Source: Hyphomicrobiales bacterium (GTDB lineage: Bacteria; Pseudomonadota; Alphaproteobacteria; Rhizobiales; MH13). Taken from it: 64,000 nt of DNA. The notes under the pieces were generated by a model, which worked only from the letters and a program-made list of their open reading frames with translations, was not told the DNA's origin and ran no database searches. A program made the translations under genes and the position numbers. Below, in pieces: positions 1-64,000 of this stretch. The stretch's first letter is position 1. Each line of letters starts with the position of its first letter. The stretch lies in contig JAEPOK010000002.1 of NCBI GenBank assembly GCA_017642935.1, positions 1,237,501-1,301,500 on the forward strand, read 5' to 3'.

Positions 1-60
1 AGCCGCACGCGCGAAGTGCTGGGCGCCATTGAGCGACGATTGCGCGGCGCACCCATTTGA
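1..60 (+). CDS. C-terminal end of an unidentified protein (partial)
   Basis: The reading frame open from base 1 encodes the last 19 residues of a protein, ending ERRLRGAPI before a TGA at 58-60. The stop overlaps the TTG start of the next gene as TTGA, a typical coupled junction, which argues that this frame is real coding sequence. Too little is visible to name a family. Confidence 0.45.
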   Translation, partial: SRTREVLGAIERRLRGAPI

Positions 61-1061
61 TCTGGACACTTGTCGTGATATCCGCCGGCGCGGTCGCCCT
101 CTACACGCTGACGCATGTCGGTGCGGCGCGGGTGAATGCGCGCTATCCGCATACGGGCACGCATGTCGATGTGGAGGGCGTCACGCTGCATTGCGTGGCG
201 CGCGGCACGCCATCGGAAACCCGTCCAAGCCTGGTATTCGTTCATGGCGCCAGTTCCAACCACCGCGAGTTTCTAATCGCGGTCGGCGACCATCTTGATC
301 GGCATTTTGGCCAGGATCAGCACGTCATCTTTGTGGACCGCCCCGGGCAAGGCGGTAGCGCGCGGCGACCAGGGGATCATTCACCACGCGCGCAGGCCGA
401 CCGCATTCTGGCTGCCGCGCAGAAACTGGGCGCTCCATCGATCATCGCCATCGGCCACAGTTGGGGCGGCGCGGTCGTCGCGCAAATGGCTGTTCATGGC
501 GAAAGCGTGGAGGGTGCGGTGTTCGCCGCGCCGGCAACGCACCCATGGCCGGGTGACCGTTTTCAGGGGGTCGACTGGTATTATGCCTTGGCCGATGCGC
601 CGGTTATCGGTTGGCTCTTCACGCGGTTGATCACGCTTCCCGTCGCTTGGGGCCAGATCGATGATGGGGTGGAGAATGTGTTCGCCCCCGAACCGCCCAA
701 GCCGGGTTACGCTAAGGCGCTCGGTGCCCGCTTGGTCTTGCGGCCGTCCGCCTTCAAAGCCAATGCGGAAGATGTCTATCGACTGCTCCAGTTCGTGATC
801 GAGCACACCCCGAGCTACCGTGAGATCACCATCCCGGTGCGGGTCATTACCGGCGACGAGGATGCCGTTGTCTGGCCGCACTTGCATGCCGATGGTTTGG
901 AACGGGACATTGAGAGCGCCGAGAAGATCGTCATTAAGGGTGGCGGGCACATGCCACACCAGACGCATCCCGAGCTTTTGCTTGAAACGATTGCTGAGGT
1001 GATGGAGGCCGCTAGTCAGGCGTCCAAGACTGCAGAATTTGAGCGAAGCGAGTCGGCTTAG
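57..1061 (+). CDS. Alpha/beta hydrolase
   Basis: Serine hydrolase of the alpha/beta-hydrolase fold, 334 residues; the substrate is unknown. The N-terminus has a hydrophobic stretch (about residues 2-18) that fits a membrane anchor or signal peptide. The strand-3 motif VFVHGASSNHREF supplies the oxyanion-hole HG. The nucleophile elbow is GHSWGG (about residue 138). ITGDEDAVV and GGGHMPH near the C-terminus supply the likely catalytic Asp and His. The start is TTG at 57, chosen because it overlaps the upstream stop. The gene converges on pyk with a 2-bp gap. Fold assignment is secure, function is not. Confidence 0.85.
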   Translation: MIWTLVVISAGAVALYTLTHVGAARVNARYPHTGTHVDVEGVTLHCVARGTPSETRPSLVFVHGASSNHREFLIAVGDHLDRHFGQDQHVIFVDRPGQGGSARRPGDHSPRAQADRILAAAQKLGAPSIIAIGHSWGGAVVAQMAVHGESVEGAVFAAPATHPWPGDRFQGVDWYYALADAPVIGWLFTRLITLPVAWGQIDDGVENVFAPEPPKPGYAKALGARLVLRPSAFKANAEDVYRLLQFVIEHTPSYREITIPVRVITGDEDAVVWPHLHADGLERDIESAEKIVIKGGGHMPHQTHPELLLETIAEVMEAASQASKTAEFERSESA

Positions 1062-1063
1062 CT

Positions 1064-2503
1064 TTATCCGTGGCTCTGGTCTTCGCGCACAAAGGCGATG
1101 CGCAACATGTTGGTTGCCCCGGGGGTCCCAAATGGCACGCCTGCTGTGATGATGATGCGATTGCCGGGGCTTGCAAAGCCCTGGTTCATGGCCACCGCGC
1201 AAGCCCGTTCCACCATATCATCAATGTCGGTGGCATCATCGGTCGCGACCGGATGAATACCCCAGATGAGCGCCAAACGGCGCGCGGTACGCACGCGCGG
1301 GGTGATGGCGATGATCGGCGTCTGCGGGCGTTCGCGCGCCGCGCGCAGGCCTGTCGCGCCGGAGGAGGTGTAGCAAACCAATGCCGACAGATGCAGCGTT
1401 TCGGCAATCTGACGGGCGGCTGCTGAAATCGCGTCGGCTCCGGTGGCTTCAGGTTCGGTGCGCTGGGCGTTGATGATGGAGCGGTAGAGCGGATCATTCT
1501 CGGTTTCGATGGCAATCGTGTTCATCATCGAGACCGCTTCATGGGGATAGTCACCGGCTGCTGATTCTGCCGACAGCATGATGGCATCAGCGCCCTCATA
1601 GACGGCGGTGGCCACGTCGGAGACTTCAGCGCGTGTTGGCACAGGCGAGTTGATCATCGATTCCAGCATCTGCGTTGCCACAACCACCGGCTTTCCGGCG
1701 CGGCGTGCAGCGCGGGTGATGCGCTTTTGCGTTCCGGGCAAGGAGGCAAGTGGCATCTCCACGCCCAGGTCGCCACGGGCGACCATGATCGCGTCGGACA
1801 GCTCGATGATCTCCTCAATCTTTTCCACCGCCTGGGGTTTTTCGATTTTCGAGAGAATGCCGGACCGACCGCGAGCGATCTTGCGCACTTCGGCCACGTC
1901 CTCGGGGCGCTGGATAAAGGAAAGCGCAATCCAGTCAGCTTCGGCTTCCAGCGCGGCGGCCAGGTCGCGACGATCTTTCTCTGTCAGCGCGCCGCCGGAA
2001 ATGGTGGTGTCAGGCAGACTGACGCCCTTGCGGCTGGAAAGTTTGCCGCCGACGATCACCTTGGTATCGATGTAGCTCTTCTTGTCGGTGCCGGTGCACT
2101 CAAGGCGCAGCTTGCCATCGTCCAGGATAAGCGTGTGGCCGACATCCATGCCGTCGAAAATTTCCGGATGCGGCAGGCGCACGCGCTCCACGGTGCCTGG
2201 CTCGTCTTTGGTATCGAGCCGAAATGAGGCTCCGTTTTCCAGCATCACCGCATCATCGGCGAACATTCCAACGCGCAGTTTCGGGCCTTGAATATCGACC
2301 AAAATGCCGATGGTGCTGCCGACATCGGCCTCCACTTCACGGATTTTGGCCATCATCGCCCGCATCTTTTCCGGGTCGCCATGGCTCATATTGATGCGGA
2401 AGACATCGGCACCGGCAAGGTGCAGCTCTTTGATTTGCTCGACTTCGGAACTGGCCGGCCCGAGGGTGGCGAGGATCTTGACGCTGCGGTTGCGCTTGTG
2501 CAT
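1064..2503 (-). CDS. pyk: Pyruvate kinase
   Basis: Catalyses phosphoenolpyruvate + ADP to pyruvate + ATP, the last step of glycolysis, in the cytosol. At 479 residues it has normal bacterial length. The N-terminal KILATLGPAS, the active-site stretch ILSKIEKPQAVEKI with the catalytic lysine, MVARGDLGVEMP and VVVATQMLESM are all present, followed by the C-terminal allosteric domain. DUF1036 lies 13 bp upstream on the same strand, a pairing common in Rhizobiales. Confidence 0.97.
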   Translation of the reverse strand: MHKRNRSVKILATLGPASSEVEQIKELHLAGADVFRINMSHGDPEKMRAMMAKIREVEADVGSTIGILVDIQGPKLRVGMFADDAVMLENGASFRLDTKDEPGTVERVRLPHPEIFDGMDVGHTLILDDGKLRLECTGTDKKSYIDTKVIVGGKLSSRKGVSLPDTTISGGALTEKDRRDLAAALEAEADWIALSFIQRPEDVAEVRKIARGRSGILSKIEKPQAVEKIEEIIELSDAIMVARGDLGVEMPLASLPGTQKRITRAARRAGKPVVVATQMLESMINSPVPTRAEVSDVATAVYEGADAIMLSAESAAGDYPHEAVSMMNTIAIETENDPLYRSIINAQRTEPEATGADAISAAARQIAETLHLSALVCYTSSGATGLRAARERPQTPIIAITPRVRTARRLALIWGIHPVATDDATDIDDMVERACAVAMNQGFASPGNRIIITAGVPFGTPGATNMLRIAFVREDQSHG

Positions 2504-2516
2504 GGGCGGCCTGTCG

Positions 2517-3098
2517 CTACTGGAGGGAGTCTTCGGTCAACTGCACGGTCCAACTGGCCTGCCCGGCGGTGTCCACTTCAAAGAAGCCGGTCGTCTCAAG
2601 CCCGCGTTGTGCGCAATCTTCGAATCCCCGAATGGTGAAGATACGTGCGTGTGTACACATATAGTGGCGGCCTTTCCACTCCCCGCCCCGGTCATAGTCA
2701 ATCGCGTAGACGTAATAGTAGCGCGACACGAGGGTGCCGGAGCGGAGCGTTTCGCACGTGTCGGTCGGCAAGTTCCACCAACCTTCGGAAATCCAGCCTT
2801 GGCGGGAATCGTAGCCAAGCGCGACGCCGATCGTGCTGGACGTCTCGTTGCAGACGCGAAAACCGGTCGGGCCGACACCAAGTCCGCTTGGCGCGGCGCT
2901 TGCCTCTTCCATGGCGTCGGTGCCTTCAACCAGACGACCCTCGATACCCTCGCTGCCAGCCGTTTCGACCGCCTGGGTGCGGTTGTAGAGCACGTAGCCG
3001 CCGACCACCAAAGCCGCGACGGCAAAGGCGGTGACAACAAAGGCAAAGGTCAGGCCCGGCTTGCGGGCGCGTCCTGCGGTGGGATTGAGAAGCCTCAT
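2517..3098 (-). CDS. DUF1036 membrane-anchored protein
   Basis: 193 residues. One transmembrane helix (about residues 15-38, LTFAFVVTAFAVAALVVGGY) is followed by a linker and then the DUF1036 domain. The domain is recognisable by FRVCNETSSTIGVALGY, GWWNLPTDTCETL, YYYVYAIDYDRGGEW and a set of conserved cysteines (CNET, TCET, MCTH, DCAQ). The bulk is predicted to be periplasmic. The family function is unknown. It lies just upstream of pyk on the same strand and may be co-transcribed with it. Confidence 0.85.
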   Translation of the reverse strand: MRLLNPTAGRARKPGLTFAFVVTAFAVAALVVGGYVLYNRTQAVETAGSEGIEGRLVEGTDAMEEASAAPSGLGVGPTGFRVCNETSSTIGVALGYDSRQGWISEGWWNLPTDTCETLRSGTLVSRYYYVYAIDYDRGGEWKGRHYMCTHARIFTIRGFEDCAQRGLETTGFFEVDTAGQASWTVQLTEDSLQ

Positions 3099-3423
3099 AT
3101 CGGTCTTATTATCGTTCTCTCATTCAGGTGCAAGCGTCTGCTGGCGCTAAGCGCGGCGCGATTGTTTTCACCCGGCAACGGCACGGCTGAAGCGCAAATC
3201 AAGGCGCTGTCCTTGGCCTGCGCCCAAGTCGAAATTGCGGCAGCGCGGCCATTTCTTGATCGCCGGTCCGTTGGCCGGCAGGTGGGCCTGCCTTTGCGCC
3301 ATTTGATAGAAAGTCGCGGGCCCTGACACTTGCAAGCGGCGCATCATCGGCGCTACCTGATGCAGGCGGTCGTGCCGCATAGGCAGACCCGCCCAGCCAT
3401 TTCGCTCGCGGAAAGCACAAGCC
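3099..3423. other. Intergenic stretch without a supported gene
   Basis: 325 bp between the divergent DUF1036 and formylglutamate amidohydrolase genes. Reading frames on both strands cross it, but none has a recognisable motif or a good ribosome binding site. It probably holds the two divergent promoters, possibly with remains of a decayed gene. I see no strong palindrome here. Confidence 0.4.
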
Positions 3424-4233
3424 ATGGATCAGCCGGTCGATCGACAGGCACAGATAACGCGTGACGCGCTGCCCTATGAGGTGCGCCTGCGCGACAACGA
3501 TCATGGGCTTATCATTCTGTGCGATCACGCTGAAAACACCCTGCCGCCAGAGTATGGCACGCTTGGCGTTGACCCCAGCCAGTTGGAGCGACACATCGGC
3601 TACGATATCGGCGCCAAGGCGCTGTGTGAAAAGCTTGCCGATGCGCTTGATGCGACGCTGGTAATGACGCGGTTTTCACGTCTTCTGATCGATCCCAATC
3701 GCGGCATCGATGATCCGACGCTCATCATGCGGCTCTCAGATGGTGCGGTGGTGCCTGGCAATGCCCATCATGATGAAGCTGAGCGCGCCCATCGCATCGC
3801 GACCTACTACAAGCCCTATGATGATGCGGTTTCGGACACGATCGGCCATGTCCACCGGGTGACATCGCGTGCGCCGGTGCTGTTCTCGGTGCATTCCTTC
3901 ACGCCGATTTGGCGCGGCCATCCACGGCCCTGGCACGCCGGAGTTTTGTGGCACAAGGATCCGCGTCTGGCGGTGCCGTTGATCGAGGCCCTAGGCGCCG
4001 AGGGTGATTTGATCGTTGGCGACAATGAGCCCTATCGCGGGGAACTTCCCGGCGACACCATGCATCGCCACGGCACCTGCAAGGGCCTGCCGCACGCTCT
4101 GTTGGAAGTGCGACAAGACCTCATCCATGACGATGCGGGCGTTGACGCTTGGGCCGATCGCCTGATTCCGATGCTGACCAAACTTGTGGAACTGCCGACC
4201 CTGCGCCACATCCTGCCTGTCGACCAACGCTAG
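3424..4233 (+). CDS. N-formylglutamate amidohydrolase family protein
   Basis: 269-residue cytosolic metallohydrolase of the HutG/N-formylglutamate deformylase family, which splits N-formyl amino acids to formate and the amino acid. Family motifs visible are IILCDHAENTLP near the N-terminus, HIGYDIGA, SVHSFTP and GDNEPYRGE. No hut genes are nearby, so the physiological substrate is uncertain. The start is ATG 3424. DUF1244 follows 14 bp downstream, consistent with an operon. Confidence 0.88.
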   Translation: MDQPVDRQAQITRDALPYEVRLRDNDHGLIILCDHAENTLPPEYGTLGVDPSQLERHIGYDIGAKALCEKLADALDATLVMTRFSRLLIDPNRGIDDPTLIMRLSDGAVVPGNAHHDEAERAHRIATYYKPYDDAVSDTIGHVHRVTSRAPVLFSVHSFTPIWRGHPRPWHAGVLWHKDPRLAVPLIEALGAEGDLIVGDNEPYRGELPGDTMHRHGTCKGLPHALLEVRQDLIHDDAGVDAWADRLIPMLTKLVELPTLRHILPVDQR

Positions 4234-4247
4234 AAAAGGACCCACCG

Positions 4248-4550
4248 ATGGACGAGAACACCCAGCGCGATCTTGAAGCGGCGGCGTTCCGCCGTCTGGT
4301 GGCGCACTTTCAAAAGCGCACCGATGTTCAGAACATCGATCTGATGGCGCAGGCCGGGTTCTGCCGCAACTGCCTGTCGAATTGGCTTGTGGATGCCGCC
4401 GAAGAGGCCGGCGTCGATCTCGATAAGGCCGGCGCGCGGCAGATGGTCTACGGCATGCCCTACGAAGACTGGAAGGCCAAGCATCAGCCTGCGGCGACGC
4501 CGGAGCAATTGGCCGCTTTCCAAAAGGCGCAGGCCGAGCACACCGACTGA
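4248..4550 (+). CDS. DUF1244 family protein
   Basis: 100 residues, small, soluble and acidic. The start is ATG 4248 with AAAAGGA just upstream, shorter than the maximal reading frame. The conserved core FCRNCLSNWLVDA holds a CxxC pair, and MVYGMPYEDWKAK is the second family signature. Function is unknown. It is probably transcribed with the preceding amidohydrolase gene. Confidence 0.85.
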   Translation: MDENTQRDLEAAAFRRLVAHFQKRTDVQNIDLMAQAGFCRNCLSNWLVDAAEEAGVDLDKAGARQMVYGMPYEDWKAKHQPAATPEQLAAFQKAQAEHTD

Positions 4551-4668
4551 GCTCAAAACACAGCTTGTCCCCAGCCTTTTGGCGGCCATCCACGGCATTG
4601 CTCCTTGGCGCGGTTGACCGGTCGCCAGGCCTTTGGTTGATCAGACATCCCAGACGTGGAGAGATTTG

Positions 4669-4941
4669 ATGGCGGATAGCAGCGTTGCAGCTGGCCAATT
4701 ACGCAGCCTGATCGAGCGGATCGAGCGGCTTGAAGAAGAGAAGAAGGCCATCGCCGACGACATCAAGGACGTTTACGGCGAAGCGAAAGCCAATGGCTTC
4801 GACACCAAGGTGTTGCGTCAAGTGGTTCGCATCCGCAAGCAGGATCAGGCCGAGCGCCAAGAGCAAGAAGCGCTGCTGGATCTTTACCTGGCAGCCTTGG
4901 GCGGACCAGCCTCATCCTCGCCGACTGACGTGGACGGCTAG
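4669..4941 (+). CDS. DUF2312 family protein (GapR-like)
   Basis: 90 residues. The start is ATG 4669 with GGAGAG upstream. The N-terminal two thirds form a heptad-type coiled coil ([16 protein letters not shown], then [15 protein letters not shown]) ending in [13 protein letters not shown], the DUF2312 pattern. In Caulobacter a DUF2312 protein (GapR) is a nucleoid-associated protein that binds overtwisted AT-rich DNA; transfer of that role to this gene is by family only. Confidence 0.85.
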
Positions 4942-4964
4942 ACTATTCTGACAAGTGACGTGCG

Positions 4965-7094
4965 TTAGCTGCCGGACCGGCCGAAGCCGTCGGTGCGCAG
5001 CTGGAACGTGTTCGACGGAACGAAGCCGTTCGATCGCACGAGCGATGGTGACAGGCTGACGGTGCCGGTCGGCGCGACGAGCGCGGCATGCTGGGCGCCA
5101 CGGATCGATTGTTTGGCAAGCGCGGGCGTCAGATCATCGGCAATCGGATAAAGCCGACCGGTGATGCCGGTGCCGGCTGGCATGTCGGTTGAGCCGGTCA
5201 AGATGTCGATGGCCGATTGGGCTGGTGTACGCGCTGCATCCTCGGCGGCAAAGGCAGCGGCAATCAATGCGTTGTCCTGAGCGGATGATGGTGTCGGCGT
5301 TGGCGCAGCGGCCACCAGTGTCGGTGAGGGCGCTGGTACAGGCGGGATAAAGCGCGGCGCGACCGGTTCAGCGGCTTGCGCGGCGGCGGCCAACTGGCCG
5401 GTTTCGCTAAGCACATTGCCTGGCGTCAGCGGTGATTGCGTTGGCTGGGCAAAGGCGAGCAGTGACTCGTTCGGATCGGGTGTTGCTGCGGCTGTGGCCG
5501 GTTGTGCCGCCGTTGTTGGTCGTGCGGGCACGGCGCCCAGCGCCTGCGCAACCTGTCCTGTCAGACTTGCCTGTGCTGCGCGCTGCTCGGCAAAGCGGGC
5601 CTCAATGATGGCGGCGATCTGGCCGGGTGCAGGCACGGATTGGGCGATTTGTTGCGCACGGTTGATGGCAGGCAATGCCGCTGGCGTTTGCGTTGCCGGT
5701 TGAGCCGCAGATGTTGCAGCCGCCAAGGCCGGCTCAGCAGTGACCGGTGGCGCCAGGGGCGTTGTTGCCGGGGCGGACTGGGCAAGGGCAAACGCGTTGT
5801 CGAGCGCAACGGCGCCAGGCGCGGCGGGCGCTGGCCGTGTGCCGAGCGCGGCGAGCTGAATATCGTCGATGGTCGGCGCCGGTGTCGGCGACGGCACGGT
5901 TAGCCCTGCGACCGTCGAGGGTGCGGCCCAGGTGCCATCGGGGCTGGCATAGGGCGGAAGCACCGGTGATGGCGCGGCGTAGCGATCGCGCGGTGCGCTA
6001 GCCACTTCGGTTTCGGCCGCGGCTGGTTGCTCGGGCAGGCTTGCGACGACTGTCCGCGACGGGGCGGAGGGAACTTCGGCTTCCGGTTCGGGCGTGTTGC
6101 CGCCAAAGAGCGCTTGCAGGAAACCGCCGCCGCTTTCGCCGGGCAGTACGATATCGCCATCGCCGTCATTTTGATCTGACGATGCACTGGCGCTGGCAAA
6201 AACTGTGCGACCGCCGCCACGTTGCAGGTCGCGTTGCGCCTGTTCGAAGCCCGGCATTGGCTGCCCATCGGCGGGAATGTGGATGGTGCGCCCGTTGGGG
6301 AACACGCGCGACAATTGGGAGCGCGTCATGCGCGGCCACATGCGCACCGAGCCTGTGTCCAGATGGACGAATGGCGTTGCTGAGCGCGGATAGAAGCCAA
6401 CGCCGCCTTGCTGCAGGCGAAGACCTGCTGCGCGGATTTCAGCGGCCGAGACACCGGGGATGAAGAAGTCCATCGCCCGGCCTTGGGTATGTTGCGAGTT
6501 GCGGGCAACACCAGAAGATCGACGGCGCAGCATGTTGTTGGTGGCCGGTGAGCGATAGGCCGATACAACATGAATAGGTTCGCTCGCACCGACTTCGCGG
6601 TAAACCGTCCAGACGATATCGAAAAGGTCCGGATCGATGCGCGTGACCTCATCGCGGCGCCAATCGCGCAGGAAACGATTGAGCTGATTGAGCCCAGCCT
6701 GCACGAAGCGGCCGTTACGCTTGTAGGTAACGGTCAGGCGTTCATGCGTATGGGTGTTGTAAAGCGAAAGGGTGCGATCCTGCGCCGAGGCAAATCCAGT
6801 TCCGGTGGCAAAGAAGGTGAGCGCCGTCAGAAGAACAAGAAGGGCAAAAGGTTTGGCGAACGAGGTTTGGGAAAGGAAGGGAAAGGAGGACTCACCCGAC
6901 AGACGTTTCGCGCCTGCTCGCGCTTCGACCTTTGAGGCCGCCTCAACTCGCGCCGTCCCGTGTCCCAAATTGCCCTCGCTTGCGTTGCAAGTCCCTGCAG
7001 GTTTGGCGAGATGCTTGGTGTTAGCACCGAGCCTTTTGCCTGCCTGCCACCCGAAGGCGGCGCTTGCGTATGCCCAACCGACTGTACCCAACAT
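4965..7094 (-). CDS. DUF882 / YcbK-like peptidase M15 family protein with long low-complexity tail
   Basis: 709 residues as read. Residues 1-78 are polar and basic, 79-104 are a hydrophobic segment ending FASAQD like a signal peptide, and about 107-268 are the DUF882 (peptidase M15-like) domain. The zinc ligands expected for this fold are visible as H202, D209 (QHTQGRAMDF) and H244 (FVHLDTG), so it may be an active periplasmic murein carboxypeptidase. The last 400 residues are Ala/Pro/Thr-rich and probably disordered. ATG 7094 is the only ATG, GTG or TTG upstream of the hydrophobic segment apart from the adjacent TTG at codon 2. An L,D-transpeptidase gene lies upstream on the same strand. Confidence 0.8.
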   Translation of the reverse strand: MLGTVGWAYASAAFGWQAGKRLGANTKHLAKPAGTCNASEGNLGHGTARVEAASKVEARAGAKRLSGESSFPFLSQTSFAKPFALLVLLTALTFFATGTGFASAQDRTLSLYNTHTHERLTVTYKRNGRFVQAGLNQLNRFLRDWRRDEVTRIDPDLFDIVWTVYREVGASEPIHVVSAYRSPATNNMLRRRSSGVARNSQHTQGRAMDFFIPGVSAAEIRAAGLRLQQGGVGFYPRSATPFVHLDTGSVRMWPRMTRSQLSRVFPNGRTIHIPADGQPMPGFEQAQRDLQRGGGRTVFASASASSDQNDGDGDIVLPGESGGGFLQALFGGNTPEPEAEVPSAPSRTVVASLPEQPAAAETEVASAPRDRYAAPSPVLPPYASPDGTWAAPSTVAGLTVPSPTPAPTIDDIQLAALGTRPAPAAPGAVALDNAFALAQSAPATTPLAPPVTAEPALAAATSAAQPATQTPAALPAINRAQQIAQSVPAPGQIAAIIEARFAEQRAAQASLTGQVAQALGAVPARPTTAAQPATAAATPDPNESLLAFAQPTQSPLTPGNVLSETGQLAAAAQAAEPVAPRFIPPVPAPSPTLVAAAPTPTPSSAQDNALIAAAFAAEDAARTPAQSAIDILTGSTDMPAGTGITGRLYPIADDLTPALAKQSIRGAQHAALVAPTGTVSLSPSLVRSNGFVPSNTFQLRTDGFGRSGS

Positions 7095-7165
7095 CGGTAA
7101 AACTTGGTCAAATCATGGCGCCGCGCCTTGAGCAAGCGCAAGTGGATTAGGCTTCCATGATTAGG

Positions 7166-7181
7166 GTTAAGCCTTGGTTAC
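7166..7181 (-). promoter_or_regulatory. CtrA-like box
   Basis: On the minus strand this reads GTAA-N7-TTAAC, one mismatch from the CtrA consensus TTAA-N7-TTAAC. It lies 72 bp upstream of the DUF882 gene start. The match is visible; binding is inferred. Confidence 0.4.
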
Positions 7182-7182
7182 G

Positions 7183-7200
7183 AAAGCGAAACCGCTTTCC
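7183..7200 (-). terminator. Hairpin downstream of the L,D-transpeptidase gene
   Basis: Perfect 7-bp inverted repeat GAAAGCG / CGCTTTC with a 4-base loop, 20 bp after the transpeptidase stop. There is no T-run on the minus strand, so it is at best a weak intrinsic terminator or a 3' end stabiliser. Confidence 0.35.
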
Positions 7201-7220
7201 CTGATTTCAGACCAGATCGG

Positions 7221-9167
7221 TCAGCTGCCGGTGAAACCGAGGGCGGCCAAAACCCGGCCATGATGGCCATAGATGTCGCGCGCCATGATCAAGCGACCGT
7301 CCTCGTTCACCCGGGCCGTAAAATAGGTCAGGTGAACGGGTATGTGGTTGTCCAAGATCAGATTGCGTTCGCGTGATCCTTGCAGCGAGCGAGCGCGGGC
7401 AAGGTCCCAATCGGGCTCATTGGTCAACAGAGCTTCGGCAAACGCCCAGGGATCAAGCACACGCACGCAGCCATGGCTGAAGGCGCGCTGATCGCGCCCG
7501 AACAGACCACGCGAGGGTGTGTCGTGGAAATAGATCGCGTGTTGATTAGGGAACATGAATTTGATTTCGCCGAGCGCATTGCGGGCGCCCGGGCGCTGGC
7601 GGATGCGCGGCATGCCCTGCTCGGCGGCGGCCTGCCAGTTGACGGCGAACGGATCGATGGTCTGGCCGTTATAGAGGATCTCATAATTGCCCCGGTTGGC
7701 GTAGCCAGGATCTTGCAGCAGGCGCGGCAGGATTTCATTGCGCGCAATCGAGGAGGGCACGTTCCAATAGGGGTTTACCGCCATGTACTCCATCTCATCG
7801 GAGAAGATGGCTGTGCGGTGGCGGTTCTGGCCGACGACGGTGCGGGTGGTGAAGATGCTCTCTCCTTCGCGCATCACCCAGAGGCGGTATTCTGGCACGT
7901 TGGCGATGACGTGGAAGTCGCCAAGTTCGCGCGGCATCCAGCGCCAACGCTCCATATTGGCGATGATGTCAGGCACAAGATCGCCGGCTTTTTCGTTCAG
8001 TGCCGCAAAGGTCGCCGGACCGACAATGCCGTCGGCTGTCAGATTGTGCTCGGCCTGAAAGGTTTTGACGGCGGCGTCGAGCGCTTCGTCAAACAGATTA
8101 GGGTCAGGCTGGGTCGGGTCGGGGTCTTCATCGGTCTGGGTGCTGACGAGCTGAACTTCGGCTTCGTCAATGCTGGCCGTCATCATCGGATCAGGCAGGC
8201 CAAGCCGGTCGCGCAATTGCGGCACGCGTGGGTCCACGTCGCCAAGACGGATGGTGCCACCTTCGGCGATCGGCTCTAGGATCTCGGTTTCGGACCGCTC
8301 GCGCAGATTGGCTAACTCTTCGCGCAGGGCGTGGAACTGATCATGCTGCGGATGGTAGGCGAGCAGCGCCTCAGCCAGATCATCGGACGCAAGCAGCGCC
8401 GGCATGACAGTTGCCGGGTCAACGAAGTTGCGCTCCAGTGTGATGTCGCGGCCGATGCTGGCCGGATTGACGCGACCCGTCATGGCGTGGCGCGCATAGC
8501 GCAGCGCCCACAGGGTCATGCCGATATCGGCGCGCGCAGCGGCCATGGCGTCCGACGCCTCGGCCTCATCGTCGATGAAGGCTGTATTCTCAAAATCGAC
8601 AGGGTTCAGACCGTAGATGTCCGCGGTCTGGAAAAGATTGAGCAGCGTTTCGCCGCGCGCATTGAGACCACCTGCTGTCAGGAATAGGGGCGCATGGTCG
8701 CGCTCGGCGTAAAAAGCTTCAACAGCCTGGCGTTCCTGACTGGTGGTTTCGCCGTCATTCTCCAACCCGCCGCTGATGATGGCAGCGATGGATTGGGTGG
8801 TCAGCGTTTCGATCATGCGCGCATCGCGCGCAGCAATGGCCGTCTCGTCGATGACGGGCGCCGGTGCGGCGGCTGGCGGGACCGTGCGGGTGATGACCGT
8901 GTTGGGACGATCAGGAACCGCTTGTGGGACGATCGTGAGGGGCTTGGCCAATTCTAGGCGTGGATCGATCGGGAAAGGCGCGGCCTCTGCCAATGCGTCA
9001 AAGTCTGCATTGATGATGATTGCGCGCGCGATCGCGTCTTCAACGCAAACCGGATCCACTTCGCATTCCAGGTCCAGCGCATGGCGCTCAGTGGCGTGAC
9101 CAAGGCTGGTCAGGGCGGTGGTCAAAACTGCGGCCAAGAGCCAGGTGCGTTTCGTCAAAACGTTCAT
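7221..9167 (-). CDS. L,D-transpeptidase family protein (YcbB/LdtD-like)
   Basis: 648 residues. A Sec signal peptide (residues 1-25, LLAAVLTTALTSLGHA) is followed by an N-terminal scaffold, a peptidoglycan-binding repeat (FQAEHNLTADGIVGPATF) and a C-terminal YkuD catalytic domain. The catalytic motif is SHGCVRV with Cys about residue 567, plus the upstream HDTPSRGLFG. It would form 3-3 peptide cross-links, or protein-peptidoglycan links, in the periplasm. A DUF882 peptidase-like gene lies downstream and a sigma-54 regulator gene upstream on the same strand, suggesting a cell-wall cluster. Length and domain order match the YcbB group rather than short Ldt enzymes. Confidence 0.92.
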   Translation of the reverse strand: MNVLTKRTWLLAAVLTTALTSLGHATERHALDLECEVDPVCVEDAIARAIIINADFDALAEAAPFPIDPRLELAKPLTIVPQAVPDRPNTVITRTVPPAAAPAPVIDETAIAARDARMIETLTTQSIAAIISGGLENDGETTSQERQAVEAFYAERDHAPLFLTAGGLNARGETLLNLFQTADIYGLNPVDFENTAFIDDEAEASDAMAAARADIGMTLWALRYARHAMTGRVNPASIGRDITLERNFVDPATVMPALLASDDLAEALLAYHPQHDQFHALREELANLRERSETEILEPIAEGGTIRLGDVDPRVPQLRDRLGLPDPMMTASIDEAEVQLVSTQTDEDPDPTQPDPNLFDEALDAAVKTFQAEHNLTADGIVGPATFAALNEKAGDLVPDIIANMERWRWMPRELGDFHVIANVPEYRLWVMREGESIFTTRTVVGQNRHRTAIFSDEMEYMAVNPYWNVPSSIARNEILPRLLQDPGYANRGNYEILYNGQTIDPFAVNWQAAAEQGMPRIRQRPGARNALGEIKFMFPNQHAIYFHDTPSRGLFGRDQRAFSHGCVRVLDPWAFAEALLTNEPDWDLARARSLQGSRERNLILDNHIPVHLTYFTARVNEDGRLIMARDIYGHHGRVLAALGFTGS

Positions 9168-9340
9168 CTCCTCGTCGCTGCCACAGGTCCCTGCTGCCGA
9201 CAGTCCTTACCCCGAAACGTGCCCCATCGACGGAGCGAATCACCTGCTGGGCAAGGACCGCGCCGATGATAGAGGCGTGACAGACTGACCCAGGGCTCGC
9301 AAGCGCAGGCAGGCCACGCCCCGGTCAATTCCGCGTGAAA

Positions 9341-10903
9341 CTAGGCCGTCAACCTTGAGGGTTGCTCTTGTGCAACAGACTTGCCGTCCTCCGCCGCCCC
9401 ATCGGGATTGGAGGCATCGATCTGGTAGTCGGTCAGTTTGCGGTAAAGCGTCGAGCGGCCGATCCCAAGTGAGCGGGCAACTTCGCTCATATGGCCGCCA
9501 AGATGGCCAATGGCAAAGCGGATTGCCTGTTCTTCCAACGCTGCAAGCGAACGCGGCGATCCGGCGCCGTCGGTCAGATCGGCCATGCCATAGCGCGAGG
9601 CCGCGTCGATCATCGCAGGCTGGACTGCGCTTTCGCCGAGCATGGAGGCGTTTGCAGAAGAGGATGTGACGGGTTGGCTGCCGGCGGATTTCGCCTTTTC
9701 AAGCGGCACCACCATGCCTTCGCGGGCGGCGATTTGCGGGAATTCGGCTGGCGTTAGCTGGTCGCCGTCGCAGAGCACCACCGCGCGGAAAACGGCGTTT
9801 TCCAATTGACGGATATTGCCGGGCCAGTCGTACCCGCTGACCAACTCCAGCGCCGGGGCGGAGATGCCGCGAATGTGGCGTTTGCCCTCTTCGGCAGCAA
9901 ATCGCACCAGAAAGTGCTCGATCAAATGCGGGATGTCATCCATGCGCTCACGAAGCGGCGGCACCCAGATCGGGAACACGTTGAGGCGGTAATACAGGTC
10001 TTCACGGAACAGCCCATCGCGGGTGAGGTCGATTAACGGGCGGTTGGTTGCCGAGATCAGGCGGAAGTCGGCGCGGGTCGGTGCCTTGGCGCCGATGGGA
10101 TCAATTTCACCATTTTGCAGTGCACGAAGCAGCTTAACCTGAACGTCGAGCGGCAGCTCGCCGATCTCGTCGAGAAACAGCGTGCCGCCATGGGCCTCGG
10201 CGAATTTGCCGACATGTTTGTCGTTGGCGCCGGTGAAAGCACCTTTTTCGTGGCCGAACAGAACCGATTCAACGAGTTTTTCGGGGATCGCGCCGCAATT
10301 GACGGTGACCAGCGGTTTGTTCTTGCGCGGGCTGGAGCCTTTGATCGCGCGGGCAATCATTTCCTTGCCGACGCCGGACTCGCCCTCGATCAGAATCGGG
10401 ATTTGCGATTTAGCGGCGCGTTCGGCGAGCTGCACGACGCGTGCCATGGCCGGTGAACGGGTGATGATGTCGGTGACCGTCAGGCGACCCTCAGCAGAAC
10501 GCTTGATCTGGCTCACGGTGTCTTCCAGCGCGCTCATTTTCAGCGCATTGGCCAGACAGACTCGCAGGCGTTCTGGTGAAACCGGCTTCACAACAAAATC
10601 GCTGGCTCCGTGTTTCATTGCCGAGACGACCGTGTCGATGGAGCCTTGCGAGGTCTGCACGATGACCGGAACGGCGTTGCCGTCGGCCTTTAGCGCGGAA
10701 AGAACGCCCATGCCGTCAAGGTCCGGCATGATGAGGTCGAGTAGAACGGCGCGTACGGACTTGCCGTCAGGCCCGCGCAGGAAGTTCAATGCTTCCTGGC
10801 CGCTTTCCATACAGATCGGGCTATGGCCAAGCCGTGTGAGGGCTGCTTCGAGCAGCCGCCGTTGTACAGGATCATCGTCTACGACCAGAACTGAGGAACG
10901 CAA
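9341..10903 (-). CDS. Sigma-54-dependent response regulator (NtrC family)
   Basis: Three-domain bacterial enhancer-binding protein. The receiver domain has VLVVDDDP, LLDLIMPDLDG with the phospho-acceptor Asp, and VVKPVS. The AAA+ domain has Walker A GESGVGKE, the sigma-54 contact loop GAFTGA, Walker B LFLDEIGELP and a YRLNVFPIWVPPLRER arginine-finger region. A Fis-type HTH ends the protein (SEVARSLGIGRSTLYRKL). The frame is open from 10981, but a TTG at 10903 starts the receiver domain precisely and has GGAGAAG 9 bp upstream; GTG 10909 is the alternative. No histidine kinase gene is adjacent, so the cognate kinase is unknown. Confidence 0.88.
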   Translation of the reverse strand: MRSSVLVVDDDPVQRRLLEAALTRLGHSPICMESGQEALNFLRGPDGKSVRAVLLDLIMPDLDGMGVLSALKADGNAVPVIVQTSQGSIDTVVSAMKHGASDFVVKPVSPERLRVCLANALKMSALEDTVSQIKRSAEGRLTVTDIITRSPAMARVVQLAERAAKSQIPILIEGESGVGKEMIARAIKGSSPRKNKPLVTVNCGAIPEKLVESVLFGHEKGAFTGANDKHVGKFAEAHGGTLFLDEIGELPLDVQVKLLRALQNGEIDPIGAKAPTRADFRLISATNRPLIDLTRDGLFREDLYYRLNVFPIWVPPLRERMDDIPHLIEHFLVRFAAEEGKRHIRGISAPALELVSGYDWPGNIRQLENAVFRAVVLCDGDQLTPAEFPQIAAREGMVVPLEKAKSAGSQPVTSSSANASMLGESAVQPAMIDAASRYGMADLTDGAGSPRSLAALEEQAIRFAIGHLGGHMSEVARSLGIGRSTLYRKLTDYQIDASNPDGAAEDGKSVAQEQPSRLTA

Positions 10904-11131
10904 GGGCACGCACTTCTCCACGCAACGCTTTGACAGGCCAAGACAATCGGCTTGTTTCGAACGGGGACAGCATGCAGCCATAGGGTAAACGGGCGATTAA
11001 GCATAAGAACCGTTTGCCCGCTTTCTTCGTAACAAGAGATTATGGCCGCACGCACATCGGGGCTTGCGTGGGTGCGGGACGGCGCGTACCGCTGCGCTTC
11101 GTCGACATCTAAGATCGGGATTGAGCTACGC

Positions 11132-12925
11132 ATGGCTGCGCAAAATGCTGCACTAAAAAACCTTCCAGAATGGGATTTGTCCGCGCTTTACGACGGTATC
11201 GGGAGCGCCAAAGTCAACGCTGATTTGGCGAAAGCTCTGGAGGATTCCAAAGGCTTCGAGGCGCACACCAAGGGTAAATTGGCCGAGCTTTTGGCCGCTG
11301 GCGGCGACAAGCTGGCGGCGGCGATCGCCGAGTATGAGGCGATCGATGAGTTGATGGGGCGACTCTATTCGTTCGCCGGACTGGTCTATTCGGAGAACAC
11401 CACTGATCCGCAGCGCGCAAAGTTTTTCGGCGATGTGCAAGAGAAGCTGACAACTGCCTCCTCGCATCTTATCTTCTTCACGCTTGAATTGACGAAGCTG
11501 GACGATGCGGCCCTCACGGCGGGCTATGGTGATGAAGCGCTTGCTCATTACAAGCCGTGGATCGACGACACGCTGCGCGAGAAGCCCTACCAACTGGACG
11601 ACAAGTTGGAGCAGTTGCTGCACGAGAAGTCCGTGACCGGGCGGGCGGCATGGAACCGGCTTTTCGATGAAACGATTGCCAGCCTGCGCTTCGATGTCGA
11701 TGGGCAGGAGTTGTCGCTTGAGCCGACGCTTTCGCTGCTCCAGGACAATGATGGCGCTAAGCGCAAAGCGGCGGCCAAGGCGCTGAGCACCACGCTTGGC
11801 GGCGAGCTGCGCACCTTCACGCTCATCACCAATGTTCTGGCCAAAGACAAAGAAATATCCGATCGCTGGCGCGGTTTTGCCGATGTCGCCGACAGCCGGC
11901 ACCTGGCAAACCGCGTGGAAGGGGAGGTGGTTGATGCCTTGGTCTCCTCGGTGCGTTCGAGCTTCCCCCAACTGTCGCACCGTTACTATGCGTTGAAGGC
12001 CAAATGGATGGGCCAGGAGGCGCTCGATTATTGGGATCGTAACGCGCCGCTGCCCAATGCCGACAAGAAATTGATCGGCTGGAATGACGCCAAGGGCATC
12101 GTGCTCGACGCCTATGAGCGCTTCTCGCCGGAGATGGCGACCATCGGCCAACGATTTTTCGATGAGAATTGGATCGATGCGCCATCGCGCGAGGGTAAGT
12201 CTCCAGGCGCGTTTTCGCACCCGACGGTGCCGAGCGCGCATCCTTACATCCTGCTCAATTATCAAGGTCGCACCCGCGATGTGATGACGCTCGCCCACGA
12301 GCTTGGCCATGGCGTGCACCAGGTGTTGGCCGGCAAGCAGGGCGCGCTGATGGCGCCGACGCCGCTGACGCTTGCCGAGACAGCAAGCGTATTTGGCGAG
12401 ATGCTGACCTTCCGCTCGGTGCTCTCGCAAACCGATGATGTGGCGCAGCGCAAGAGCCTGCTCGCCGGCAAAGTTGAAGACATGATCAACACGGTGGTGC
12501 GCCAAATCGCGTTCTACACGTTTGAACGCAAGGTTCATGAGGCCCGCAAGCAAGGCGAACTCACCTCAGAGCAGCTGTGTGATCTTTGGATTTCGGTGCA
12601 GCATGAGAGCCTGGGCGACGCGGTGCGGTTCGACGATGGCTACAGGCCCTATTGGACTTATATCGGCCACTTCATCCACTCGCCGTTTTACGTCTATGCC
12701 TATGCGTTCGGCGACTGCTTGGTAAACGCGCTCTATGCCCGCTACGAAAACGCCCATGAGGGCTTCACCGAGCACTATTTGGACTTGCTGCGCGCTGGCG
12801 GCTCAAAGCCCTACAATGAGCTGCTTGAGCCGTTCGGCTTGGATGCCCGTGGCCCTGATTTCTGGCAGGCAGGTCTCGATGTGATTTCCGGGTTCATCGA
12901 TGAGCTTGAGGCATTGGATCAATAA
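11132..12925 (+). CDS. pepF: M3 family oligoendopeptidase (PepF-type)
   Basis: Cytosolic zinc metalloendopeptidase of about 597 residues that cleaves short peptides. The HEXXH zinc site is AHELGHGVHQ at about residues 388-397, with the downstream GEMLTF glutamate ligand region. The N-terminal PepF domain covers SALYDGIGS onward, and HFIHSPFYVYAYAFG near the C-terminus is a further family signature. ATG 11132 gives the usual N-terminus; the frame is open 90 bp further upstream without a good ribosome site. Divergent from the sigma-54 regulator gene. Confidence 0.92.
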   Translation: MAAQNAALKNLPEWDLSALYDGIGSAKVNADLAKALEDSKGFEAHTKGKLAELLAAGGDKLAAAIAEYEAIDELMGRLYSFAGLVYSENTTDPQRAKFFGDVQEKLTTASSHLIFFTLELTKLDDAALTAGYGDEALAHYKPWIDDTLREKPYQLDDKLEQLLHEKSVTGRAAWNRLFDETIASLRFDVDGQELSLEPTLSLLQDNDGAKRKAAAKALSTTLGGELRTFTLITNVLAKDKEISDRWRGFADVADSRHLANRVEGEVVDALVSSVRSSFPQLSHRYYALKAKWMGQEALDYWDRNAPLPNADKKLIGWNDAKGIVLDAYERFSPEMATIGQRFFDENWIDAPSREGKSPGAFSHPTVPSAHPYILLNYQGRTRDVMTLAHELGHGVHQVLAGKQGALMAPTPLTLAETASVFGEMLTFRSVLSQTDDVAQRKSLLAGKVEDMINTVVRQIAFYTFERKVHEARKQGELTSEQLCDLWISVQHESLGDAVRFDDGYRPYWTYIGHFIHSPFYVYAYAFGDCLVNALYARYENAHEGFTEHYLDLLRAGGSKPYNELLEPFGLDARGPDFWQAGLDVISGFIDELEALDQ

Positions 12926-12943
12926 CGATGTCGTCCGGGTACC

Positions 12944-13068
12944 GCGCAGAGTGTCCGGGATCGACAAACACTCATCGTGCGCGATCCTGGACAGCCCTCT
13001 GGGCTTCCGGGATGACACCATTGGGTTTGTCGTCACCTCTGTGACAAGCACAGGAATGACAGTCTGAC
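12944..13068. repeat. Palindrome-rich intergenic repeat element
   Basis: Contains the stem TGTCCGGGATCG (12952-12963) / CGATCCTGGACA (12982-12993) with one mismatch, a CTGTG / CACAG hairpin at 13039-13053, and CACAGGAATGAC at 13049-13060. The last string occurs on the opposite strand at 42366-42377 in another intergenic region, which points to a dispersed non-coding repeat. Confidence 0.45.
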
Positions 13069-13136
13069 GCCTAGTGGCAATCCTTTCACGCCCTATATGC
13101 GTAACAAAGCGTCCCCCTCGCATGTGAAAGACCCCA

Positions 13137-14561
13137 ATGGCCGAAGAGCGCAACGATTCTGAACGTAACCGCCTTACCGGACGGCTTGGCCGCTATGCAC
13201 GGGTCAGCACGTCTGTCGGTGGTGTTGCCGCGACCATGGCGCGGCGTCGTTTGTTTGGTGGCGCTAAGGTCAACCCAGCCGACGCCGAAGCACTGGCCGA
13301 GGCGCTGGGTGGGCTGAAAGGCCCGCTGATGAAGGTCGCGCAGCTGATCTCCACCATTCCCGATGCGGTGCCGGCGGAATATGCCGCCGAGTTGCAAAAG
13401 CTTCAAAGCGAGGCGCCGCCGATGGGCTGGGCCTTCGTGAAGCGGCGCATGCGGGCTGAACTGGGCGCCGGTTGGCAAGACAAGTTCGATACGTTCGAGC
13501 ACGCACCGACGGCAGCGGCCTCGCTGGGTCAGGTGCACAAGGCGCGTTCGTTGGACGGGCATGATCTGGCAGTAAAACTGCAATATCCCGACATGGCCTC
13601 GGCGGTGGCAGCTGATCTCCAACAACTAGATTTCATCTTCTCGCTGTTCCGGAGGATGGATGCGGCGATCGATCCTTCAGAGATGAAGCAGGAGATCGCC
13701 GAGCGGCTGCGCGAAGAATTAGATTACGAGCTCGAAGCAGCGCACGCCAAGCTCTATCGGAACTTCTTTGGCACCGAGGATGCGCTGGTCAGGGTGCCGG
13801 ACGTGGTCGATGAGCTATCGACCGGGCGCCTGCTGACGCTTGGCTGGCTCGACGGCGAAAAAATTCTGGATTTCAAGGAAGAGAGCCAAGAGGTGCGCAA
13901 CCGGCTTTCGACCGCGATTTTCCACGCCTGGTGGCGGCCCTTTGCCCATATCGGCGTGATCCATGGCGACCCGCATTTGGGCAATTATCAGGTGTTCAAA
14001 CGCGACGGTGCCCCAGAAGGCATCAACCTTCTTGACTATGGCTGCATCCGCAAGTTTCCCGCGCGTTTTGTCGATGGCGTGCTTCAGCTCAATGAAGGGC
14101 TGATGAAGGATGACGAAGATCAGATCATCCACGCCTATGAGTTGTGGGGCTTTGAGAACCTCACCAAGGACTTGCGCGATGTGCTCAACATCTGGGCGCG
14201 GTTCATCAATGGGCCGTTGCTTGAAGATAAAGTCCGAGCGGTAGCGGACGGCGTGAACGCCACCGAATATGGCCGCGAGCAGGCCATCATGGTGCGCAAA
14301 GAGTTGCAGCGCCTTGGGCCGGTAAAAATTCCTCGCGAGTTCGTTTTCATGGATCGGGCCGCAATTGGTCTTGGCGGCGTGTTCCTGCATCTGCGCGCCG
14401 AGCTCAATTTCTATCAGCTGTTCCAGAAAGAGATCGAAAACTTCGATCCTGTGACGTTGGTGGAAAAGCAGACCAAAGCCATGAGGGAAGCCGGATTGGA
14501 GCCGATCGGTGCCGAGGATCATGGTCTCGACGGCGTTCCATCGGCCGTTGCGGCACAATAA
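13137..14561 (+). CDS. ABC1/AarF/UbiB family atypical kinase
   Basis: 474 residues. It has the hallmarks of the ABC1 (UbiB/COQ8) family: the N-terminal KxGQ-like element GPLMKVAQLIS, an alanine-rich loop in LGQVHKARSLDGHDLAVKLQYP in place of a normal P-loop, the catalytic VIHGDPHLGNY, and LLDYGCIRKF as the DFG equivalent. Members support ubiquinone biosynthesis or act on lipids, usually at the membrane. No ubi genes are next to it, so I do not call it ubiB. The start is ATG 13137. Confidence 0.88.
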   Translation: MAEERNDSERNRLTGRLGRYARVSTSVGGVAATMARRRLFGGAKVNPADAEALAEALGGLKGPLMKVAQLISTIPDAVPAEYAAELQKLQSEAPPMGWAFVKRRMRAELGAGWQDKFDTFEHAPTAAASLGQVHKARSLDGHDLAVKLQYPDMASAVAADLQQLDFIFSLFRRMDAAIDPSEMKQEIAERLREELDYELEAAHAKLYRNFFGTEDALVRVPDVVDELSTGRLLTLGWLDGEKILDFKEESQEVRNRLSTAIFHAWWRPFAHIGVIHGDPHLGNYQVFKRDGAPEGINLLDYGCIRKFPARFVDGVLQLNEGLMKDDEDQIIHAYELWGFENLTKDLRDVLNIWARFINGPLLEDKVRAVADGVNATEYGREQAIMVRKELQRLGPVKIPREFVFMDRAAIGLGGVFLHLRAELNFYQLFQKEIENFDPVTLVEKQTKAMREAGLEPIGAEDHGLDGVPSAVAAQ

Positions 14562-14656
14562 CCACCCGCTCTTGGCCCAACTGGATTGTCAGCGCTTGCC
14601 TTGCTGGTGTAAGCGCTTGGTCGATCCCTGTCCCTTCGGTTTTTAGGAGAGCGCCC

Positions 14657-14803
14657 ATGTCCGACGCTGCCGAGCGCACCACGCCCGTTGCCAATGATTA
14701 CAATGAGCACAACCGCACCTTTGAAATTTTCATCGCATTGATCAAATGGGGCACCGTGTCGACCGTGGTGATCCTGATCTTGATGGCGATTTTCTTGCTC
14801 TAA
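14657..14803 (+). CDS. aa3-type cytochrome c oxidase subunit IV
   Basis: 48-residue membrane peptide. The soluble N-terminus MSDAAERTTPVANDYNEHNR and a single C-terminal helix (TVVILILMAIFLL) are the pattern of the bacterial aa3 oxidase subunit IV family. AGGAGA lies 6 bp before ATG 14657. The peptide would sit in the inner membrane with the oxidase; the other oxidase genes are not in this window. Its position just upstream of the pnt operon is common in Rhizobiales. Confidence 0.85.
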   Translation: MSDAAERTTPVANDYNEHNRTFEIFIALIKWGTVSTVVILILMAIFLL

Positions 14804-14937
14804 GCGGCTTCCGGCCTATCTGGCGGCGTTGCCCTGCCCAAAAGTGCGGTTGCACTGCTGTAACCACAATGCTTGGTTGCGGCTTCAATTGTTTCTAAGG
14901 CCCGCGTTCGTGGGCCCGCGTGTCAAGGACACTGTTC

Positions 14938-16149
14938 ATGGTCAAAATAGCGGTTCCGGCAGAAACCGATCCCAATGAGGGTCGGGTTGCCATCACGCCC
15001 GATACGGTCAAGCGCTTTAAGGCGCTCGGCGCCGACATCGTGGTGCAATCTGGCGCCGGCGAGCAGTCTCGCTTGCCCGATAGCGCCTATACCGAAGAAG
15101 GCGCAGAGATCGCCAAAGATGCTAAGGCGACGGTTGCCGGCGCCGACGTGATATTGCGCGTTCGTCGCCCATCCAAAGACGAGATGAAAGCCTATCCGAA
15201 GGGCGCCATGGTCGTCGCGCAGATGGACCCTTACGGCCATGAGGACGATGTCGAGGCGATGGCCAAGGCGGGCCTCACCGGTGTTGCGATGGAGTTCATG
15301 CCACGCATCACCCGCGCCCAGGTGATGGACGTTTTGTCCTCTCAGGCGAACCTTGCCGGTTATCAAGCGGTCATCGATGCCGCTGACGTTTATGATCGCG
15401 CGATGCCGATGATGATGACAGCTGCCGGCACGGTGCCGGCCGCACGGGTGTTCGTCATGGGCGCCGGCGTTGCCGGCCTGCAGGCCATCGCGACCGCCCG
15501 CCGCCTTGGCGCCGTGGTGTCGGCGACCGATGTGCGCCCTGCCGCCAAGGAACAGGTTGAGTCGCTCGGCGCGAAGTTCGTTGCGGTCGAGAATGATGAG
15601 TTCAAGCAGGCTGAGACCGCTGGCGGCTACGCCAAAGAGATGTCGGACGATTACAAGAAGCAGCAGGCTGAGCTTGTCGCCTCGCACATCGCCAAGCAGG
15701 ACATCGTCATCACCACGGCGTTGATCCCCGGCCGCCCAGCGCCGCGCTTGGTGAGCAAAGACATGATCAATGCCATGAAGCCCGGGTCGATCCTGGTCGA
15801 TCTTGCGGTGGAACGAGGCGGCAATGTTGAAGGCGCCGTTGCCGGAGAGATTGCCAATGTTGGCCCAGCCAAAGTGGTCGGTTATCTGAACGTCCCAGGC
15901 CGGATCGCGGCGACGGCCTCGCTGCTCTACGCGAAGAACCTTTACGCGTTTGTTGAAACGCTGATCGACAAGGAATCCAAGGCACTGGCCGTCAATTGGG
16001 ATGATGAGCTGGTTAAGGCCACCGTGCTGACCCGTGATGGTGCTGTCGTTCACCCAAACTTCGCCCCGAAATCGGATGCGCCCGAACCTGAGGCTGCAAA
16101 GCCCGACGCCAAACCGTCTGACGCCCCTGAAGAGGAGGCACGCAAATGA
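14938..16149 (+). CDS. pntA: NAD(P) transhydrogenase subunit alpha, part 1
   Basis: NAD(H)-binding domain I of the proton-translocating transhydrogenase, 403 residues, soluble on the cytosolic face. [19 protein letters not shown] starts at ATG 14938, with AAGGA upstream. [22 protein letters not shown] is the NAD-binding Rossmann loop; RVKEQV-type contacts and [10 protein letters not shown] follow. The C-terminus is a Pro/Ala/Glu-rich linker. The stop overlaps the pntAB start by 4 bp. The enzyme couples hydride transfer from NADH to NADP with proton entry. Confidence 0.95.
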
Positions 16150-16604
16150 GTGATGCATTGACCAACGCCGTCGAAGCCGCGCAGGAGGCTGCACAGGCCG
16201 CCGCGGATGCTGCGGCGGAAGCTGCACGGATCGCCGCTGAGATGGCCGCCAGTGGCGGTGCCGATGCGGTTGCTGCTGCTGCCAGCGGCGCATCTGGCGG
16301 CGCGATCGATCCTTTTGTCTTCCGGCTTTCCATTTTCGTGCTGGCGATTTTCGTTGGCTACTACGTGGTGTGGTCGGTGACACCTGCCCTCCACACGCCG
16401 CTCATGTCGGTGACCAACGCGATCTCCTCGGTGATCGTGGTTGGCGCGCTGCTTGCGGTGGGCGTTGATCTGATGAGCGCGGAAGGGGCCGGGCTCGCCC
16501 GCGCATTCGGGTTCGTGGCGTTGATCCTTGCTTCGGTGAACATTTTCGGTGGCTTCCTCGTCACCCAGAGAATGCTCGCCATGTACAAGAAAAAAGAGCG
16601 ATAG
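16146..16604 (+). CDS. pntAB: NAD(P) transhydrogenase subunit alpha, part 2 (membrane)
   Basis: 152 residues. An alanine-rich helical N-terminus (about residues 1-55) precedes the DUF3814/PntA C-terminal membrane domain with three or four helices ([53 protein letters not shown]). It ends KKKER on the cytosolic side. Together with PntB it forms the proton channel. ATGA overlap with pntA shows translational coupling. The split alpha subunit is typical of alphaproteobacteria. Confidence 0.93.
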
Positions 16605-16619
16605 GGCGGGACTGACGAT

Positions 16620-18014
16620 ATGAGTGCTAATTTTGCAGCCCTGTTCTATCTGGTCGCGGGCGTCCTGTTCATCATGAGTTTGCGGGGCCTTTCGAGCCCT
16701 GAGTCCTCCCGCCAAGGCAATATGTACGGCATGATCGGGATGGCCATTGCGGTCGTCACGACACTGTTCCTGACCAACCTCACCATGGGGTCGATCCTGC
16801 TCATTCTTTTGGGCATCGGCATCGGAGGTGGCATTGGCGCGGTCATTGCCAAGCGCATCCCGATGACGGCGATGCCGCAGCTTGTGGCCGCTTTCCACTC
16901 ATTGGTGGGTCTTGCCGCCGTGCTCGTGGCCGCCGCTGCACTTTACGCGCCGCAGGCTTTTGGTATCGGTGAAATCGGATCGCTGAAGGCTGTTGCCCTG
17001 ATCGAAATGGCGCTGGGTGCGGCGATCGGTGCGATCACCTTCACCGGCTCGATCATCGCCTTTGCCAAGCTGGATGGCCGTATGTCGGGCAAGCCGATCA
17101 TGCTGCCGGCGCGACACATGATCAATATCGGTTTGGCGGTCGCGCTTGTCGTGCTCTGCACGGCCTTGGTGATGACCGAGAGCCATGTGGTGTTCTGGCT
17201 GATCGTCATCGCCGCGCTGGTGCTCGGCGTCCTGATCATCATCCCGATCGGCGGCGCGGATATGCCGGTGGTCGTCTCGATGCTCAACTCCTATTCCGGT
17301 TGGGCAGCAGCAGGCATCGGTTTCACGCTCGGCAACACGGCGCTGATTATCACCGGTGCGCTGGTCGGCTCGTCCGGTGCGATCCTTTCCTACATCATGT
17401 GTAAGGGCATGAACCGCTCGTTCATTTCGGTGATCCTGGGTGGCTTTGGTGGCGAGGATGCGGCCGCTGGCGGCGGGGAAGAAGAAACGCGTCCGGTCAA
17501 ACAGGGCTCGGCTGACGATGCAGCGTTCATGATGAAGAACGCTTCGAAAGTCATCATCGTGCCTGGCTACGGCATGGCTGTGGCGCAGGCGCAGCATGCT
17601 CTGCGCGAAATGGCTGACACGCTGAAAGAAGAAGGTGTGGAGGTCAAATACGCCATTCACCCGGTGGCTGGTCGTATGCCGGGGCATATGAATGTGCTGC
17701 TCGCCGAAGCGAACGTGCCTTACGACGAAGTGTTCGAGCTTGAAGACATCAACTCGGAGTTCTCGACCTCCGATGTTGCCTTCGTGATCGGCGCCAACGA
17801 TGTGACCAATCCGGCGGCGAAAACCGATCCACAGTCAGCCATCTACGGCATGCCGATCTTGAACGTTGCCGATTCCGGAACCGTGCTCTTCGTCAAGCGC
17901 GGCATGGCCTCTGGTTATGCCGGCGTGCAGAACGAGCTGTTCTTCCGTGACAACACGATGATGCTGTTTTCGGACGCGAAGAAGATGGTCGAGGACATCG
18001 TCAAGGCGCTCTAG
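16620..18014 (+). CDS. pntB: NAD(P) transhydrogenase subunit beta
   Basis: 464 residues. The N-terminal half holds about eight or nine transmembrane helices of domain II, and the C-terminal third is the soluble NADP(H)-binding domain III. GYGMAVAQAQHALREM, HPVAGRMPGHMNVLLAEA and VIGANDVTNPAA are its nucleotide-binding signatures. It starts 15 bp after pntAB with a weak GGGCGGGA upstream. A strong hairpin terminator follows the stop. Confidence 0.96.
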   Translation: MSANFAALFYLVAGVLFIMSLRGLSSPESSRQGNMYGMIGMAIAVVTTLFLTNLTMGSILLILLGIGIGGGIGAVIAKRIPMTAMPQLVAAFHSLVGLAAVLVAAAALYAPQAFGIGEIGSLKAVALIEMALGAAIGAITFTGSIIAFAKLDGRMSGKPIMLPARHMINIGLAVALVVLCTALVMTESHVVFWLIVIAALVLGVLIIIPIGGADMPVVVSMLNSYSGWAAAGIGFTLGNTALIITGALVGSSGAILSYIMCKGMNRSFISVILGGFGGEDAAAGGGEEETRPVKQGSADDAAFMMKNASKVIIVPGYGMAVAQAQHALREMADTLKEEGVEVKYAIHPVAGRMPGHMNVLLAEANVPYDEVFELEDINSEFSTSDVAFVIGANDVTNPAAKTDPQSAIYGMPILNVADSGTVLFVKRGMASGYAGVQNELFFRDNTMMLFSDAKKMVEDIVKAL

Positions 18015-18024
18015 GCTGGCCGTC

Positions 18025-18750
18025 GTGACTGAGATTTTGACGCAATCACAAACCCGCTCCGGTTCGCCTGGGCGGGTTTGTTCGTTCCGGGCCAATCTTT
18101 TGGCGCGCGCGTTTGACTATCCTTACGCTCTGCCAACCGCGCCAATTACATTCGACGAGGGCAGGGTCGGTCGGTTCTTGACGCGAAAGGTGCTGCCCGA
18201 AGGCCGCATGGTGGCTGTAGAAGGTGTCGGTCTCTGTGTGGCCATACTGGCCGTTGGTTCAAACGCCGCCGTGTCGGTGTTGCGCCGCAAGTTCGGCAGC
18301 AAGCCCGTCAATTTGGTGCAGGGGCCGGTGCGCCTAAACGGTCACGCCAAGGTGCATTCAGCTCATATCGCGCGGTATGGATCGATGCCAGCGACGCTGA
18401 TGGAGCAAACTGACCAGCACGCGACCACGCATCTGCAATTGGTGCCGGTCGATCACCTTGCGCAGCTCGATGCCAGCGAAGCGGTCGGAACCAATTATGA
18501 CCGTGTTTGGCTGGACCAGGCTCTCCATGTGCCCTGGTTGAGGCGACGCCTGCCGGGCGTTTGGACCTATCGCTCGCGCCACGGTCCGGCAATGCGCGAT
18601 GGCACGCCGATGGTGCTTGGTTCCCAGCGACAGGCACTGGCGCATGCAGCCGAGCGCGCCGCATGGGCGCTTGATCTGCCCGCGTTCGTTTACCTGTTGG
18701 TGCGTGATATGGGCTTTCGCTCTGCCGTTACGCAGGCGTTGAAGACTTAG
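18025..18750 (+). CDS. Uncharacterised protein
   Basis: Up to 241 residues, soluble. I do not recognise the family with confidence. The stretch AVGSNAAVSVLRRKFG resembles the 'GSN' opening of gamma-glutamylcyclotransferase-fold proteins, and the following VQGPVRLNGHAKVHSAHIARYGSMPATL is well ordered and probably conserved, but this is only a hint. GTG 18025 lies upstream of the pntB terminator at 18048-18081. If that terminator works, translation more likely starts at TTG 18100 (MARAFDYPYALP), giving 216 residues. No signal peptide or membrane helix is visible. Confidence 0.65.
   Translation: MTEILTQSQTRSGSPGRVCSFRANLLARAFDYPYALPTAPITFDEGRVGRFLTRKVLPEGRMVAVEGVGLCVAILAVGSNAAVSVLRRKFGSKPVNLVQGPVRLNGHAKVHSAHIARYGSMPATLMEQTDQHATTHLQLVPVDHLAQLDASEAVGTNYDRVWLDQALHVPWLRRRLPGVWTYRSRHGPAMRDGTPMVLGSQRQALAHAAERAAWALDLPAFVYLLVRDMGFRSAVTQALKT
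18048..18085 (+). terminator. Intrinsic terminator after pntB
   Basis: Perfect 10-bp stem ACAAACCCGC (18048-18057) / GCGGGTTTGT (18072-18081), 14-base loop, then TTCGTT. It lies 34 bp after the pntB stop and inside the 5' part of the maximal reading frame of the next gene. Confidence 0.65.
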
Positions 18751-18765
18751 CCCTCAACCGGCCGG

Positions 18766-19644
18766 TCAGTTGACGCGGCCAAGGCCCTGCATCGCGACGC
18801 GGCTGTTTTCGTTGATCGTCAGCGCGCGCTGGTAAGAGACGCGGGCATTTTCCAGATCGCCGGCAGCTTCATAGGCGATGCCGCGATTGATCCAGGCGTC
18901 GATGTTGCGCGAATCGCGGCCGAGAACAGCGTCGAAATCTTCGATCGCCGCGCCCCAATCTCGCAAGGACAGGTAGCTCAGGCCACGCGCCATATAGGGC
19001 TCGGTGGCGTTCGGGTTGAAGCCGATGGCGGTGGTGAAATCCTCGATCGCCAGAACATGGTTGTTTTGCGATTGGAAGATTAGCGCGCGGTTGTAGTAGG
19101 CCCGTGCATCGGATGAGTTGAGCAGGATGGCCCGCTCATAATCCGCCAGAGCCTCGGGAAAGCGTCCGGCCTCGCGATAAATGTTGCCGCGCCCAACATA
19201 GGCCGCGTCATAGGCCGGATTGACGGCAATAGCGGCGGAATAGTCGGCCAGCGCCTGCGCATCGTTGCCAAGTTCACGGTGAACCAGCGCACGGTTGGCG
19301 AGTGCCTGGTAAAAGCTCGGGTTCAGCGCAAGCGCCTGATTGAAATCGGCTAGGGCATCAGTGTGGCGGCCTTCGCGACCATAGGCCGTGCCGCGCATAT
19401 TGTAAGCGCCAGGATCTTGCGGGTTGGACGAGATGACTTCGGTGAGCGAGGCGATGTTCACCGCCTGGCTGGCCGCCAAGGTGCCGGTCGCCTGGTTAAG
19501 TCCAGCGGTTTGGCAAGCGGCAAGGAAAAGCGCGGCGCTAGCAATCAGTCCAAAACGCGATGCCAAGCGAAAAGAGGTCGCGCGCACCAATTGATGACCA
19601 TCGGTGCTTGGCTGGCTGTCAATCTGTCTTGAAACGCGAACCAT
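18766..19644 (-). CDS. TPR-repeat lipoprotein
   Basis: 292 residues. An N-terminal basic stretch and hydrophobic helix end in the lipobox LAAC (Cys about residue 45), so the mature protein is probably a lipidated envelope protein. At least five tetratricopeptide repeats follow (AYNMRGTAYGREGRHTDAL, YQALANRALVHRELGNDAQA, AYVGRGNIYREAGRFPEAL and so on), each with the TPR pattern of small and aromatic residues. It is probably a scaffold for protein contacts; the partner is unknown. Converges with the gene at 18025-18750. Confidence 0.85.
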   Translation of the reverse strand: MVRVSRQIDSQPSTDGHQLVRATSFRLASRFGLIASAALFLAACQTAGLNQATGTLAASQAVNIASLTEVISSNPQDPGAYNMRGTAYGREGRHTDALADFNQALALNPSFYQALANRALVHRELGNDAQALADYSAAIAVNPAYDAAYVGRGNIYREAGRFPEALADYERAILLNSSDARAYYNRALIFQSQNNHVLAIEDFTTAIGFNPNATEPYMARGLSYLSLRDWGAAIEDFDAVLGRDSRNIDAWINRGIAYEAAGDLENARVSYQRALTINENSRVAMQGLGRVN

Positions 19645-19760
19645 AAGAACCCTCAGCGCAAGCCCGGTCTAACCCCGGATTGGAACGCTCTGTTTATAGC
19701 GCGCCTTGTTAGCCAATCGATGATGCGCGTCATGCGCATCGATCCAGCTCTGGTGAGGGG

Positions 19761-19777
19761 CTATTCTGGCAGAATAG
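19761..19777. repeat. 17-bp perfect dyad at the 3' side of rpsU
   Basis: Arms CTATTCTG and CAGAATAG around a single central G, between the TPR gene start and the rpsU stop. On the minus strand it follows rpsU by 27 bp but has no T-run, so it is either a 3' hairpin or an operator for the TPR gene. Confidence 0.4.
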
Positions 19778-19804
19778 GGGCTAGGCGCCAGTTGCCGCCA
19801 GGAC

Positions 19805-20029
19805 CTAGCGGCGGCCCTTGCCCGGAAGCAGGCCTTCGCGCTGCGCGCGTTTACGTGCCAACTTGCGTGCACGGCGGATGGCTTCAGCCTTCTCGCGTGC
19901 TTTCTTTTCCGACGGCTTTTCATAATGGCCGCGGAGCTTCATTTCACGGAAGATGCCTTCGCGTTGCATCTTCTTTTTCAGCGCCTTGAGCGCCTGATCA
20001 ACATTGTTATCCCGAACGAGTACCTGCAC
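19805..20029 (-). CDS. rpsU: 30S ribosomal protein S21
   Basis: 74 residues, strongly basic. [20 protein letters not shown] and the following [18 protein letters not shown] are diagnostic of bS21. The protein joins the small subunit near the anti-Shine-Dalgarno region of 16S rRNA and aids initiation. A basic tail ([15 protein letters not shown]) is present. Confidence 0.97.
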
Positions 20030-20120
20030 GTGTCATCCTGTCGTTGCCGCCATGGCCGGTTTTTCCAGTCCAGAGGGCGAAAAGGTCAATTGGCTTATCG
20101 CGCTTTGCAGTGTGGACGAT

Positions 20121-20158
20121 GCGGTGCCTTGAGCGCTCAAAACACCGCGTTCGAACGC
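20121..20158. promoter_or_regulatory. Two adjacent palindromes upstream of rpsU
   Basis: First, an imperfect 28-bp dyad at 20121-20148: outer arms GCGGTG / CACCGC and core TTGAGCGCTCAA, with a 2-base mismatch on each side. Second, the perfect 12-bp palindrome GCGTTCGAACGC at 20147-20158. They lie about 90-130 bp upstream of rpsU and after the purK stop. Operator or leader structure are both possible. Confidence 0.4.
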
Positions 20159-20293
20159 CGTTCGCAACACCCAGACCTGCGCCCGGGGGCGTTCCTCATC
20201 CAACCTGCAATGCGGAATGAGGTGGGCGGATACCAGATCGCACGGGGTTTGTCCACAAAGCGCAGCGTGTTTTGGCCCGCAAAGACCAGACAG

Positions 20294-21394
20294 TTAAGCA
20301 CGTGGCGCGATCTGCGTGATGTGCCCCATTTTCCGGCCCTTTCGGGCCTCTGCCTTGCCGTAAAGATGAAGCTGGGTGTCGCTTGAGCGCACATAGTCCT
20401 CAAGGTCTACGACGTCCTCGCCGATGAGATTCGTCATCAGCGCGTCGCTGTGGCGTGCCGGTGAGCCGAGCGGCCAGCCGGCAACCGCGCGAATGTGGTT
20501 GTCGAACTGATCATTGAGGCACGCATCCATGGTCCAATGGCCGGAATTGTGCACCCGAGGGGCGATCTCATTGACCAGCAGGACGTCGCGGTCAGTGAGG
20601 AAGAACTCCACGGCCAGCACACCGACATGATCGAGTGCTTCGGCGACCTTGATCGCGGCAGCCTGGGCTTCGGCCACATGTGCCGGCCCGATATCGATGG
20701 ATGCGAACTGCCCAATAGCAGAAGTGTCTAGGATGCCGTCCTTGTGGGTGTTGACCGGTAGGTCGTAGGCGACGGTCGCGCTGTCTGCGCCACGGGCGAT
20801 GATGGCCGAAACCTCGGCGACAAAGGCGATGCGTGCTTCCAGCACTGCCGGGGCTCTGCCAATAGCTGTCCAGCTTGCGCCTTCATCGATAGTTGGCGTT
20901 TTGAGCCGAGCTTGGCCCTTGCCGTCATAGCCGAGGCGGCGGGTTTTCAGGATTGTGTCGCCGCCCAGCGCGGTGTGCGCGCTTTGCATCGTCTCTGGCC
21001 CGTCTACGGCTGTGTAGGGCGCGACCTGCAGGCCGATCCCTTCCAAAAACTGCTTCTCGATAAGCCGGTCTTGGCTGGTTTCCAGCGAGGCCAGCCCCGG
21101 TCGCAGGGTCACAGCGCCCGCCAGATGATCAAGGCTTGCCTTTGGGATGTTTTCAAACTCGAAGGTGACCACCTGGCAGGCTCTCGCGAAGGCCGATAGT
21201 GCGTCTGTGTCGGTGTAGGGCGCGCAAGTATGGACGGCAGCAACATCGGCGGCTGGCGCATCGGGTGCAGGATCGAAAATGTGTGCTTTCAGACCATAGC
21301 GGGCGGCCGAAATGGCCAACATACGGCCAAGCTGACCGCCACCCAAGATGCCGATTGTATCGCCCGGTTTCAGACGTCGGTTTTCGGCCAACAT
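20294..21394 (-). CDS. purK: 5-(carboxyamino)imidazole ribonucleotide synthase
   Basis: 366-residue ATP-grasp enzyme that makes N5-CAIR from AIR, bicarbonate and ATP in purine synthesis. The N-terminus IGILGGGQLGRMLAISAARYG is diagnostic. KTRRLGYDGKGQ is the ATP-grasp loop, and EFFLTDRDVLLVNEIAPRVHNSGHWT holds the metal-binding Glu and Asn. The start ATG overlaps the purE stop by one base (TAATG), so purE and purK are coupled. Confidence 0.96.
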   Translation of the reverse strand: MLAENRRLKPGDTIGILGGGQLGRMLAISAARYGLKAHIFDPAPDAPAADVAAVHTCAPYTDTDALSAFARACQVVTFEFENIPKASLDHLAGAVTLRPGLASLETSQDRLIEKQFLEGIGLQVAPYTAVDGPETMQSAHTALGGDTILKTRRLGYDGKGQARLKTPTIDEGASWTAIGRAPAVLEARIAFVAEVSAIIARGADSATVAYDLPVNTHKDGILDTSAIGQFASIDIGPAHVAEAQAAAIKVAEALDHVGVLAVEFFLTDRDVLLVNEIAPRVHNSGHWTMDACLNDQFDNHIRAVAGWPLGSPARHSDALMTNLIGEDVVDLEDYVRSSDTQLHLYGKAEARKGRKMGHITQIAPRA

Positions 21395-21894
21395 TAGGCT
21401 GGGTCGTCAACCGGAACGTCGGCGACGCCGTCGGTGCGCGCCTGGCGCCAGGCTTTCAAGCGTTCGGACAAATCAGGGTCCGAAAGGGCCAAAATGCTGG
21501 CTGCCATCAGTCCGGCATTGGCGGCGCCCGCCTTGCCGATGGCTAGCGTCCCAACCGGCACGCCGGCGGGCATTTGAACAATCGAGAGCAGGCTGTCCTG
21601 GCCCTGAAGCGCCGTCACGCCGACCGGCACGCCGAGAACCGGCAGTGTCGTCATGGCGGCGACCATACCGGGCAGGTGCGCTGCGCCGCCGGCGCCGGCG
21701 ATAATCACCTTGTGACCGGCCTCTTCGGCACCCTTGGCAAAGGCCACCATCCGGTCGGGGGTGCGGTGCGCGGAGACAATCTTGGCGTCGTAGTCGACAC
21801 CCAGATCATCAAGCCTTTCGGCGGCAAGCCGCATCGTTGGCCAGTCGGATTGGCTGCCCATGATGATGGCGATCGGTGCGGCGGATGAGGACAT
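21394..21894 (-). CDS. purE: 5-(carboxyamino)imidazole ribonucleotide mutase
   Basis: Class I PurE converts N5-CAIR to CAIR. 166 residues from ATG 21894; the frame is open further up but [18 protein letters not shown] is the natural N-terminus. [18 protein letters not shown] with the catalytic His, and [11 protein letters not shown] are all present. Coupled with purK immediately downstream. The DUF465 gene starts upstream on the same strand with a 13-bp gap. Confidence 0.96.
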
Positions 21895-21907
21895 GAAGGA
21901 TCGTCTT

Positions 21908-22123
21908 CTAAGCGATGATGTCGGGCAGCAACTGGTCTTCGAGCACATTGATGCGGTCTTTCAAGACCAGCTTGCGCTTTTTCAACCGTTGGATCTGCAG
22001 ATGATCGGCCCGGCCGGTCTCGTAGAGCGCCTCAATGGCTGCATCCAGGTCGCGATGTTCCTGCCGGAGGCGGGCCAACTCCTGCCGTGCATCCTGATCA
22101 TCATTGGAAGGAATGGGGGTCAT
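21908..22123 (-). CDS. DUF465 / YdcH family coiled-coil protein
   Basis: 71 residues from ATG 22123. The sequence is almost entirely helical: [14 protein letters not shown], then [18 protein letters not shown] with the LKKxKLxLKDxI signature of DUF465. It is probably a small cytosolic coiled-coil protein of unknown role. A second member of the family lies divergently 233 bp away. Confidence 0.82.
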
Positions 22124-22356
22124 GAACGAGCAACTCGACGCAATGAACTGTCCACACAACGGGCTTGCGAACGCGCAGCGTTATCATGCTCTGCTGCACT
22201 GCGCCACTGGCCGGCGAATCCCAACCGGTTTTTCATGCACTGCAACGAAAGTTGTTGGGAATTTACCGCCCGAACAGTCTGAATATTCAAAAAGTCAATC
22301 TGTACGACCAATATTCCCTATGGCAGCCTCGACTGGTTTGAACAAAGGAGGACTGC

Positions 22357-22545
22357 ATGACGGTTGAATCTCATCTCGCCGAATTGGAGCGGCGGCACCT
22401 CGCGATTGATAGCAAGATTTCTGATGAAGAGCGGCGACCGGCCAAGGACGGCTTGGAAATTGCGGCGCTAAAAAAGCAGAAACTCAGTTTGAAGGATGAG
22501 ATTGAGCGTTTGCGTAAAGGGACTGGCAGCGCGCGGCCCAATTAG
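22357..22545 (+). CDS. DUF465 / YdcH family coiled-coil protein
   Basis: 62 residues, with AAGGAGG 5 bp before ATG 22357. It has the same two-helix pattern as its divergent neighbour: HLAELERRHLAIDSKI and IAALKKQKLSLKDEIERL. It ends in a polar tail. A clear terminator follows at 22572, so the gene is monocistronic. Function unknown. Confidence 0.85.
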   Translation: MTVESHLAELERRHLAIDSKISDEERRPAKDGLEIAALKKQKLSLKDEIERLRKGTGSARPN

Positions 22546-22571
22546 CCAGCACGACCAGTCAATGAATCATC

Positions 22572-22603
22572 AAACCGTCTGGCCTTGTGCCAGGCGGTTT
22601 TTT
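22572..22603 (+). terminator. Intrinsic terminator after the DUF465 gene
   Basis: 12-bp stem with one G-T wobble, AAACCGTCTGGC (22572-22583) / GCCAGGCGGTTT (22589-22600), a 5-base loop, then a T-run. Confidence 0.85.
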
Positions 22604-22756
22604 CTTGCCCGATTGCAAGGTGCGGTTTGACCCATCGCATCTCCTTTTGCCCAGCTTGCACGCTAAAAGCGGATTGGGCACACCTGTCGACAGGACCTGA
22701 TTGCAGGTGCGAACAAAGAACAAGTCCAAGAACGGATGTGTGGGAAGGGAAATGCC

Positions 22757-24673
22757 ATGAGCGCCAACGGCCAGAATTACCATCAGACCTATCAGTCCTG
22801 GCAGGAGGATCCGCTGGCCTTCTGGGCGCATGCGGCGCAAAGCGTAGACTGGATGAAACCGTTCGAGCGCGTGTTCGATCCGGGCGCAGGCGTCTATGGC
22901 CGCTGGTTTCCGGGCGGGGTTTGCAACACCGCCTACAACTGTCTCGACCGGCATGTGGAACGCGGGCGCAAAGGCCAGGCGGCGCTAATCTATGATAGCC
23001 CGATCACCGGAGCCAAGAAGACCTATTCCTATGAAGATTTGCGCGATGAAGTGAGCGCTTTTGGCGCGGTCTTGAAGAACCTTGGCGTGGCCAAAGGCGA
23101 CCGCGTCGTCGTCTACATGCCGATGATCCCCGAAGCGGCGATCGCGATGCTCGCCTGCGCCCGCATCGGGGCGGTCCACTCGGTCGTTTTCGGCGGGTTT
23201 GCCGCCAGCGAACTTGCCACCCGTATCGACGATGCCCGTCCCAAAGCAATCATCTCTGCCTCCTGCGGCATCGAGCCCAACCGGGTGATCGCCTACAAGC
23301 CGCTGCTCGATGAGGCGATTGAACTTTCCACCCACAAGCCTGATCTGACCGTCATCAAACAGCGTGAGCAGAAGCCTTGCGATCTGATTGAGGGGCGCGA
23401 CCATGATTACGATGCGTTGCTGACGGACGCCAATGCGCGCGGGATCGATAGCGACCCAGAGCCGATGGAGGCGACCGACCCACTCTACATTCTCTACACC
23501 TCCGGCACGACCGGTATCCCCAAGGGCGTGGTCCGCGACCATGGCGGGCACATGGTGGCGCTCAATTGGACGATGAGCGCGATCTACGACATGCAGCCTG
23601 GGGACGTGTTCTGGGCAGCTTCCGATGTCGGCTGGGTGGTTGGCCACTCCTATATCGTTTACGCGCCGCTGCTGGCCGGTTGCACGACCATTCTTTATGA
23701 GGGCAAGCCGGTTGGCACGCCTGACCCCGGCGCCTTCTGGCGGGTGATTGAGGAGCATAAAGTGTCCTCGCTGTTCACGGCACCGACGGCGTTTCGCGCC
23801 ATCAAGAAGGAAGACCCGGACGGCAATTACATTGACAAATTTGATCTGCACACGCTGAAGACGCTGTTTCTGGCTGGTGAGCGCGCCGATCCGGACACGA
23901 TCGAATGGGCGCAGGAGAAACTGCGCGTGCCGGTGATCGACCATTGGTGGCAGACCGAGACCGGTTGGGCCATTGCCGGCAATCCGGTTGGTCTGGGCAA
24001 GCTGCCGATCAAGCTGGGCTCACCGACGGTGGCGATGCCCGGCTACGATGTCCAGGTGATCGATGATGCCGGTCATCCCGTGCCCGCTGATACGCTGGGC
24101 AACATCGTCGTCAAACTGCCGCTGCCTCCCGGCTGTCTGCCGACGCTGTGGAACAATGATGAACGCTTCAAGGCGTCCTATCTGGAAGAGTTCCCGGGCT
24201 ACTACAAAACCGCCGATGCCGGGATGATCGACCAGGATGGTTATCTGTTCATCATGGCGCGCACCGACGACATCATCAATGTCGCCGGCCACCGGCTTTC
24301 GACCGGCGGCATGGAAGAGGTGCTTTCCGGCCACCCAGCCGTCGCCGAGGCGGCCGTGATCGGCGTGTCGGACGCGCTGAAGGGGCAGTTGCCGGCGGGA
24401 TTTGTGGTCATCAAGGATGGTGTCGACATGCCCTTGGAGCAGCTTGAAAAAGAGATGGTCAAGCTTGTGCGCGAGAAAATCGGTCCGGTCGCTGCGTTCA
24501 AGACGGTGATGGTTGTGGACCGTCTGCCAAAGACCCGCTCGGGCAAGATTTTGCGCGGCACGATGCGCCAAATCGCCGATGGCGAGCCTTACAAGATGCC
24601 AGCGACGATCGACGATCCGGCCATTCTTGATGAGATTTCCGGCGCGCTGAAAACCAAAGGCTACGCCGCCTAG
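22757..24673 (+). CDS. prpE: Propionyl-CoA synthetase
   Basis: 638-residue AMP-forming acyl-CoA synthetase. The ATP-binding P-loop is YTSGTTGIPKGVVRD, the adenylation signature is DHWWQTETGW, and the C-terminal RSGKILRGTMR holds the catalytic lysine, which is also the site of acetyl-lysine control in the family. GGFAASELATRIDDARPK and the DVGWVVGHSYIVY stretch fit the PrpE rather than the Acs subgroup. The start is ATG 22757 behind GGGAAGGGAAA. It activates propionate, and perhaps acetate, in the cytosol. No prpBCD genes are adjacent. Confidence 0.9.
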   Translation: MSANGQNYHQTYQSWQEDPLAFWAHAAQSVDWMKPFERVFDPGAGVYGRWFPGGVCNTAYNCLDRHVERGRKGQAALIYDSPITGAKKTYSYEDLRDEVSAFGAVLKNLGVAKGDRVVVYMPMIPEAAIAMLACARIGAVHSVVFGGFAASELATRIDDARPKAIISASCGIEPNRVIAYKPLLDEAIELSTHKPDLTVIKQREQKPCDLIEGRDHDYDALLTDANARGIDSDPEPMEATDPLYILYTSGTTGIPKGVVRDHGGHMVALNWTMSAIYDMQPGDVFWAASDVGWVVGHSYIVYAPLLAGCTTILYEGKPVGTPDPGAFWRVIEEHKVSSLFTAPTAFRAIKKEDPDGNYIDKFDLHTLKTLFLAGERADPDTIEWAQEKLRVPVIDHWWQTETGWAIAGNPVGLGKLPIKLGSPTVAMPGYDVQVIDDAGHPVPADTLGNIVVKLPLPPGCLPTLWNNDERFKASYLEEFPGYYKTADAGMIDQDGYLFIMARTDDIINVAGHRLSTGGMEEVLSGHPAVAEAAVIGVSDALKGQLPAGFVVIKDGVDMPLEQLEKEMVKLVREKIGPVAAFKTVMVVDRLPKTRSGKILRGTMRQIADGEPYKMPATIDDPAILDEISGALKTKGYAA

Positions 24674-24785
24674 CTCACGAAGCACCAGGAATCCAGCGGG
24701 CAATCCAATGTGATCGCCCGCCGGTTGTCTCGCCCCTGGGTGGCGGGTTAAACGCCGCGCTCATTGAACCACATAGGAACGCTTT

Positions 24786-25589
24786 ATGGCCGTCAGCTTC
24801 GCACTGGAACGCAAGACCGCGATCGTCACCGGCGGCGCGCAGGGCATTGGCCTGTCGATCGCCGAACGCTTTGTCGAAGAGGGCATGAAGGTCATCATTG
24901 CCGACATTGACGACAGCGCGGGGCACGATGCTGCCGACCGTCTGTCCAAGATCGGCGAGGCGCTCTACGTGCATTGCGATGTTGCCGACCGGCTGGACGT
25001 GCGCAATCTGCTTGCCAAGAGCCTTGAAGCCTATGGCGAGATTGATGTGCTGGTCGCCAATGCAGGGATCGTCCACACCGCCGATTTTCTGGACGTTGAG
25101 GAAGCCGATTTTGACCGCGTGATTGGCGTCAATCTGAAAGGTGTTTTTCTCACTTGCCAGGCAGTGGCCAAACATATGGTGGAGCGTGTCGAGGCGGGCG
25201 AGAAGCCGGGCACGATTATCACCATGTCGAGCGTCAACGCCGAACTCGCGATCCCCAATCAGGTGCCCTATGTTGCTTCAAAAGGCGGAGTGAAGCAGCT
25301 CACCAAGGTGATGGCGCTGTCGCTTGCCAAACACGGCATTCGGGTCAACGCCATCGGACCGGGCACGATCATGACCGAGATGGTGGAAAAGGTGCTGGCC
25401 GACGCTGATATCCGCGATCGGATGATGACGCGCACACCGCTTGGACGCATCGGTGAAGCCAGCGAGATCGCGTCCATTGCCGCGTTTCTCGCCAGTGACC
25501 AGGCAAGCTACGTCACCGGTCAGACGCTGTACGTGGATGGCGGTCGGCTCGGCTTGAACTACACCGTGCCGGTCGAGCCGAGCACCTAA
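24786..25589 (+). CDS. SDR family NAD(P)-dependent oxidoreductase
   Basis: 267-residue classical short-chain dehydrogenase/reductase. The cofactor motif is TGGAQGIG (residues 14-21), with NAG at VANAGI. The catalytic Ser and the YxxxK pair lie in MSSVNA and YVASKGG, and an Asp in VIIADIDD suggests a preference for NAD(H). The substrate is unknown. It lies 112 bp after prpE and may share its transcript. Confidence 0.88.
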   Translation: MAVSFALERKTAIVTGGAQGIGLSIAERFVEEGMKVIIADIDDSAGHDAADRLSKIGEALYVHCDVADRLDVRNLLAKSLEAYGEIDVLVANAGIVHTADFLDVEEADFDRVIGVNLKGVFLTCQAVAKHMVERVEAGEKPGTIITMSSVNAELAIPNQVPYVASKGGVKQLTKVMALSLAKHGIRVNAIGPGTIMTEMVEKVLADADIRDRMMTRTPLGRIGEASEIASIAAFLASDQASYVTGQTLYVDGGRLGLNYTVPVEPST

Positions 25590-25600
25590 ACCCTTTCTGC

Positions 25601-26380
25601 TTAAGACTTGTTCTCTTCGCCTTCGTCGGTCGGGCTCGTCAGTTCCTTCAGCTTGGCAAAGACAGAGTCGGCGTCCAGGTCGTCCTGCGCCTCCTGGGCG
25701 GCTTCTTCTTCTTGCTCTTGCGTCGGTTCCGACGTGCCAAACACCTCTTCGATGCCGGCTTCTTCTTCGCTCTGGAACTCAGTCGGGGTCGTCGCTGCCA
25801 AAGCTTCTTCAGCCGACAACAGAACCGGTCCTGCGGCTTCCACAGCCGGCGGCGCATTGCGCGAGGCTTTCTGAACTTCCAGATCAAGCTCGATCTGTTT
25901 GCAGAGGCCAAGCGTCACCGGGTCCATTGGCGTCAGGTTGGCGGCGTTCCAGTGGGCGCCGGAGCGGATCGATTCGATGGTGTTTTTGGTGGTGCCGACC
26001 AAGCGCATGATCTGCGCATCCTTCAGCTCCTTGTGGTTGCGCAGCAACCACAGGATGGCATTAGGACGATCATGGCGGCGGGAAACCGGCGTGTAGCGTG
26101 GGCCGCGCTTTTTGGTGCTGGTGGCGACGACGGTTTTGGCCGGTTGAATTTTTAGCTCCAGCGCCGGGTTTTCTTCGGCTGCCGTGATCTGCTCGCGGGT
26201 CAACTGGCCGGTCTGCAGTGGGTCGAGGCCCTTGATGCCCTGCGCGGCTTCGCCATCGGCGATGGCTTTCACCTCAAGGGGATGCAGCGCGCAGAACTTG
26301 GCGATCTGTTCGAAGGTGAGCGCGGTGTTGTCGACCAGCCAGACGGCGGTCGCTTTGGGCATCAAAAGTGTTTCGGCCAT
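25601..26380 (-). CDS. trcR: Cell-cycle regulator TrcR (DUF1013)
   Basis: 259 residues. The conserved N-terminus MPKATAVWLVDNTALTFEQIAKFC and the central RPNAILWLLRNHKELKDAQIMRLVGTTKNTI have two helix-turn-helix-like segments. The second half is an acidic, probably disordered tail (EEEAGIEEVFGTSEPTQEQEEE). The family is almost confined to alphaproteobacteria and is named after a cell-cycle transcription regulator. A promoter-like sequence lies about 100-125 bp upstream. Confidence 0.88.
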   Translation of the reverse strand: MAETLLMPKATAVWLVDNTALTFEQIAKFCALHPLEVKAIADGEAAQGIKGLDPLQTGQLTREQITAAEENPALELKIQPAKTVVATSTKKRGPRYTPVSRRHDRPNAILWLLRNHKELKDAQIMRLVGTTKNTIESIRSGAHWNAANLTPMDPVTLGLCKQIELDLEVQKASRNAPPAVEAAGPVLLSAEEALAATTPTEFQSEEEAGIEEVFGTSEPTQEQEEEAAQEAQDDLDADSVFAKLKELTSPTDEGEENKS

Positions 26381-26475
26381 GGTGGAATCCTAGCAAAAAA
26401 GCTCTTCAGGCCCGGTCGGAGGGTTTCCGATCGCGGGGCCGAGCATCACAATGAAGATGTCGGGAAAGTGCGAAC

Positions 26476-26504
26476 CGTATAGTAAATTTACAAACCGGTT
26501 GCAA
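26476..26504 (-). promoter_or_regulatory. Promoter of trcR
   Basis: On the minus strand TTGCAA (26504-26499), a 17-base spacer and TATACG (26481-26476) fit a sigma-70-type promoter. The spacer contains a 10-bp palindrome GTAAATTTAC. It lies about 96 bp upstream of the trcR start. Confidence 0.5.
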
Positions 26505-26526
26505 TGCTTGGTTGCCGGTTGGGTGT

Positions 26527-26853
26527 TCAGCTTTTGCACCAGGCTTGGTGCAAATAGGCGATGAGACCGCGAATGTCGTCTGATGCCAGCGTGTAATAAA
26601 TCGTTGTGCCGTCGCGGCGTGTGGACACCAATCCGTGGGCGCGCAAAAGCGCCAGGTGTTGGGATAGTGTGGTGGGTTTGCTGCCGGTGAGCTCTGCCAA
26701 AGTGCCAACCGATTTCTCGCCGTCCACCAAGTGACACACTGCCAGAAGCCGCGCCGGGGCGCTGAGCAGTTTGAGAATTTCCGTCACTTCGCCGACATTG
26801 GCGGCCATGGAGTCGGCAGTCGGGGAAGGCCGTTCAAGGGTTTGGGTCGACAT
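26527..26853 (-). CDS. ArsR/SmtB family repressor, BigR/SqrR-like
   Basis: 108 residues from ATG 26853. Winged helix-turn-helix with recognition region ELTGSKPTTLSQHLALLRAHGLVSTRRDG and wing TTIYYTLA. Two cysteines stand at the positions used by persulfide sensors of this family: one in LLAVCHLVDGE before the HTH and one in the last residues (AWCKS). No metal-binding ELCVCD motif is seen. This fits the BigR/SqrR group, which releases DNA when a per- or polysulfide bridge forms. It is the second gene of a minus-strand pair behind the operator at 28172-28193. Confidence 0.85.
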   Translation of the reverse strand: MSTQTLERPSPTADSMAANVGEVTEILKLLSAPARLLAVCHLVDGEKSVGTLAELTGSKPTTLSQHLALLRAHGLVSTRRDGTTIYYTLASDDIRGLIAYLHQAWCKS

Positions 26854-26907
26854 GGTTGGCTCGCAAGAGGCCACGGGCTGGAGGTCCAGCCCGTGGGTCG
26901 ATTGGGG

Positions 26908-28152
26908 TTAGGCCGTGGCGGCGGTGCTCAAGGGTGCCGTTGGCGCCTGCCGCATCAGCTTAGCAAGCAGCTTGAAGAACAGCCAGATGGCCAGCACTTG
27001 GAACAGCAGCGGGATGGCTGTGACACTCCAATAGGCGAGACCGAACTTCGCGATCAGGCCGGTGGCGACCAAGCCCTTGTTGATCAAGAAGTGACCCATC
27101 ACCGAGAAGGCGACCACCGGGCAAAGCAGGGCGAGTGATCCTGGCGAGGATTCTGGTCCACTTATGAAGCGGCCGAGATAGTTCGTCTTTTTCAGCGCGC
27201 CCCACCCTGCGGCAAGCAACAGGATCTGTGCGGCAATCAAGGTGGTCAGCATCATAAAGGTGCTGCCAGCCGAGGTGTGCGCATCGAAATGCACGTGCAA
27301 ACCATGGTTCTGGCGCAGGAACGCGATGCCGAGCACGGTGAGGATCGGCACGCCGATCATCAAGGTTGGCGCGCCATCGGCAGCCAAGCCATTTTCCATC
27401 ATCGAGCGCACGCCGAGAGTCAGGGCGATCAAGCCCTGAACGATCGATGCCAAGATAAACAGCGTCGAAAGGCCGAGCGAGACGGCGACGGTGACAGCAT
27501 TTGTCGACATGGCCGCTGGGGCTGCCAGTCCAACACCGATCATGGCGAAGGCAAAGGCGGGCAGCATCTGCGCCAGCGAGTTGTTTTTGGCGCAGTCCAG
27601 TCCGCCGCCCAGCGCGTTGCTGGCAAAGCGGGCAAACAGTTTGAAGGCATAGAAGCCGATAATGGCAAACGCGATCATGGCCAGCGGGAAGAGGTATTCC
27701 ACTACGCTCCAAAGGTTCGGCACGAACACCAGGCCGAGAATAAAACCAGCATTGATCGCCATCGCGAAGGCGAGTGGCATCGCCATGATCTGGCTGCCGG
27801 CATTGCTGCCCATCAGCGTGTCATAGGCCGGCGTACGCGAAAACTGGCGCAGGCGTTGGACGTTCCAGACCAGAAGCCGGACGAGCGTCGCACCGAAAAA
27901 GGCGATGCCGGCCAAGGCGATGGAGATGGCGGCCTGCATGGCGAGACCTCCGGTGGAGAAGGCAGCCATTACGTCTTCAAACACCGGAACCGGTTGTCCC
28001 GGATGCGGCACCCAGAACATCAAAAACATGAAGAAGGTGACGACCAGACCGCCGGCGCCAAGGGCGGCAAGAAACATCAGGGGGCTGTAGGGCGCGGGCC
28101 CAGATTGCGCTGCCGCGTTGGCCTGCGGCGCTAGGGTTGCAAGTGTGCTCAT
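26908..28152 (-). CDS. Multi-pass inner-membrane protein (possibly TsoY-like)
   Basis: 414 residues with about ten to eleven hydrophobic helices, beginning PLMFLAALGAGGLVVTFFMF. The start is ATG 28152 with GGAG 6 bp upstream; ATG 28164 is an alternative. Charged loops such as ARFASNALGGGLDCAKNN and the HFDAHTSAGSTFMM segment with His and Asp suggest a transporter or redox membrane protein. I think it resembles the TsoY (seleno)protein family, but I cannot verify this. Co-transcribed with the ArsR repressor gene 54 bp downstream, so it probably handles a sulfur compound. Confidence 0.7.
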   Translation of the reverse strand: MSTLATLAPQANAAAQSGPAPYSPLMFLAALGAGGLVVTFFMFLMFWVPHPGQPVPVFEDVMAAFSTGGLAMQAAISIALAGIAFFGATLVRLLVWNVQRLRQFSRTPAYDTLMGSNAGSQIMAMPLAFAMAINAGFILGLVFVPNLWSVVEYLFPLAMIAFAIIGFYAFKLFARFASNALGGGLDCAKNNSLAQMLPAFAFAMIGVGLAAPAAMSTNAVTVAVSLGLSTLFILASIVQGLIALTLGVRSMMENGLAADGAPTLMIGVPILTVLGIAFLRQNHGLHVHFDAHTSAGSTFMMLTTLIAAQILLLAAGWGALKKTNYLGRFISGPESSPGSLALLCPVVAFSVMGHFLINKGLVATGLIAKFGLAYWSVTAIPLLFQVLAIWLFFKLLAKLMRQAPTAPLSTAATA

Positions 28153-28171
28153 GGGAAGCTCCATTTCTGAA

Positions 28172-28208
28172 TATATTTGTATATACAAATATAATGGATA
28201 AATGTCTA
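28172..28208 (-). promoter_or_regulatory. Promoter with perfect AT-rich operator for the ArsR operon
   Basis: The minus strand has TAGACA (28208-28203), a 17-base spacer and TATATA (28185-28180). The -10 box is the centre of a perfect 22-bp palindrome (28172-28193) with half-site TATATTTGTAT. Published BigR sites are AT-rich dyads over the -10 box, so this is the likely operator of the adjacent ArsR repressor. Confidence 0.7.
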
Positions 28209-28268
28209 GCCGCGCAGTCTTTCGTCTTTGGTCGAGGGGTGAATCGGTCCGCTAGGCGGCGGCCGCTT

Positions 28269-29279
28269 TTAGGGTCGCAGGATGATCTTGCCCATATGCT
28301 TTGAGCTTTCCATGCGCTGATGCGCCTTGCTCGCCTCGGCAAGCGGAAACACCGAGTCGACAGGAATGGTGACGTCCCCGGCCTCGATCAGCGGCCAGAC
28401 ATGGTGCAGCACATCGTCGGCCAGCTGGGCCTTAAAGGCGTCGGAGCGGGCCCGAAGGGTGGAGCCGGTGTGGGTGAGCCGTTTGAGCATGAGACGGGAG
28501 AAGTCCGCTTCCACGCTTGCGCCATTCAAGAACGCGATCTGCACGATCCGCCCTTCAACGGCGGCGGCTTTCCAATTGCGTTCTATGTAGTCGCCGCCGA
28601 CCATATCGAGGATGACATTGGCGCCTTTGCCGTCGGTCGCGGCTTTGACGCCCTCCACATAGTCCTCGCGCTGATAGTTGAAGGTGTGGTCGGCGCCGAG
28701 CTTGGCCATCGCCTCACACTTCTCGTCCGTTCCAGCGGTGGCCAGGACCGTCGCGCCATGGGCCTTGGCGAGCTGGATCGCCATGGTCCCAATGCCGGAT
28801 GTGCCACCATGGACCAGGAACGTCTCGCCCTCGGTCAAACCGCCTCGGTCAAAGACGTTCGACCAGACGGTGAACGCTGTCTCGGGAATCCCGGCGGCCT
28901 CTTCCAGCGACAGCCCATCGGGGATTGGTAGGGCGTGGCGTTCATCGGCCACGCAATAGTCGCCATAACCACCGCCGATCACCAGCGCGGTTACCTCATC
29001 GCCGACCTCATGGCGCTCGGCGCCGCGCGCCCGCGCGAAGATGGTGCCAGCCACTTCCAGCCCCGGGATGTCGCTTGCGCCCTTGGGTGGCGGGTAGGCG
29101 CCGACCCGTTGCAGAACATCGGGCCGATTGACGCCGGCGGCGGCCACCTTGATCAAGACCTTATGCTCGTCCAGATGCTGCGGCATGGGCCGTGTCCCCG
29201 GCACCAGAACATCCGGTCCCCCAGGTCGGTCGATGGTGATGACGTTGATGCTGCCGGGAAGATCAAAAAGGCTGTCCAT
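28269..29279 (-). CDS. NAD(P)H-quinone oxidoreductase, zinc-independent MDR family
   Basis: 336-residue medium-chain dehydrogenase/reductase of the quinone oxidoreductase (zeta-crystallin/PIG3) group. The N-terminal GroES-like fold contains AAAGVNRPDVLQRVGAYPPP. The Rossmann region has VHGGTSGIGTMAIQLAK, and the family lacks the catalytic zinc ligands, as here. NAD(P)H-dependent reduction of quinones or enones is the expected activity. Divergent from a DUF1192 gene, a known Rhizobiales arrangement. Confidence 0.88.
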   Translation of the reverse strand: MDSLFDLPGSINVITIDRPGGPDVLVPGTRPMPQHLDEHKVLIKVAAAGVNRPDVLQRVGAYPPPKGASDIPGLEVAGTIFARARGAERHEVGDEVTALVIGGGYGDYCVADERHALPIPDGLSLEEAAGIPETAFTVWSNVFDRGGLTEGETFLVHGGTSGIGTMAIQLAKAHGATVLATAGTDEKCEAMAKLGADHTFNYQREDYVEGVKAATDGKGANVILDMVGGDYIERNWKAAAVEGRIVQIAFLNGASVEADFSRLMLKRLTHTGSTLRARSDAFKAQLADDVLHHVWPLIEAGDVTIPVDSVFPLAEASKAHQRMESSKHMGKIILRP

Positions 29280-29370
29280 GGTTGGCCCTTGTTGCGTGCT
29301 GGGGAGGGGCGATACACTTCAATGCAACGCATAACCGGGCCAAGGGCTGCATTGAAGGGGGACAAAGGGC

Positions 29371-29565
29371 ATGGATCTCGATCTGGAACCGAAACCAAAA
29401 CCAAAAATCAGTGTCGGCGATGATCTCTCCGATGCGTCCGTGGGCGAGTTGGCCGAGCGGATCGAAGCGTTGCGCGGCGAGATCACGCGCTGCGAAGAGG
29501 CAATGAAGGCCAAGGATGCTGCCCGGCTCGCCGCCGATTCCGTGTTTGGCACGCCGAAATCCTAG
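29371..29565 (+). CDS. DUF1192 family protein
   Basis: 64 residues, acidic, soluble. The core LSDASVGELAERIEALRGEI with a following helical stretch (RCEEAMKAKDAARLAADSVF) is the DUF1192 pattern. ATG 29371 follows GGGGGACAAAGGGC. Function unknown. Confidence 0.82.
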   Translation: MDLDLEPKPKPKISVGDDLSDASVGELAERIEALRGEITRCEEAMKAKDAARLAADSVFGTPKS

Positions 29566-29569
29566 GGCC

Positions 29570-30016
29570 TCAGGCGAATTTCACCAGTGCCGCTCCAGCC
29601 AGCACCAACCCGGCGCCGGATGCCTTGATCCAGGTGATTGGGTCCTGCGCTGTGCCGAAAGCGCCTAGATGATCGAGCACCAGGGCGGTCACCAACTGCC
29701 CGGCGATGATGAGCACCGCCGCTGATCCAACGCCAAGCTTGGGCACCAGATAGACCACCGCCAAGATGTAGAGCGTAGCGATGATGCCGCCGACCCAGGC
29801 GGAGACCGGCACGGCCTTCATGGTCGCCATGTCGGGCAGCGGCGTTCGCGCGATCAAGAGTACCAAGCCAGTGGCCAGCACGCCGGTGAGGAAGACGAAA
29901 AAGGAGGCCATCACCAGCCCCTTCAGCGCAGTGCCCAGCTGACCGTTGAAGGCCAGCTGGAGCGGGATCATGGCGCCGGTGGCGAGCGCCATGGCGATGA
30001 GGATCATCTGTCCCAT
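29570..30016 (-). CDS. DMT-superfamily small permease (DUF606/YdcZ)
   Basis: 148 residues with five hydrophobic helices (MILIAMALATGAMIPLQLAF, VMASFFVFLTGVLATGLVLL, GIIATLYILAVVYLV, VLIIAGQLVTALVLDHLGAF and the C-terminal GAGLVLAGAALVKF). The pattern IAGQLVTALVLDHLG is typical of DUF606. It is an inner-membrane exporter-like protein of unknown substrate, next to the DJ-1/PfpI gene with a 9-bp gap, so probably one operon. Confidence 0.82.
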   Translation of the reverse strand: MGQMILIAMALATGAMIPLQLAFNGQLGTALKGLVMASFFVFLTGVLATGLVLLIARTPLPDMATMKAVPVSAWVGGIIATLYILAVVYLVPKLGVGSAAVLIIAGQLVTALVLDHLGAFGTAQDPITWIKASGAGLVLAGAALVKFA

Positions 30017-30025
30017 GTGGCCAGC

Positions 30026-30736
30026 CTAACCACGTAGCGCGGCGATAACTTCGCGCGCTGCGGCGCCTGCCGACATTTGCTGCTGGCCGGTGATCAGATT
30101 GCCATCACGGATGGCGAACTCTTCCATCGGTCCGGCAACTTCGAAGCTTGTATCAGCCAGCTTCCGAGTTTCGGTTTCGATCCAGAACGGTTGGATTTTC
30201 TGGCCGACGGCATTTTCTGCATATTCTTCTTCGGAGTTGGCAAAGCCGGTCCAGCGCTTGCCTTTCACAAGAAGATCGCCGTTCGATAGCTTGGCCTTCA
30301 ACAGCACGCAGGTGCCGTGGCAGACGGCGGCGGTCGGTTTGCCGGCCTCATAGAAGCGCGCGAGAAAGTCCTGCGTTGCCGTGTCATCGATCATGGTCAC
30401 CATCGGGCCCTGACCGCCGACCACAAACACCGCGTCGTAATCGGCTGCATTGAGGTCAGCGAGTTTGGGCGTACCTTTCAGCAGCGCCATTTTTTCTGGT
30501 GTCTGTTTGAAGGCCAGCGAGATGGTGTCCTCGGCGGAGTAGCCGCTTTCATCCTCCGGATCGGAATAGCCGTCGGCCTCCAGATCACCGCCATCAGGCG
30601 ATGCGATGGTGATGCTGTAACCGGCTTCTTCGAATTCCTTGTAGGCGTGGGTGAGTTCGGCCCACCAGAAACCGATCGGCCAGCCGGTGACCGGCGAGGT
30701 GGCGGGGTTGGATGCGATCATCAAAATATGGGTCAT
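30026..30736 (-). CDS. DJ-1/PfpI family protein (type 1 glutamine amidotransferase-like)
   Basis: 236 residues. The nucleophile elbow is AAVCHGTCVLLKAK with the reactive Cys, and VVGGQGPMVTM provides the oxyanion turn. An acidic residue follows the N-terminal helix (EFEEAGYSI). The form resembles the Hsp31-like/ThiJ group; glyoxalase, chaperone or unknown activity are all possible. First gene of a two-gene operon with the DMT permease, transcribed away from a LysR gene that may control it. Confidence 0.85.
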   Translation of the reverse strand: MTHILMIASNPATSPVTGWPIGFWWAELTHAYKEFEEAGYSITIASPDGGDLEADGYSDPEDESGYSAEDTISLAFKQTPEKMALLKGTPKLADLNAADYDAVFVVGGQGPMVTMIDDTATQDFLARFYEAGKPTAAVCHGTCVLLKAKLSNGDLLVKGKRWTGFANSEEEYAENAVGQKIQPFWIETETRKLADTSFEVAGPMEEFAIRDGNLITGQQQMSAGAAAREVIAALRG

Positions 30737-30822
30737 TGAAGTTCCCTTTCGTGGAGCGCTCTTGTGCGCTGTCAGCGATAGAGATAGGCAAAGAGCTTAT
30801 TCAACAAAACTGAAATAACTTC

Positions 30823-31752
30823 ATGTCTGATTTCGATAAAGTTAAACTTAGACGGTTGGATGTCACCGTCCTGCTGGTTTTTTCTGGCTTGATGCGACTC
30901 GGCAAAGCCACCTTGGTGGCTGAGGAACTCGGCCTGACTAACTCGTCCATTAGTCACGCGCTGCGGCGGTTGCGCGATGTCTTTGGCGATGAGCTTTTTC
31001 TGCGCCGGCCCCACGGGTTGGAGCCAACGGCATTTGCGCGGTCCATCGAGCCTGCCGTTCAAGCGGCGCTGGAGGCCTTGCAGGGCGCCTTGGCTGGACC
31101 GATTTCCTTTGAGCCCAGGCGAAGCCAGGCCCATATCCGGCTGGCGGCGCAGGATTATGAGATCGCCACCATTGTGCCGGCGCTACTTGCGCTACTGCGT
31201 GCCATTGCGCCCGGGATGACCCTTTCCATTCAGGCGCTTGCCAAGCCGGACGCTTTGAAAGCGCTGGAGGCCGGTGATGTCGATCTGGCGCTCGGATTTT
31301 TTCCGGAGCTGACGGCGGCGTATCTGAGTGCTCCTTTGCTTGAGGAAACCTATCTGGTCGCCGCGCACCCAAGCCATCCCTTCCTAAAGGACGGTCAAGA
31401 TCTCGACGTTTATCTGTCCGCCGATCATCTGCTGGTTTCAGGAGATGCGACCATGGCCGGTATCGTTGATCAGGTGTTGGCTGGGCAGGGGTTGAAGCGG
31501 CGCGTGGTGCTCTCCGTGCCGCTGTTCCTGCCGGCGCTGGCGATGCTGCCTGGCAATGCGATGCTTGCAACCTTGCCCGCTGCGTTGGTGAGGGCTCACG
31601 CCACGCGGTTCGGGTTGGCCTTTGCACCGCCGCCGTTGGACATTCGCGCTTTTCATGTGCAGGCCGTTCGGCATGTGCGCGAAGAGAAAAACCCCATGAT
31701 TACCTGGCTGATCAATGAGCTTCAAGCGGTCGCTGAGAACAGCCATGCCTAG
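30823..31752 (+). CDS. LysR family transcriptional regulator
   Basis: 309 residues. N-terminal winged HTH: LMRLGKATLVAEELGLTNSSISHALRRLRDVFGDELFLRRPHG. The effector domain starts near residue 95 (IRLAAQDYEIATIVPALLALL). The layout LRRLDVTVLLVF... is NodD/NahR-like. No good ribosome site precedes ATG 30823. Divergent from the DJ-1 gene across an 86-bp AT-richer spacer, where an inverted AGCGC-N6-GCGCT is found at 30755-30770. Likely an activator or repressor of the divergent operon. Confidence 0.9.
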   Translation: MSDFDKVKLRRLDVTVLLVFSGLMRLGKATLVAEELGLTNSSISHALRRLRDVFGDELFLRRPHGLEPTAFARSIEPAVQAALEALQGALAGPISFEPRRSQAHIRLAAQDYEIATIVPALLALLRAIAPGMTLSIQALAKPDALKALEAGDVDLALGFFPELTAAYLSAPLLEETYLVAAHPSHPFLKDGQDLDVYLSADHLLVSGDATMAGIVDQVLAGQGLKRRVVLSVPLFLPALAMLPGNAMLATLPAALVRAHATRFGLAFAPPPLDIRAFHVQAVRHVREEKNPMITWLINELQAVAENSHA

Positions 31753-31926
31753 ATTGGAGTAAACAAATTCACTCAATTTCGATGCGTTAAGGTTTTGGAA
31801 ACCTTTCTCGCTTACCTTCAAGTCATCGAGTTTTCTCGACAGTTTCTGAGCGATTGGTTGCTCATTGACGCCTCCCTGTTTTCAAACTGATTATTCAGCC
31901 GTGGCATCTGCTGCGGCTTTTTTTTT
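31753..31926 (+). ncRNA. Candidate small RNA or structured 3' UTR with terminator
   Basis: Between the LysR stop and the DUF1465 gene lie three stem-loops in a row: AAGGTTT-TGG-AAACCTT (31789-31805), TCGAG-TTTT-CTCGA near 31827-31840, and the terminator at 31897-31926. No ORF explains the stretch. It may be an independent small RNA or a processed 3' UTR of the LysR message. Confidence 0.35.
31897..31926 (+). terminator. Intrinsic terminator upstream of the DUF1465 gene
   Basis: Nine-bp stem AGCCGTGGC / GCTGCGGCT with two wobble pairs, ATCT tetraloop and a run of nine T. Confidence 0.75.
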
Positions 31927-32082
31927 GCGCTGACCCGACGGCGCGAGCGGCAATCGGTGACCAATCAGCGTTAACCGAGCCTGAAGAACGCGGCCCTTAG
32001 GGTGCGCGCGGATATAGACGGTTCGGCCAAATCGGCTATGCTCTGGGCCGGACAAAAGCAGCAACAATGATGGCGTAGCACG

Positions 32083-32625
32083 ATGGATCGAACGAGCGGC
32101 ATGGACGATGATCGGCTGACGGGCGTCGATGACCCTGTGTCTTTTGCCGACCGGCTGGTCGGGTCGAACGCGTTCCACGAGCTGTTCGAGCATGGCATGC
32201 AGCTTGTCGAGACGACGGCTGAGTATCTCGACAAGGAAGGCCGCGAAGAAGCAAAGGACCTGCCGCGCGCCGGTGCGATGGCCTACGCGACGGAGTCGAT
32301 GCGGCTGACCACCCGGTTGATGCAGCTGGCCTCCTGGCTGCTCCTTCAGCGAGCCGTGCACGAAGGGGAAATGACCCTGGAGCAGGCGGCTGAAGAAAAG
32401 GCCAAGGTGCGTATTCATGGGCTGTCCAGCCCGACGCAAGGTCCGGGTTGGGACGAGCTGCCCGGAACGCTGCGCGAACTGGTGGACGCCTCGCTGGATC
32501 TGCAAACCCGCGTGCAGCGCCTTGACGGCATTTTTTATCAGCGCGGCGAAAGGGTGCAGCAGGAAGAGCCTGCCGCCAACCCAGTGGCCGAACAGATGGC
32601 GCGTCTGTCAGACGCGTTCGGCTAG
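32083..32625 (+). CDS. DUF1465 family protein
   Basis: 180 residues. VSFADRLVGSNAFHELFEHGMQLVETTAEYLD and AMAYATESMRLTTRLMQLASWLLLQRAVHEGEM are the diagnostic stretches; the protein is mostly helical and cytosolic. ATG 32101 (MDDDRL) is an alternative start. The family is alphaproteobacterial, of unknown role, and usually sits next to rpmE as here, with a shared terminator between the two convergent genes. Confidence 0.85.
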   Translation: MDRTSGMDDDRLTGVDDPVSFADRLVGSNAFHELFEHGMQLVETTAEYLDKEGREEAKDLPRAGAMAYATESMRLTTRLMQLASWLLLQRAVHEGEMTLEQAAEEKAKVRIHGLSSPTQGPGWDELPGTLRELVDASLDLQTRVQRLDGIFYQRGERVQQEEPAANPVAEQMARLSDAFG

Positions 32626-32653
32626 GGCGCCACCCTTTTCAAGCTAAAACAAA

Positions 32654-32679
32654 AAAAGGCACCCAATAGGGTGCCTTTT
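32654..32679. terminator. Bidirectional terminator between the DUF1465 gene and rpmE
   Basis: Perfect 11-bp stem AAAAGGCACCC / GGGTGCCTTTT with AATA loop, A-run on one side and T-run on the other, so it works for both convergent genes. Confidence 0.9.
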
Positions 32680-32704
32680 GTCGTTTTGAACGGATTGCCC
32701 GGGC

Positions 32705-32932
32705 TTATTTGGAGCCGAGGAAACCGTCGAACTTGTTCTTGAACTTCGAGAGACGGCCACCACGGTCGAGCAGAGTCTGCTGACCGCCAGTCCAGGCAGG
32801 ATGGGTTGTTGGATCGATATCGAGGCGCAGCGTGTCGCCTTCTTTGCCGTAGGTCGAGCGGGTTTCGTACTCGGTGCCGTCGGTCATCACCACTTTGATG
32901 GTGTGGTAGTCGGGATGGATATCCTGTTTCAT
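32705..32932 (-). CDS. rpmE: 50S ribosomal protein L31
   Basis: 75 residues. [20 protein letters not shown] starts the protein and [25 protein letters not shown] is the conserved C-terminal part. The zinc-binding cysteines of the C+ form are absent (the N-terminal CxxC site is missing), so this is the zinc-free, alphaproteobacterial type of bL31. Confidence 0.96.
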
Positions 32933-33202
32933 CGTCTTTGTCCGTCATTGCGACGCCCGCGCGCCAAATTGGTGCAGCGTTGATCACGATTGATGTGAAA
33001 AATTCGGTCGCGACTGAAATTGTCCAGCGGTCAAAATCTGTCGCTTCAGCGCGCGTCGATACACGATGGGGCGACGGCTTGCAAGCGACTTGCGCCAGAC
33101 TTGGCCGGTGGGTTGGCCTTGCCTGCGATCAATCGGCTCACTCCCCCAAGTGATGGGCTGTAAAACCTTGCCATCAAACCGATTTGATCGGTAGGGAATG
33201 AC

Positions 33203-35044
33203 ATGGCCAACTCCGCTGATGCCCCCGCTGCGCCACCGCGCCTTGATGTGCAGTCCGCTCGTCAAACATTGCGCGATCTCTGGCCGTTTATCGCACCCTA
33301 CAAGGGCCGCATCGTGGCGGCGTTTTTCGCCCTTGTCGGGTCCACCGGCGCGACGCTGACAGTTCCCCTGTCGGTGCGCATGGTCATTGACCGCGGCTTC
33401 ACCGGCGAAGATGGCGTGCCGCTCGGTGGGGTGTTTCTGGGTTTGATTGCCGTGGTCAGCATTCTGGCCGTGATGAGCGCCTTGCGGTTTTATCTGGTTA
33501 CGTGGCTTGGCGAGCGGGTGGTGGCCGATTTGCGGTCTGCCGTCTTCAAGCGGATTATGCGGTTCGATCTGTCCTTTCACGATCGCGCCAGGGCTGGGGA
33601 ACTGGTCTCGCGCCTGACGAGCGACGCGACGCAGATGAAGTCCGCTGTCGGGTCGAGCGTGTCGGTCGCGCTGCGCAACTTTTTCATGTTCGTCGGCGCC
33701 AGCATCATGATGGTTGTGACCAGCCCGGCGCTTTCCGGTGCTGTGCTGATCGCGATCCCATTCATCGTCCTGCCGTTAATCGTGTTTGGCCGCCAGGTGC
33801 GGGCGCGCTCGCGGGTGGCGCAAGACGTGCTCGCTGATGCCTCGGCGATGGCGAGCGAAGCGATCAGCTCAGTGCGCACAGTGCAGGCCCATACAGCCCA
33901 AGGCCGGTTGGCTGGCGCATTTGCCCGCGCTGTTGAAGCCTCTTTTGAAGCCGCGCGGCATTCGATCATCGCCCGCGCGCTGCTCACCTCCTTTGCGATC
34001 TTCGTGATCTTTTCAAGCGTCGTCTTAGTGCTCTGGTACGGCGCCAACGCTGTGGTGGCCGGGGACATGACCGCCGGTGAGCTCGGCCAGTTTCTGCTCT
34101 ATGCGGTGTTTGCTGCCGGCGCGCTTGGTGAAGTGAGTCAGGTGGTTGGTGAGGTGGCGCAGGCCGTTGGTGCGGCGGATCGGCTCTGCGGCCTTTTGAA
34201 AGTGGACGTGAAGATCCTGCCCAACGACCAGGACGGTGCATCGAAGCCTGTCACGCCAGTGGCTGGTGATATCGGCCACGTGGTATTCGATCACGTGTCA
34301 TTCCGTTATGGCGATCTTGGCGGATCGAACACCAGCCAGCCGGTCCTGCGCGATGTGTCGTTCGAGGCTTTGCCCGGTAAAACGGTGGCGCTGGTTGGGC
34401 CTTCCGGCGCGGGCAAATCGACGGTGCTTCAACTGCTGATGCGTTTTTACGATGCCGAAAGCGGCGACGTGTTGGTCGATGGCAAGAAGGTGGCGGCGAT
34501 AGACCCAGTCGCGCTGCGCCAAAAAATGGCGCTGGTGCCGCAGGATGTTGCGATCTTTGCCGCCAGCGTACGCGACAATGTCGCTTTTGCCCGTCCTGAT
34601 GCCAGCGAGGACGATATTCAAGCTGCCCTGGCCGCAGCCAATGCGTCCGCGTTCGTTTACGGCATGCCGGACGGCATCAACACCATGCTTGGCGAGCGCG
34701 GGGTGAACCTGTCAGGCGGTCAGCGCCAGCGGATCGCCATTGCTCGTGCCGTGCTGCAGGATGCGCCCATCCTGCTGCTTGATGAGGCTACCAGCGCCCT
34801 TGATGCCGAGAGCGAGCATCTGGTGCAGGACGCGTTGGAACGGTTGATGGTGGGCCGCACGGTGATCGTGATTGCCCATCGATTGGCCACGGTGCGTAGT
34901 GCCGACCAGATCGTTGTGCTGGACGAAGGCAAGGTGGTTGAGCGCGGCACGCACGCAGAACTCGCCGCTTCTAATGGGCTTTACGCTCGCCTGGCAGATT
35001 TGCAGTTTTCCGATGTGCCGGAGAAGGCGGTGGAAAGGGTTTAA
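33203..35044 (+). CDS. ABC transporter, fused permease and ATPase (MsbA-like)
   Basis: 613-residue half transporter. Six transmembrane helices lie within about residues 35-310 (VAAFFALVGSTGATLTV, GVFLGLIAVVSILAVM and so on). The ATPase has Walker A VGPSGAGKST at about residue 398, signature LSGGQRQRIAIARA, Walker B ILLLDEATSALD and the H-loop IAHRLAT. ABCB/MsbA-type exporters move lipids or drugs outward as homodimers. The substrate cannot be told from context. A TetR gene converges on it. Confidence 0.9.
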   Translation: MANSADAPAAPPRLDVQSARQTLRDLWPFIAPYKGRIVAAFFALVGSTGATLTVPLSVRMVIDRGFTGEDGVPLGGVFLGLIAVVSILAVMSALRFYLVTWLGERVVADLRSAVFKRIMRFDLSFHDRARAGELVSRLTSDATQMKSAVGSSVSVALRNFFMFVGASIMMVVTSPALSGAVLIAIPFIVLPLIVFGRQVRARSRVAQDVLADASAMASEAISSVRTVQAHTAQGRLAGAFARAVEASFEAARHSIIARALLTSFAIFVIFSSVVLVLWYGANAVVAGDMTAGELGQFLLYAVFAAGALGEVSQVVGEVAQAVGAADRLCGLLKVDVKILPNDQDGASKPVTPVAGDIGHVVFDHVSFRYGDLGGSNTSQPVLRDVSFEALPGKTVALVGPSGAGKSTVLQLLMRFYDAESGDVLVDGKKVAAIDPVALRQKMALVPQDVAIFAASVRDNVAFARPDASEDDIQAALAAANASAFVYGMPDGINTMLGERGVNLSGGQRQRIAIARAVLQDAPILLLDEATSALDAESEHLVQDALERLMVGRTVIVIAHRLATVRSADQIVVLDEGKVVERGTHAELAASNGLYARLADLQFSDVPEKAVERV

Positions 35045-35083
35045 GCTGAATGTCAGCTCCAAGTCCGTAGGCACCGCCAACTC

Positions 35084-35662
35084 CTAAACGGCCAGGCCCT
35101 CGATCAGCTCCTTCAGCGCTGCCGATGCTAATGCAAAACGGTGCTGGCCGTCCGCATCGGCTGCAATCCAGAGTGCGGCATCAATCATCGCGCCATTGAT
35201 AAGCACGGCGAATGCCATGGCATTGCCTTGTTTGATGATGCCGCTGATCTGCATGGCTTCGATGGCGTCGCGAAGTGGCTCGATGCTGCCCTCCTGATCG
35301 ATCTGCCGAAGGCGCTGCCCAAGAACGGCGGGACCATCCTTGAACAAGATTTGCTGCACCTCTGGTTCGAGGGCCATCTCAAGATAGGCGACGCAGGTCT
35401 TGATGAAACCGTTGAGGCTCTCATCCGTCCCGGCAAGGGTCAGCAGTCGTTCTCCCACCTCATGGTCTATCTGGCGGACAACGGCTTCAAACAGGCCCTC
35501 TTTACCGCCGAAATTGTGATAGAGCGCGCCGCGCGTAACGCCAGCCTCGGCGCATAGCTCATCCATCGATGTGCGTGCATAGCCCCGCTCCAGGAAGCTC
35601 TTTCTCGCTGCCGCAATCAGCCGGGCAGACGTCTCCGCCTTCTTCTGTTCACGCACCTTCAT
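35084..35662 (-). CDS. TetR/AcrR family transcriptional repressor
   Basis: 192 residues from ATG 35662 (MKVREQKKAETSARLI). The HTH is RTSMDELCAEAGVTRGALYHNFGGKEGLF at about residues 29-57. The C-terminal ligand domain begins after VVRQIDHEVGERLL. The frame is open to ATG 35680, but that codon lies inside the operator, so the internal start is preferred. Divergent from the GNAT gene; two identical dyads in between (35677-35718) are its likely sites, giving repression of both. Confidence 0.88.
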   Translation of the reverse strand: MKVREQKKAETSARLIAAARKSFLERGYARTSMDELCAEAGVTRGALYHNFGGKEGLFEAVVRQIDHEVGERLLTLAGTDESLNGFIKTCVAYLEMALEPEVQQILFKDGPAVLGQRLRQIDQEGSIEPLRDAIEAMQISGIIKQGNAMAFAVLINGAMIDAALWIAADADGQHRFALASAALKELIEGLAV

Positions 35663-35673
35663 ATCGGTCTCTC

Positions 35674-35718
35674 TTGACATACGGCGTGTATGTTATATTT
35701 TACATACGTGGTGTATGT
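35674..35718 (+). promoter_or_regulatory. GNAT gene promoter with tandem TetR operators
   Basis: TTGACA (35674-35679), a 16-base spacer and TATTTT (35696-35701) form a promoter. Two dyads ACATAC-N5-GTATGT lie at 35677-35693 and 35702-35718, 25 bp centre to centre. The first covers the -35 to -10 spacer and the second the expected transcription start. Confidence 0.75.
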
Positions 35719-35737
35719 TAACGACGGAGCGTGTGAA

Positions 35738-36748
35738 GTGCAATCGATCAGGAAGCGCAAGGGCACAATCGATGATGCCGCGTTTTTAGCGCGGATGGAT
35801 TATGAGGCCTCGCTGCCGCCGTTCGACCAGTCGTTCTGGGATGAACTTGTCGGCCCAACGGGCAGCACCACGCTGACTTTCCTGGAACAGATGTTCCGCA
35901 ACAACGCATCCAACTGGGGCAATGCGGAAGACTTCATCATCCTGGAGTTGGACGGAGAGCCGGCAGCGTGCTGTGCGGTCTTCAGGCCGCTGGAGACGCC
36001 GCCTTCGCAAGGACTCTTCAATCTCGACAAGCTCCCCCAGATGGCTCGCCATTTGGGTTGGACGGAGGCTTCGAAACAAGCGTTCCGCGCAGCCTATGAA
36101 AAGGTGTGGAGCGGAGACACCGGATTTCTGAAGCCACAAGCAGACGTGATCATCGAGACGGTGGCCGTCTCACCTGATGCGCGCGGCAAGGGTCTCGGTC
36201 ATGCGCTTATGAATGCAGCCTTTGAGGAGGCTCGCGGCATGGGCGCGTCAAGCATCGGCATCATGGTGATCAATGGCAATGATGCTGCGAAGGCTCTCTA
36301 TGAGAAGCACTTCGAACCCTATGCGACCTTCCACGCTTCGTACTTCGATCACGAATTCCCGGGCCTCACCAAGTACCGGGCGACTCTTGCCGACGAAAGG
36401 AACAGACACATGGCAAACACCCCCGCACAGTCCCCCAACGATACGATGATCGTGATGTACAATCTTGCACCCGAACAAGGGCAAGAGGATTTTGAAAAAT
36501 GGCTGCAAGAGGTCGACCTTCCTGGATATGAGAAGGTCTCGTCTATGAGCGATCCGGTCTATTATCGTGCCGAGGAAACCTTGGAAGGTGGCAAGCCACC
36601 GTTCCAATACGTGGTCGCGATCAAATCAAAGCCCGGTGAGCAGGTCGATGAGGAAATGGGCGGCCCTGAATGGGAAGGTTTCGTCGCCGACTTCGAAAAT
36701 CGCACCCGCGATGCTGTTTACATCAGCGCATCGCGCATCATCGGCTGA
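35738..36748 (+). CDS. GNAT acetyltransferase fused to a C-terminal dimeric alpha/beta-barrel-like domain
   Basis: 336 residues from GTG 35738, chosen because it has GGAG upstream and because the earlier ATG 35690 lies before the likely transcription start. Residues about 1-220 are a GNAT N-acetyltransferase with motif A VAVSPDARGKGLGHALM (acetyl-CoA pyrophosphate loop RGKGLG) and motif B GIMVINGNDAAKALYEKH. The last 110 residues (MIVMYNLAPEQGQEDFEKWL onward) look like a small ferredoxin-like dimer domain of the HapK/REDY sort; this part is tentative. An internal ATG at 36410 with AAAGGA 8 bp before it could also start that domain alone. TetR-controlled. Confidence 0.78.
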   Translation: MQSIRKRKGTIDDAAFLARMDYEASLPPFDQSFWDELVGPTGSTTLTFLEQMFRNNASNWGNAEDFIILELDGEPAACCAVFRPLETPPSQGLFNLDKLPQMARHLGWTEASKQAFRAAYEKVWSGDTGFLKPQADVIIETVAVSPDARGKGLGHALMNAAFEEARGMGASSIGIMVINGNDAAKALYEKHFEPYATFHASYFDHEFPGLTKYRATLADERNRHMANTPAQSPNDTMIVMYNLAPEQGQEDFEKWLQEVDLPGYEKVSSMSDPVYYRAEETLEGGKPPFQYVVAIKSKPGEQVDEEMGGPEWEGFVADFENRTRDAVYISASRIIG

Positions 36749-36761
36749 TGCTTATATAAAG

Positions 36762-36798
36762 ACAAAGCGGGCGATGATCTCTGCTCGCTTTGTTTTTT
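36762..36798 (+). terminator. Intrinsic terminator after the GNAT gene
   Basis: Stem ACAAAGCGGGCG (36762-36773) / TGCTCGCTTTGT (36782-36793), 12 pairs with two wobbles, then a T-run. Confidence 0.8.
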
Positions 36799-36813
36799 CC
36801 ACCTGCCCTTGCC

Positions 36814-37842
36814 CTACCGTTCGGTCAGCTTGAACTCGATACGCCTATTCCTGGCGAGGCTGTCATCGTCCTCGCCTTCTGCGATGGGCTGAAACTCGCC
36901 GAAGCCTGCCGCCATCAGATGTTCCGGCGCGACCCCCTGATCGACCAGGAAGCGCACCACCGAAGTCGCGCGGGCCGTCGATAGCTCCCAGTTGGTGGCG
37001 TAAAGACCGGTGCCGGAGAGGGGCCGCGAGTCCGTGTGGCCATCAACGCGGATCACCCAATTGATCTCTTCGGGGATCGCCGCTTCCAGTTCGCGGACGG
37101 CCTCGGCAAGGCGAGACAGTTCATCGCTGCCGCCTGGGTTGATGTCGGCGGAGCCGGAATCAAACAGCACTTCGGACTGGAAGACGAAACGGTCACCGAC
37201 GACACGAATGTCGGAGCGCTGGGAGAGGATTTGCCGCAAGCGGCCGAAAAAGTCGGAGCGGAACTGCGAGAGTTCTTGGACACGCTGGGCCAGCGCAACA
37301 TTCAACCTGCGGCCAAGATCGGCGATCCGGGTCTGGCTTTCGCGGTCACGGGTTTCTGAGGCATCAAGCGCGTCTTCAAGCGCGGCGATCTGGCGGCGCA
37401 GGGCCGAAATCTGCTGGTTGAGAAGCTCCACCTGATTGAGCGCCTCACGGGAGATTGCCTGTTCTTCATCGACCTGGTTTTGCAGCCCGGCAATGATCGA
37501 CCCGCTGGTGTCTTCGGTCTCTGGGGTTTGCAGAAGGCCGGTCAGACGATCCTGTTCTTCGCGGGCGCTTTCAAGGCTCGCGGTCAGCGTTGCCAGACGG
37601 CTTTGCAGTTCCTGGCCGGTCGCCCGTTCCAGCGCCAGCAGTTCAGTAAGCTCGGCGATCTGCGCGTTGAGGCGGTTCAAAACCGTGTCACGCCCGGTGA
37701 TCTCCTGGCTCAGAAAAAACTGGGCCAGCATGAAGATCGAGAGAAGAAAGATGATGACCAGGAGAAGCGTGGCCATGGCATCGACGAAGCCCGGCCAGTA
37801 ATCGACCGCTCCGGAGCGCCGACGGGATCGGGAAAGCGCCAT
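36814..37842 (-). CDS. OmpA/MotB-domain peptidoglycan-binding protein
   Basis: 342 residues from ATG 37842 (MALSRSRRRSGAVDYWPG). One N-terminal helix with a charged residue (GFVDAMATLLLVIIFLLSIFML) is like MotB and TolR. A coiled coil of about 120 residues (LNRLNAQIAELTELLALE onward) follows, then a C-terminal OmpA domain with DGHTDSRPLSG and SLARNRRIEFKL. It anchors to peptidoglycan and is paired with the MotA/ExbB-like gene just upstream. No flagellar genes are nearby, so a flagellar role is doubtful. Confidence 0.85.
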   Translation of the reverse strand: MALSRSRRRSGAVDYWPGFVDAMATLLLVIIFLLSIFMLAQFFLSQEITGRDTVLNRLNAQIAELTELLALERATGQELQSRLATLTASLESAREEQDRLTGLLQTPETEDTSGSIIAGLQNQVDEEQAISREALNQVELLNQQISALRRQIAALEDALDASETRDRESQTRIADLGRRLNVALAQRVQELSQFRSDFFGRLRQILSQRSDIRVVGDRFVFQSEVLFDSGSADINPGGSDELSRLAEAVRELEAAIPEEINWVIRVDGHTDSRPLSGTGLYATNWELSTARATSVVRFLVDQGVAPEHLMAAGFGEFQPIAEGEDDDSLARNRRIEFKLTER

Positions 37843-37847
37843 ATCAC

Positions 37848-38936
37848 CTATTCGCCCGGTTCCTGGCCGCGCCCGCCATTGGACATGGTGCGCGAAACAT
37901 CTTCCATGACGGTCGCCAGGCGCTTGGTGTGTTCGCCCTGGTCTTCGACCCAATCGCGCAGCATCTGCTGCTCGGAGCGCATGTGCTGGACGAGCGATTG
38001 AACGCCGGCCGCGAGGCTATCGATGGATTGTTTGACGGCGGCTTGGTCGCCGGTGCTGGCGGCACTGGAACCGGTCGACGACCCGGTCTGCGAGGAGGAT
38101 AGTTGGTTCTGCGCCGCAATCTGACGGGCCAGGCGATCGACCGACCGCTCCAGCGATACGATCGCGGTTTCGGTGGAACTGGTTTCCGCGCCTGCCTGTG
38201 AGACGTCAACGCCGGCCATGTTGGACATCCAGTCCTCAAGCTCGGTGTAGAAACGGTTCTGGGCTTGGCCGGCCTGCAGGTCGAGGAAACCAAGGACAAG
38301 CGAGCCAGCCAGACCGAACAGGGAGGAGGAAAACGCCGTGCCCATGCCGTCGAGCGGGGCGGACAGGCCGGTTTTGAGGTTCTCGAAAATGGTGCCGAAA
38401 TCGCCAGAGGTGACATCGAGGCCGTCGATCGTGTCCCCCACCGAGGCAATAGTTTGGGTTAGGCCCCAAAACGTACCGAGGAGGCCGAGAAACACCAACA
38501 GGCCGATCATGTAGCGCAGGATTTCGCGCCCTTCATCGAGGCGTGTGCCAACCGATTCCAGGATTGAACGCACCGTCTGGGTCGACATGGTGGGGCCGCT
38601 GACGCCTTGGGAGTCGCGCAGATAGCTGGCGAGCTGGGACAGCAGGCGCGGATTGGGCTGGTCGAAGCCCGCGCCATAATCGACCAAACGGAAGCCATTG
38701 ACCCATTTGATCTCCGGCATCAGCCGGATGACCTGAAACACCGCCAGAACGATGCCGAGGATCAAAACGCCGATGATCAGGCCGTTCAGCCCTGGATTGG
38801 CGGCAAAGGCAGTTGCGATTGGGCGGTAAAGGATAAGGACGAGAAAGCCGGCTAAGCCAACAAACACGGCCATCAGCGCCAAATAGATCGTCGGGCGGGA
38901 TAGGCTGTGGGGATCGGCACTGTCAGCCATCGGCAT
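37848..38936 (-). CDS. MotA/TolQ/ExbB-like proton channel protein
   Basis: 362 residues. Two helices near the N-terminus (YLALMAVFVGLAGFLVLILY, LIIGVLILGIVLAVFQVI) and two in the middle (YMIGLLVFLGLLGTFWGLTQ, AFSSSLFGLAGSLVLGFLDL) match the ExbB/MotA channel core, including GTFWGL and the small-residue helix. The last 120 residues are a Ser/Gln-rich helical cytosolic tail. The downstream OmpA/MotB-like gene starts after 5 bp, so the two likely form one ion-driven envelope complex. Confidence 0.82.
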   Translation of the reverse strand: MPMADSADPHSLSRPTIYLALMAVFVGLAGFLVLILYRPIATAFAANPGLNGLIIGVLILGIVLAVFQVIRLMPEIKWVNGFRLVDYGAGFDQPNPRLLSQLASYLRDSQGVSGPTMSTQTVRSILESVGTRLDEGREILRYMIGLLVFLGLLGTFWGLTQTIASVGDTIDGLDVTSGDFGTIFENLKTGLSAPLDGMGTAFSSSLFGLAGSLVLGFLDLQAGQAQNRFYTELEDWMSNMAGVDVSQAGAETSSTETAIVSLERSVDRLARQIAAQNQLSSSQTGSSTGSSAASTGDQAAVKQSIDSLAAGVQSLVQHMRSEQQMLRDWVEDQGEHTKRLATVMEDVSRTMSNGGRGQEPGE

Positions 38937-39089
38937 GCCTCATGCTCAACTGCGGTCTTAAGGTCGTTATCGATTCGCGTCCTGGGTCAGCGACCCTGAC
39001 GCAACCCCTCATAGCGTGTTCTCGGTCCAGACAGAACCTTCAATTGTGACCATCCTTGGGTGGTGCTTAATTGCGGCTCTTTCCATGGA

Positions 39090-39920
39090 TCAGGCGCCCT
39101 TTTTGGCGTTGGCGAGCTTGGCCTGCGCCTGCCGGGCTTCGCCGAGCACTTTCAGGATCTGACCAACGATCAAATCATTACCGGCAACGACCGATCCGGT
39201 GTCGAAAATCGCCGTACCACCCATCGTGTCGCGGGTAATGCCGCCGGCTTCGCGCACGATTAAAAGACCGGCCGCCATGTCCCAGGGCGAGAGGCCCGCC
39301 TCCCAGTAACCATCGAGGCGACCGGCGGCGACCCAGCAGAGATCCAGCGCTGCGGCGCCCATGCGGCGCAGGCCGGCGACCTTGCGCATCATGGTGGCCA
39401 CTTCGCGCAGGAACAGCGCATGATCGCCGCGTCCGAGATGCGGCATGCCGTTGACGATCACCGAATCTGACAGTCTGCGGCGAGCGGCGACGCGCAGGCG
39501 CTTGTCGTTGAGGAAAGCGCCCTGGCCCTTTTCGGCGGAGAACATGTCGTCCGAAATCGGGTTATAGACGAGACCCGCCACCATCTCGCCATCGCGCTCC
39601 AGCCCGATGGATACGGCAAAGTGCGGCATTCCATGCAGGAAGTTGGTGGTGCCATCGAGCGGATCGACAATCCAGCGATGCTGCTTGTCCTTGCCTTTGA
39701 TCTCGCCGCCTTCTTCACCCAGGAAGCCCCATGTCGGGCGCGCTTCCTGCAACACTTCATAGATGCGCTCTTCAGCGCGGCGATCAGCGTCGGACACGAA
39801 GTCGCTCGGGCCCTTGGTGGAAACCTGCAGGCGTTCCACCTCGCCAAAATCGCGCGTCAGACCACGCCCGGCCTTGCGCGCCGCGCGTTCCATTACGGTG
39901 AGAAGGGCTGATTTTGCCAT
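39090..39920 (-). CDS. suhB: Inositol monophosphatase family protein
   Basis: 276 residues. Metal sites of the IMPase family are visible: GEEGGEIKGKD (Glu), WIVDPLDGTTNFLHGMPHFA (the DPLDGT motif) and the C-terminal SPWDMAAGLLIVREAGG. It hydrolyses inositol-1-phosphate or related sugar phosphates with magnesium; some members (SuhB) act in rRNA antitermination. Directly downstream of efp with a 10-bp gap. Confidence 0.88.
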   Translation of the reverse strand: MAKSALLTVMERAARKAGRGLTRDFGEVERLQVSTKGPSDFVSDADRRAEERIYEVLQEARPTWGFLGEEGGEIKGKDKQHRWIVDPLDGTTNFLHGMPHFAVSIGLERDGEMVAGLVYNPISDDMFSAEKGQGAFLNDKRLRVAARRRLSDSVIVNGMPHLGRGDHALFLREVATMMRKVAGLRRMGAAALDLCWVAAGRLDGYWEAGLSPWDMAAGLLIVREAGGITRDTMGGTAIFDTGSVVAGNDLIVGQILKVLGEARQAQAKLANAKKGA

Positions 39921-39930
39921 TGTGGTTGTT

Positions 39931-40494
39931 CTAGTCCGCGCGCTTCACATAGGTGATTTCGGCGGTGTCAACGATGATCCGCTCACCGGACTTGATGAAG
40001 GGTGGCACCATAACCTTCAGCCCGTTTTCCAACATGGCCGGCTTATAGGACGAAGACTGCGTCTGGCCCTTGACGACAGCGTCGGCCTCGACAATTTCCA
40101 GCGTCACTTGGCTTGGCAGTTGGAAGCCGATGGGCGTTTCATCGTGCAGCTCGACCATCACCTGCATGCCGTCCTGCAGGAACGCGGCGCGGTCGCCGAC
40201 AAAATCCTTGGACAGATTGATCTGCTCATAGGTTTCAGAGTCCATGAAGACGAGCATGTCACCCTCTTCATAGAGATACTGAAAATCCTTGGTGTCGATG
40301 CGGGCACGCTCAACGCGCTCGTCAGCGCCGAAGCGGTTGTTGAGCTTGCGGCCATCGATCAGGTTTTTCAGCTCAACCTGGTTGTAGGCCGGGCCCTTAC
40401 CGGGCTTCACCGCGCCGGTTTTCACCACCGCCCACAGGCCGCCATCGTACTCGATGACCATGCCAGGCCGGATTTCATTGCCATTGATTTTCAT
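39931..40494 (-). CDS. efp: Elongation factor P
   Basis: 187 residues from ATG 40494 ([13 protein letters not shown]). The three beta-barrel domains follow. The tip loop KPGKGPAYN carries the lysine that is modified in many bacteria. Domain II/III signatures are [20 protein letters not shown] and [21 protein letters not shown]. It rescues ribosomes stalled at polyproline. TolA and the DUF882 protein in this window are proline-rich and would be typical clients. Confidence 0.96.
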
Positions 40495-40623
40495 GGGAAC
40501 TGTACTCGTTGCTGGGATGTTCGTGCGCGATCGCGCCGGGCTTTGTGGGCTGTGGACCACACTCAGCCATGCAAGGCAACTCTTGTTGCCGTGCCGGTGC
40601 GCGTGTGGCCGCGTCGTGTTGGG

Positions 40624-41625
40624 TCAGTCCAGAGGGTTGTCTGGCGCGCGGTCGCGGGCGATGCGGTCCTGGGCCTCTTGGCGCTGCGCTTCCGGCAAGG
40701 CGCTGACAAAGGCATCCAGACGCGCATCCGACAAGCCACCAGCCACGGCGCGGGCGTGATAGTAGGCCGCTTCAACCGGGTCGAGCGGAACGCCGAACCC
40801 TTGGCTGTAGGCATGGGCGAGGCGGTTTTCAGCCACCGGATTACCTGCTTCGGCGGCCCGGCGGAACCAGAAGATCGCGTCCTCGGTGCGCCGTTCTTGT
40901 GTGAGGTCGGGGTCGCCTGCATCGCCGGTCAACAGGCCAAGGGCCAGTTCGATCTGCGCCTCGGTGTTGCCGCGCCGAGCGGCGCGGTCGAACCATTCAT
41001 AAGCCTCGCGGGTATCCTGACGGACGCCTGCACCTTCGGCATAGAGAATGCCGAGCGTATAGATGGCGGTGACATTGCCTTCGTCAGCCGCCTCGCGCAT
41101 CAGCTGCGCGCCGCGGTTCAGGTCACGCTCAACGCCGCGGCCTTCCAAATGCAGCATGGCAAGCATCTGTTTGGAGTCGGTGTGCCCCTCGGCGGTCGCC
41201 GTTTGTAGAAGGCTGGCGGCTTCCTCTTCGTTGCGCTCGATGAACGCGCCATCAAGGATCATGGTGGCGAGCAGGAACTTCGCTTCTACATCGCCGGCCT
41301 GCGACGCCAAGCGGTACCACTGGGCAGCTTCTTCCTGGTTTGCATCGACTCCGAGCCCAGCTGAATACATCTGACCGAGCAGTCGCATCGACGGGGCATC
41401 GCCGCGCCCGGCAAAGGTGACTGCCAAGTCGAAGGCGCGCGGGTAGTTGCCAGCAAAAAAGGCTTCGAACGCAACCAACGGGTCGAGCGCAAAGATGTCT
41501 TCGGCTTCCGTCTCGGCTTCTGTTTCAGCCTCCAGATCGACGGGCTCCGGATTGGGCGGCGTTTCGGTGTCCTGCGCCATGGCAGGCGACGCCAGCAGCA
41601 AAAGGGTAAGAAGGGTGCGCAGCAT
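40624..41625 (-). CDS. Sel1-repeat protein, secreted
   Basis: 333 residues. Signal peptide MLRTLLTLLLLASPAMA, then an acidic linker and at least six Sel1-like repeats of about 36 residues (SMRLLGQMYSAGLGVDANQEEAAQWYRLA, AIYTLGILYAEGAGVRQDTREAYEWFDRAA and so on). It is a periplasmic or outer-membrane scaffold by type. The start overlaps the stop of the thiE-like gene by one base (TGATG), so it is coupled to it. Confidence 0.85.
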   Translation of the reverse strand: MLRTLLTLLLLASPAMAQDTETPPNPEPVDLEAETEAETEAEDIFALDPLVAFEAFFAGNYPRAFDLAVTFAGRGDAPSMRLLGQMYSAGLGVDANQEEAAQWYRLASQAGDVEAKFLLATMILDGAFIERNEEEAASLLQTATAEGHTDSKQMLAMLHLEGRGVERDLNRGAQLMREAADEGNVTAIYTLGILYAEGAGVRQDTREAYEWFDRAARRGNTEAQIELALGLLTGDAGDPDLTQERRTEDAIFWFRRAAEAGNPVAENRLAHAYSQGFGVPLDPVEAAYYHARAVAGGLSDARLDAFVSALPEAQRQEAQDRIARDRAPDNPLD

Positions 41626-42284
41626 CAGGCAGCCGCCTCCGCGCGCTTGTGGGCGATAGCGTCGAGTATCGTGTTCAACCGTGCTACTTCGGCGCCAGGA
41701 TCTTCGGCGGTCCAGATCTGCTCACGCACGGCGAGAAATTCCACGCCGGCTTCAGCCAAGGCGGTGAATGCCTCATCGGATGTGCCGGACAGCGCCACGC
41801 AAGGGATTTTCATCATCTGCGCCCACCAGGTGGCAAGCGTCACGGTTTTGGGATGAGTTTCTTCGGTAGCGTCGCGGTCGGTGCGACCGAAGAACAGATA
41901 ATCCGGCTCGCGCTCGCCGACCTGTAGTGCCAAATGACGGGTGTTGATGCCGCCAATGCCGACGATCATGCCGCGATCGGCCAGTTTGGCTTGCCCGTCT
42001 TCATCCAGCTCCTTTGGATCGGTGAGGTGGACGCCGTCAGCATCGAGGCGATCAGCCAAACGGCTGTCGTCGGCGACCAGCACGGCGACATTGGCGCTTT
42101 GCGCGGTCTGCACATACGGCGCGGCCATGTCTTGGAAAGCGCGTTCGTCACTTTGATCGCCGTCTAACAGCAGGCAGCCAATGTCTCCACCGGCGAGGGC
42201 GCTGGCAAACCGTTCAGAGAAATCCTCCGGAAGGTCACGCAGCGTGATCAAAAACAGGCGGGAGCGGAAGTCGAGAAAAGCCAT
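41625..42284 (-). CDS. Thiamine phosphate synthase family protein (ThiE-like)
   Basis: 219 residues with the TIM-barrel pattern of ThiE/TenI: VAVLVADDSRLADRLDADGVHL, IVGIGGINTRHLALQVGEREPDYLFFGRTDRDA and a C-terminal GVEFLAVREQIW. The pyrophosphate and thiazole-phosphate motifs of true ThiE are weak (GVHLT is present, but the usual GxSxHS is IGGINTRH), so a diverged role is possible. No TPP riboswitch or other thi gene is near. Confidence 0.7.
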   Translation of the reverse strand: MAFLDFRSRLFLITLRDLPEDFSERFASALAGGDIGCLLLDGDQSDERAFQDMAAPYVQTAQSANVAVLVADDSRLADRLDADGVHLTDPKELDEDGQAKLADRGMIVGIGGINTRHLALQVGEREPDYLFFGRTDRDATEETHPKTVTLATWWAQMMKIPCVALSGTSDEAFTALAEAGVEFLAVREQIWTAEDPGAEVARLNTILDAIAHKRAEAAA

Positions 42285-42339
42285 GAATGGTCCTGGTGGT
42301 CATTTCTGGCCAAAAGAGCGGGAATGAGGGCGATTTTGT

Positions 42340-42420
42340 GGAAGTCGCGGGATCACACCACTGGCGTCATTCCTGTGGGTCCGCTAGCCGCGGGTCTCGC
42401 TTCCATCACAGGAATCCACT
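42340..42420. repeat. Intergenic inverted repeat, second copy of a dispersed element
   Basis: Perfect 9-bp arms ATTCCTGTG (42369-42377) and CACAGGAAT (42407-42415) around a 29-base loop. The string GTCATTCCTGTG at 42366-42377 is the reverse complement of 13049-13060. It lies in the 218-bp gap between fba and the thiE-like gene. Confidence 0.45.
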
Positions 42421-42502
42421 CCACCAGCCTATTGGTGCGTTTTGCAACGCTGAGCGCGATGGAATGGAACTCCGTGATAACGGCAAGGGCGAAGCCGCCG
42501 TC

Positions 42503-43396
42503 TTATCCAGCCACTGATGCAGCGTAGATCGAGTCGATGGTCGCGGCGATGGTGCTGTTGAACTCGTCGTCGCTCTGCTGTGCCGAAAGCCCTTCGCTGA
42601 GCGCGCGCGAGAAGCTTGCAATCACGCCCGTGTTCTTGGCGAGGATGGCATTGGCTTCGTCGCGCTCGTAGCCTCCCGAGAGCGCCACAACCCGCATGAC
42701 CTTGGGGTGGTCAACCAGCGGCTTGTAGAGGTTGGTTTTGGTGGGCAGGCTGAGCTTCAGCATCACCTTCTGACCGTCCGGCACACCGTCCAGATGTTTG
42801 ATGATAGAAGCCAAGAGCAGGTCCTCTGCCTCAGCCTTGTCGGCGATCGAGATTGTGACTTCAGGCTCGATGATCGGCATCAGACCATGAGAGAGAACCT
42901 GGGCGCCCAATTCGAACTGCTGGGCGACGACAGCGTCGATACCGCTCGCTGACGCCTTGTTGATAACGGAGCGTTCCTTGGTACCGAAGATGCCATGATC
43001 GACCGCGCGTGACAGCAGGTCGTCCAAGCCCGGGATTGGTTTCAACAGCTGGACGCCGTCTGCCTCATCCGCCAAACCCTTGTCGATCTTCAGGAACGGT
43101 ACGACGCGGCGATCTTCCCAGAGATACTGGGCCGATGGCTTGCCGCCCATCTCGCGATCCATCGTCATTTCGAAAAGGATCGCGCCGATCACCTTGTCGC
43201 CGGTAAAGGCTGGGGCGCTGGCGATCCGGGTGCGCATGGCATGGACGAGGTCAAACATCTCAGCCTCGGACGAATAGGCGTCCTCTTCGATCCCATAGAG
43301 CTTAAGCGCCTTGGGCGTTGACCCGCCGCTCTGGTCGAGCGCGGCGATGAAGCCCTGGCCGTTGGTCATCTGTTCGGTCTGTTGGTCGTTGGGCAT
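42503..43396 (-). CDS. fba: Fructose-bisphosphate aldolase class I
   Basis: 297 residues, of the bacterial class I (Schiff-base) type. GFIAALDQSGGSTPKALKLYG is its N-terminal signature. KVIGAILFEMTMDREMGG, VPFLKIDKGL and VMLKLSLPTKTN contain the candidate Schiff-base lysines, and VVALSGGYERDEAN binds phosphate. No class II metal ligands are present. It interconverts fructose-1,6-bisphosphate with triose phosphates, directly after pgk in a tkt-gap-pgk-fba block. Confidence 0.93.
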   Translation of the reverse strand: MPNDQQTEQMTNGQGFIAALDQSGGSTPKALKLYGIEEDAYSSEAEMFDLVHAMRTRIASAPAFTGDKVIGAILFEMTMDREMGGKPSAQYLWEDRRVVPFLKIDKGLADEADGVQLLKPIPGLDDLLSRAVDHGIFGTKERSVINKASASGIDAVVAQQFELGAQVLSHGLMPIIEPEVTISIADKAEAEDLLLASIIKHLDGVPDGQKVMLKLSLPTKTNLYKPLVDHPKVMRVVALSGGYERDEANAILAKNTGVIASFSRALSEGLSAQQSDDEFNSTIAATIDSIYAASVAG

Positions 43397-43456
43397 TGGT
43401 TCCCCCGATGTTTGATTGTCTTGAAAGGTCGTTTTTTTTAGCGCTTAGACGCTGGG

Positions 43457-44809
43457 TCAGTCTGTCTGCGCCGCTTCCAGCGCCGCTACCCCCGGCAGTG
43501 TTTTGCCTTCCAGCCATTCCAGGAAGGCTCCACCGGCGGTCGAGATGTAAGTGAAATCATCTGAAACACCGGCATGATTAAGCGCAGCGACGGTGTCGCC
43601 GCCACCGGCCACCGAAAGCAGCGTGCCGGCCTTAGTGGCTTCGGCCGCGCCTTGGGCAGCCGCCACCGTGGCGGCATCGAAGGGTGTGATCTCGAACGCG
43701 CCGAGTGGTCCGTTCCAGACCAGGGTCTTGGAGGCCTTGATGGTGGCCACGACGTTGGCGACGGTCTGCGGGCCTGCATCGAGGATCATCGCATCGGGGG
43801 GGCATTCATCGACGGGAACCGTCTTGTTCCAGGCGTTGGCGGCAAATTCCTGCGCGACGACGATGTCGATCGGCAGATGAATGGTGCAGTTTTCGCTCTC
43901 CGCCTTGTCCATGATGGCGCGGGCGGTGTTGGCCAAATCGTGCTCGCAGAGCGATTTGCCAACCTCGACCCCCTTTGCGGCGAGGAAGGTGTTGGCCATG
44001 CCGCCGCCGATCACAAGATGGTCGACCTTGGCGAGCAGGTTGGAGAGCAGGTCGAGCTTGGTGGAGACTTTTGCGCCGCCGACCACAGCAACCAGCGGAT
44101 GCTCCGGTGATTTCAAAGCTTTGCCGAGCGCGGTCAGTTCGGCCTCCATCAAGCGACCGGCACAGGCCGGCAGCATCCGCGCGACGCCCTCGGTGGAGGC
44201 GTGGGCGCGGTGAGCGGCGGAAAACGCATCGTTGCAATAGACATCGCCAAGCGAGGCGAGGAACTGCGCCATTTGCGGGTCGTTGGCTTCTTCCATCGGC
44301 GTGAAGCGGGTGTTTTCCACCAGGATAACTGCGTCGGCCGGCGCGGCTTCCAGCGTTGCACGGTCTGGACGTTCGATGAACGTAATCGATTGGCCGAGCG
44401 CGGCTTCGAGCGCCGGCACGGTGATCCGCAGCGAGAACTCCGGCTTCGGCTCGCCCTTGGGCCGACCGAAATGGGCAAGCAGCACGGGCTTGCCGCCCAT
44501 CTTTTGAATGTCCTTGATGGTCGGCACGATACGCTCGATGCGCGTTGCATCGGTTACCTTGCCATCTTCAACCGGCACATTGATGTCGACGCGGGTCAGG
44601 ACAATTTTGCCGTCAAGGTCCATATCGTCGAGTGTATTGAAGGACATATTGCCTCTCGCTTCCAGTCGTTTTTTGTTGGCTTCGCGTTCAGCCAGCGTGT
44701 CGCTCAGGCGATCCAACTTGCCAAAAGAATGGCTAAGCAGGCGAATGACGAGCCAGGAATAGAAAAGGAGCGCGACAATGCCTGCGCCAATCAGAATGTT
44801 CTGCAGCAT
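43457..44809 (-). CDS. pgk: Phosphoglycerate kinase with in-frame N-terminal membrane helix
   Basis: 450 residues as read. Residues 55-450 are a complete phosphoglycerate kinase: [28 protein letters not shown], the 3-PG-binding [17 protein letters not shown], and the nucleotide GGGDTVAAL. Residues 1-54 are extra: a helix ([20 protein letters not shown]) and a charged coil ([24 protein letters not shown]), with no stop before Met55. ATG 44809 has GGAG 8 bp upstream. The usual PGK start, ATG 44647, also has a usable AGAGG 4 bp upstream, so both a membrane-bound and a soluble form are possible. Confidence 0.9.
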
Positions 44810-44812
44810 TGC

Positions 44813-44932
44813 CTAGTCTCCATCACCGCCATCGCCCCGGTCAGGTTTGTGCATGGTGTCCTTCAGCATGAAAGCGAAGGCGCCAATGAAAACCAACGCA
44901 ATGACCAGTTTGATCGCAAGGTATGGTTCCAT
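44813..44932 (-). CDS. Small single-helix membrane protein upstream of pgk
   Basis: 39 residues. MEPYLAIKLVIALVFIGAFA is the hydrophobic part; the tail is polar and Asp/Gly-rich (KPDRGDGGDGD). Its stop lies 3 bp before ATG 44809 of the pgk frame, so the two are probably coupled. It lies just after the gap terminator. I know no family for it; coding status rests on its membrane pattern and tight spacing. Confidence 0.55.
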   Translation of the reverse strand: MEPYLAIKLVIALVFIGAFAFMLKDTMHKPDRGDGGDGD

Positions 44933-44949
44933 CCGGCAACCCTAAAGAA

Positions 44950-44977
44950 AACGGGCGCGGCTTTCGCCACGCCCGTT
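44950..44977 (-). terminator. Intrinsic terminator after gap
   Basis: On the minus strand AACGGGCGTGGC / GCCGCGCCCGTT, 12 pairs with one wobble, GAAA tetraloop, then TTCTTT. It starts 11 bp after the gap stop and separates gap from the small peptide and pgk. Confidence 0.8.
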
Positions 44978-44987
44978 CGGTATTGCA

Positions 44988-46001
44988 CTAGATGAGTTTT
45001 GCCATCGCAACGGCGGTGTCGGCCATGCGGCAGGAGAAGCCCCACTCATTGTCGTACCAGGAGAGGACCGAGACGAACGTGCCGTCCATGACCTTGGTCT
45101 GGTCCATGTGGAAGATCGAGGAGTGTGGGTCGTGGTTGAAATCAACCGAAACCAGCTTCTCTTCGGTGTAGCCCAGAATGCCTTTGAGCGGACCCGATGA
45201 GGCGGCCTCTTTGATGGCGGCGTTCACGGCTTCCACCGATGTGGCGTTCTTGGCGATGAACTTCAGGTCGACCACCGAAACGTTGGGCGTTGGCACGCGC
45301 ATGGCGAAACCATCCAGCTTGCCGTTCAGTTCTGGCAGCACCAGGCCGACCGCTTTGGCAGCGCCGGTGGAGGTTGGGATCATCGACATCGCCGCAGCGC
45401 GGGCGCGGTAGAGATCCTTGTGCATGGTGTCCAGCGTTGGCTGGTCGCCCGTGTAGGAGTGGATCGTGGTCATCATGCCTTTTTCGATGCCGATGGCATC
45501 GTTGAGCACTTTGGCGACAGGCGACAGGCAGTTGGTGGTGCAGGAAGCGTTGGAGACGACCAGATCGTCGGCGGTCAGAACATCGTGGTTCACACCGTAA
45601 ACGATCGTCTTGTCGGCGCCGGCCGCCGGAGCAGAAACCAGGACGCGTTTTGCGCCAGCCTCAAGATGCAGAGAGGCTTTGTCTTTGGCGGTGAAGATGC
45701 CGGTGCATTCCATCACGATGTCGATGCCCATTTCGCCCCAGGGCAACTTGGCCGGATCGCGTTCGGCGAGCACTTTAAAGCTGTCGCCGCCTTCGATTTT
45801 GATGGTGTCGCCATCGACTTCCACCGCTTTGGGAAACTTGCCGTGCACCGAGTCGTAGCGCATCAGATGGGCATTGGTTTCCACCGGGCCAAGATCATTG
45901 ATCGCGACGACGTCGATGTCCTTGCGGCCTGATTCATAAATGGCGCGCACGACATTGCGACCGATGCGTCCAAACCCGTTGATGGCAACTTTAACCGTCA
46001 T
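44988..46001 (-). CDS. gap: Glyceraldehyde-3-phosphate dehydrogenase, type I
   Basis: 337 residues. N-terminal NAD-binding fold [19 protein letters not shown]; the catalytic loop [19 protein letters not shown] holds the active Cys; the C-terminal NEWGFSCRM is standard. It oxidises GAP to 1,3-bisphosphoglycerate, the substrate for PGK encoded downstream. AGGAGACAAGGA precedes the start. A hairpin terminator follows the stop. Confidence 0.97.
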
Positions 46002-46178
46002 TCCTTGTCTCCTAGACCCTTAGTGTTGGTGTTCTTGGTGAGGCCGATTGTCAAAACCGCTTCCGGTGCTCCGGCGCGCGGCGTCAGCTCACTTTTGCGC
46101 CCACAGTATGACGCCTTTGCATGACAATAAAGGGCTGATCGCGCGCGCCAGCTATGCAGCACGCGACCAGCAAAGCCG

Positions 46179-48170
46179 TTAATCCTCGGCCAGGGCGGCC
46201 TTGGCAGCTTCGGCGGCCGCTTCGGCGGTGATGCCGAAATGGGCGTAGACTTCCTTGTAGGGGCCAGAGGCGCCGAAGGAGTCCATGCCGATGAAGATGC
46301 CGTCGGTGCCGATAAATCGATCCCAACCCATACGGATCGCCGCTTCGATGGCGATGTTCACTGGAGCCTCGCCGATGGTTGAAGCCTGGTAATCGGCCTC
46401 TTGCGCTTCGAAAAGCTCAAAGCAGGGCACGGAGACCACGCGGGCGTTGATGCCAGCGTCGCGCAGCAGTTTGCGCGCCTCCATCGCGATCTCAACTTCG
46501 GAGCCTGAGGCAAAGAGGCTCACCTGCGCGTCGCCGCCAGCCGAAGCCAGTTCATAAGCGCCCTTGGCAGAGCGGTTCTTGCCGCCATTGTCGGTGCGCA
46601 AGGTCGGCAGGCCCTGGCGGGTGAGGGCATGGACGCTGGGGCCGTCCTCATTGAGCAGCGAGAGATGCCAGCATTCGGCCGTCTCCACCACGTCTGCCGG
46701 CCGGAAGACTTTCAGGTTCGGGATCGCGCGCAACGCTGCCAGATGTTCCACCGGCTGATGGGTCGGACCGTCTTCGCCAAGACCGATAGAATCGTGGGTG
46801 AGGACGTGGATGACGCGTTGATGCATGATCGCCGCCAGACGGATGGCCGGGCGCGAATAGTCGGAAAACACCAGGAAGGTGCCCGACATCGGGATGATGC
46901 CACCATGCAGCGCCATGCCGTTCATCGCAGCGGCCATGCCGTGCTCGCGGATGCCCCAATGGACGAAATTGCCGGCGTAATCGCCGGGCGCAATCGGCAC
47001 CATGGTGCTGGTCAGCGTGTTGTTGGACCCGGTGAGGTCGGCCGAGCCGGACACCGCTTCGGGCAGGTGCGGGATGATGGCTTCCAGCGCCATTTCGGAC
47101 GCTTTGCGGGTGGCGACTTTGGGCGCATCCTCGGTCACCTGCGCAATGAAGGCTTCGACAGCGCCATCCAAGTTGGCCGGTAGGTCACCGCGCATGCGCC
47201 GGTCGAACTCTGCGCGCGTTTGCACATCGGCGGCGTCGTGACGCTTGTCCCACTCGGCGCGTTCGTGCACGCCTTTCACGCCAACGATCCGCCAAGCATC
47301 AAGCGTATCCACTGGTACCTCGAAGGGTGGGTGATCCCAGCCCAGTGCCTCCCGTGTGGCGGCGATCTCTTCATCGCCGAGCGGCGATCCGTGGGCTTTG
47401 GATGTGTCTTCCTTGTTGGGCGCGCCAAAGCCGATCTTCGTTTTACAGGCGATCAGGCTTGGCTTGTCGCTGCCGCGCGCACGCTCGATCGCGGCTTCAA
47501 TGTCGGCGGCGTTGTGGCCATCGATACGCACTGTGTCCCAGTTGGCGGCCTCGAAACGCTCCAGCATGTCGCCGGACTCCGACAGGGTGACGCGGCCATC
47601 AATAGAGATGTCGTTATCGTCCCACAGAACGATTAGCTTGTTCAGCTTCAAATGCCCGGCGATAGAAATCGCTTCGTGGCTGATGCCTTCCATCAGGTCG
47701 CCATCGGAGGCGAGTACATAGGTGTAATGATCGACCAGGTCGTCGCCGAAATCGGCCGCCAGCATACGTTCGGCCAGCGCCATGCCGACAGAGTTGGCCA
47801 GGCCTTGGCCCAGCGGTCCAGTTGTGGTTTCGATCCCACCGGCAAACCCATACTCAGGGTGGCCAGCGGTTTTGGATCCGAGCTGGCGAAAGCTTTTCAG
47901 ATCATCCAGCGTCATATCCTCGACGCCAAGAAGATAGAGCAGCGAGTAGAGCAGCATCGAGCCGTGACCGGCTGAGAGTACAAAGCGATCACGGTCAGGC
48001 CAGTTGGGCTCGGTCGGATCGAACTTCATGAACTTGGAAAACAGCACGGTGGCGATGTCCGCGGCGCCCATTGGCAAGCCTGGATGGCCGGAGTTGGCCT
48101 TTTGAACGGCGTCCATGGAAAGAAAACGGATGGCGTTTGCCATGGCCGTATGGCGGTCGGTCTCGGTCAT
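46179..48170 (-). CDS. tkt: Transketolase
   Basis: 663 residues. Thiamine-diphosphate site GDGDLMEG-type motif ([14 protein letters not shown]), N-terminal [23 protein letters not shown], and the mid-domain [20 protein letters not shown]. The C-terminal domain ends in [26 protein letters not shown] (in parts). It links the pentose phosphate or Calvin cycle with glycolysis. First gene of the tkt-gap-pgk-fba run; the gap to gap is 177 bp. Confidence 0.97.
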
Positions 48171-48441
48171 AATGGTGATAAGCCGTCTGATCGTGCGCGG
48201 CCTGAGCCGACGCTATTTGCGTTTTCGCTGGATGCGGAGGCGTCTTAAAGGAGCCGGGCGCGGTTGAAAAGACATGCCCGGAAAGACTGGCACGCCGAAG
48301 TGCCGAAATCCGCCTGCGATCCGTTGACGGCGCTTAGCGCTGCTCCCTACATTGGCGGCGGCGACGCAAAGGATGGCGCAATGCACACTTGGCGGTTCTG
48401 TGAACCTTGGCGGAGAGGAATGCGCAAGATGGGCGAATGTG

Positions 48442-48756
48442 ATGGCAGGCAGTGATCTTCAATCGGCGTTTGAGCGGCTCGATCGAGCGATCACCGCCGT
48501 GGAAGCCGAAACCGGACATCGCCGTGCTTTGCTGGAAGAGCGCGAAAAACTCTATGCTGAGGTGGCGCGCCTCTCTACGGACCGGGCGCATCTGGCGCAA
48601 CTGCTGGACAGCGCGCGAGCTGAGACGCGTGCCATGGAAGCGGCCAACCAGGCTGTCTCGCAGCGGCTGTTGGATGTTATGGAAAACATACGCACCGTTT
48701 TGGCTGGCGATTCGACCGCTGGTGGGCCAGCGGGGTCACAAGGCGCAGCCGGCTGA
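48442..48756 (+). CDS. DUF4164 family coiled-coil protein
   Basis: 104 residues from ATG 48442 (MAGSDLQSAFERLDRAIT). Almost all helical with heptads (ERLDRAITAVEAETGHRRALLEE in parts, REKLYAEVARLSTDRAHLAQLL). It is usually found directly before zapA in Rhizobiales. The frame is open 90 bp further upstream with no better ribosome site. Likely a cell-division accessory protein by context only. Confidence 0.78.
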   Translation: MAGSDLQSAFERLDRAITAVEAETGHRRALLEEREKLYAEVARLSTDRAHLAQLLDSARAETRAMEAANQAVSQRLLDVMENIRTVLAGDSTAGGPAGSQGAAG

Positions 48757-48792
48757 TCGGTCGCTTTGCGTTGACGTGTTTGTAGGACGGGT

Positions 48793-49152
48793 ATGGGTCA
48801 AGTTGTCGTCACCATTGCCGGGCGTTCGTTCCGGTTGGCCTGCGAAGATGGCGATGAGCCGCGTCTGACGGCCTTGGCACAAACCTTTGATGCGACCGTT
48901 GATGAGCTGCGCGGATCGTTCGGCGAGGTGGGTGACACACGCCTTGCCGTCATGGCCGGGCTCGTCATGACCGACAAGTTGGGCGATGCCCAATCGCAAA
49001 TCGAGCGGCTTTCGGCGCAGATCGCAGAGTTGCAGGCCAATCTGTCGCTGGCGCAAAACAGCAATGCTGGAACCGACGACAAGGTGCGCCAGAAAGTAGA
49101 AGAACTGGCCGGACGGTTGGAACACATCACGCAATCGGTGCAATCCTCTTAA
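48793..49152 (+). CDS. zapA: Cell division protein ZapA
   Basis: 119 residues. VVVTIAGRSFRLACEDGDEPRLTALA and the ensuing helix MAGLVMTDKLGDAQSQIERL have the ZapA fold: a small beta head and a long C-terminal coiled coil. It binds and bundles FtsZ at the division site. The 6S RNA gene and a 5-formyl-THF cyclo-ligase follow, the standard proteobacterial order. Confidence 0.9.
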   Translation: MGQVVVTIAGRSFRLACEDGDEPRLTALAQTFDATVDELRGSFGEVGDTRLAVMAGLVMTDKLGDAQSQIERLSAQIAELQANLSLAQNSNAGTDDKVRQKVEELAGRLEHITQSVQSS

Positions 49153-49204
49153 GGCGCGACCGAATTGCATTGAAGTTCGGTTGGCCGAAGCTTATCTTCC
49201 GGTT

Positions 49205-49358
49205 CGAAGCTGCGCTTCTCGTGCATCGGCATTTTCCCTGGGGCCTTACCGATCCTTAAGGGAGCTGTCCCTGGACCGGTCCGTGGACCGGACTACACGG
49301 CGCCCACCTACTTTGTAGGTTTCCCAGGATCGACGCTGACACGGTTGTTGCGGCTTCA
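49205..49358 (+). ncRNA. ssrS: 6S RNA
   Basis: Located between zapA and the 5-formyl-THF cyclo-ligase gene, the classic ssrS site. The ends can pair, GAAGCTGC (49206-49213) with GCGGCTTC (49350-49357), giving a closing stem and a length of about 154. The central part contains CCTGGGGCC, ACCGGTCCGTGGACCGG and TTTCCCAGGATCG, as expected for the open-promoter-like bubble. It would bind the housekeeping RNA polymerase. Exact ends are approximate. Confidence 0.75.
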
Positions 49359-49382
49359 CTTTCTTCTTTTGGCGGTCGTTCC

Positions 49383-49985
49383 ATGCCGCAGGCATTTCCA
49401 AGTAAATCCGAACTGCGTGGTAGCGCACTTGCGCGGCGCGACGCTTTGCCTGTCTCGGGCCGTCAGAGCGCTGCCAAGGCGCTGGCTGAGCAGACGTGGT
49501 TCAAGGCGGGGGATCAGGTGGTGTCGGCCTACTATGCCATCGGCTCGGAGATCGATCCTGCGGCTTTGTTGGAAGCCCTGAACAAGACAGCCGCTCAGCT
49601 CGCCCTACCGGTGTTGCTCGATGCCGAAACCATGGTGTTTCGGGCGTGGGATCGTTCCAAGCCGCTGGTACCGGTGGGTTTTGGCACGTTGGGGCCGGAT
49701 GCTGACCAACCCGAGGTCTTACCCAATCTAGTCCTTGCGCCGCTGGCGGCATTTTCCTCCACGGGCCAGCGCATCGGCTATGGCAAGGGGCACTATGATC
49801 GGGCGCTGTCAAAGATGCAGGCCCAAGGCCACCGCCCTGCCTTTGTCGGACTCGCCTTTGATGAGCAAGAAGTGCCGTCTGTCGATGCCGAGGCCCATGA
49901 CGTTCCGCTTGATGGTGTGCTGACGCCCTCCGGCCTGCGTGTTTTTGACCATGGCCGCGAGGCGCTTCAGCCCTTTCTGGTCTGA
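49383..49985 (+). CDS. 5-formyltetrahydrofolate cyclo-ligase
   Basis: 200 residues. ATP-dependent conversion of 5-formyl-THF to 5,10-methenyl-THF. Family signatures: KSELRGSALARRDAL near the N-terminus, AYYAIGSEIDP, and the C-terminal GYGKGHYDRAL with phosphate-binding residues. It follows 6S RNA, as ygfA does in enterics. Confidence 0.92.
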   Translation: MPQAFPSKSELRGSALARRDALPVSGRQSAAKALAEQTWFKAGDQVVSAYYAIGSEIDPAALLEALNKTAAQLALPVLLDAETMVFRAWDRSKPLVPVGFGTLGPDADQPEVLPNLVLAPLAAFSSTGQRIGYGKGHYDRALSKMQAQGHRPAFVGLAFDEQEVPSVDAEAHDVPLDGVLTPSGLRVFDHGREALQPFLV

Positions 49986-50008
49986 GTATTGCCTGCTAAG
50001 GCGCCTCC

Positions 50009-50839
50009 ATGAGTTTCAATCTTCTTTTCCTCGGCGATGTGGTGGGCAAAGCCGGCCGTGAGGCCGTTGCTGACCATCTCCCGGACCTGTTGGCTCGCTA
50101 CCCGATCCACTTCGTCGTCTGCAATGGCGAGAATGCCGCGCATGGGTTCGGCATCAACGAAAACATCTGCGAGCAACTGTTCGATCTTGGTGTTGACGTC
50201 ATTACTCTGGGCAATCACGCCTTCGATCAGCGCGAAACACTGGTTTACATCGAGCGCCTGCCCAATCTGCTGCGTCCGGTGACCTTTCCATCTGGAACGC
50301 CCGGGCGCGGGGCGGGTCTGTTCAAGGCGCGCACGGGCGAAAATGTTCTGGTGATCAATGCGATGGGCCGGCTCTTCATGGATGCAATGGAGGACCCGTT
50401 TGCCGCCATCGACCGTGAGTTGGACGCCTGTCCGCTGGGCACGGTTGCCGATTTTGCGATGATCGATTTTCACGCCGAAGCGACATCGGAAAAGCAAGCC
50501 ATCGGCGCTCATGTCGATGGACGGGCCACTTTGGTCGTCGGCACGCACACCCATGTGCCGACTTCCGATCATCGGGTGTTGCCGGGTGGCACGGCTTATC
50601 AGACCGACACGGGCATGTGTGGCGACTACGATTCCATCATCGGCATGGACAAGGGCGAGCCGGTCCAGCGGTTTCTCACCAAAGTTCCGCAAGCTCGGTT
50701 TTCGCCGGCCGAAGGCGATCCGACATTGGCGGGGATTGCCGTTCAGGCAGACCCGAAAACTGGGCTCGCCCAGGCTTGCGCCCCGGTACGGATTGGCGGG
50801 CACTTGGAGCCCGCCATTCCAAGATTCTGGAGTGTATGA
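50009..50839 (+). CDS. YmdB-type metallophosphoesterase (TIGR00282)
   Basis: 276 residues. Metal ligands are in NLLFLGDVVGKAGREAV, NGENAAHGFGI, TLGNHAFDQRE, DFHAEATSEKQA, and the terminal VVGTHTHVPTSDHRVLPGGTAYQTD (in parts). In Bacillus YmdB is a cyclic nucleotide phosphodiesterase, and that is the best guess for activity. It starts 23 bp after the cyclo-ligase gene, so it is likely in one operon. Confidence 0.9.
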   Translation: MSFNLLFLGDVVGKAGREAVADHLPDLLARYPIHFVVCNGENAAHGFGINENICEQLFDLGVDVITLGNHAFDQRETLVYIERLPNLLRPVTFPSGTPGRGAGLFKARTGENVLVINAMGRLFMDAMEDPFAAIDRELDACPLGTVADFAMIDFHAEATSEKQAIGAHVDGRATLVVGTHTHVPTSDHRVLPGGTAYQTDTGMCGDYDSIIGMDKGEPVQRFLTKVPQARFSPAEGDPTLAGIAVQADPKTGLAQACAPVRIGGHLEPAIPRFWSV

Positions 50840-50847
50840 CCGGCCGG

Positions 50848-52098
50848 TTAAATGGCGCGAACGGTATTGATGAAGTTGGCGATGGCCGTGTTCATATCGT
50901 GCGCCTGCTCGCCGAGCTGACCGGCGGCCGTCTCCACCTGGTTGGCTGCCGCTCCGGTTTGATTGGCGGCATCTTGCACCTCGACCATATTGGCCGACAC
51001 ATCGCGCGTGCCTGCTGCCGCTTCGGTGACGTTGCGGCTGATCTCGGCGGTCGTGGCGCTCTGTTCTTCCACGGCTGCCGAAATTGAGCTGGTGACGTTG
51101 CTGATCTGATCGATGGTGGTCGAGATTTCCTCGATCGCTGATACCGCATCCCCGGTGGCATCTTGGATGGCGCTGATCTGCGTCGTGATCTCTTCGGTTG
51201 CCTTGGTGGTCTGACCGGCAAGGGTTTTGACCTCGCTTGCCACCACCGCAAAGCCACGCCCAGCTTCGCCGGCTCGGGCGGCTTCGATAGTGGCGTTAAG
51301 GGCCAGCAGGTTGGTTTGTTCGGCGATATCGGAGATCAGTTTCACCACGTCGCCGATGCGCTGCGAGGCGTTGGAGAGCTCACGTACCGTCTCGTTGGTG
51401 GTCCGCGCCCGTTCCACTGCGCTTTGCGCGACCTCTGAGGATTTGGCCGCCTGTTCGGTGATCTCGCCGATGGAGGCGTTCAACTCCTGTGCGGCATGGG
51501 CTACCGTTTCAACATTGACAGTTGCTTCCTCGGCGCCGGCAGCGGCGCCAGTGGCGCTGTTTGTGGAAGTCTGAGCGGTCTGCGTCATTTGAGCCGCCGC
51601 CGCGCTCATTTCGGTGGCAGCCGTTGTCAGATGGGACAGTGAGGTTTGCGTTTCGGTCTCAAAGCCATCGATGGCGTTGGTGAGTTCGGTCATCACAGAC
51701 CAGGTGACCATCGCACCGGTGTAGTTGCCCTGCTCGTCGTGCAGCGCACCGACCTTCAGCGCGAGCGTTTCCGGACCAAGTTTGATCTTGGCGTTCCACG
51801 GAAGATTGCTTGGATCGGCAAGGATCTTGCGCTGATGCTGCGGGTTCTTGTGGAAGATATCGATGTTGACGCCGTCCATATTGTCTGGATCGACGCTGCC
51901 CGGCAGCAGATGGCGGATCGTGTGCAGCGTCTCCCGACTGGCGTCGTTGGCATAAATGATATCGCAGGTTTGTGGATCGGCGACCATGACGTTGATCGGC
52001 ATCTGATCCAGCATCGCATTGAGTACGACCCGTTGGTCGCGAATATGCAAAGAAGTGGGTTCAGGCGCGCTCTGCGCCTTGCGTGAAAGTCCAAACAT
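50848..52098 (-). CDS. Soluble methyl-accepting chemotaxis protein with PAS domain
   Basis: 416 residues from ATG 52098 (MFGLSRK) with a G-rich ribosome site. A PAS domain covers about residues 22-135 ([23 protein letters not shown] in parts, [13 protein letters not shown]). The signalling domain has the invariant tip [30 protein letters not shown] (in parts). No transmembrane helix or HAMP domain is present, so it is a cytosolic receptor that may sense redox or a small ligand. No che genes are near. Confidence 0.9.
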
Positions 52099-52414
52099 TG
52101 TTTCCCCCGAAACTCGGATGGCTTGGCACCCCCGCGCCAAAGCCAATCCGTAATAGTGCGTATAAAATAACTCGCAATAGTTGCAGTTATGGAAACAAGT
52201 TGTGCTCCTGATACGTTAACGGAACGTTGTTCTCACTTAATCAAATCGCATCTGGGCTGCGGCAAACGTTTGCCAATTGAGCTGGACCAGTGCTCTTGGC
52301 GCCGCAGCCCGAGCGGCAGCGAGGCGACTGGATTTTCGGCCCAAGCCGTTTTAAGAGCCGAACCCAAGGCGCAACGCCATTCCCATTCCTATCGTGTTGA
52401 AAGTTGAGGCTTCG
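52099..52414. other. Intergenic region between the chemoreceptor and yebC genes
   Basis: 316 bp between divergent genes. It holds the folded element and palindrome at 52254-52310, described separately, and presumably both promoters. No ORF is supported here. Confidence 0.5.
52254..52310. promoter_or_regulatory. Compound inverted repeat with LacI-type palindrome
   Basis: Outer arms GGGCTGCGGC (52254-52263) / GCCGCAGCCC (52301-52310) are perfect. Inside, GCCAA / TTGGC and GAGC / GCTC continue the stem. The left side also carries the perfect 14-bp palindrome GGCAAACGTTTGCC (52261-52274), close to the PurR/LacI-family operator core. It is about 105 bp upstream of yebC. No U-run follows. Confidence 0.5.
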
Positions 52415-53164
52415 ATGGCCGGACACAGTCAGTTCAAAAACATCATGCATCGCAAGGGGCGGCAGGATAAAGCGCGCTCCAAACTGTTCTCCAAGCTCGC
52501 CAAGGAGATCACGGTCGCAGCCAAAATGGGTATGCCCGACCCGGACATGAACCCGCGTCTACGCCTGGCGGTGCAGAACGCCAAATCGCAGTCCATGCCG
52601 AAGGATAATATTGAGCGGGCGATCAAGAAATCGCAGGCCGGCGAAGGCGATGATTACGAGGAAATCCGCTACGAAGGCTACGGTCCGGGCGGCATTGCTG
52701 TGGTGGTCGAGGCGATGACCGACAACCGCAATCGAACGGCCAGCGCGGTGCGCTCCTACTTCACCAAAAGCGGTGGATCGCTGGGCGAAACCGGCTCGGT
52801 CTCGTTCATGTTCGACCGGGTTGGCGAGATCGTCTACGCCGCCGAGGCAGGCGATTCCGACACGGTGATGGAAGCGGCCATTGAAGCAGGGGCTGAAGAC
52901 GTCATCTCCGACGAAAACGGTCACACGATCTATTGCGCGTTTGAAGACATCAATGAGGTTTCGGCGGCGCTGACGGCATCCCTTGGCGAACCGGAATCGG
53001 TCAACCCGATCTGGAAACCGCAAAACACTATTGAGGTCGATGCCGACAAGGGCGCCTCGCTGATGCGTCTCATCGACACGCTGGAAGATGACGATGATGT
53101 TCAGACGGTCTATGCCAATTTCGAAATGTCCGACGAGGTGATGGCGGCCCTGTCCGACGCCTAG
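52415..53164 (+). CDS. yebC: YebC/PmpR family protein
   Basis: 249 residues from ATG 52415 ([20 protein letters not shown]). Signatures are the basic N-terminus, [22 protein letters not shown] and the [16 protein letters not shown] stretch. Proteins of this family were named as transcription regulators (PmpR) and have since been linked with relief of ribosome stalling. It lies upstream of ruvCAB, as in many bacteria, but a TauE gene lies between. Confidence 0.94.
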
Positions 53165-53949
53165 GCACGCAGCAGCGGGTCAAGCAGCGGCAGCGATGTG
53201 ATCGCTGCCAGCAAGATGATCGCGAACGCAATTCTTCGGAACAGCCTGTTATCGGCGCTTTGAAATAATCTCGCGCCAAGAAAGATCGCCAGCCCATAGG
53301 CTGGGGCGAGCCAGAGCGCCAAAGCGACCGTCTGCGCGGTGAACACGCCGTTGGCGAAAAACGCTCCCAGGCTTCCAAGCGTTGCGAAAAAGAAAAAGCA
53401 GATCAGGTTTGCCCGAATGACCTCTGCCGGGAATGGGCCAGCCGACCAATAGGCGACCAATGGTGGCGCCGAGACCTGGCTGATGCCGCCAAGCACGCCA
53501 GCAACCGTCCCGACGCCCAGCGAGATCGGTGGTTTTGGGCGGGCCGTGTAACGCCAACCCGACAGCATCACGCAGACCATCAGAATGATGATGAGGCAGA
53601 TGGTCCAGCGCAGCGCAAGCGCGTCGGTTGTCGCCAGCAGATAAGCTCCAAACCAGACACCCGCCCACGACCCGATGGCGCAGGGGATGACGGTGCGCCA
53701 ATCCCAATGGCGCAGTGCGTTGGCGACAAGGGGCAAGGTGATGCTCGTGTCGATGATGAAAAACGCAACCACGGCAAGGCGCGGATCAAACAGGATCGTT
53801 GCGAACGGCATGAACAACATGGCGCCGCCAAAGCCTGCAAAGCCGCGCACCATGCCCGCCAGTCCAACAGCGAGAAGGGCAGGGATGAGCACTGGGTGAT
53901 CGGCGAGCGCCAAGACTGCGCCTTGGATGGCCTGGACTAAATCGGGCAT
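53161..53949 (-). CDS. TauE/SafE family sulfite exporter-like permease
   Basis: 262 residues, eight predicted helices in two halves. The family motif GxGGGxxxxP-like repeats appear as [17 protein letters not shown] and [19 protein letters not shown]. Members carry sulfite, sulfoacetate or other small organic anions outward. The 3' end overlaps that of yebC by 4 bp (convergent). Substrate unknown. Confidence 0.85.
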
Positions 53950-54038
53950 GGGTAGGCGGCACTTTTGGCTGTGGCTTGGACGGCGTTCGGCAAGCTTGAC
54001 GCTTTAGCGGCGAAGCCGAGTGCGGTAGCTGAGATGGA

Positions 54039-54548
54039 ATGGAACCACAAGCGATTCGCATCTTTGGCATCGATCCCGGCCTGCGCCACATGGGGTGGGG
54101 CGTTGTTGAGTTGGCTGGAACGCGGCTTTCCTATGTTGCCAGCGGCGTCATCTCGCCGTCGGCGAAAGACGAATTGCCGGTACGGTTGGCCTCTCTCTAT
54201 GCCGCCCTGGAGACGCTTCTGGGTGAGCATCAGCCCGACGAGGCGGCCGTCGAAGAGACCTTCGTCAATAAGGACCCAGCCTCGACCTTGAAGCTTGGGC
54301 AGGCGCGCGGCATGGCCTTGCTTGCGCCGGCGCGTCTCGGCATCCCGGTCGGGGAATACGCCGCCAATCAGGTGAAGAAAACGGTGGTCGGTGTTGGTCA
54401 TGCCGACAAAAAACAGGTGCAGGCCATGGTGAAAGTGCTTTTGCCGCGCGCTGATTTTTCCTCCGCCGACGAGGCTGATGCGCTGGCCATTGCGATTTGC
54501 CATGCGCACCAAAGGCCGACGGTCCAAATGCGGGTGGCTGCGCGATGA
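54039..54548 (+). CDS. ruvC: Holliday junction resolvase RuvC
   Basis: 169 residues. The first catalytic Asp is in [17 protein letters not shown]; the others are in AAVEETFVN (Glu) and the C-terminal [14 protein letters not shown] (two acidic residues). [17 protein letters not shown] is typical. It cuts Holliday junctions held by RuvAB. The stop overlaps the ruvA start (ATGA). Confidence 0.96.
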
Positions 54549-55162
54549 TCGGCAAGCTGAAAGGCCGGGTGGATGCGGTGCTGGAGGACAGTCTGATCCT
54601 GGATGTTCAGGGCGTTGGCTATGAAGTCTTCGGCTCATCGAAATTGCTCGGCCTCTATCGCGGCGGCGAAGAGAGTGTGGAGCTTTGGATCGACACGTTG
54701 GTGCGCGAGGATCTGATCCGCCTCAACGGCTTTTCCAGCCAGCAGGAACGGCAATGGTTCCGCCTGTTGCAGTCGGTGCAGGGCGTCGGCGCCAAAGTGG
54801 CGCTGGCCATTCTCGGCACCTTGTCCACCGGTGATCTGGCCTCGGCGATCGCGCTACAGGACAAAGCGATGGTCGCCCGCGCGCCGGGCGTCGGTCCGAA
54901 GGTCGCCCAGCGGATCGTTGCTGAGTTGAAAGACAAGGCGCCCACCCTCTCCGGCGACAGCAGTGGGACCATCGGCCTGCAGCAAGAGTTGGGCGAGAGT
55001 GTTGCACCATCGGCGGTCGTCGATGCCGTCTCGGCGCTGACCAATCTTGGCTACTCCGCGCAGCAGGCTTCGGGCGCCGTGGCGCAGGCGGTTAAGGACG
55101 CTGGTGAAGATGCGCCGGCCGCCACGCTGATACGGCTTGGACTGAAGTCCCTATCAGGTTAG
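54545..55162 (+). CDS. ruvA: Holliday junction DNA helicase subunit RuvA
   Basis: 205 residues from ATG 54545. [20 protein letters not shown] begins the OB fold. HhH motifs follow, [17 protein letters not shown] and [16 protein letters not shown], and a C-terminal domain binds RuvB ([16 protein letters not shown]). It is coupled to ruvC by a 4-bp overlap. Unusually, ruvB does not follow directly: three small membrane-protein genes come first. Confidence 0.96.
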
Positions 55163-55217
55163 ATCACCAGCGCACCAAGGCGGCGAATCTGACTTTGCGT
55201 AAACTGGACTCCACACA

Positions 55218-55469
55218 ATGAAGGCCCTGATTATCCTCCTCATCCTGGTGTTTGCCATCGCACCGGCGGGACTGATCCTCGCGCTTGGCATGCGGCGGCG
55301 GTTTGAGAACGAGGTGTTTGGCCGTATCTATGTCTGGGACAAGCCATGGGTGCTTGTGACGCAAGACGCCTTCGTCAAACAGCGGTATGAAATGCTGCAA
55401 CGTCGGGTGATCTGGCTCGGCGGGTTTTTGGTTGTGGTTTTGATGGCGGTGATCCTGATTGTCCTCTGA
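55218..55469 (+). CDS. Small membrane protein between ruvA and ruvB (1)
   Basis: 83 residues with two helices: KALIILLILVFAIAPAGLIL at the N-terminus and VIWLGGFLVVVLMAVILIVL at the C-terminus, and a charged middle (RRRFENEVFGRIYVWDKPW). I recognise no family. Its last 11 bp overlap the next gene, which starts with TTG at 55459. Function unknown. Confidence 0.72.
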   Translation: MKALIILLILVFAIAPAGLILALGMRRRFENEVFGRIYVWDKPWVLVTQDAFVKQRYEMLQRRVIWLGGFLVVVLMAVILIVL

Positions 55470-55977
55470 AACCGAGCAAGCTGAAAGCGTTCCAACGCTG
55501 CCGGACAAGCCCTGGCTGCGGTTGGCAGGCATTGTCGTCGTGTTCGTCGTTCTCGGGCCGGCGATCGGCGGCATCACCGGCGGGCTCGCGCTTGCCGTCG
55601 CGGCGGCCCTGGGCAGCGATGCCACCCTTCTTGAAGCGATCCTCGCCTTCTTTCCCATCGCGGCATTGTTCTCGCTTTATGGCGCGATCTTTGGCTATTG
55701 GCTCGGCTTTGCGCCTGCCCTTGCTGCCGGTCTTTTCATCGGTTGGCACGAAGGCTGGCGTGGCCCGGTAACCGGGTTCAGCGCAGCGCTGCTCGGCATG
55801 GCGGTCGGGGCGCTCTACTTCATGTTCAGTGAGTTCTTGGCCTTGGAAGGCGGCACCTATGGCGCGGCTTTCGGCGTGCTGGTGTGCGTTGTGCCAACCT
55901 ACCTGTTGTCACGGTTGGTGCGTTACTGGGGTCGCGACGATCCACCCGCGATCATAGCCAGCAGGCCAACCGCATGA
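55459..55977 (+). CDS. Small membrane protein between ruvA and ruvB (2)
   Basis: 172 residues from TTG 55459, overlapping the previous gene by 11 bp. About four helices (LAGIVVVFVVLGPAIGGITG, FPIAALFSLYGAIFGYWLGF, GFSAALLGMAVGALYFMF, YGAAFGVLVCVVPTYLLS). Cytosolic ends are charged. No domain recognised. The stop overlaps the next start as ATGA. Confidence 0.72.
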   Translation: MSSETEQAESVPTLPDKPWLRLAGIVVVFVVLGPAIGGITGGLALAVAAALGSDATLLEAILAFFPIAALFSLYGAIFGYWLGFAPALAAGLFIGWHEGWRGPVTGFSAALLGMAVGALYFMFSEFLALEGGTYGAAFGVLVCVVPTYLLSRLVRYWGRDDPPAIIASRPTA

Positions 55978-56456
55978 ACGAGGGCCCCATCAGCGCTGGC
56001 CGCAAGCCCTGGCGGTTGTTGTTCATCATGACCGGTTTGGCGGTGGTGTTTTTGCCGCCGCTTGCAGGGATCCTGATGCTCGTGCTGCAGGTGCTTGGCG
56101 ACAGCTCCTACGATCTTTCGCGTCTGGCGTTGACTGATTATCCCCGCGCGGCGTTTGCGCTGCTGACGGCTGGAACGCTGGTTGGTTATCTCTATGGCGT
56201 GGTGCCAGCACTGCTCTCTGCTGCGTTTCTTGGCTGGGTGGTCTTGTCCGGTCGACGTCTGACCTTCGGTTGGATTGCGCTGGCGATCCTTGGCGGTGGA
56301 GTCGCCGGGTTTGGCGTGATGTCGTTGCTGATTGGCGGCATCACAAGCCTCACCTTGATGGCGACAACACTGCTCGCTGCCAGTCTGTTGTGGTTCACGT
56401 TCAAGCCCTATGTGCGGGTGTATCTGACCGCAGCGAGGACAGCTGGCGATGAGTGA
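55974..56456 (+). CDS. Small membrane protein between ruvA and ruvB (3)
   Basis: 160 residues from ATG 55974, which overlaps the previous stop. About four helices ([79 protein letters not shown]). General resemblance in layout to the preceding protein suggests an old duplication. Its 3' end overlaps the ruvB start by 8 bp, so it is coupled to ruvB. Confidence 0.72.
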
Positions 56457-57504
56457 GCGCTCCGAGCTTCTCGACGCAGAAAATCGGGACGCCGAAGAGG
56501 TGTCGCTGCGCCCCCATGCGCTGGATGATTTCACCGGCCAGGCCGATGCGCGGGCCAATCTGAAAGTCTTCATAGAGGCAGCGAGCACGCGCAAAGAAGC
56601 GCTGGACCATGTGCTTTTCGTTGGCCCTCCGGGGCTGGGCAAGACCACGCTGGCGCAGATCGTGGCGCGCGAGCTTGGCGTAAACTTCCGCGCAACTTCT
56701 GGACCGGTGATCGCCAAGGCCGGCGATTTGGCGGCGATCCTGACCAATCTGGAAGATCGCGATGTTTTGTTCATCGACGAAATTCATCGCCTCAACCCGG
56801 CGGTGGAGGAGGTGCTCTATCCAGCGATGGAGGATTTCCAGCTCGATCTCATCATCGGTGAGGGACCGGCGGCGCGATCGGTGAAGATCGATCTGTCGCG
56901 GTTTACGTTGGTGGCTGCGACAACGCGCCTAGGCTTGTTGACCACGCCGCTGCGCGATCGGTTCGGCATTCCGATCCGTCTGCAATTCTATTCGCCGGAA
57001 GAGTTGGAGAGGATCGTGCGCCGTGGAGCGCGCCTCTTTGGCGTGCCGATTTCCGATGATGGCGCGCGCGAGATCGCGAAGCGTTCGCGCGGCACGCCGC
57101 GTATCGCCGGGCGTCTGCTGCGGCGGGTGCGGGACTTTGCGCTGGTCGAGGGATCGGGGGCCATCGATCGCGACAATGCCGATGCGGCGCTGACCCGGCT
57201 GGACGTCGATTCCATCGGTCTCGACATGCTCGACCGGCGCTATCTTGATCTGATCGCCTCGAAGTTCGGCGGCGGTCCGGTGGGCATCGAAACGCTTGCG
57301 GCAGCTCTGTCGGAGCCACGCGACGCGCTGGAGGAAATCGTTGAGCCGTTTTTGTTGCAGCAAGGGTTCATTCAGCGCACGCCGCGTGGGCGCCTGATGA
57401 CGCCAGCGGCCTTTGCTCATCTCGGTATTGCCGCGCCGCGCGACCTCAACCCGGCGCAGATGGCTCTGTTGCTGGACGATGAGGACGATACAGGTCGGTC
57501 CTAG
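56449..57504 (+). CDS. ruvB: Holliday junction DNA helicase subunit RuvB
   Basis: 351-residue AAA+ motor. Walker [15 protein letters not shown], Walker [15 protein letters not shown], sensor 1 [20 protein letters not shown] with the arginine finger, and the C-terminal winged helix ([14 protein letters not shown]). It drives branch migration with RuvA. Start ATG 56449 overlaps the upstream membrane gene. Confidence 0.97.
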
Positions 57505-57584
57505 GGGGCAAAGCCTAGACGATCAGACGCTGGACGCTGCGGGCCGTTGTTTCTACACTTCGTACCCGTTTCGAGTTTCGTGTC

Positions 57585-58415
57585 ATGCCCGGTCGCTATT
57601 ACCGCTACGCCCTTGATGATGTTTGTGTCGTCCAGATCCATGATGGCTGGGACCATCACGCGCCTGCCCACGATTATTTCGGCACCAATGTCGACGATCT
57701 GACGTTTGACGAGGAGTGCATCTCGCTGGGGACCTCACCGGCGGAGTTCGACTTCCCCGTCACCATGACGCTGATTGAATCGGGCGGAAAGCGGGTGCTG
57801 GTCGATGCCGGGTTTGGGCCATCCGGCCCGTCGCACAGCGGTGGTCTGCCGAAAGGCTTGGCGGCGCTGGGCATTGAACCGGACAGCGTGGATGTGGTGG
57901 TGATCTCCCATCTGCATGGTGATCATACCGGCGGGCTTTTGGCCGACGACAGCGCACCGCGCTTTCCCAACGCGCGCCATTTGATCGCGGCTGATGAGGC
58001 GAACGCTGCGCCTTCTGATCCCGTACTAGCCGCGCTTGGAACTCTGGTCGATCTGGTGGCGCCAGGTCTTGAGGTTCTGCCGGGTATCGCGCTGGTCGAT
58101 ATGCGCGGTCACACGCCTGGCCATCTGGGCGTTCTGATCTCCGGGCGTTCAGGCTCGGTGTTGGTCGCCAGCGATCTTGCCAACCATCCGGTGTGGGCGT
58201 TCGCGCATCCTGAATGGCATATGCGCTTTGATGCGGACGGCGAAAAAGCGGCCGCCATGCGCGCGCACTGGCTCGGCCGTGCTGCGGATGAAAAGCTGGT
58301 GTTTGCCGGCTATCACATGCCCTTCCCGGCGCTTGGCCGGGTGGAAAGGGTCGGTGCGGCGTTTCGCTATGTGCCGCTTGACTTGGACGTCGCAGGATCG
58401 GCCAGCGCCGCTTGA
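57585..58415 (+). CDS. MBL-fold metallo-hydrolase
   Basis: 276 residues. Metal ligands: VVISHLHGDHTGGLL (HxHxDH), MRGHTPGHLGVLI and VASDLANHP, with the last His in FAGYHMPFPALG. Resembles the lactonase/alkyl-hydrolase side of the superfamily. The C-terminal 49 bp overlap the 3' end of the MFS gene on the other strand. Substrate unknown. Confidence 0.85.
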   Translation: MPGRYYRYALDDVCVVQIHDGWDHHAPAHDYFGTNVDDLTFDEECISLGTSPAEFDFPVTMTLIESGGKRVLVDAGFGPSGPSHSGGLPKGLAALGIEPDSVDVVVISHLHGDHTGGLLADDSAPRFPNARHLIAADEANAAPSDPVLAALGTLVDLVAPGLEVLPGIALVDMRGHTPGHLGVLISGRSGSVLVASDLANHPVWAFAHPEWHMRFDADGEKAAAMRAHWLGRAADEKLVFAGYHMPFPALGRVERVGAAFRYVPLDLDVAGSASAA

Positions 58416-59632
58416 CCCTTGGCAAGATAACGCGCCAGCACCATCAAGGCCGAGGCAAGGATCCCCATAAGGACGGATCCGACCACAACCGGCGTGACAC
58501 TCATATCAAAGGCCGCACCGATCGCAGTGGCGACAGCCACACTGATCAGCGTTTGGATCGATGCGGTGATTGACGAAGCAATGCCGGCGATCTTGCCGAG
58601 CGGTCTAAGTGCGATAGCGTTGTAATTGCCAAACGTGATGCCGACGAAGAACAGCGCCACCGAAATAAAGACCATCCAAACCATCAGCGACGGGTTGTCG
58701 CCAGTGATGCCGATCAAGGTCAGGAAGGCGAGCGACCAGATCACCTGCAGGCCGATGGCAGAGGCGGTGATCGCTTCCATCGTAAAGCGGTTGAGGAGCC
58801 ATGCATTGGCCGTGTTCGAAAGGGCGATAAAGGCTGCCGTCGCGCCAAAGTACAAGGCGAACAGCTCGCCGGTTCCATAGAGGTCCTGCAGGATTTGCTG
58901 CGAGGACACGATGTAACCGAGCAGCGTTCCGAACGCGCAACCCGCCGCCATAGCATAGAGCATCGAGACGGGTGTCGTGACCACGGTCTTGAAGGCTGCC
59001 ACCAATTTGTTAGCCTCGAAGGACGCAAGCTCGGTGTGCGTTTCAGGCTGTCGAAAGGTCAGCCATGTTCCGCCGATCAACGCCATGGCGAGCAGCGCGA
59101 CGAACAGCATCTGCCAGGGTGCGATCAACAGGATCAACTGACCGATGGCCGGTGCAAAGGTCGGCACCAGAATGAAGACCGTCAGAGCGATCGACATCAC
59201 CTGCGCCATTTGCGCGCCGGCAAACTTGTCGCGGACCATGGCGACAATCACGATGCGCGGGGCCGCGCCGCCAAAGCCTTGTAAGAAGCGCCCGATCAGC
59301 AAAACCATAAAATCCTGAGCGATGATGCAAAGGATCGATCCCGCCAGATGGATCGCCAGGCCAATCAGGATAGCGGGCTTGCGGCCGATATAGTCTGACA
59401 GCGGCCCGAAGAGGACCTGACCGACCATCAGTCCGGCAAAGATGATGGTGATGATCGCCTGGCGATCATTGTCTTTGGCAAGCTGGAAATGCGCGCTGAT
59501 GTCGCCGAATGCCGGCAGCATGATGTCCACCGACAGGGCGATAATCGACATCAACATGGCGACCAGCACGACAAACTCGGCCCGACCGGGTTCGGTTCTT
59601 TGGCGCAGGTCTGTCTGTTCGGACGTCGTCAC
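58367..59632 (-). CDS. Bcr/CflA-type multidrug MFS transporter
   Basis: 421 residues from GTG 59632 (MTTSEQTDL as read). Twelve helices; SVDIMLPAFGDI in the first helix is the Bcr/CflA signature, and motif A is GPLSDYIGRKPAILIG. RFLQGFGGAAPRIVIVAMVRD lies in helices 4-5. It is a proton-driven drug exporter by family. The frame is open to a TTG at 59689; the GTG is preferred because it gives the usual N-terminal length. Confidence 0.87.
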   Translation of the reverse strand: MTTSEQTDLRQRTEPGRAEFVVLVAMLMSIIALSVDIMLPAFGDISAHFQLAKDNDRQAIITIIFAGLMVGQVLFGPLSDYIGRKPAILIGLAIHLAGSILCIIAQDFMVLLIGRFLQGFGGAAPRIVIVAMVRDKFAGAQMAQVMSIALTVFILVPTFAPAIGQLILLIAPWQMLFVALLAMALIGGTWLTFRQPETHTELASFEANKLVAAFKTVVTTPVSMLYAMAAGCAFGTLLGYIVSSQQILQDLYGTGELFALYFGATAAFIALSNTANAWLLNRFTMEAITASAIGLQVIWSLAFLTLIGITGDNPSLMVWMVFISVALFFVGITFGNYNAIALRPLGKIAGIASSITASIQTLISVAVATAIGAAFDMSVTPVVVGSVLMGILASALMVLARYLAKGQAALADPATSKSSGT

Positions 59633-59834
59633 GTGATGTTGGGCCTTTGGGTGAAGAGGATTAGCTCCTTCCCACACCGCTATCGCCAAGTCGAGGTGGC
59701 GCGCGTCACACAGTTATCACTTTGTGTGGCGTGTCATTCGAACTTTGTTACTGGCGGGGTTGTTTGACAGGGCCAAGTGTTGGATCAGGGGCGTCTGGCT
59801 TGTTCTAGAAAATGCCTATCATGATCGGTTTCTG

Positions 59835-60257
59835 ATGCCCCAAAACGACGCCCACCCCCTGGCCCATTCGATCTCGGTGCGTGTCTACTATGAAGACACC
59901 GATCTGGCGGGCATCGTCTACCATGCGAACTATCTGAAATTCATGGAGCGGGCGCGCACCGAAACCTTACGCGCCTACGGCATCACCCAAACCGAACAGG
60001 CCAAGGACGATGTCTACCTGTCGGTGGTTGCGATGGACATCGCCTTCAAGGCGCCGGCACGGATCGATGACCTTTTGACGGTTGAAGCCGTGCCTGTCTC
60101 GACAACAGGCGTACGTGGAACCATTGCCCAACGGGTTCTGCTCGGCGAGCGCGAACTTTGCACCGCCATGGTCACGGTGGTCTGCATGAACGCCAAGGGT
60201 CGCCCGGTGCGGATGCCCCAGGTTGTGCGCGACCTGTTTGCTTCAACCGAAGGCTGA
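59835..60257 (+). CDS. ybgC: Acyl-CoA thioester hydrolase YbgC
   Basis: 140 residues from ATG 59835 (MPQNDAHPLAHSISVRVYYEDTDLAG in parts). Hot-dog fold with the catalytic Asp in YYEDTDLAGIVYHANYLKFM. First gene of the tol-pal cluster, as in most proteobacteria. The frame extends 111 bp upstream, but that part has no conserved look. Confidence 0.92.
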   Translation: MPQNDAHPLAHSISVRVYYEDTDLAGIVYHANYLKFMERARTETLRAYGITQTEQAKDDVYLSVVAMDIAFKAPARIDDLLTVEAVPVSTTGVRGTIAQRVLLGERELCTAMVTVVCMNAKGRPVRMPQVVRDLFASTEG

Positions 60258-60261
60258 TCCG

Positions 60262-60287
60262 CTAACCCTTGGTTAACCATGCCTTAG
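60262..60287. promoter_or_regulatory. Paired CtrA-like boxes upstream of tolQ
   Basis: On the plus strand CTAA-N7-TTAAC (60262-60277), and on the minus strand also CTAA-N7-TTAAC (60287-60272), sharing the central TTAA. Each has one mismatch to TTAA-N7-TTAAC. Located 148-173 bp before the tolQ start, just after the ybgC stop. Confidence 0.45.
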
Positions 60288-60434
60288 GGTTGGGTGGTTA
60301 GGCTTACCTCCAAAGCCGTGACGGCTGAGCCGCCTGATGTGCGGCGCAGCATAGCGTCCTGATGATGCCACAATCGCAGCGCACCAGCGCCCGCCAGCTC
60401 GACCACCACTGTTTATCAAGACCTGAGGAACCCC

Positions 60435-61172
60435 ATGGACGGAACGGACGTTCTTACCACCGCCTTGAACGCGCAGAGCCACGATCTGTCGCTTTATGGC
60501 CTCTTCATCCAGGCCCATATCGTGGTGAAGATCGTGATGATTGGTCTGGTGATTGCCTCGGTTTGGTGCTGGGGCATCGTCATCGACAAATATCTGATGT
60601 TCTCGCGCAACAAGAAGGCGATGGATCGCTTTGAGCGTGTGTTCTGGTCCGGTCAGTCGCTGGAAGAGCTTTACACCGTTACCGCGCAGCGCACGAACAC
60701 CACGATGGCCGCCCTTTTTGTTGCGGCGATGCGCGAATGGAAGCGCAGCCATGAGCGCAACGCTCGTTCGATTGTCGGCCTGCAGACCCGCATCGAAAAG
60801 GTGCTGGATGTTACGATCGCGCGCGAGTCGGAGAAGTTGGAGAACGGCCTTCTGGTGCTGGCCTCGGTCGGTTCAGCTGGTCCGTTCATCGGTCTGTTCG
60901 GCACCGTCTGGGGTATCATGACGGCCTTCCAGGCCATCGCGGCGACGGAAAACGCCAACCTGGCGGTTGTGGCGCCAGGCATCGCCGAAGCCTTGTTTGC
61001 GACAGCGCTTGGCCTCGTTGCGGCCATTCCGGCGACAATTTTTTACAACAAGTTCGTGGCCGATGTCGCGCGGCAGACAACGCGCATGGAAGGCTTTGCC
61101 GACGAGTTTTCGTCCATCCTTTCGCGCCAGATCGATGAGCGCGCCGCAGCGCGCCCCGCGGCTGCGCAGTAA
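60435..61172 (+). CDS. tolQ: Tol-Pal system protein TolQ
   Basis: 245 residues. Three helices: HIVVKIVMIGLVIASVWCWG, LLVLASVGSAGPFIGLFGTV with the GPFIGLFGTVWGIM channel motif, and GIAEALFATALGLVAAIPAT. Forms the proton channel with TolR and powers outer-membrane constriction at division. The 177-bp gap before it contains CtrA-like boxes. Confidence 0.96.
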   Translation: MDGTDVLTTALNAQSHDLSLYGLFIQAHIVVKIVMIGLVIASVWCWGIVIDKYLMFSRNKKAMDRFERVFWSGQSLEELYTVTAQRTNTTMAALFVAAMREWKRSHERNARSIVGLQTRIEKVLDVTIARESEKLENGLLVLASVGSAGPFIGLFGTVWGIMTAFQAIAATENANLAVVAPGIAEALFATALGLVAAIPATIFYNKFVADVARQTTRMEGFADEFSSILSRQIDERAAARPAAAQ

Positions 61173-61184
61173 GGACGCCAAGAT

Positions 61185-61634
61185 ATGGGAATGGGTATTG
61201 CCAGCGGTGGTTCAGGTGGCTCGCGCCGTAGGCGTCGGGCGCGTCCGCGCGCGATGAGCGAGATCAACGTCACGCCATTTGTAGACGTGATGTTGGTGCT
61301 TCTGATCATCTTTATGGTCGCCGCCCCCTTGCTGGTGGTCGGCGTGCCGATCGATTTGCCGGAGACCTCGGCCAACGCGCTGGAAAGCGAAGAAGAGCCG
61401 ATCACCGTCTCGGTGACCGCCGATGGTCGGGTGTTCCTCCAAGAAACCGAAACCACGCTTGATCAGTTGCTTGCGACTTTGGAGGCGATTGCCGGCGAGG
61501 GCGTCGATACCCGTATTTTCGTGCGCGGTGACCGCGGCACCGATTACGGCACAATCATGCAAGTGATGGCGCGCATTTCCGGTGCTGGCTACCAGCGCTT
61601 GGGGCTTGTGACGGCAGAAGAGGAAGGGTCTTAA
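61185..61634 (+). CDS. tolR: Tol-Pal system protein TolR
   Basis: 149 residues. MSEINVTPFVDVMLVLLIIF holds the single helix with the essential Asp; the periplasmic domain follows. A basic Arg-rich stretch (SRRRRRARPRAM) keeps the N-terminus inside. Twelve bp after tolQ. Confidence 0.96.
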   Translation: MGMGIASGGSGGSRRRRRARPRAMSEINVTPFVDVMLVLLIIFMVAAPLLVVGVPIDLPETSANALESEEEPITVSVTADGRVFLQETETTLDQLLATLEAIAGEGVDTRIFVRGDRGTDYGTIMQVMARISGAGYQRLGLVTAEEEGS

Positions 61635-61666
61635 GCGGCCGGCTTCTGCACGCTGACGGATCAACT

Positions 61667-62632
61667 ATGCGGCTTGGTGTCCCCCTTTCCTTGGTTCTTC
61701 ATGGCGCGCTTTTTGGCGGGCTGGTGATCAATCTGTCTGAGCCGGAACCTTTCGACATAATTACCGCGCAGGCCGTACCGGTGGATATCCTCTCACCGGA
61801 AGAATTCAGTCAGATCACGCGCGGCATGCGCACGGCCGAGCCGCTTCCAACGCCGGAAACGCCGCCGTCAGCCGGGCCATCTGAGGTGGATCGCGGAACC
61901 GACACCGGTGGCGAAGGCCGGCAGGATGCCGCCACCGCTGCTGACGATGCGCGGGCAACGCCGGATACGGCTGCGCCGCCACCGCCACCCCCTCCACCTG
62001 AACCAGAGCCTGAGCCGGTGGAAGCCGAGCCGGAACCCGCGCCTGCGCCCGAGCCAGAGGTGGCTGAGCCAGAACCTGCGCCTGCCGAAGAGCCGGCGCC
62101 GGAACCAGAGCCAACGCAGAGCGCGCGGTTCTCAGCGCCCGCACCGTTGGCGCGGCCCGACATCGCGCCGCAGCCTGTGCAACGGCCCGAACCGGTGCAA
62201 CAGCCGGATGACAGTCAGTTCAATCCCGATGAGATCGCGGCCCTTATCAACCGCGACGAAAATCAGGGCGGCGGCGGTGCTGCCGATCAGGCCCCAGCGA
62301 CGCGTGGCGCCGCCGAAGGGCGCGATCAGACGCTGTCGGAAAGCGAAATGGATGCCTTGCGCCGCCAGATCGCACGCTGCTGGAACCCACCCGTCGGGGC
62401 CGTTGGTGCCGACGATCTTGTCGTTCGCGTGCAAATGAACCTTGCTGAGGATGGATCGTTGAGAGGCGGGGCCTCAGTGATCAATTCCTCGGGCAACCCA
62501 GCCTTCCAGGCGGCGGCTGATAGCGCTGTACGGGCAGTTCGACGGTGCGCGCCATATTCTCTGCCCTTTGAGAAGTATGCTGCCTGGCAGAATGTGATAG
62601 TCAATTTCGACCCGCGCGAAATGTTGCGCTAA
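61667..62632 (+). CDS. tolA: Tol-Pal system protein TolA-like
   Basis: 321 residues. A short N-terminal helix (VPLSLVLHGALFGGLVINL, the SHLxHxxLF-type TolA motif) is followed by a long Pro/Glu/Ala-rich stalk (about residues 75-185, with many EPEP and APEPE repeats) and a C-terminal TonB/TolA domain (LRRQIARCWNPPVGAVG, VQMNLAEDGSLRGGAS, AVRRCAPYSLPFEKY). It spans the periplasm and links TolQR to TolB/Pal. The stalk is prolyl-rich instead of the alanine helix of enterics. Confidence 0.9.
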   Translation: MRLGVPLSLVLHGALFGGLVINLSEPEPFDIITAQAVPVDILSPEEFSQITRGMRTAEPLPTPETPPSAGPSEVDRGTDTGGEGRQDAATAADDARATPDTAAPPPPPPPPEPEPEPVEAEPEPAPAPEPEVAEPEPAPAEEPAPEPEPTQSARFSAPAPLARPDIAPQPVQRPEPVQQPDDSQFNPDEIAALINRDENQGGGGAADQAPATRGAAEGRDQTLSESEMDALRRQIARCWNPPVGAVGADDLVVRVQMNLAEDGSLRGGASVINSSGNPAFQAAADSAVRAVRRCAPYSLPFEKYAAWQNVIVNFDPREMLR

Positions 62633-62662
62633 CAACGGCGTGCGGTTTTAGGAGTGAAGTGA

Positions 62663-64000
62663 ATGTCGATGCTGAAATCTGGTACAATCCGCAGCGTCCA
62701 CCCCTTCGTGTTGGTTTTCGCCATGGCGATCATGGCCTTGTTGGTTTCTTTTAGGCCCGCCCATGCGGTGCTCGAGATCGACATCACGCAGGGCAATCTT
62801 GAACCGCTGCCCATTGCTATCCCGGCCTTCACCTCGGCGACCGGCGATGGCGATATTGCGGCGCAGATGAGCCAGGTCATCTCCAACAACCTCAATCGTT
62901 CGGGACTTTTTCGAACACTGGACCCGGCTTCGTTCATCGAGCAGGGCCTGACGGTCAGTGCTGGTCCGAATTTCGCCGAATGGCGGGTGATCAACGCGCA
63001 AGCCTTGGTTGTCGGCCAGGTGGAGCGCCAAGGTGATGGTCGGCTGCGGGTCGATTTTCGCCTCTGGGATGTGTTTGGCGCTGAATCCATGATCGGCCAG
63101 CAATATTTTACCACGCCGGACAATTGGCGCCGTGTCGCGCACATCATTTCCGATGCTATCTATCAGCGCTTGACCGGTGAGAGCGGCTACTTTGACACGC
63201 GCGTTGTGTTCGTTGACGAGACTGGCCCAAAAGAGAACCGCATCAAGCGGTTGGCGATCATGGATCAGGATGGCGCCAATGTGCGCTATCTGACCACCGG
63301 CAATGATCTCGTGCTCACGCCGCGCTTTTCGCCAGGTCGGCAAGAGATCACCTACATGTCCTATGATGGCGGGCAGCCGCAGGTCTATCTGCTCAACATC
63401 GAGACAGGTCAGCGGCGCATTGTCGGCAACTTTCCTGGCATGACCTTTGCCCCGCGCTTTTCGCCGGACGGCGGCAATCTGGTTTTCAGCCTGTTGCAGA
63501 ATGACGGCTATTCAGACGTCTATCGCTTCGACCTGCAGACGCAGACCACAACGCGCATGACCTCTTCACCGTCCATCGACACGTCGCCGAGCTTTGCGCC
63601 CGACGGCCGGCGCGTGACCTTTGCCTCGGATCGCTCAGGTTCGGGACAGATCTATGTGATGAACGCCGATGGTTCCGGCCAGGAGCGTATTTCGTTTGGG
63701 TCTGGCACCTATTCGACGCCGGTCTGGTCACCGCGCGGCGATCTGATCGCCTTCACCAAGCAGCAGGGTGGCCGCTTTCTGATCGGGGTAATGAATCCTG
63801 ATGGGTCAGGTGAGCGCATCCTGACCGAAGGCTTTCACAATGAGGGGCCAACCTGGGCACCCAATGGCCGCGTGTTGATGTTCTTCCGCGATACGCCGGG
63901 CGCCAATGGCGGCCCACAGCTTTGGACGATTGATCTCACCGGTTTCAACGAGTTGCGGGTCGATACGCCCTCCTTCGGGTCCGACCCGGCCTGGTCGCCG
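62663..64000 (+). CDS. tolB: Tol-Pal system protein TolB (runs off the window)
   Basis: 446 codons are open from ATG 62663 to the window end, with AGGAG 8-12 bp upstream. A Sec signal peptide ([16 protein letters not shown]) is followed by the N-terminal domain ([20 protein letters not shown]) and six beta-propeller WD/YVTN-like blades ([45 protein letters not shown]). Periplasmic; binds TolA, Pal and Lpp-like proteins. Only the last few residues are likely missing. Confidence 0.96.

Follow-up and report, generated by a model that had tools for sequence, protein, structure and literature searches.

The closest described relatives of the locus analysed here are the BigR, SqrR, YgaV and HlyU regulators of the ArsR family. 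In the bigR operon, an ArsR repressor that responds to sulfide and polysulfide is co-transcribed with a TauE-related protein held to export sulfite (PMC5823870). In R. capsulatus, the SqrR site reads ATTC-N8-GAAT (PMC9774250). On the side of the membrane protein, a review lists a selenoprotein TsoY with a UxxV motif, crediting Haft and Tolstoy 2025, and also covers the Tso operon of three selenoproteins (PMC13188914). The entry for TsoY in that review gives the name and the selenocysteine motif, and a function is not stated there (PMC13188914). Among the literature matches listed, none linked TsoY with SLAC1/TehA, SqrR or BigR, and the work of Haft and Tolstoy (2025) may cover part of this ground.

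Here we describe a two-gene unit, tsoY-arsR, found in a 64-kb stretch of DNA (hereafter, the window). The unit resembles the BigR/SqrR/YgaV/HlyU systems in the ArsR fold of its repressor, in the cysteine positions of BigR and HlyU and in a palindrome over the promoter, and the 7-N8-7 frame of this palindrome contains the spacing of the SqrR site ATTC-N8-GAAT (PMC9774250). It differs from BigR-type regulators in that the repressor scores under the BigR cut-off, the half-site ends in T and not in C, and the partner is tsoY, whereas blh, sqr or a rhodanese takes that place elsewhere. As in the bigR operon, an ArsR gene is paired with a membrane protein gene; however, blh is missing here and the membrane protein comes from another family. 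The window protein is the cysteine form, unlike the selenoprotein TsoY. With the TehA/SLAC1 (TDT) proteins it shares a predicted fold and a concentration of conserved positions on the odd helices, but it has no Pfam SLAC1 match, carries Cys344 in place of the gate phenylalanine and is about 100 residues longer than TehA.

The tsoY-arsR unit and its promoter

The unit spans positions 28208-26527 of the window, all on the minus strand, as read from the window sequence and its list of open reading frames (Table 1). Of the two possible arsR starts, the ATG is more probable, since the GTG that opens the longest reading frame sits within the inter-gene hairpin. No T-run was found 3′ of this hairpin. 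The tsoY-arsR gap of the only further operon with this layout that we found (locus L085 of genome G548, a sequence that contains some N) also folds as a GC-rich hairpin, unrelated in sequence to that of the window. Such inter-gene hairpins may serve in RNA processing or attenuation and thereby reduce the amount of repressor made. NCBIfam and Pfam profile scans of the four neighbour genes in the window recognised no sulfur function, and no selenoprotein gene was recognised beside tsoY.

Table 1. Positions in the window of the genes, codons and putative regulatory elements of the tsoY-arsR unit
Feature	Position	Strand	Remarks
tsoY	26908..28152	-	ATG at 28152, stop at 26908; 414 aa; ten long helices (predicted)
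arsR, BigR/SqrR-like repressor	26527..26853	-	From the likely ATG start; 108 aa
arsR, longest ORF	26874-26527	-	115 aa from GTG
First sensor-type cysteine codon	26734..26736	-	Cys47 in the 115-aa ORF, Cys40 from the ATG
Second sensor-type cysteine codon	26536..26538	-	Cys113 in the 115-aa ORF, Cys106 from the ATG
Cys344 codon of tsoY	27121..27123	-	Invariant; aligned with gating Phe262 of HiTehA
tsoY/arsR inter-gene hairpin, GC-rich	26872..26895	-	11 pairs in the fold; covers the arsR GTG start
-35 like hexamer TAGACA	28203..28208	-	Spacer to the -10 of 17
-10 like hexamer TATATA	28180..28185	-	Inside the palindrome
22-bp perfect palindrome TATATTTGTATATACAAATATA, probable operator	28172..28193	.	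Half-sites TATATTT-N8-AAATATA

A first-pass annotation had read a promoter TAGACA-N17-TATATA with its -10 inside a 22-bp perfect palindrome, and both the coordinates and the letters were confirmed. The two hexamers are a reading of the sequence, in which the -10 assignment is plausible. A consensus promoter scan of the region returned no promoter-like site; its rule demands T as the final -10 base, and the scan missed TATATA for that reason.

No other perfect palindrome in the window exceeds 14 bp, and no second match to this one with up to three mismatches was found there, nor any in 100 shuffles. In the motif scan of the 3.74-Mb genome that the first-pass annotation had suggested, the 18-base core with up to three mismatches was found at one place, this locus, where the match is exact. 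The control, the same core read backwards with up to three mismatches, was likewise found at one place. A single genome match at that looseness may be chance; the exact match hardly can be. The window palindrome contains ATTT-N8-AAAT, which is not a SqrR site ATTC-N8-GAAT: it shares the frame of that site and differs in the last half-site letter.

A proposed model for sulfur-responsive control of tsoY

We propose that a dimeric BigR/SqrR-type ArsR would sit on the palindrome over the -10 and keep tsoY-arsR off, and that a persulfide or polysulfide would link the two cysteines of the repressor, so that it leaves the DNA and TsoY is made together with more repressor. TsoY would be a pore of the SLAC1/TehA fold with an invariant cysteine in place of the gate phenylalanine, passing a sulfur species across the inner membrane. 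Most likely this would be export, the cargo being sulfite, thiosulfate or polysulfide formed as sulfide is oxidised. Repressor binding, persulfide as the signal, transport, its direction and its substrate are the steps that we infer. To the reading as a whole, in which sulfane sulfur would release the repressor and thereby induce a cysteine-gated SLAC1-fold outlet or conduit for sulfur species, we assign a probability of roughly 55%. Yeast Ssu1, a TDT protein, is a sulfite pump. This precedent makes sulfite export attractive, as does the TauE-related sulfite transporter of the bigR operon.

Three lines point toward the job of TsoY, namely the predicted SLAC1/TehA fold, the invariant cysteine at the putative gate position and the SqrR-type box that stands before most of the tsoY genes examined. 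Under this model, the bacterial response to sulfide would include one more kind of membrane outlet, in addition to the TauE-like and YeeE-like proteins, and the role of Sec in selenoprotein TsoY would become testable in culturable alphaproteobacteria with the cysteine form.

SqrR-type boxes upstream of tsoY in relatives

The box TAYATTC-N8-GAATRTA, which contains the SqrR site, was present at 43 of 55 tsoY loci and at none of 382 control upstreams taken from the same loci (counted at 12 or more of 14 positions, in the 140 bases that precede the start of the match); the other 12 loci score below 12 of 14. These 55 loci come from one scan and are nearly all from Rhodobacteraceae.

As an exact match, the box was found at 16 places in 10 of 23 chosen genomes, compared with none for the box read backward, and it is missing from the other 13 genomes, that of the window among them. 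Of these places, seven lie at tsoY in six genomes (the one in G662 being placed by coordinates and letters), four stand before rhodanese genes and one, in G548, stands before a YeeE-family (PF04143) gene pair. The four rhodanese genes are single-domain and lie in four genomes, all of which have tsoY (L130, L132, L133 and L136, box near position 1501); the gene divergent from them is presumably uvrA, judging by its first residues. Boxes at such genes fit the SqrR pattern, a rhodanese being among the targets of SqrR in R. capsulatus (PMC9995734). The remaining four of the 16 exact boxes lie in L129, L131 and L134, near position 1501, and at G548:C131:2981-3002.

With a degenerate box, drawn up after the sites had been seen, at least 18 of 21 positions were matched at 14 of the 20 tsoY loci from the order (G548 included) and at 2 of 468 controls. 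Sister boxes close to TATATTAG-N6-CTAATATA lie upstream of tsoY at six loci (L194, L195, L197, L199, L200 and L201), and no repressor gene adjoins tsoY in the stretches examined there. Two further loci from the class, L218 and L219, have boxes scoring 19 and 17 of 21. For the two YeeE-family genes of the window's genome, the best box scores 15 of 21, which is usual in controls too.

TsoY is predicted to have a SLAC1/TehA fold

The partner of the repressor had at first been described as a 414-residue multi-pass membrane protein, possibly TsoY-like, and an HMM search makes it a clear member of the TsoY family (NF047644, 485.4 bits against a cut-off of 150, covering profile positions 1-376 of 378). 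It has no Pfam match at an E value of 0.1, PF03595 (SLAC1) included, and PF03595 has no match anywhere in the window's genome. A relation to TDT proteins from sequence alone was rejected: hmmsearch of the TsoY profile against the PDB gave chance hits only, and hhalign probabilities between TsoY and TDT were low (28-68% in global and 3-9% in local mode, weak by themselves). The relation rests on the fold.

The AF2 model of TsoY, built from 44 sequences, has a pLDDT of 91 and a pTM of 0.90. Searched with this model, Foldseek placed TehA on top, at a modest E value of 5.6e-4 and a TM-score of 0.54 by query length. VIA-align 2 returned 22 rows of TehA, SLAC1 and SLAC1-like chains, with Z scores of 24.8-30.2 over 294-320 residues, and the row following this set, a designed helical barrel, has a Z score of 15.7. 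Four of the 22 rows come from entries titled S1 and S3, which we take to be SLAC1-family chains. The predicted fold of TsoY is thus that of SLAC1/TehA, with ten long helices. Furthermore, positions conserved at 97% or above make up 31 of 132 residues on odd helices and 10 of 165 on even ones (Fisher p = 1.7e-5, for a test picked after the model had been seen). In TehA, it is the odd helices that line the pore (PMC11050165).

An invariant cysteine at the putative gate position

The gate of HiTehA is Phe262, on TM9 (PMC11050165), and the matching residue of SLAC1 is F450 (PMC3509319). L178, a TehA-like protein of the phylum sample, can be aligned end to end with 3m71 in the same numbering, and at residue 262 the PDB entries 3m73, 3m74 and 3m75 depart from it. 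In eight of eight profile alignments (four TDT masters, each in local and global mode), Cys344 of TsoY is aligned with the gate phenylalanine and Pro345 with the residue after it. All four masters derive from a single 18-sequence alignment, so that these eight results do not count as independent. The agreement of these low-probability alignments, taken with the fold, suggests that Cys344 occupies the gate position. As the gate phenylalanine is replaced by Cys344, we file the window TsoY under the SLAC1/TehA fold only and not as a TDT channel.

Cys344 is a cysteine in 88 of the 88 TsoY rows that reach its column (a set holding the window once and the G548 gene twice; the row left over, the 89th, comes from a plasmid copy with a frameshift). 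It is the only conserved cysteine, the sole other one, Cys187, being cysteine in 31 of 89 rows. Five further residues, His50, Asn97, Asn134, Glu152 and Arg280, are identical in all 89 rows. Cys344-x-x-Val347 fits the published UxxV motif (PMC13188914) and Cys187 does not; judging from this motif, the Sec of selenoprotein TsoY would stand at the position of Cys344. The window protein itself has a Cys codon at residue 344 and scores 48.2 bits with the selenoprotein TsoY model NF047643, below its cut-off of 250, and no internal stop indicative of a Sec form was found in the 12 TsoY matches of the 398-genome phylum sample. More speculatively, TsoY may be a new kind of pore, whose thiol (or selenol) gate is opened by, or hands on, the sulfane sulfur sensed by the repressor. 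If true, signal, gate chemistry and cargo would all be one element, and the selenoprotein form of TsoY would work alike, with a selenol as its gate.

The main rival to the model of a cysteine-gated outlet takes TsoY to be a conduit or importer of sulfane sulfur, in which persulfide exchange at Cys344 (Sec in selenoprotein TsoY) would move the sulfur through the pore. Persulfide exchange has been proposed for the cysteines of the YeeE/SoxT transporters, and the co-regulated YeeE pair in G548 would agree with a conduit, as would the invariance of Cys344 at the gate position, the fit of UxxV to Cys344 and not to Cys187, and the five residues that are the same in 89 of 89 rows. However, for a relay one would expect more cysteines than the single conserved one of TsoY, and the equation of Sec with Cys344 is read from the motif. 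We regard such a conduit as possible but rather unlikely.

The repressor carries the cysteines of BigR and HlyU

The repressor of the proposed outlet has a winged-helix ArsR domain (PF01022, 34.7 bits, cut-off 22) and scores 77.8 bits with NF033788, over a cut-off of 55. Its solved relatives found by sequence search include HlyU, BigR and YgaV. The first-pass annotation had noted two BigR/SqrR-type cysteines, and in four PDB alignments both coincide with the cysteines of three HlyU-like chains and of BigR. In ATG numbering they are Cys40 and Cys106, which is close to the Cys41 and Cys107 of SqrR.

The same annotation had named the conservation of these cysteines beforehand as a point on which its reading could fail. 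Both are kept in 28 of 29 aligned homologues, the first in 28 (it is missing in L157) and the second in all 29, in one of these by a gapped alignment. The homologues come from 35 matches in 23 chosen genomes, of which the 29 with a locus, besides the window's own, were aligned. In the window's genome, the only close BigR-like ArsR is that of the window; the three other ArsR matches score 43 bits or less, and two of them (L082 and L083), translated and inspected by eye, are without the cysteine pair.

The repressor is not filed as a BigR equivalog, because it scores 82.1 bits with NF040642, for which the curated cut-off is 155. Of the earlier label of a persulfide-sensor-type ArsR, the cysteines at the BigR/HlyU positions thus stand, while membership in the curated BigR family does not, and we consider the persulfide-sensor reading supported, not proven.

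A different assignment would make the ArsR a metalloregulator and TsoY a transporter of an oxyanion such as tellurite, selenite or arsenite. NCBIfam does call TsoR a metalloregulator, and TehA, the match by fold, is named for tellurite resistance; the window repressor also scores over the cut-off of a broad model named metalloregulator ArsR/SmtB. But it reaches only 31.2 bits with TsoR (NF045707, curated cut-off 115) and lies far below the cut-off of the metal-sensor model CmtR, its cysteines are at the BigR/HlyU positions, and other tsoY genes have boxes of the SqrR pattern, which rhodanese genes share. A metal or metalloid system is therefore unlikely, and control by sulfane sulfur is the reading that we prefer.

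At 30 loci with a BigR-like arsR, autoregulatory boxes beat the best of 40 shuffles in 10 cases, and with this proportion we claim no recognition code. The window and G548 are among the 20 that do not beat it, because their operator precedes tsoY, outside the stretch tested.

Distribution of tsoY and of the tsoY-arsR layout

Counting the window's genome each time, TsoY scores over its cut-off in 12 of 398 genomes from the phylum, in 4 of 385 from the class (5 with any match), in 22 of 397 from the order (29 with any match) and in 3 of 5 from the family. An ArsR gene beside tsoY as a general rule was rejected, since most of the tsoY loci examined have no adjoining repressor. At the 55 tsoY loci, with flanks of up to 6 kb per side (shorter at nine loci), an ArsR-like reading frame was found at three, with 19 bits each and none within about 3.9 kb of tsoY. 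No ArsR was found in 13 loci of about 4.1 kb each (L062-L074), in seven longer stretches (L075-L081) or at the two class loci L218 and L219. Clustering of the neighbours of tsoY gave mostly antisense reading frames and lineage synteny, from which we draw no functional partner.

The tsoY-arsR layout recurs in one of 20 other loci from the order (about 1.5 kb examined per side), that of G548, a genome from another family. There the repressor gene lies behind tsoY in the same order as in the window and keeps both cysteines; its product is 69% identical to the window's, the next in 297 genomes of the order being at most 57%. A palindrome TATCTTC-N8-GAAGATA starts 43 bases before the assumed tsoY start, compared with 41 in the window. 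Both half-sites have thus changed alike and the frame is kept, as would be expected of an operator under selection, which supports the operator role that had been predicted for the window palindrome. Among the TsoY proteins aligned, that of G548 is the closest to the window's (59.7% identity, compared with 56.8% for G001 of the same family and 44.4% for G003 of the same genus), a sign that the whole operon may have moved together.

The expectation that orthologous operons would carry the palindrome was borne out in the only such operon found, that of G548. Conservation of the palindrome in the genus was rejected: G003 and G001 have no box upstream of tsoY (scores of 13 and 12 of 21) and no ArsR beside it in the stretches examined. 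G002 and G004, also of this genus, have no tsoY match. That the two genes are chance neighbours, with the ArsR controlling itself or something else and another protein reading the palindrome, would suit the rarity of the adjacency (the window and 1 of 20 other order loci), but is very improbable given that the G548 operon keeps order, cysteines, operator frame and hairpin despite 69% repressor identity and another family, and that the window's genome has just one exact copy of the palindrome core.

Two plasmids carry tsoY-like genes. In an Aliarcobacter plasmid (L167, 6001-7240), an unannotated tsoY copy lies near a SulP anion transporter and is frameshifted near its end; as a Sec form it was rejected, its early end being due to the frameshift and not to a Sec codon. 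In a Pseudosulfitobacter plasmid (L168), a tsoY-like gene annotated as hypothetical stands beside a BCCT transporter gene, and on its other side, on the opposite strand, are genes for an M20 aminoacylase, an L-2-amino-thiazoline-4-carboxylic acid hydrolase, an FAD oxidoreductase and a PLP enzyme.
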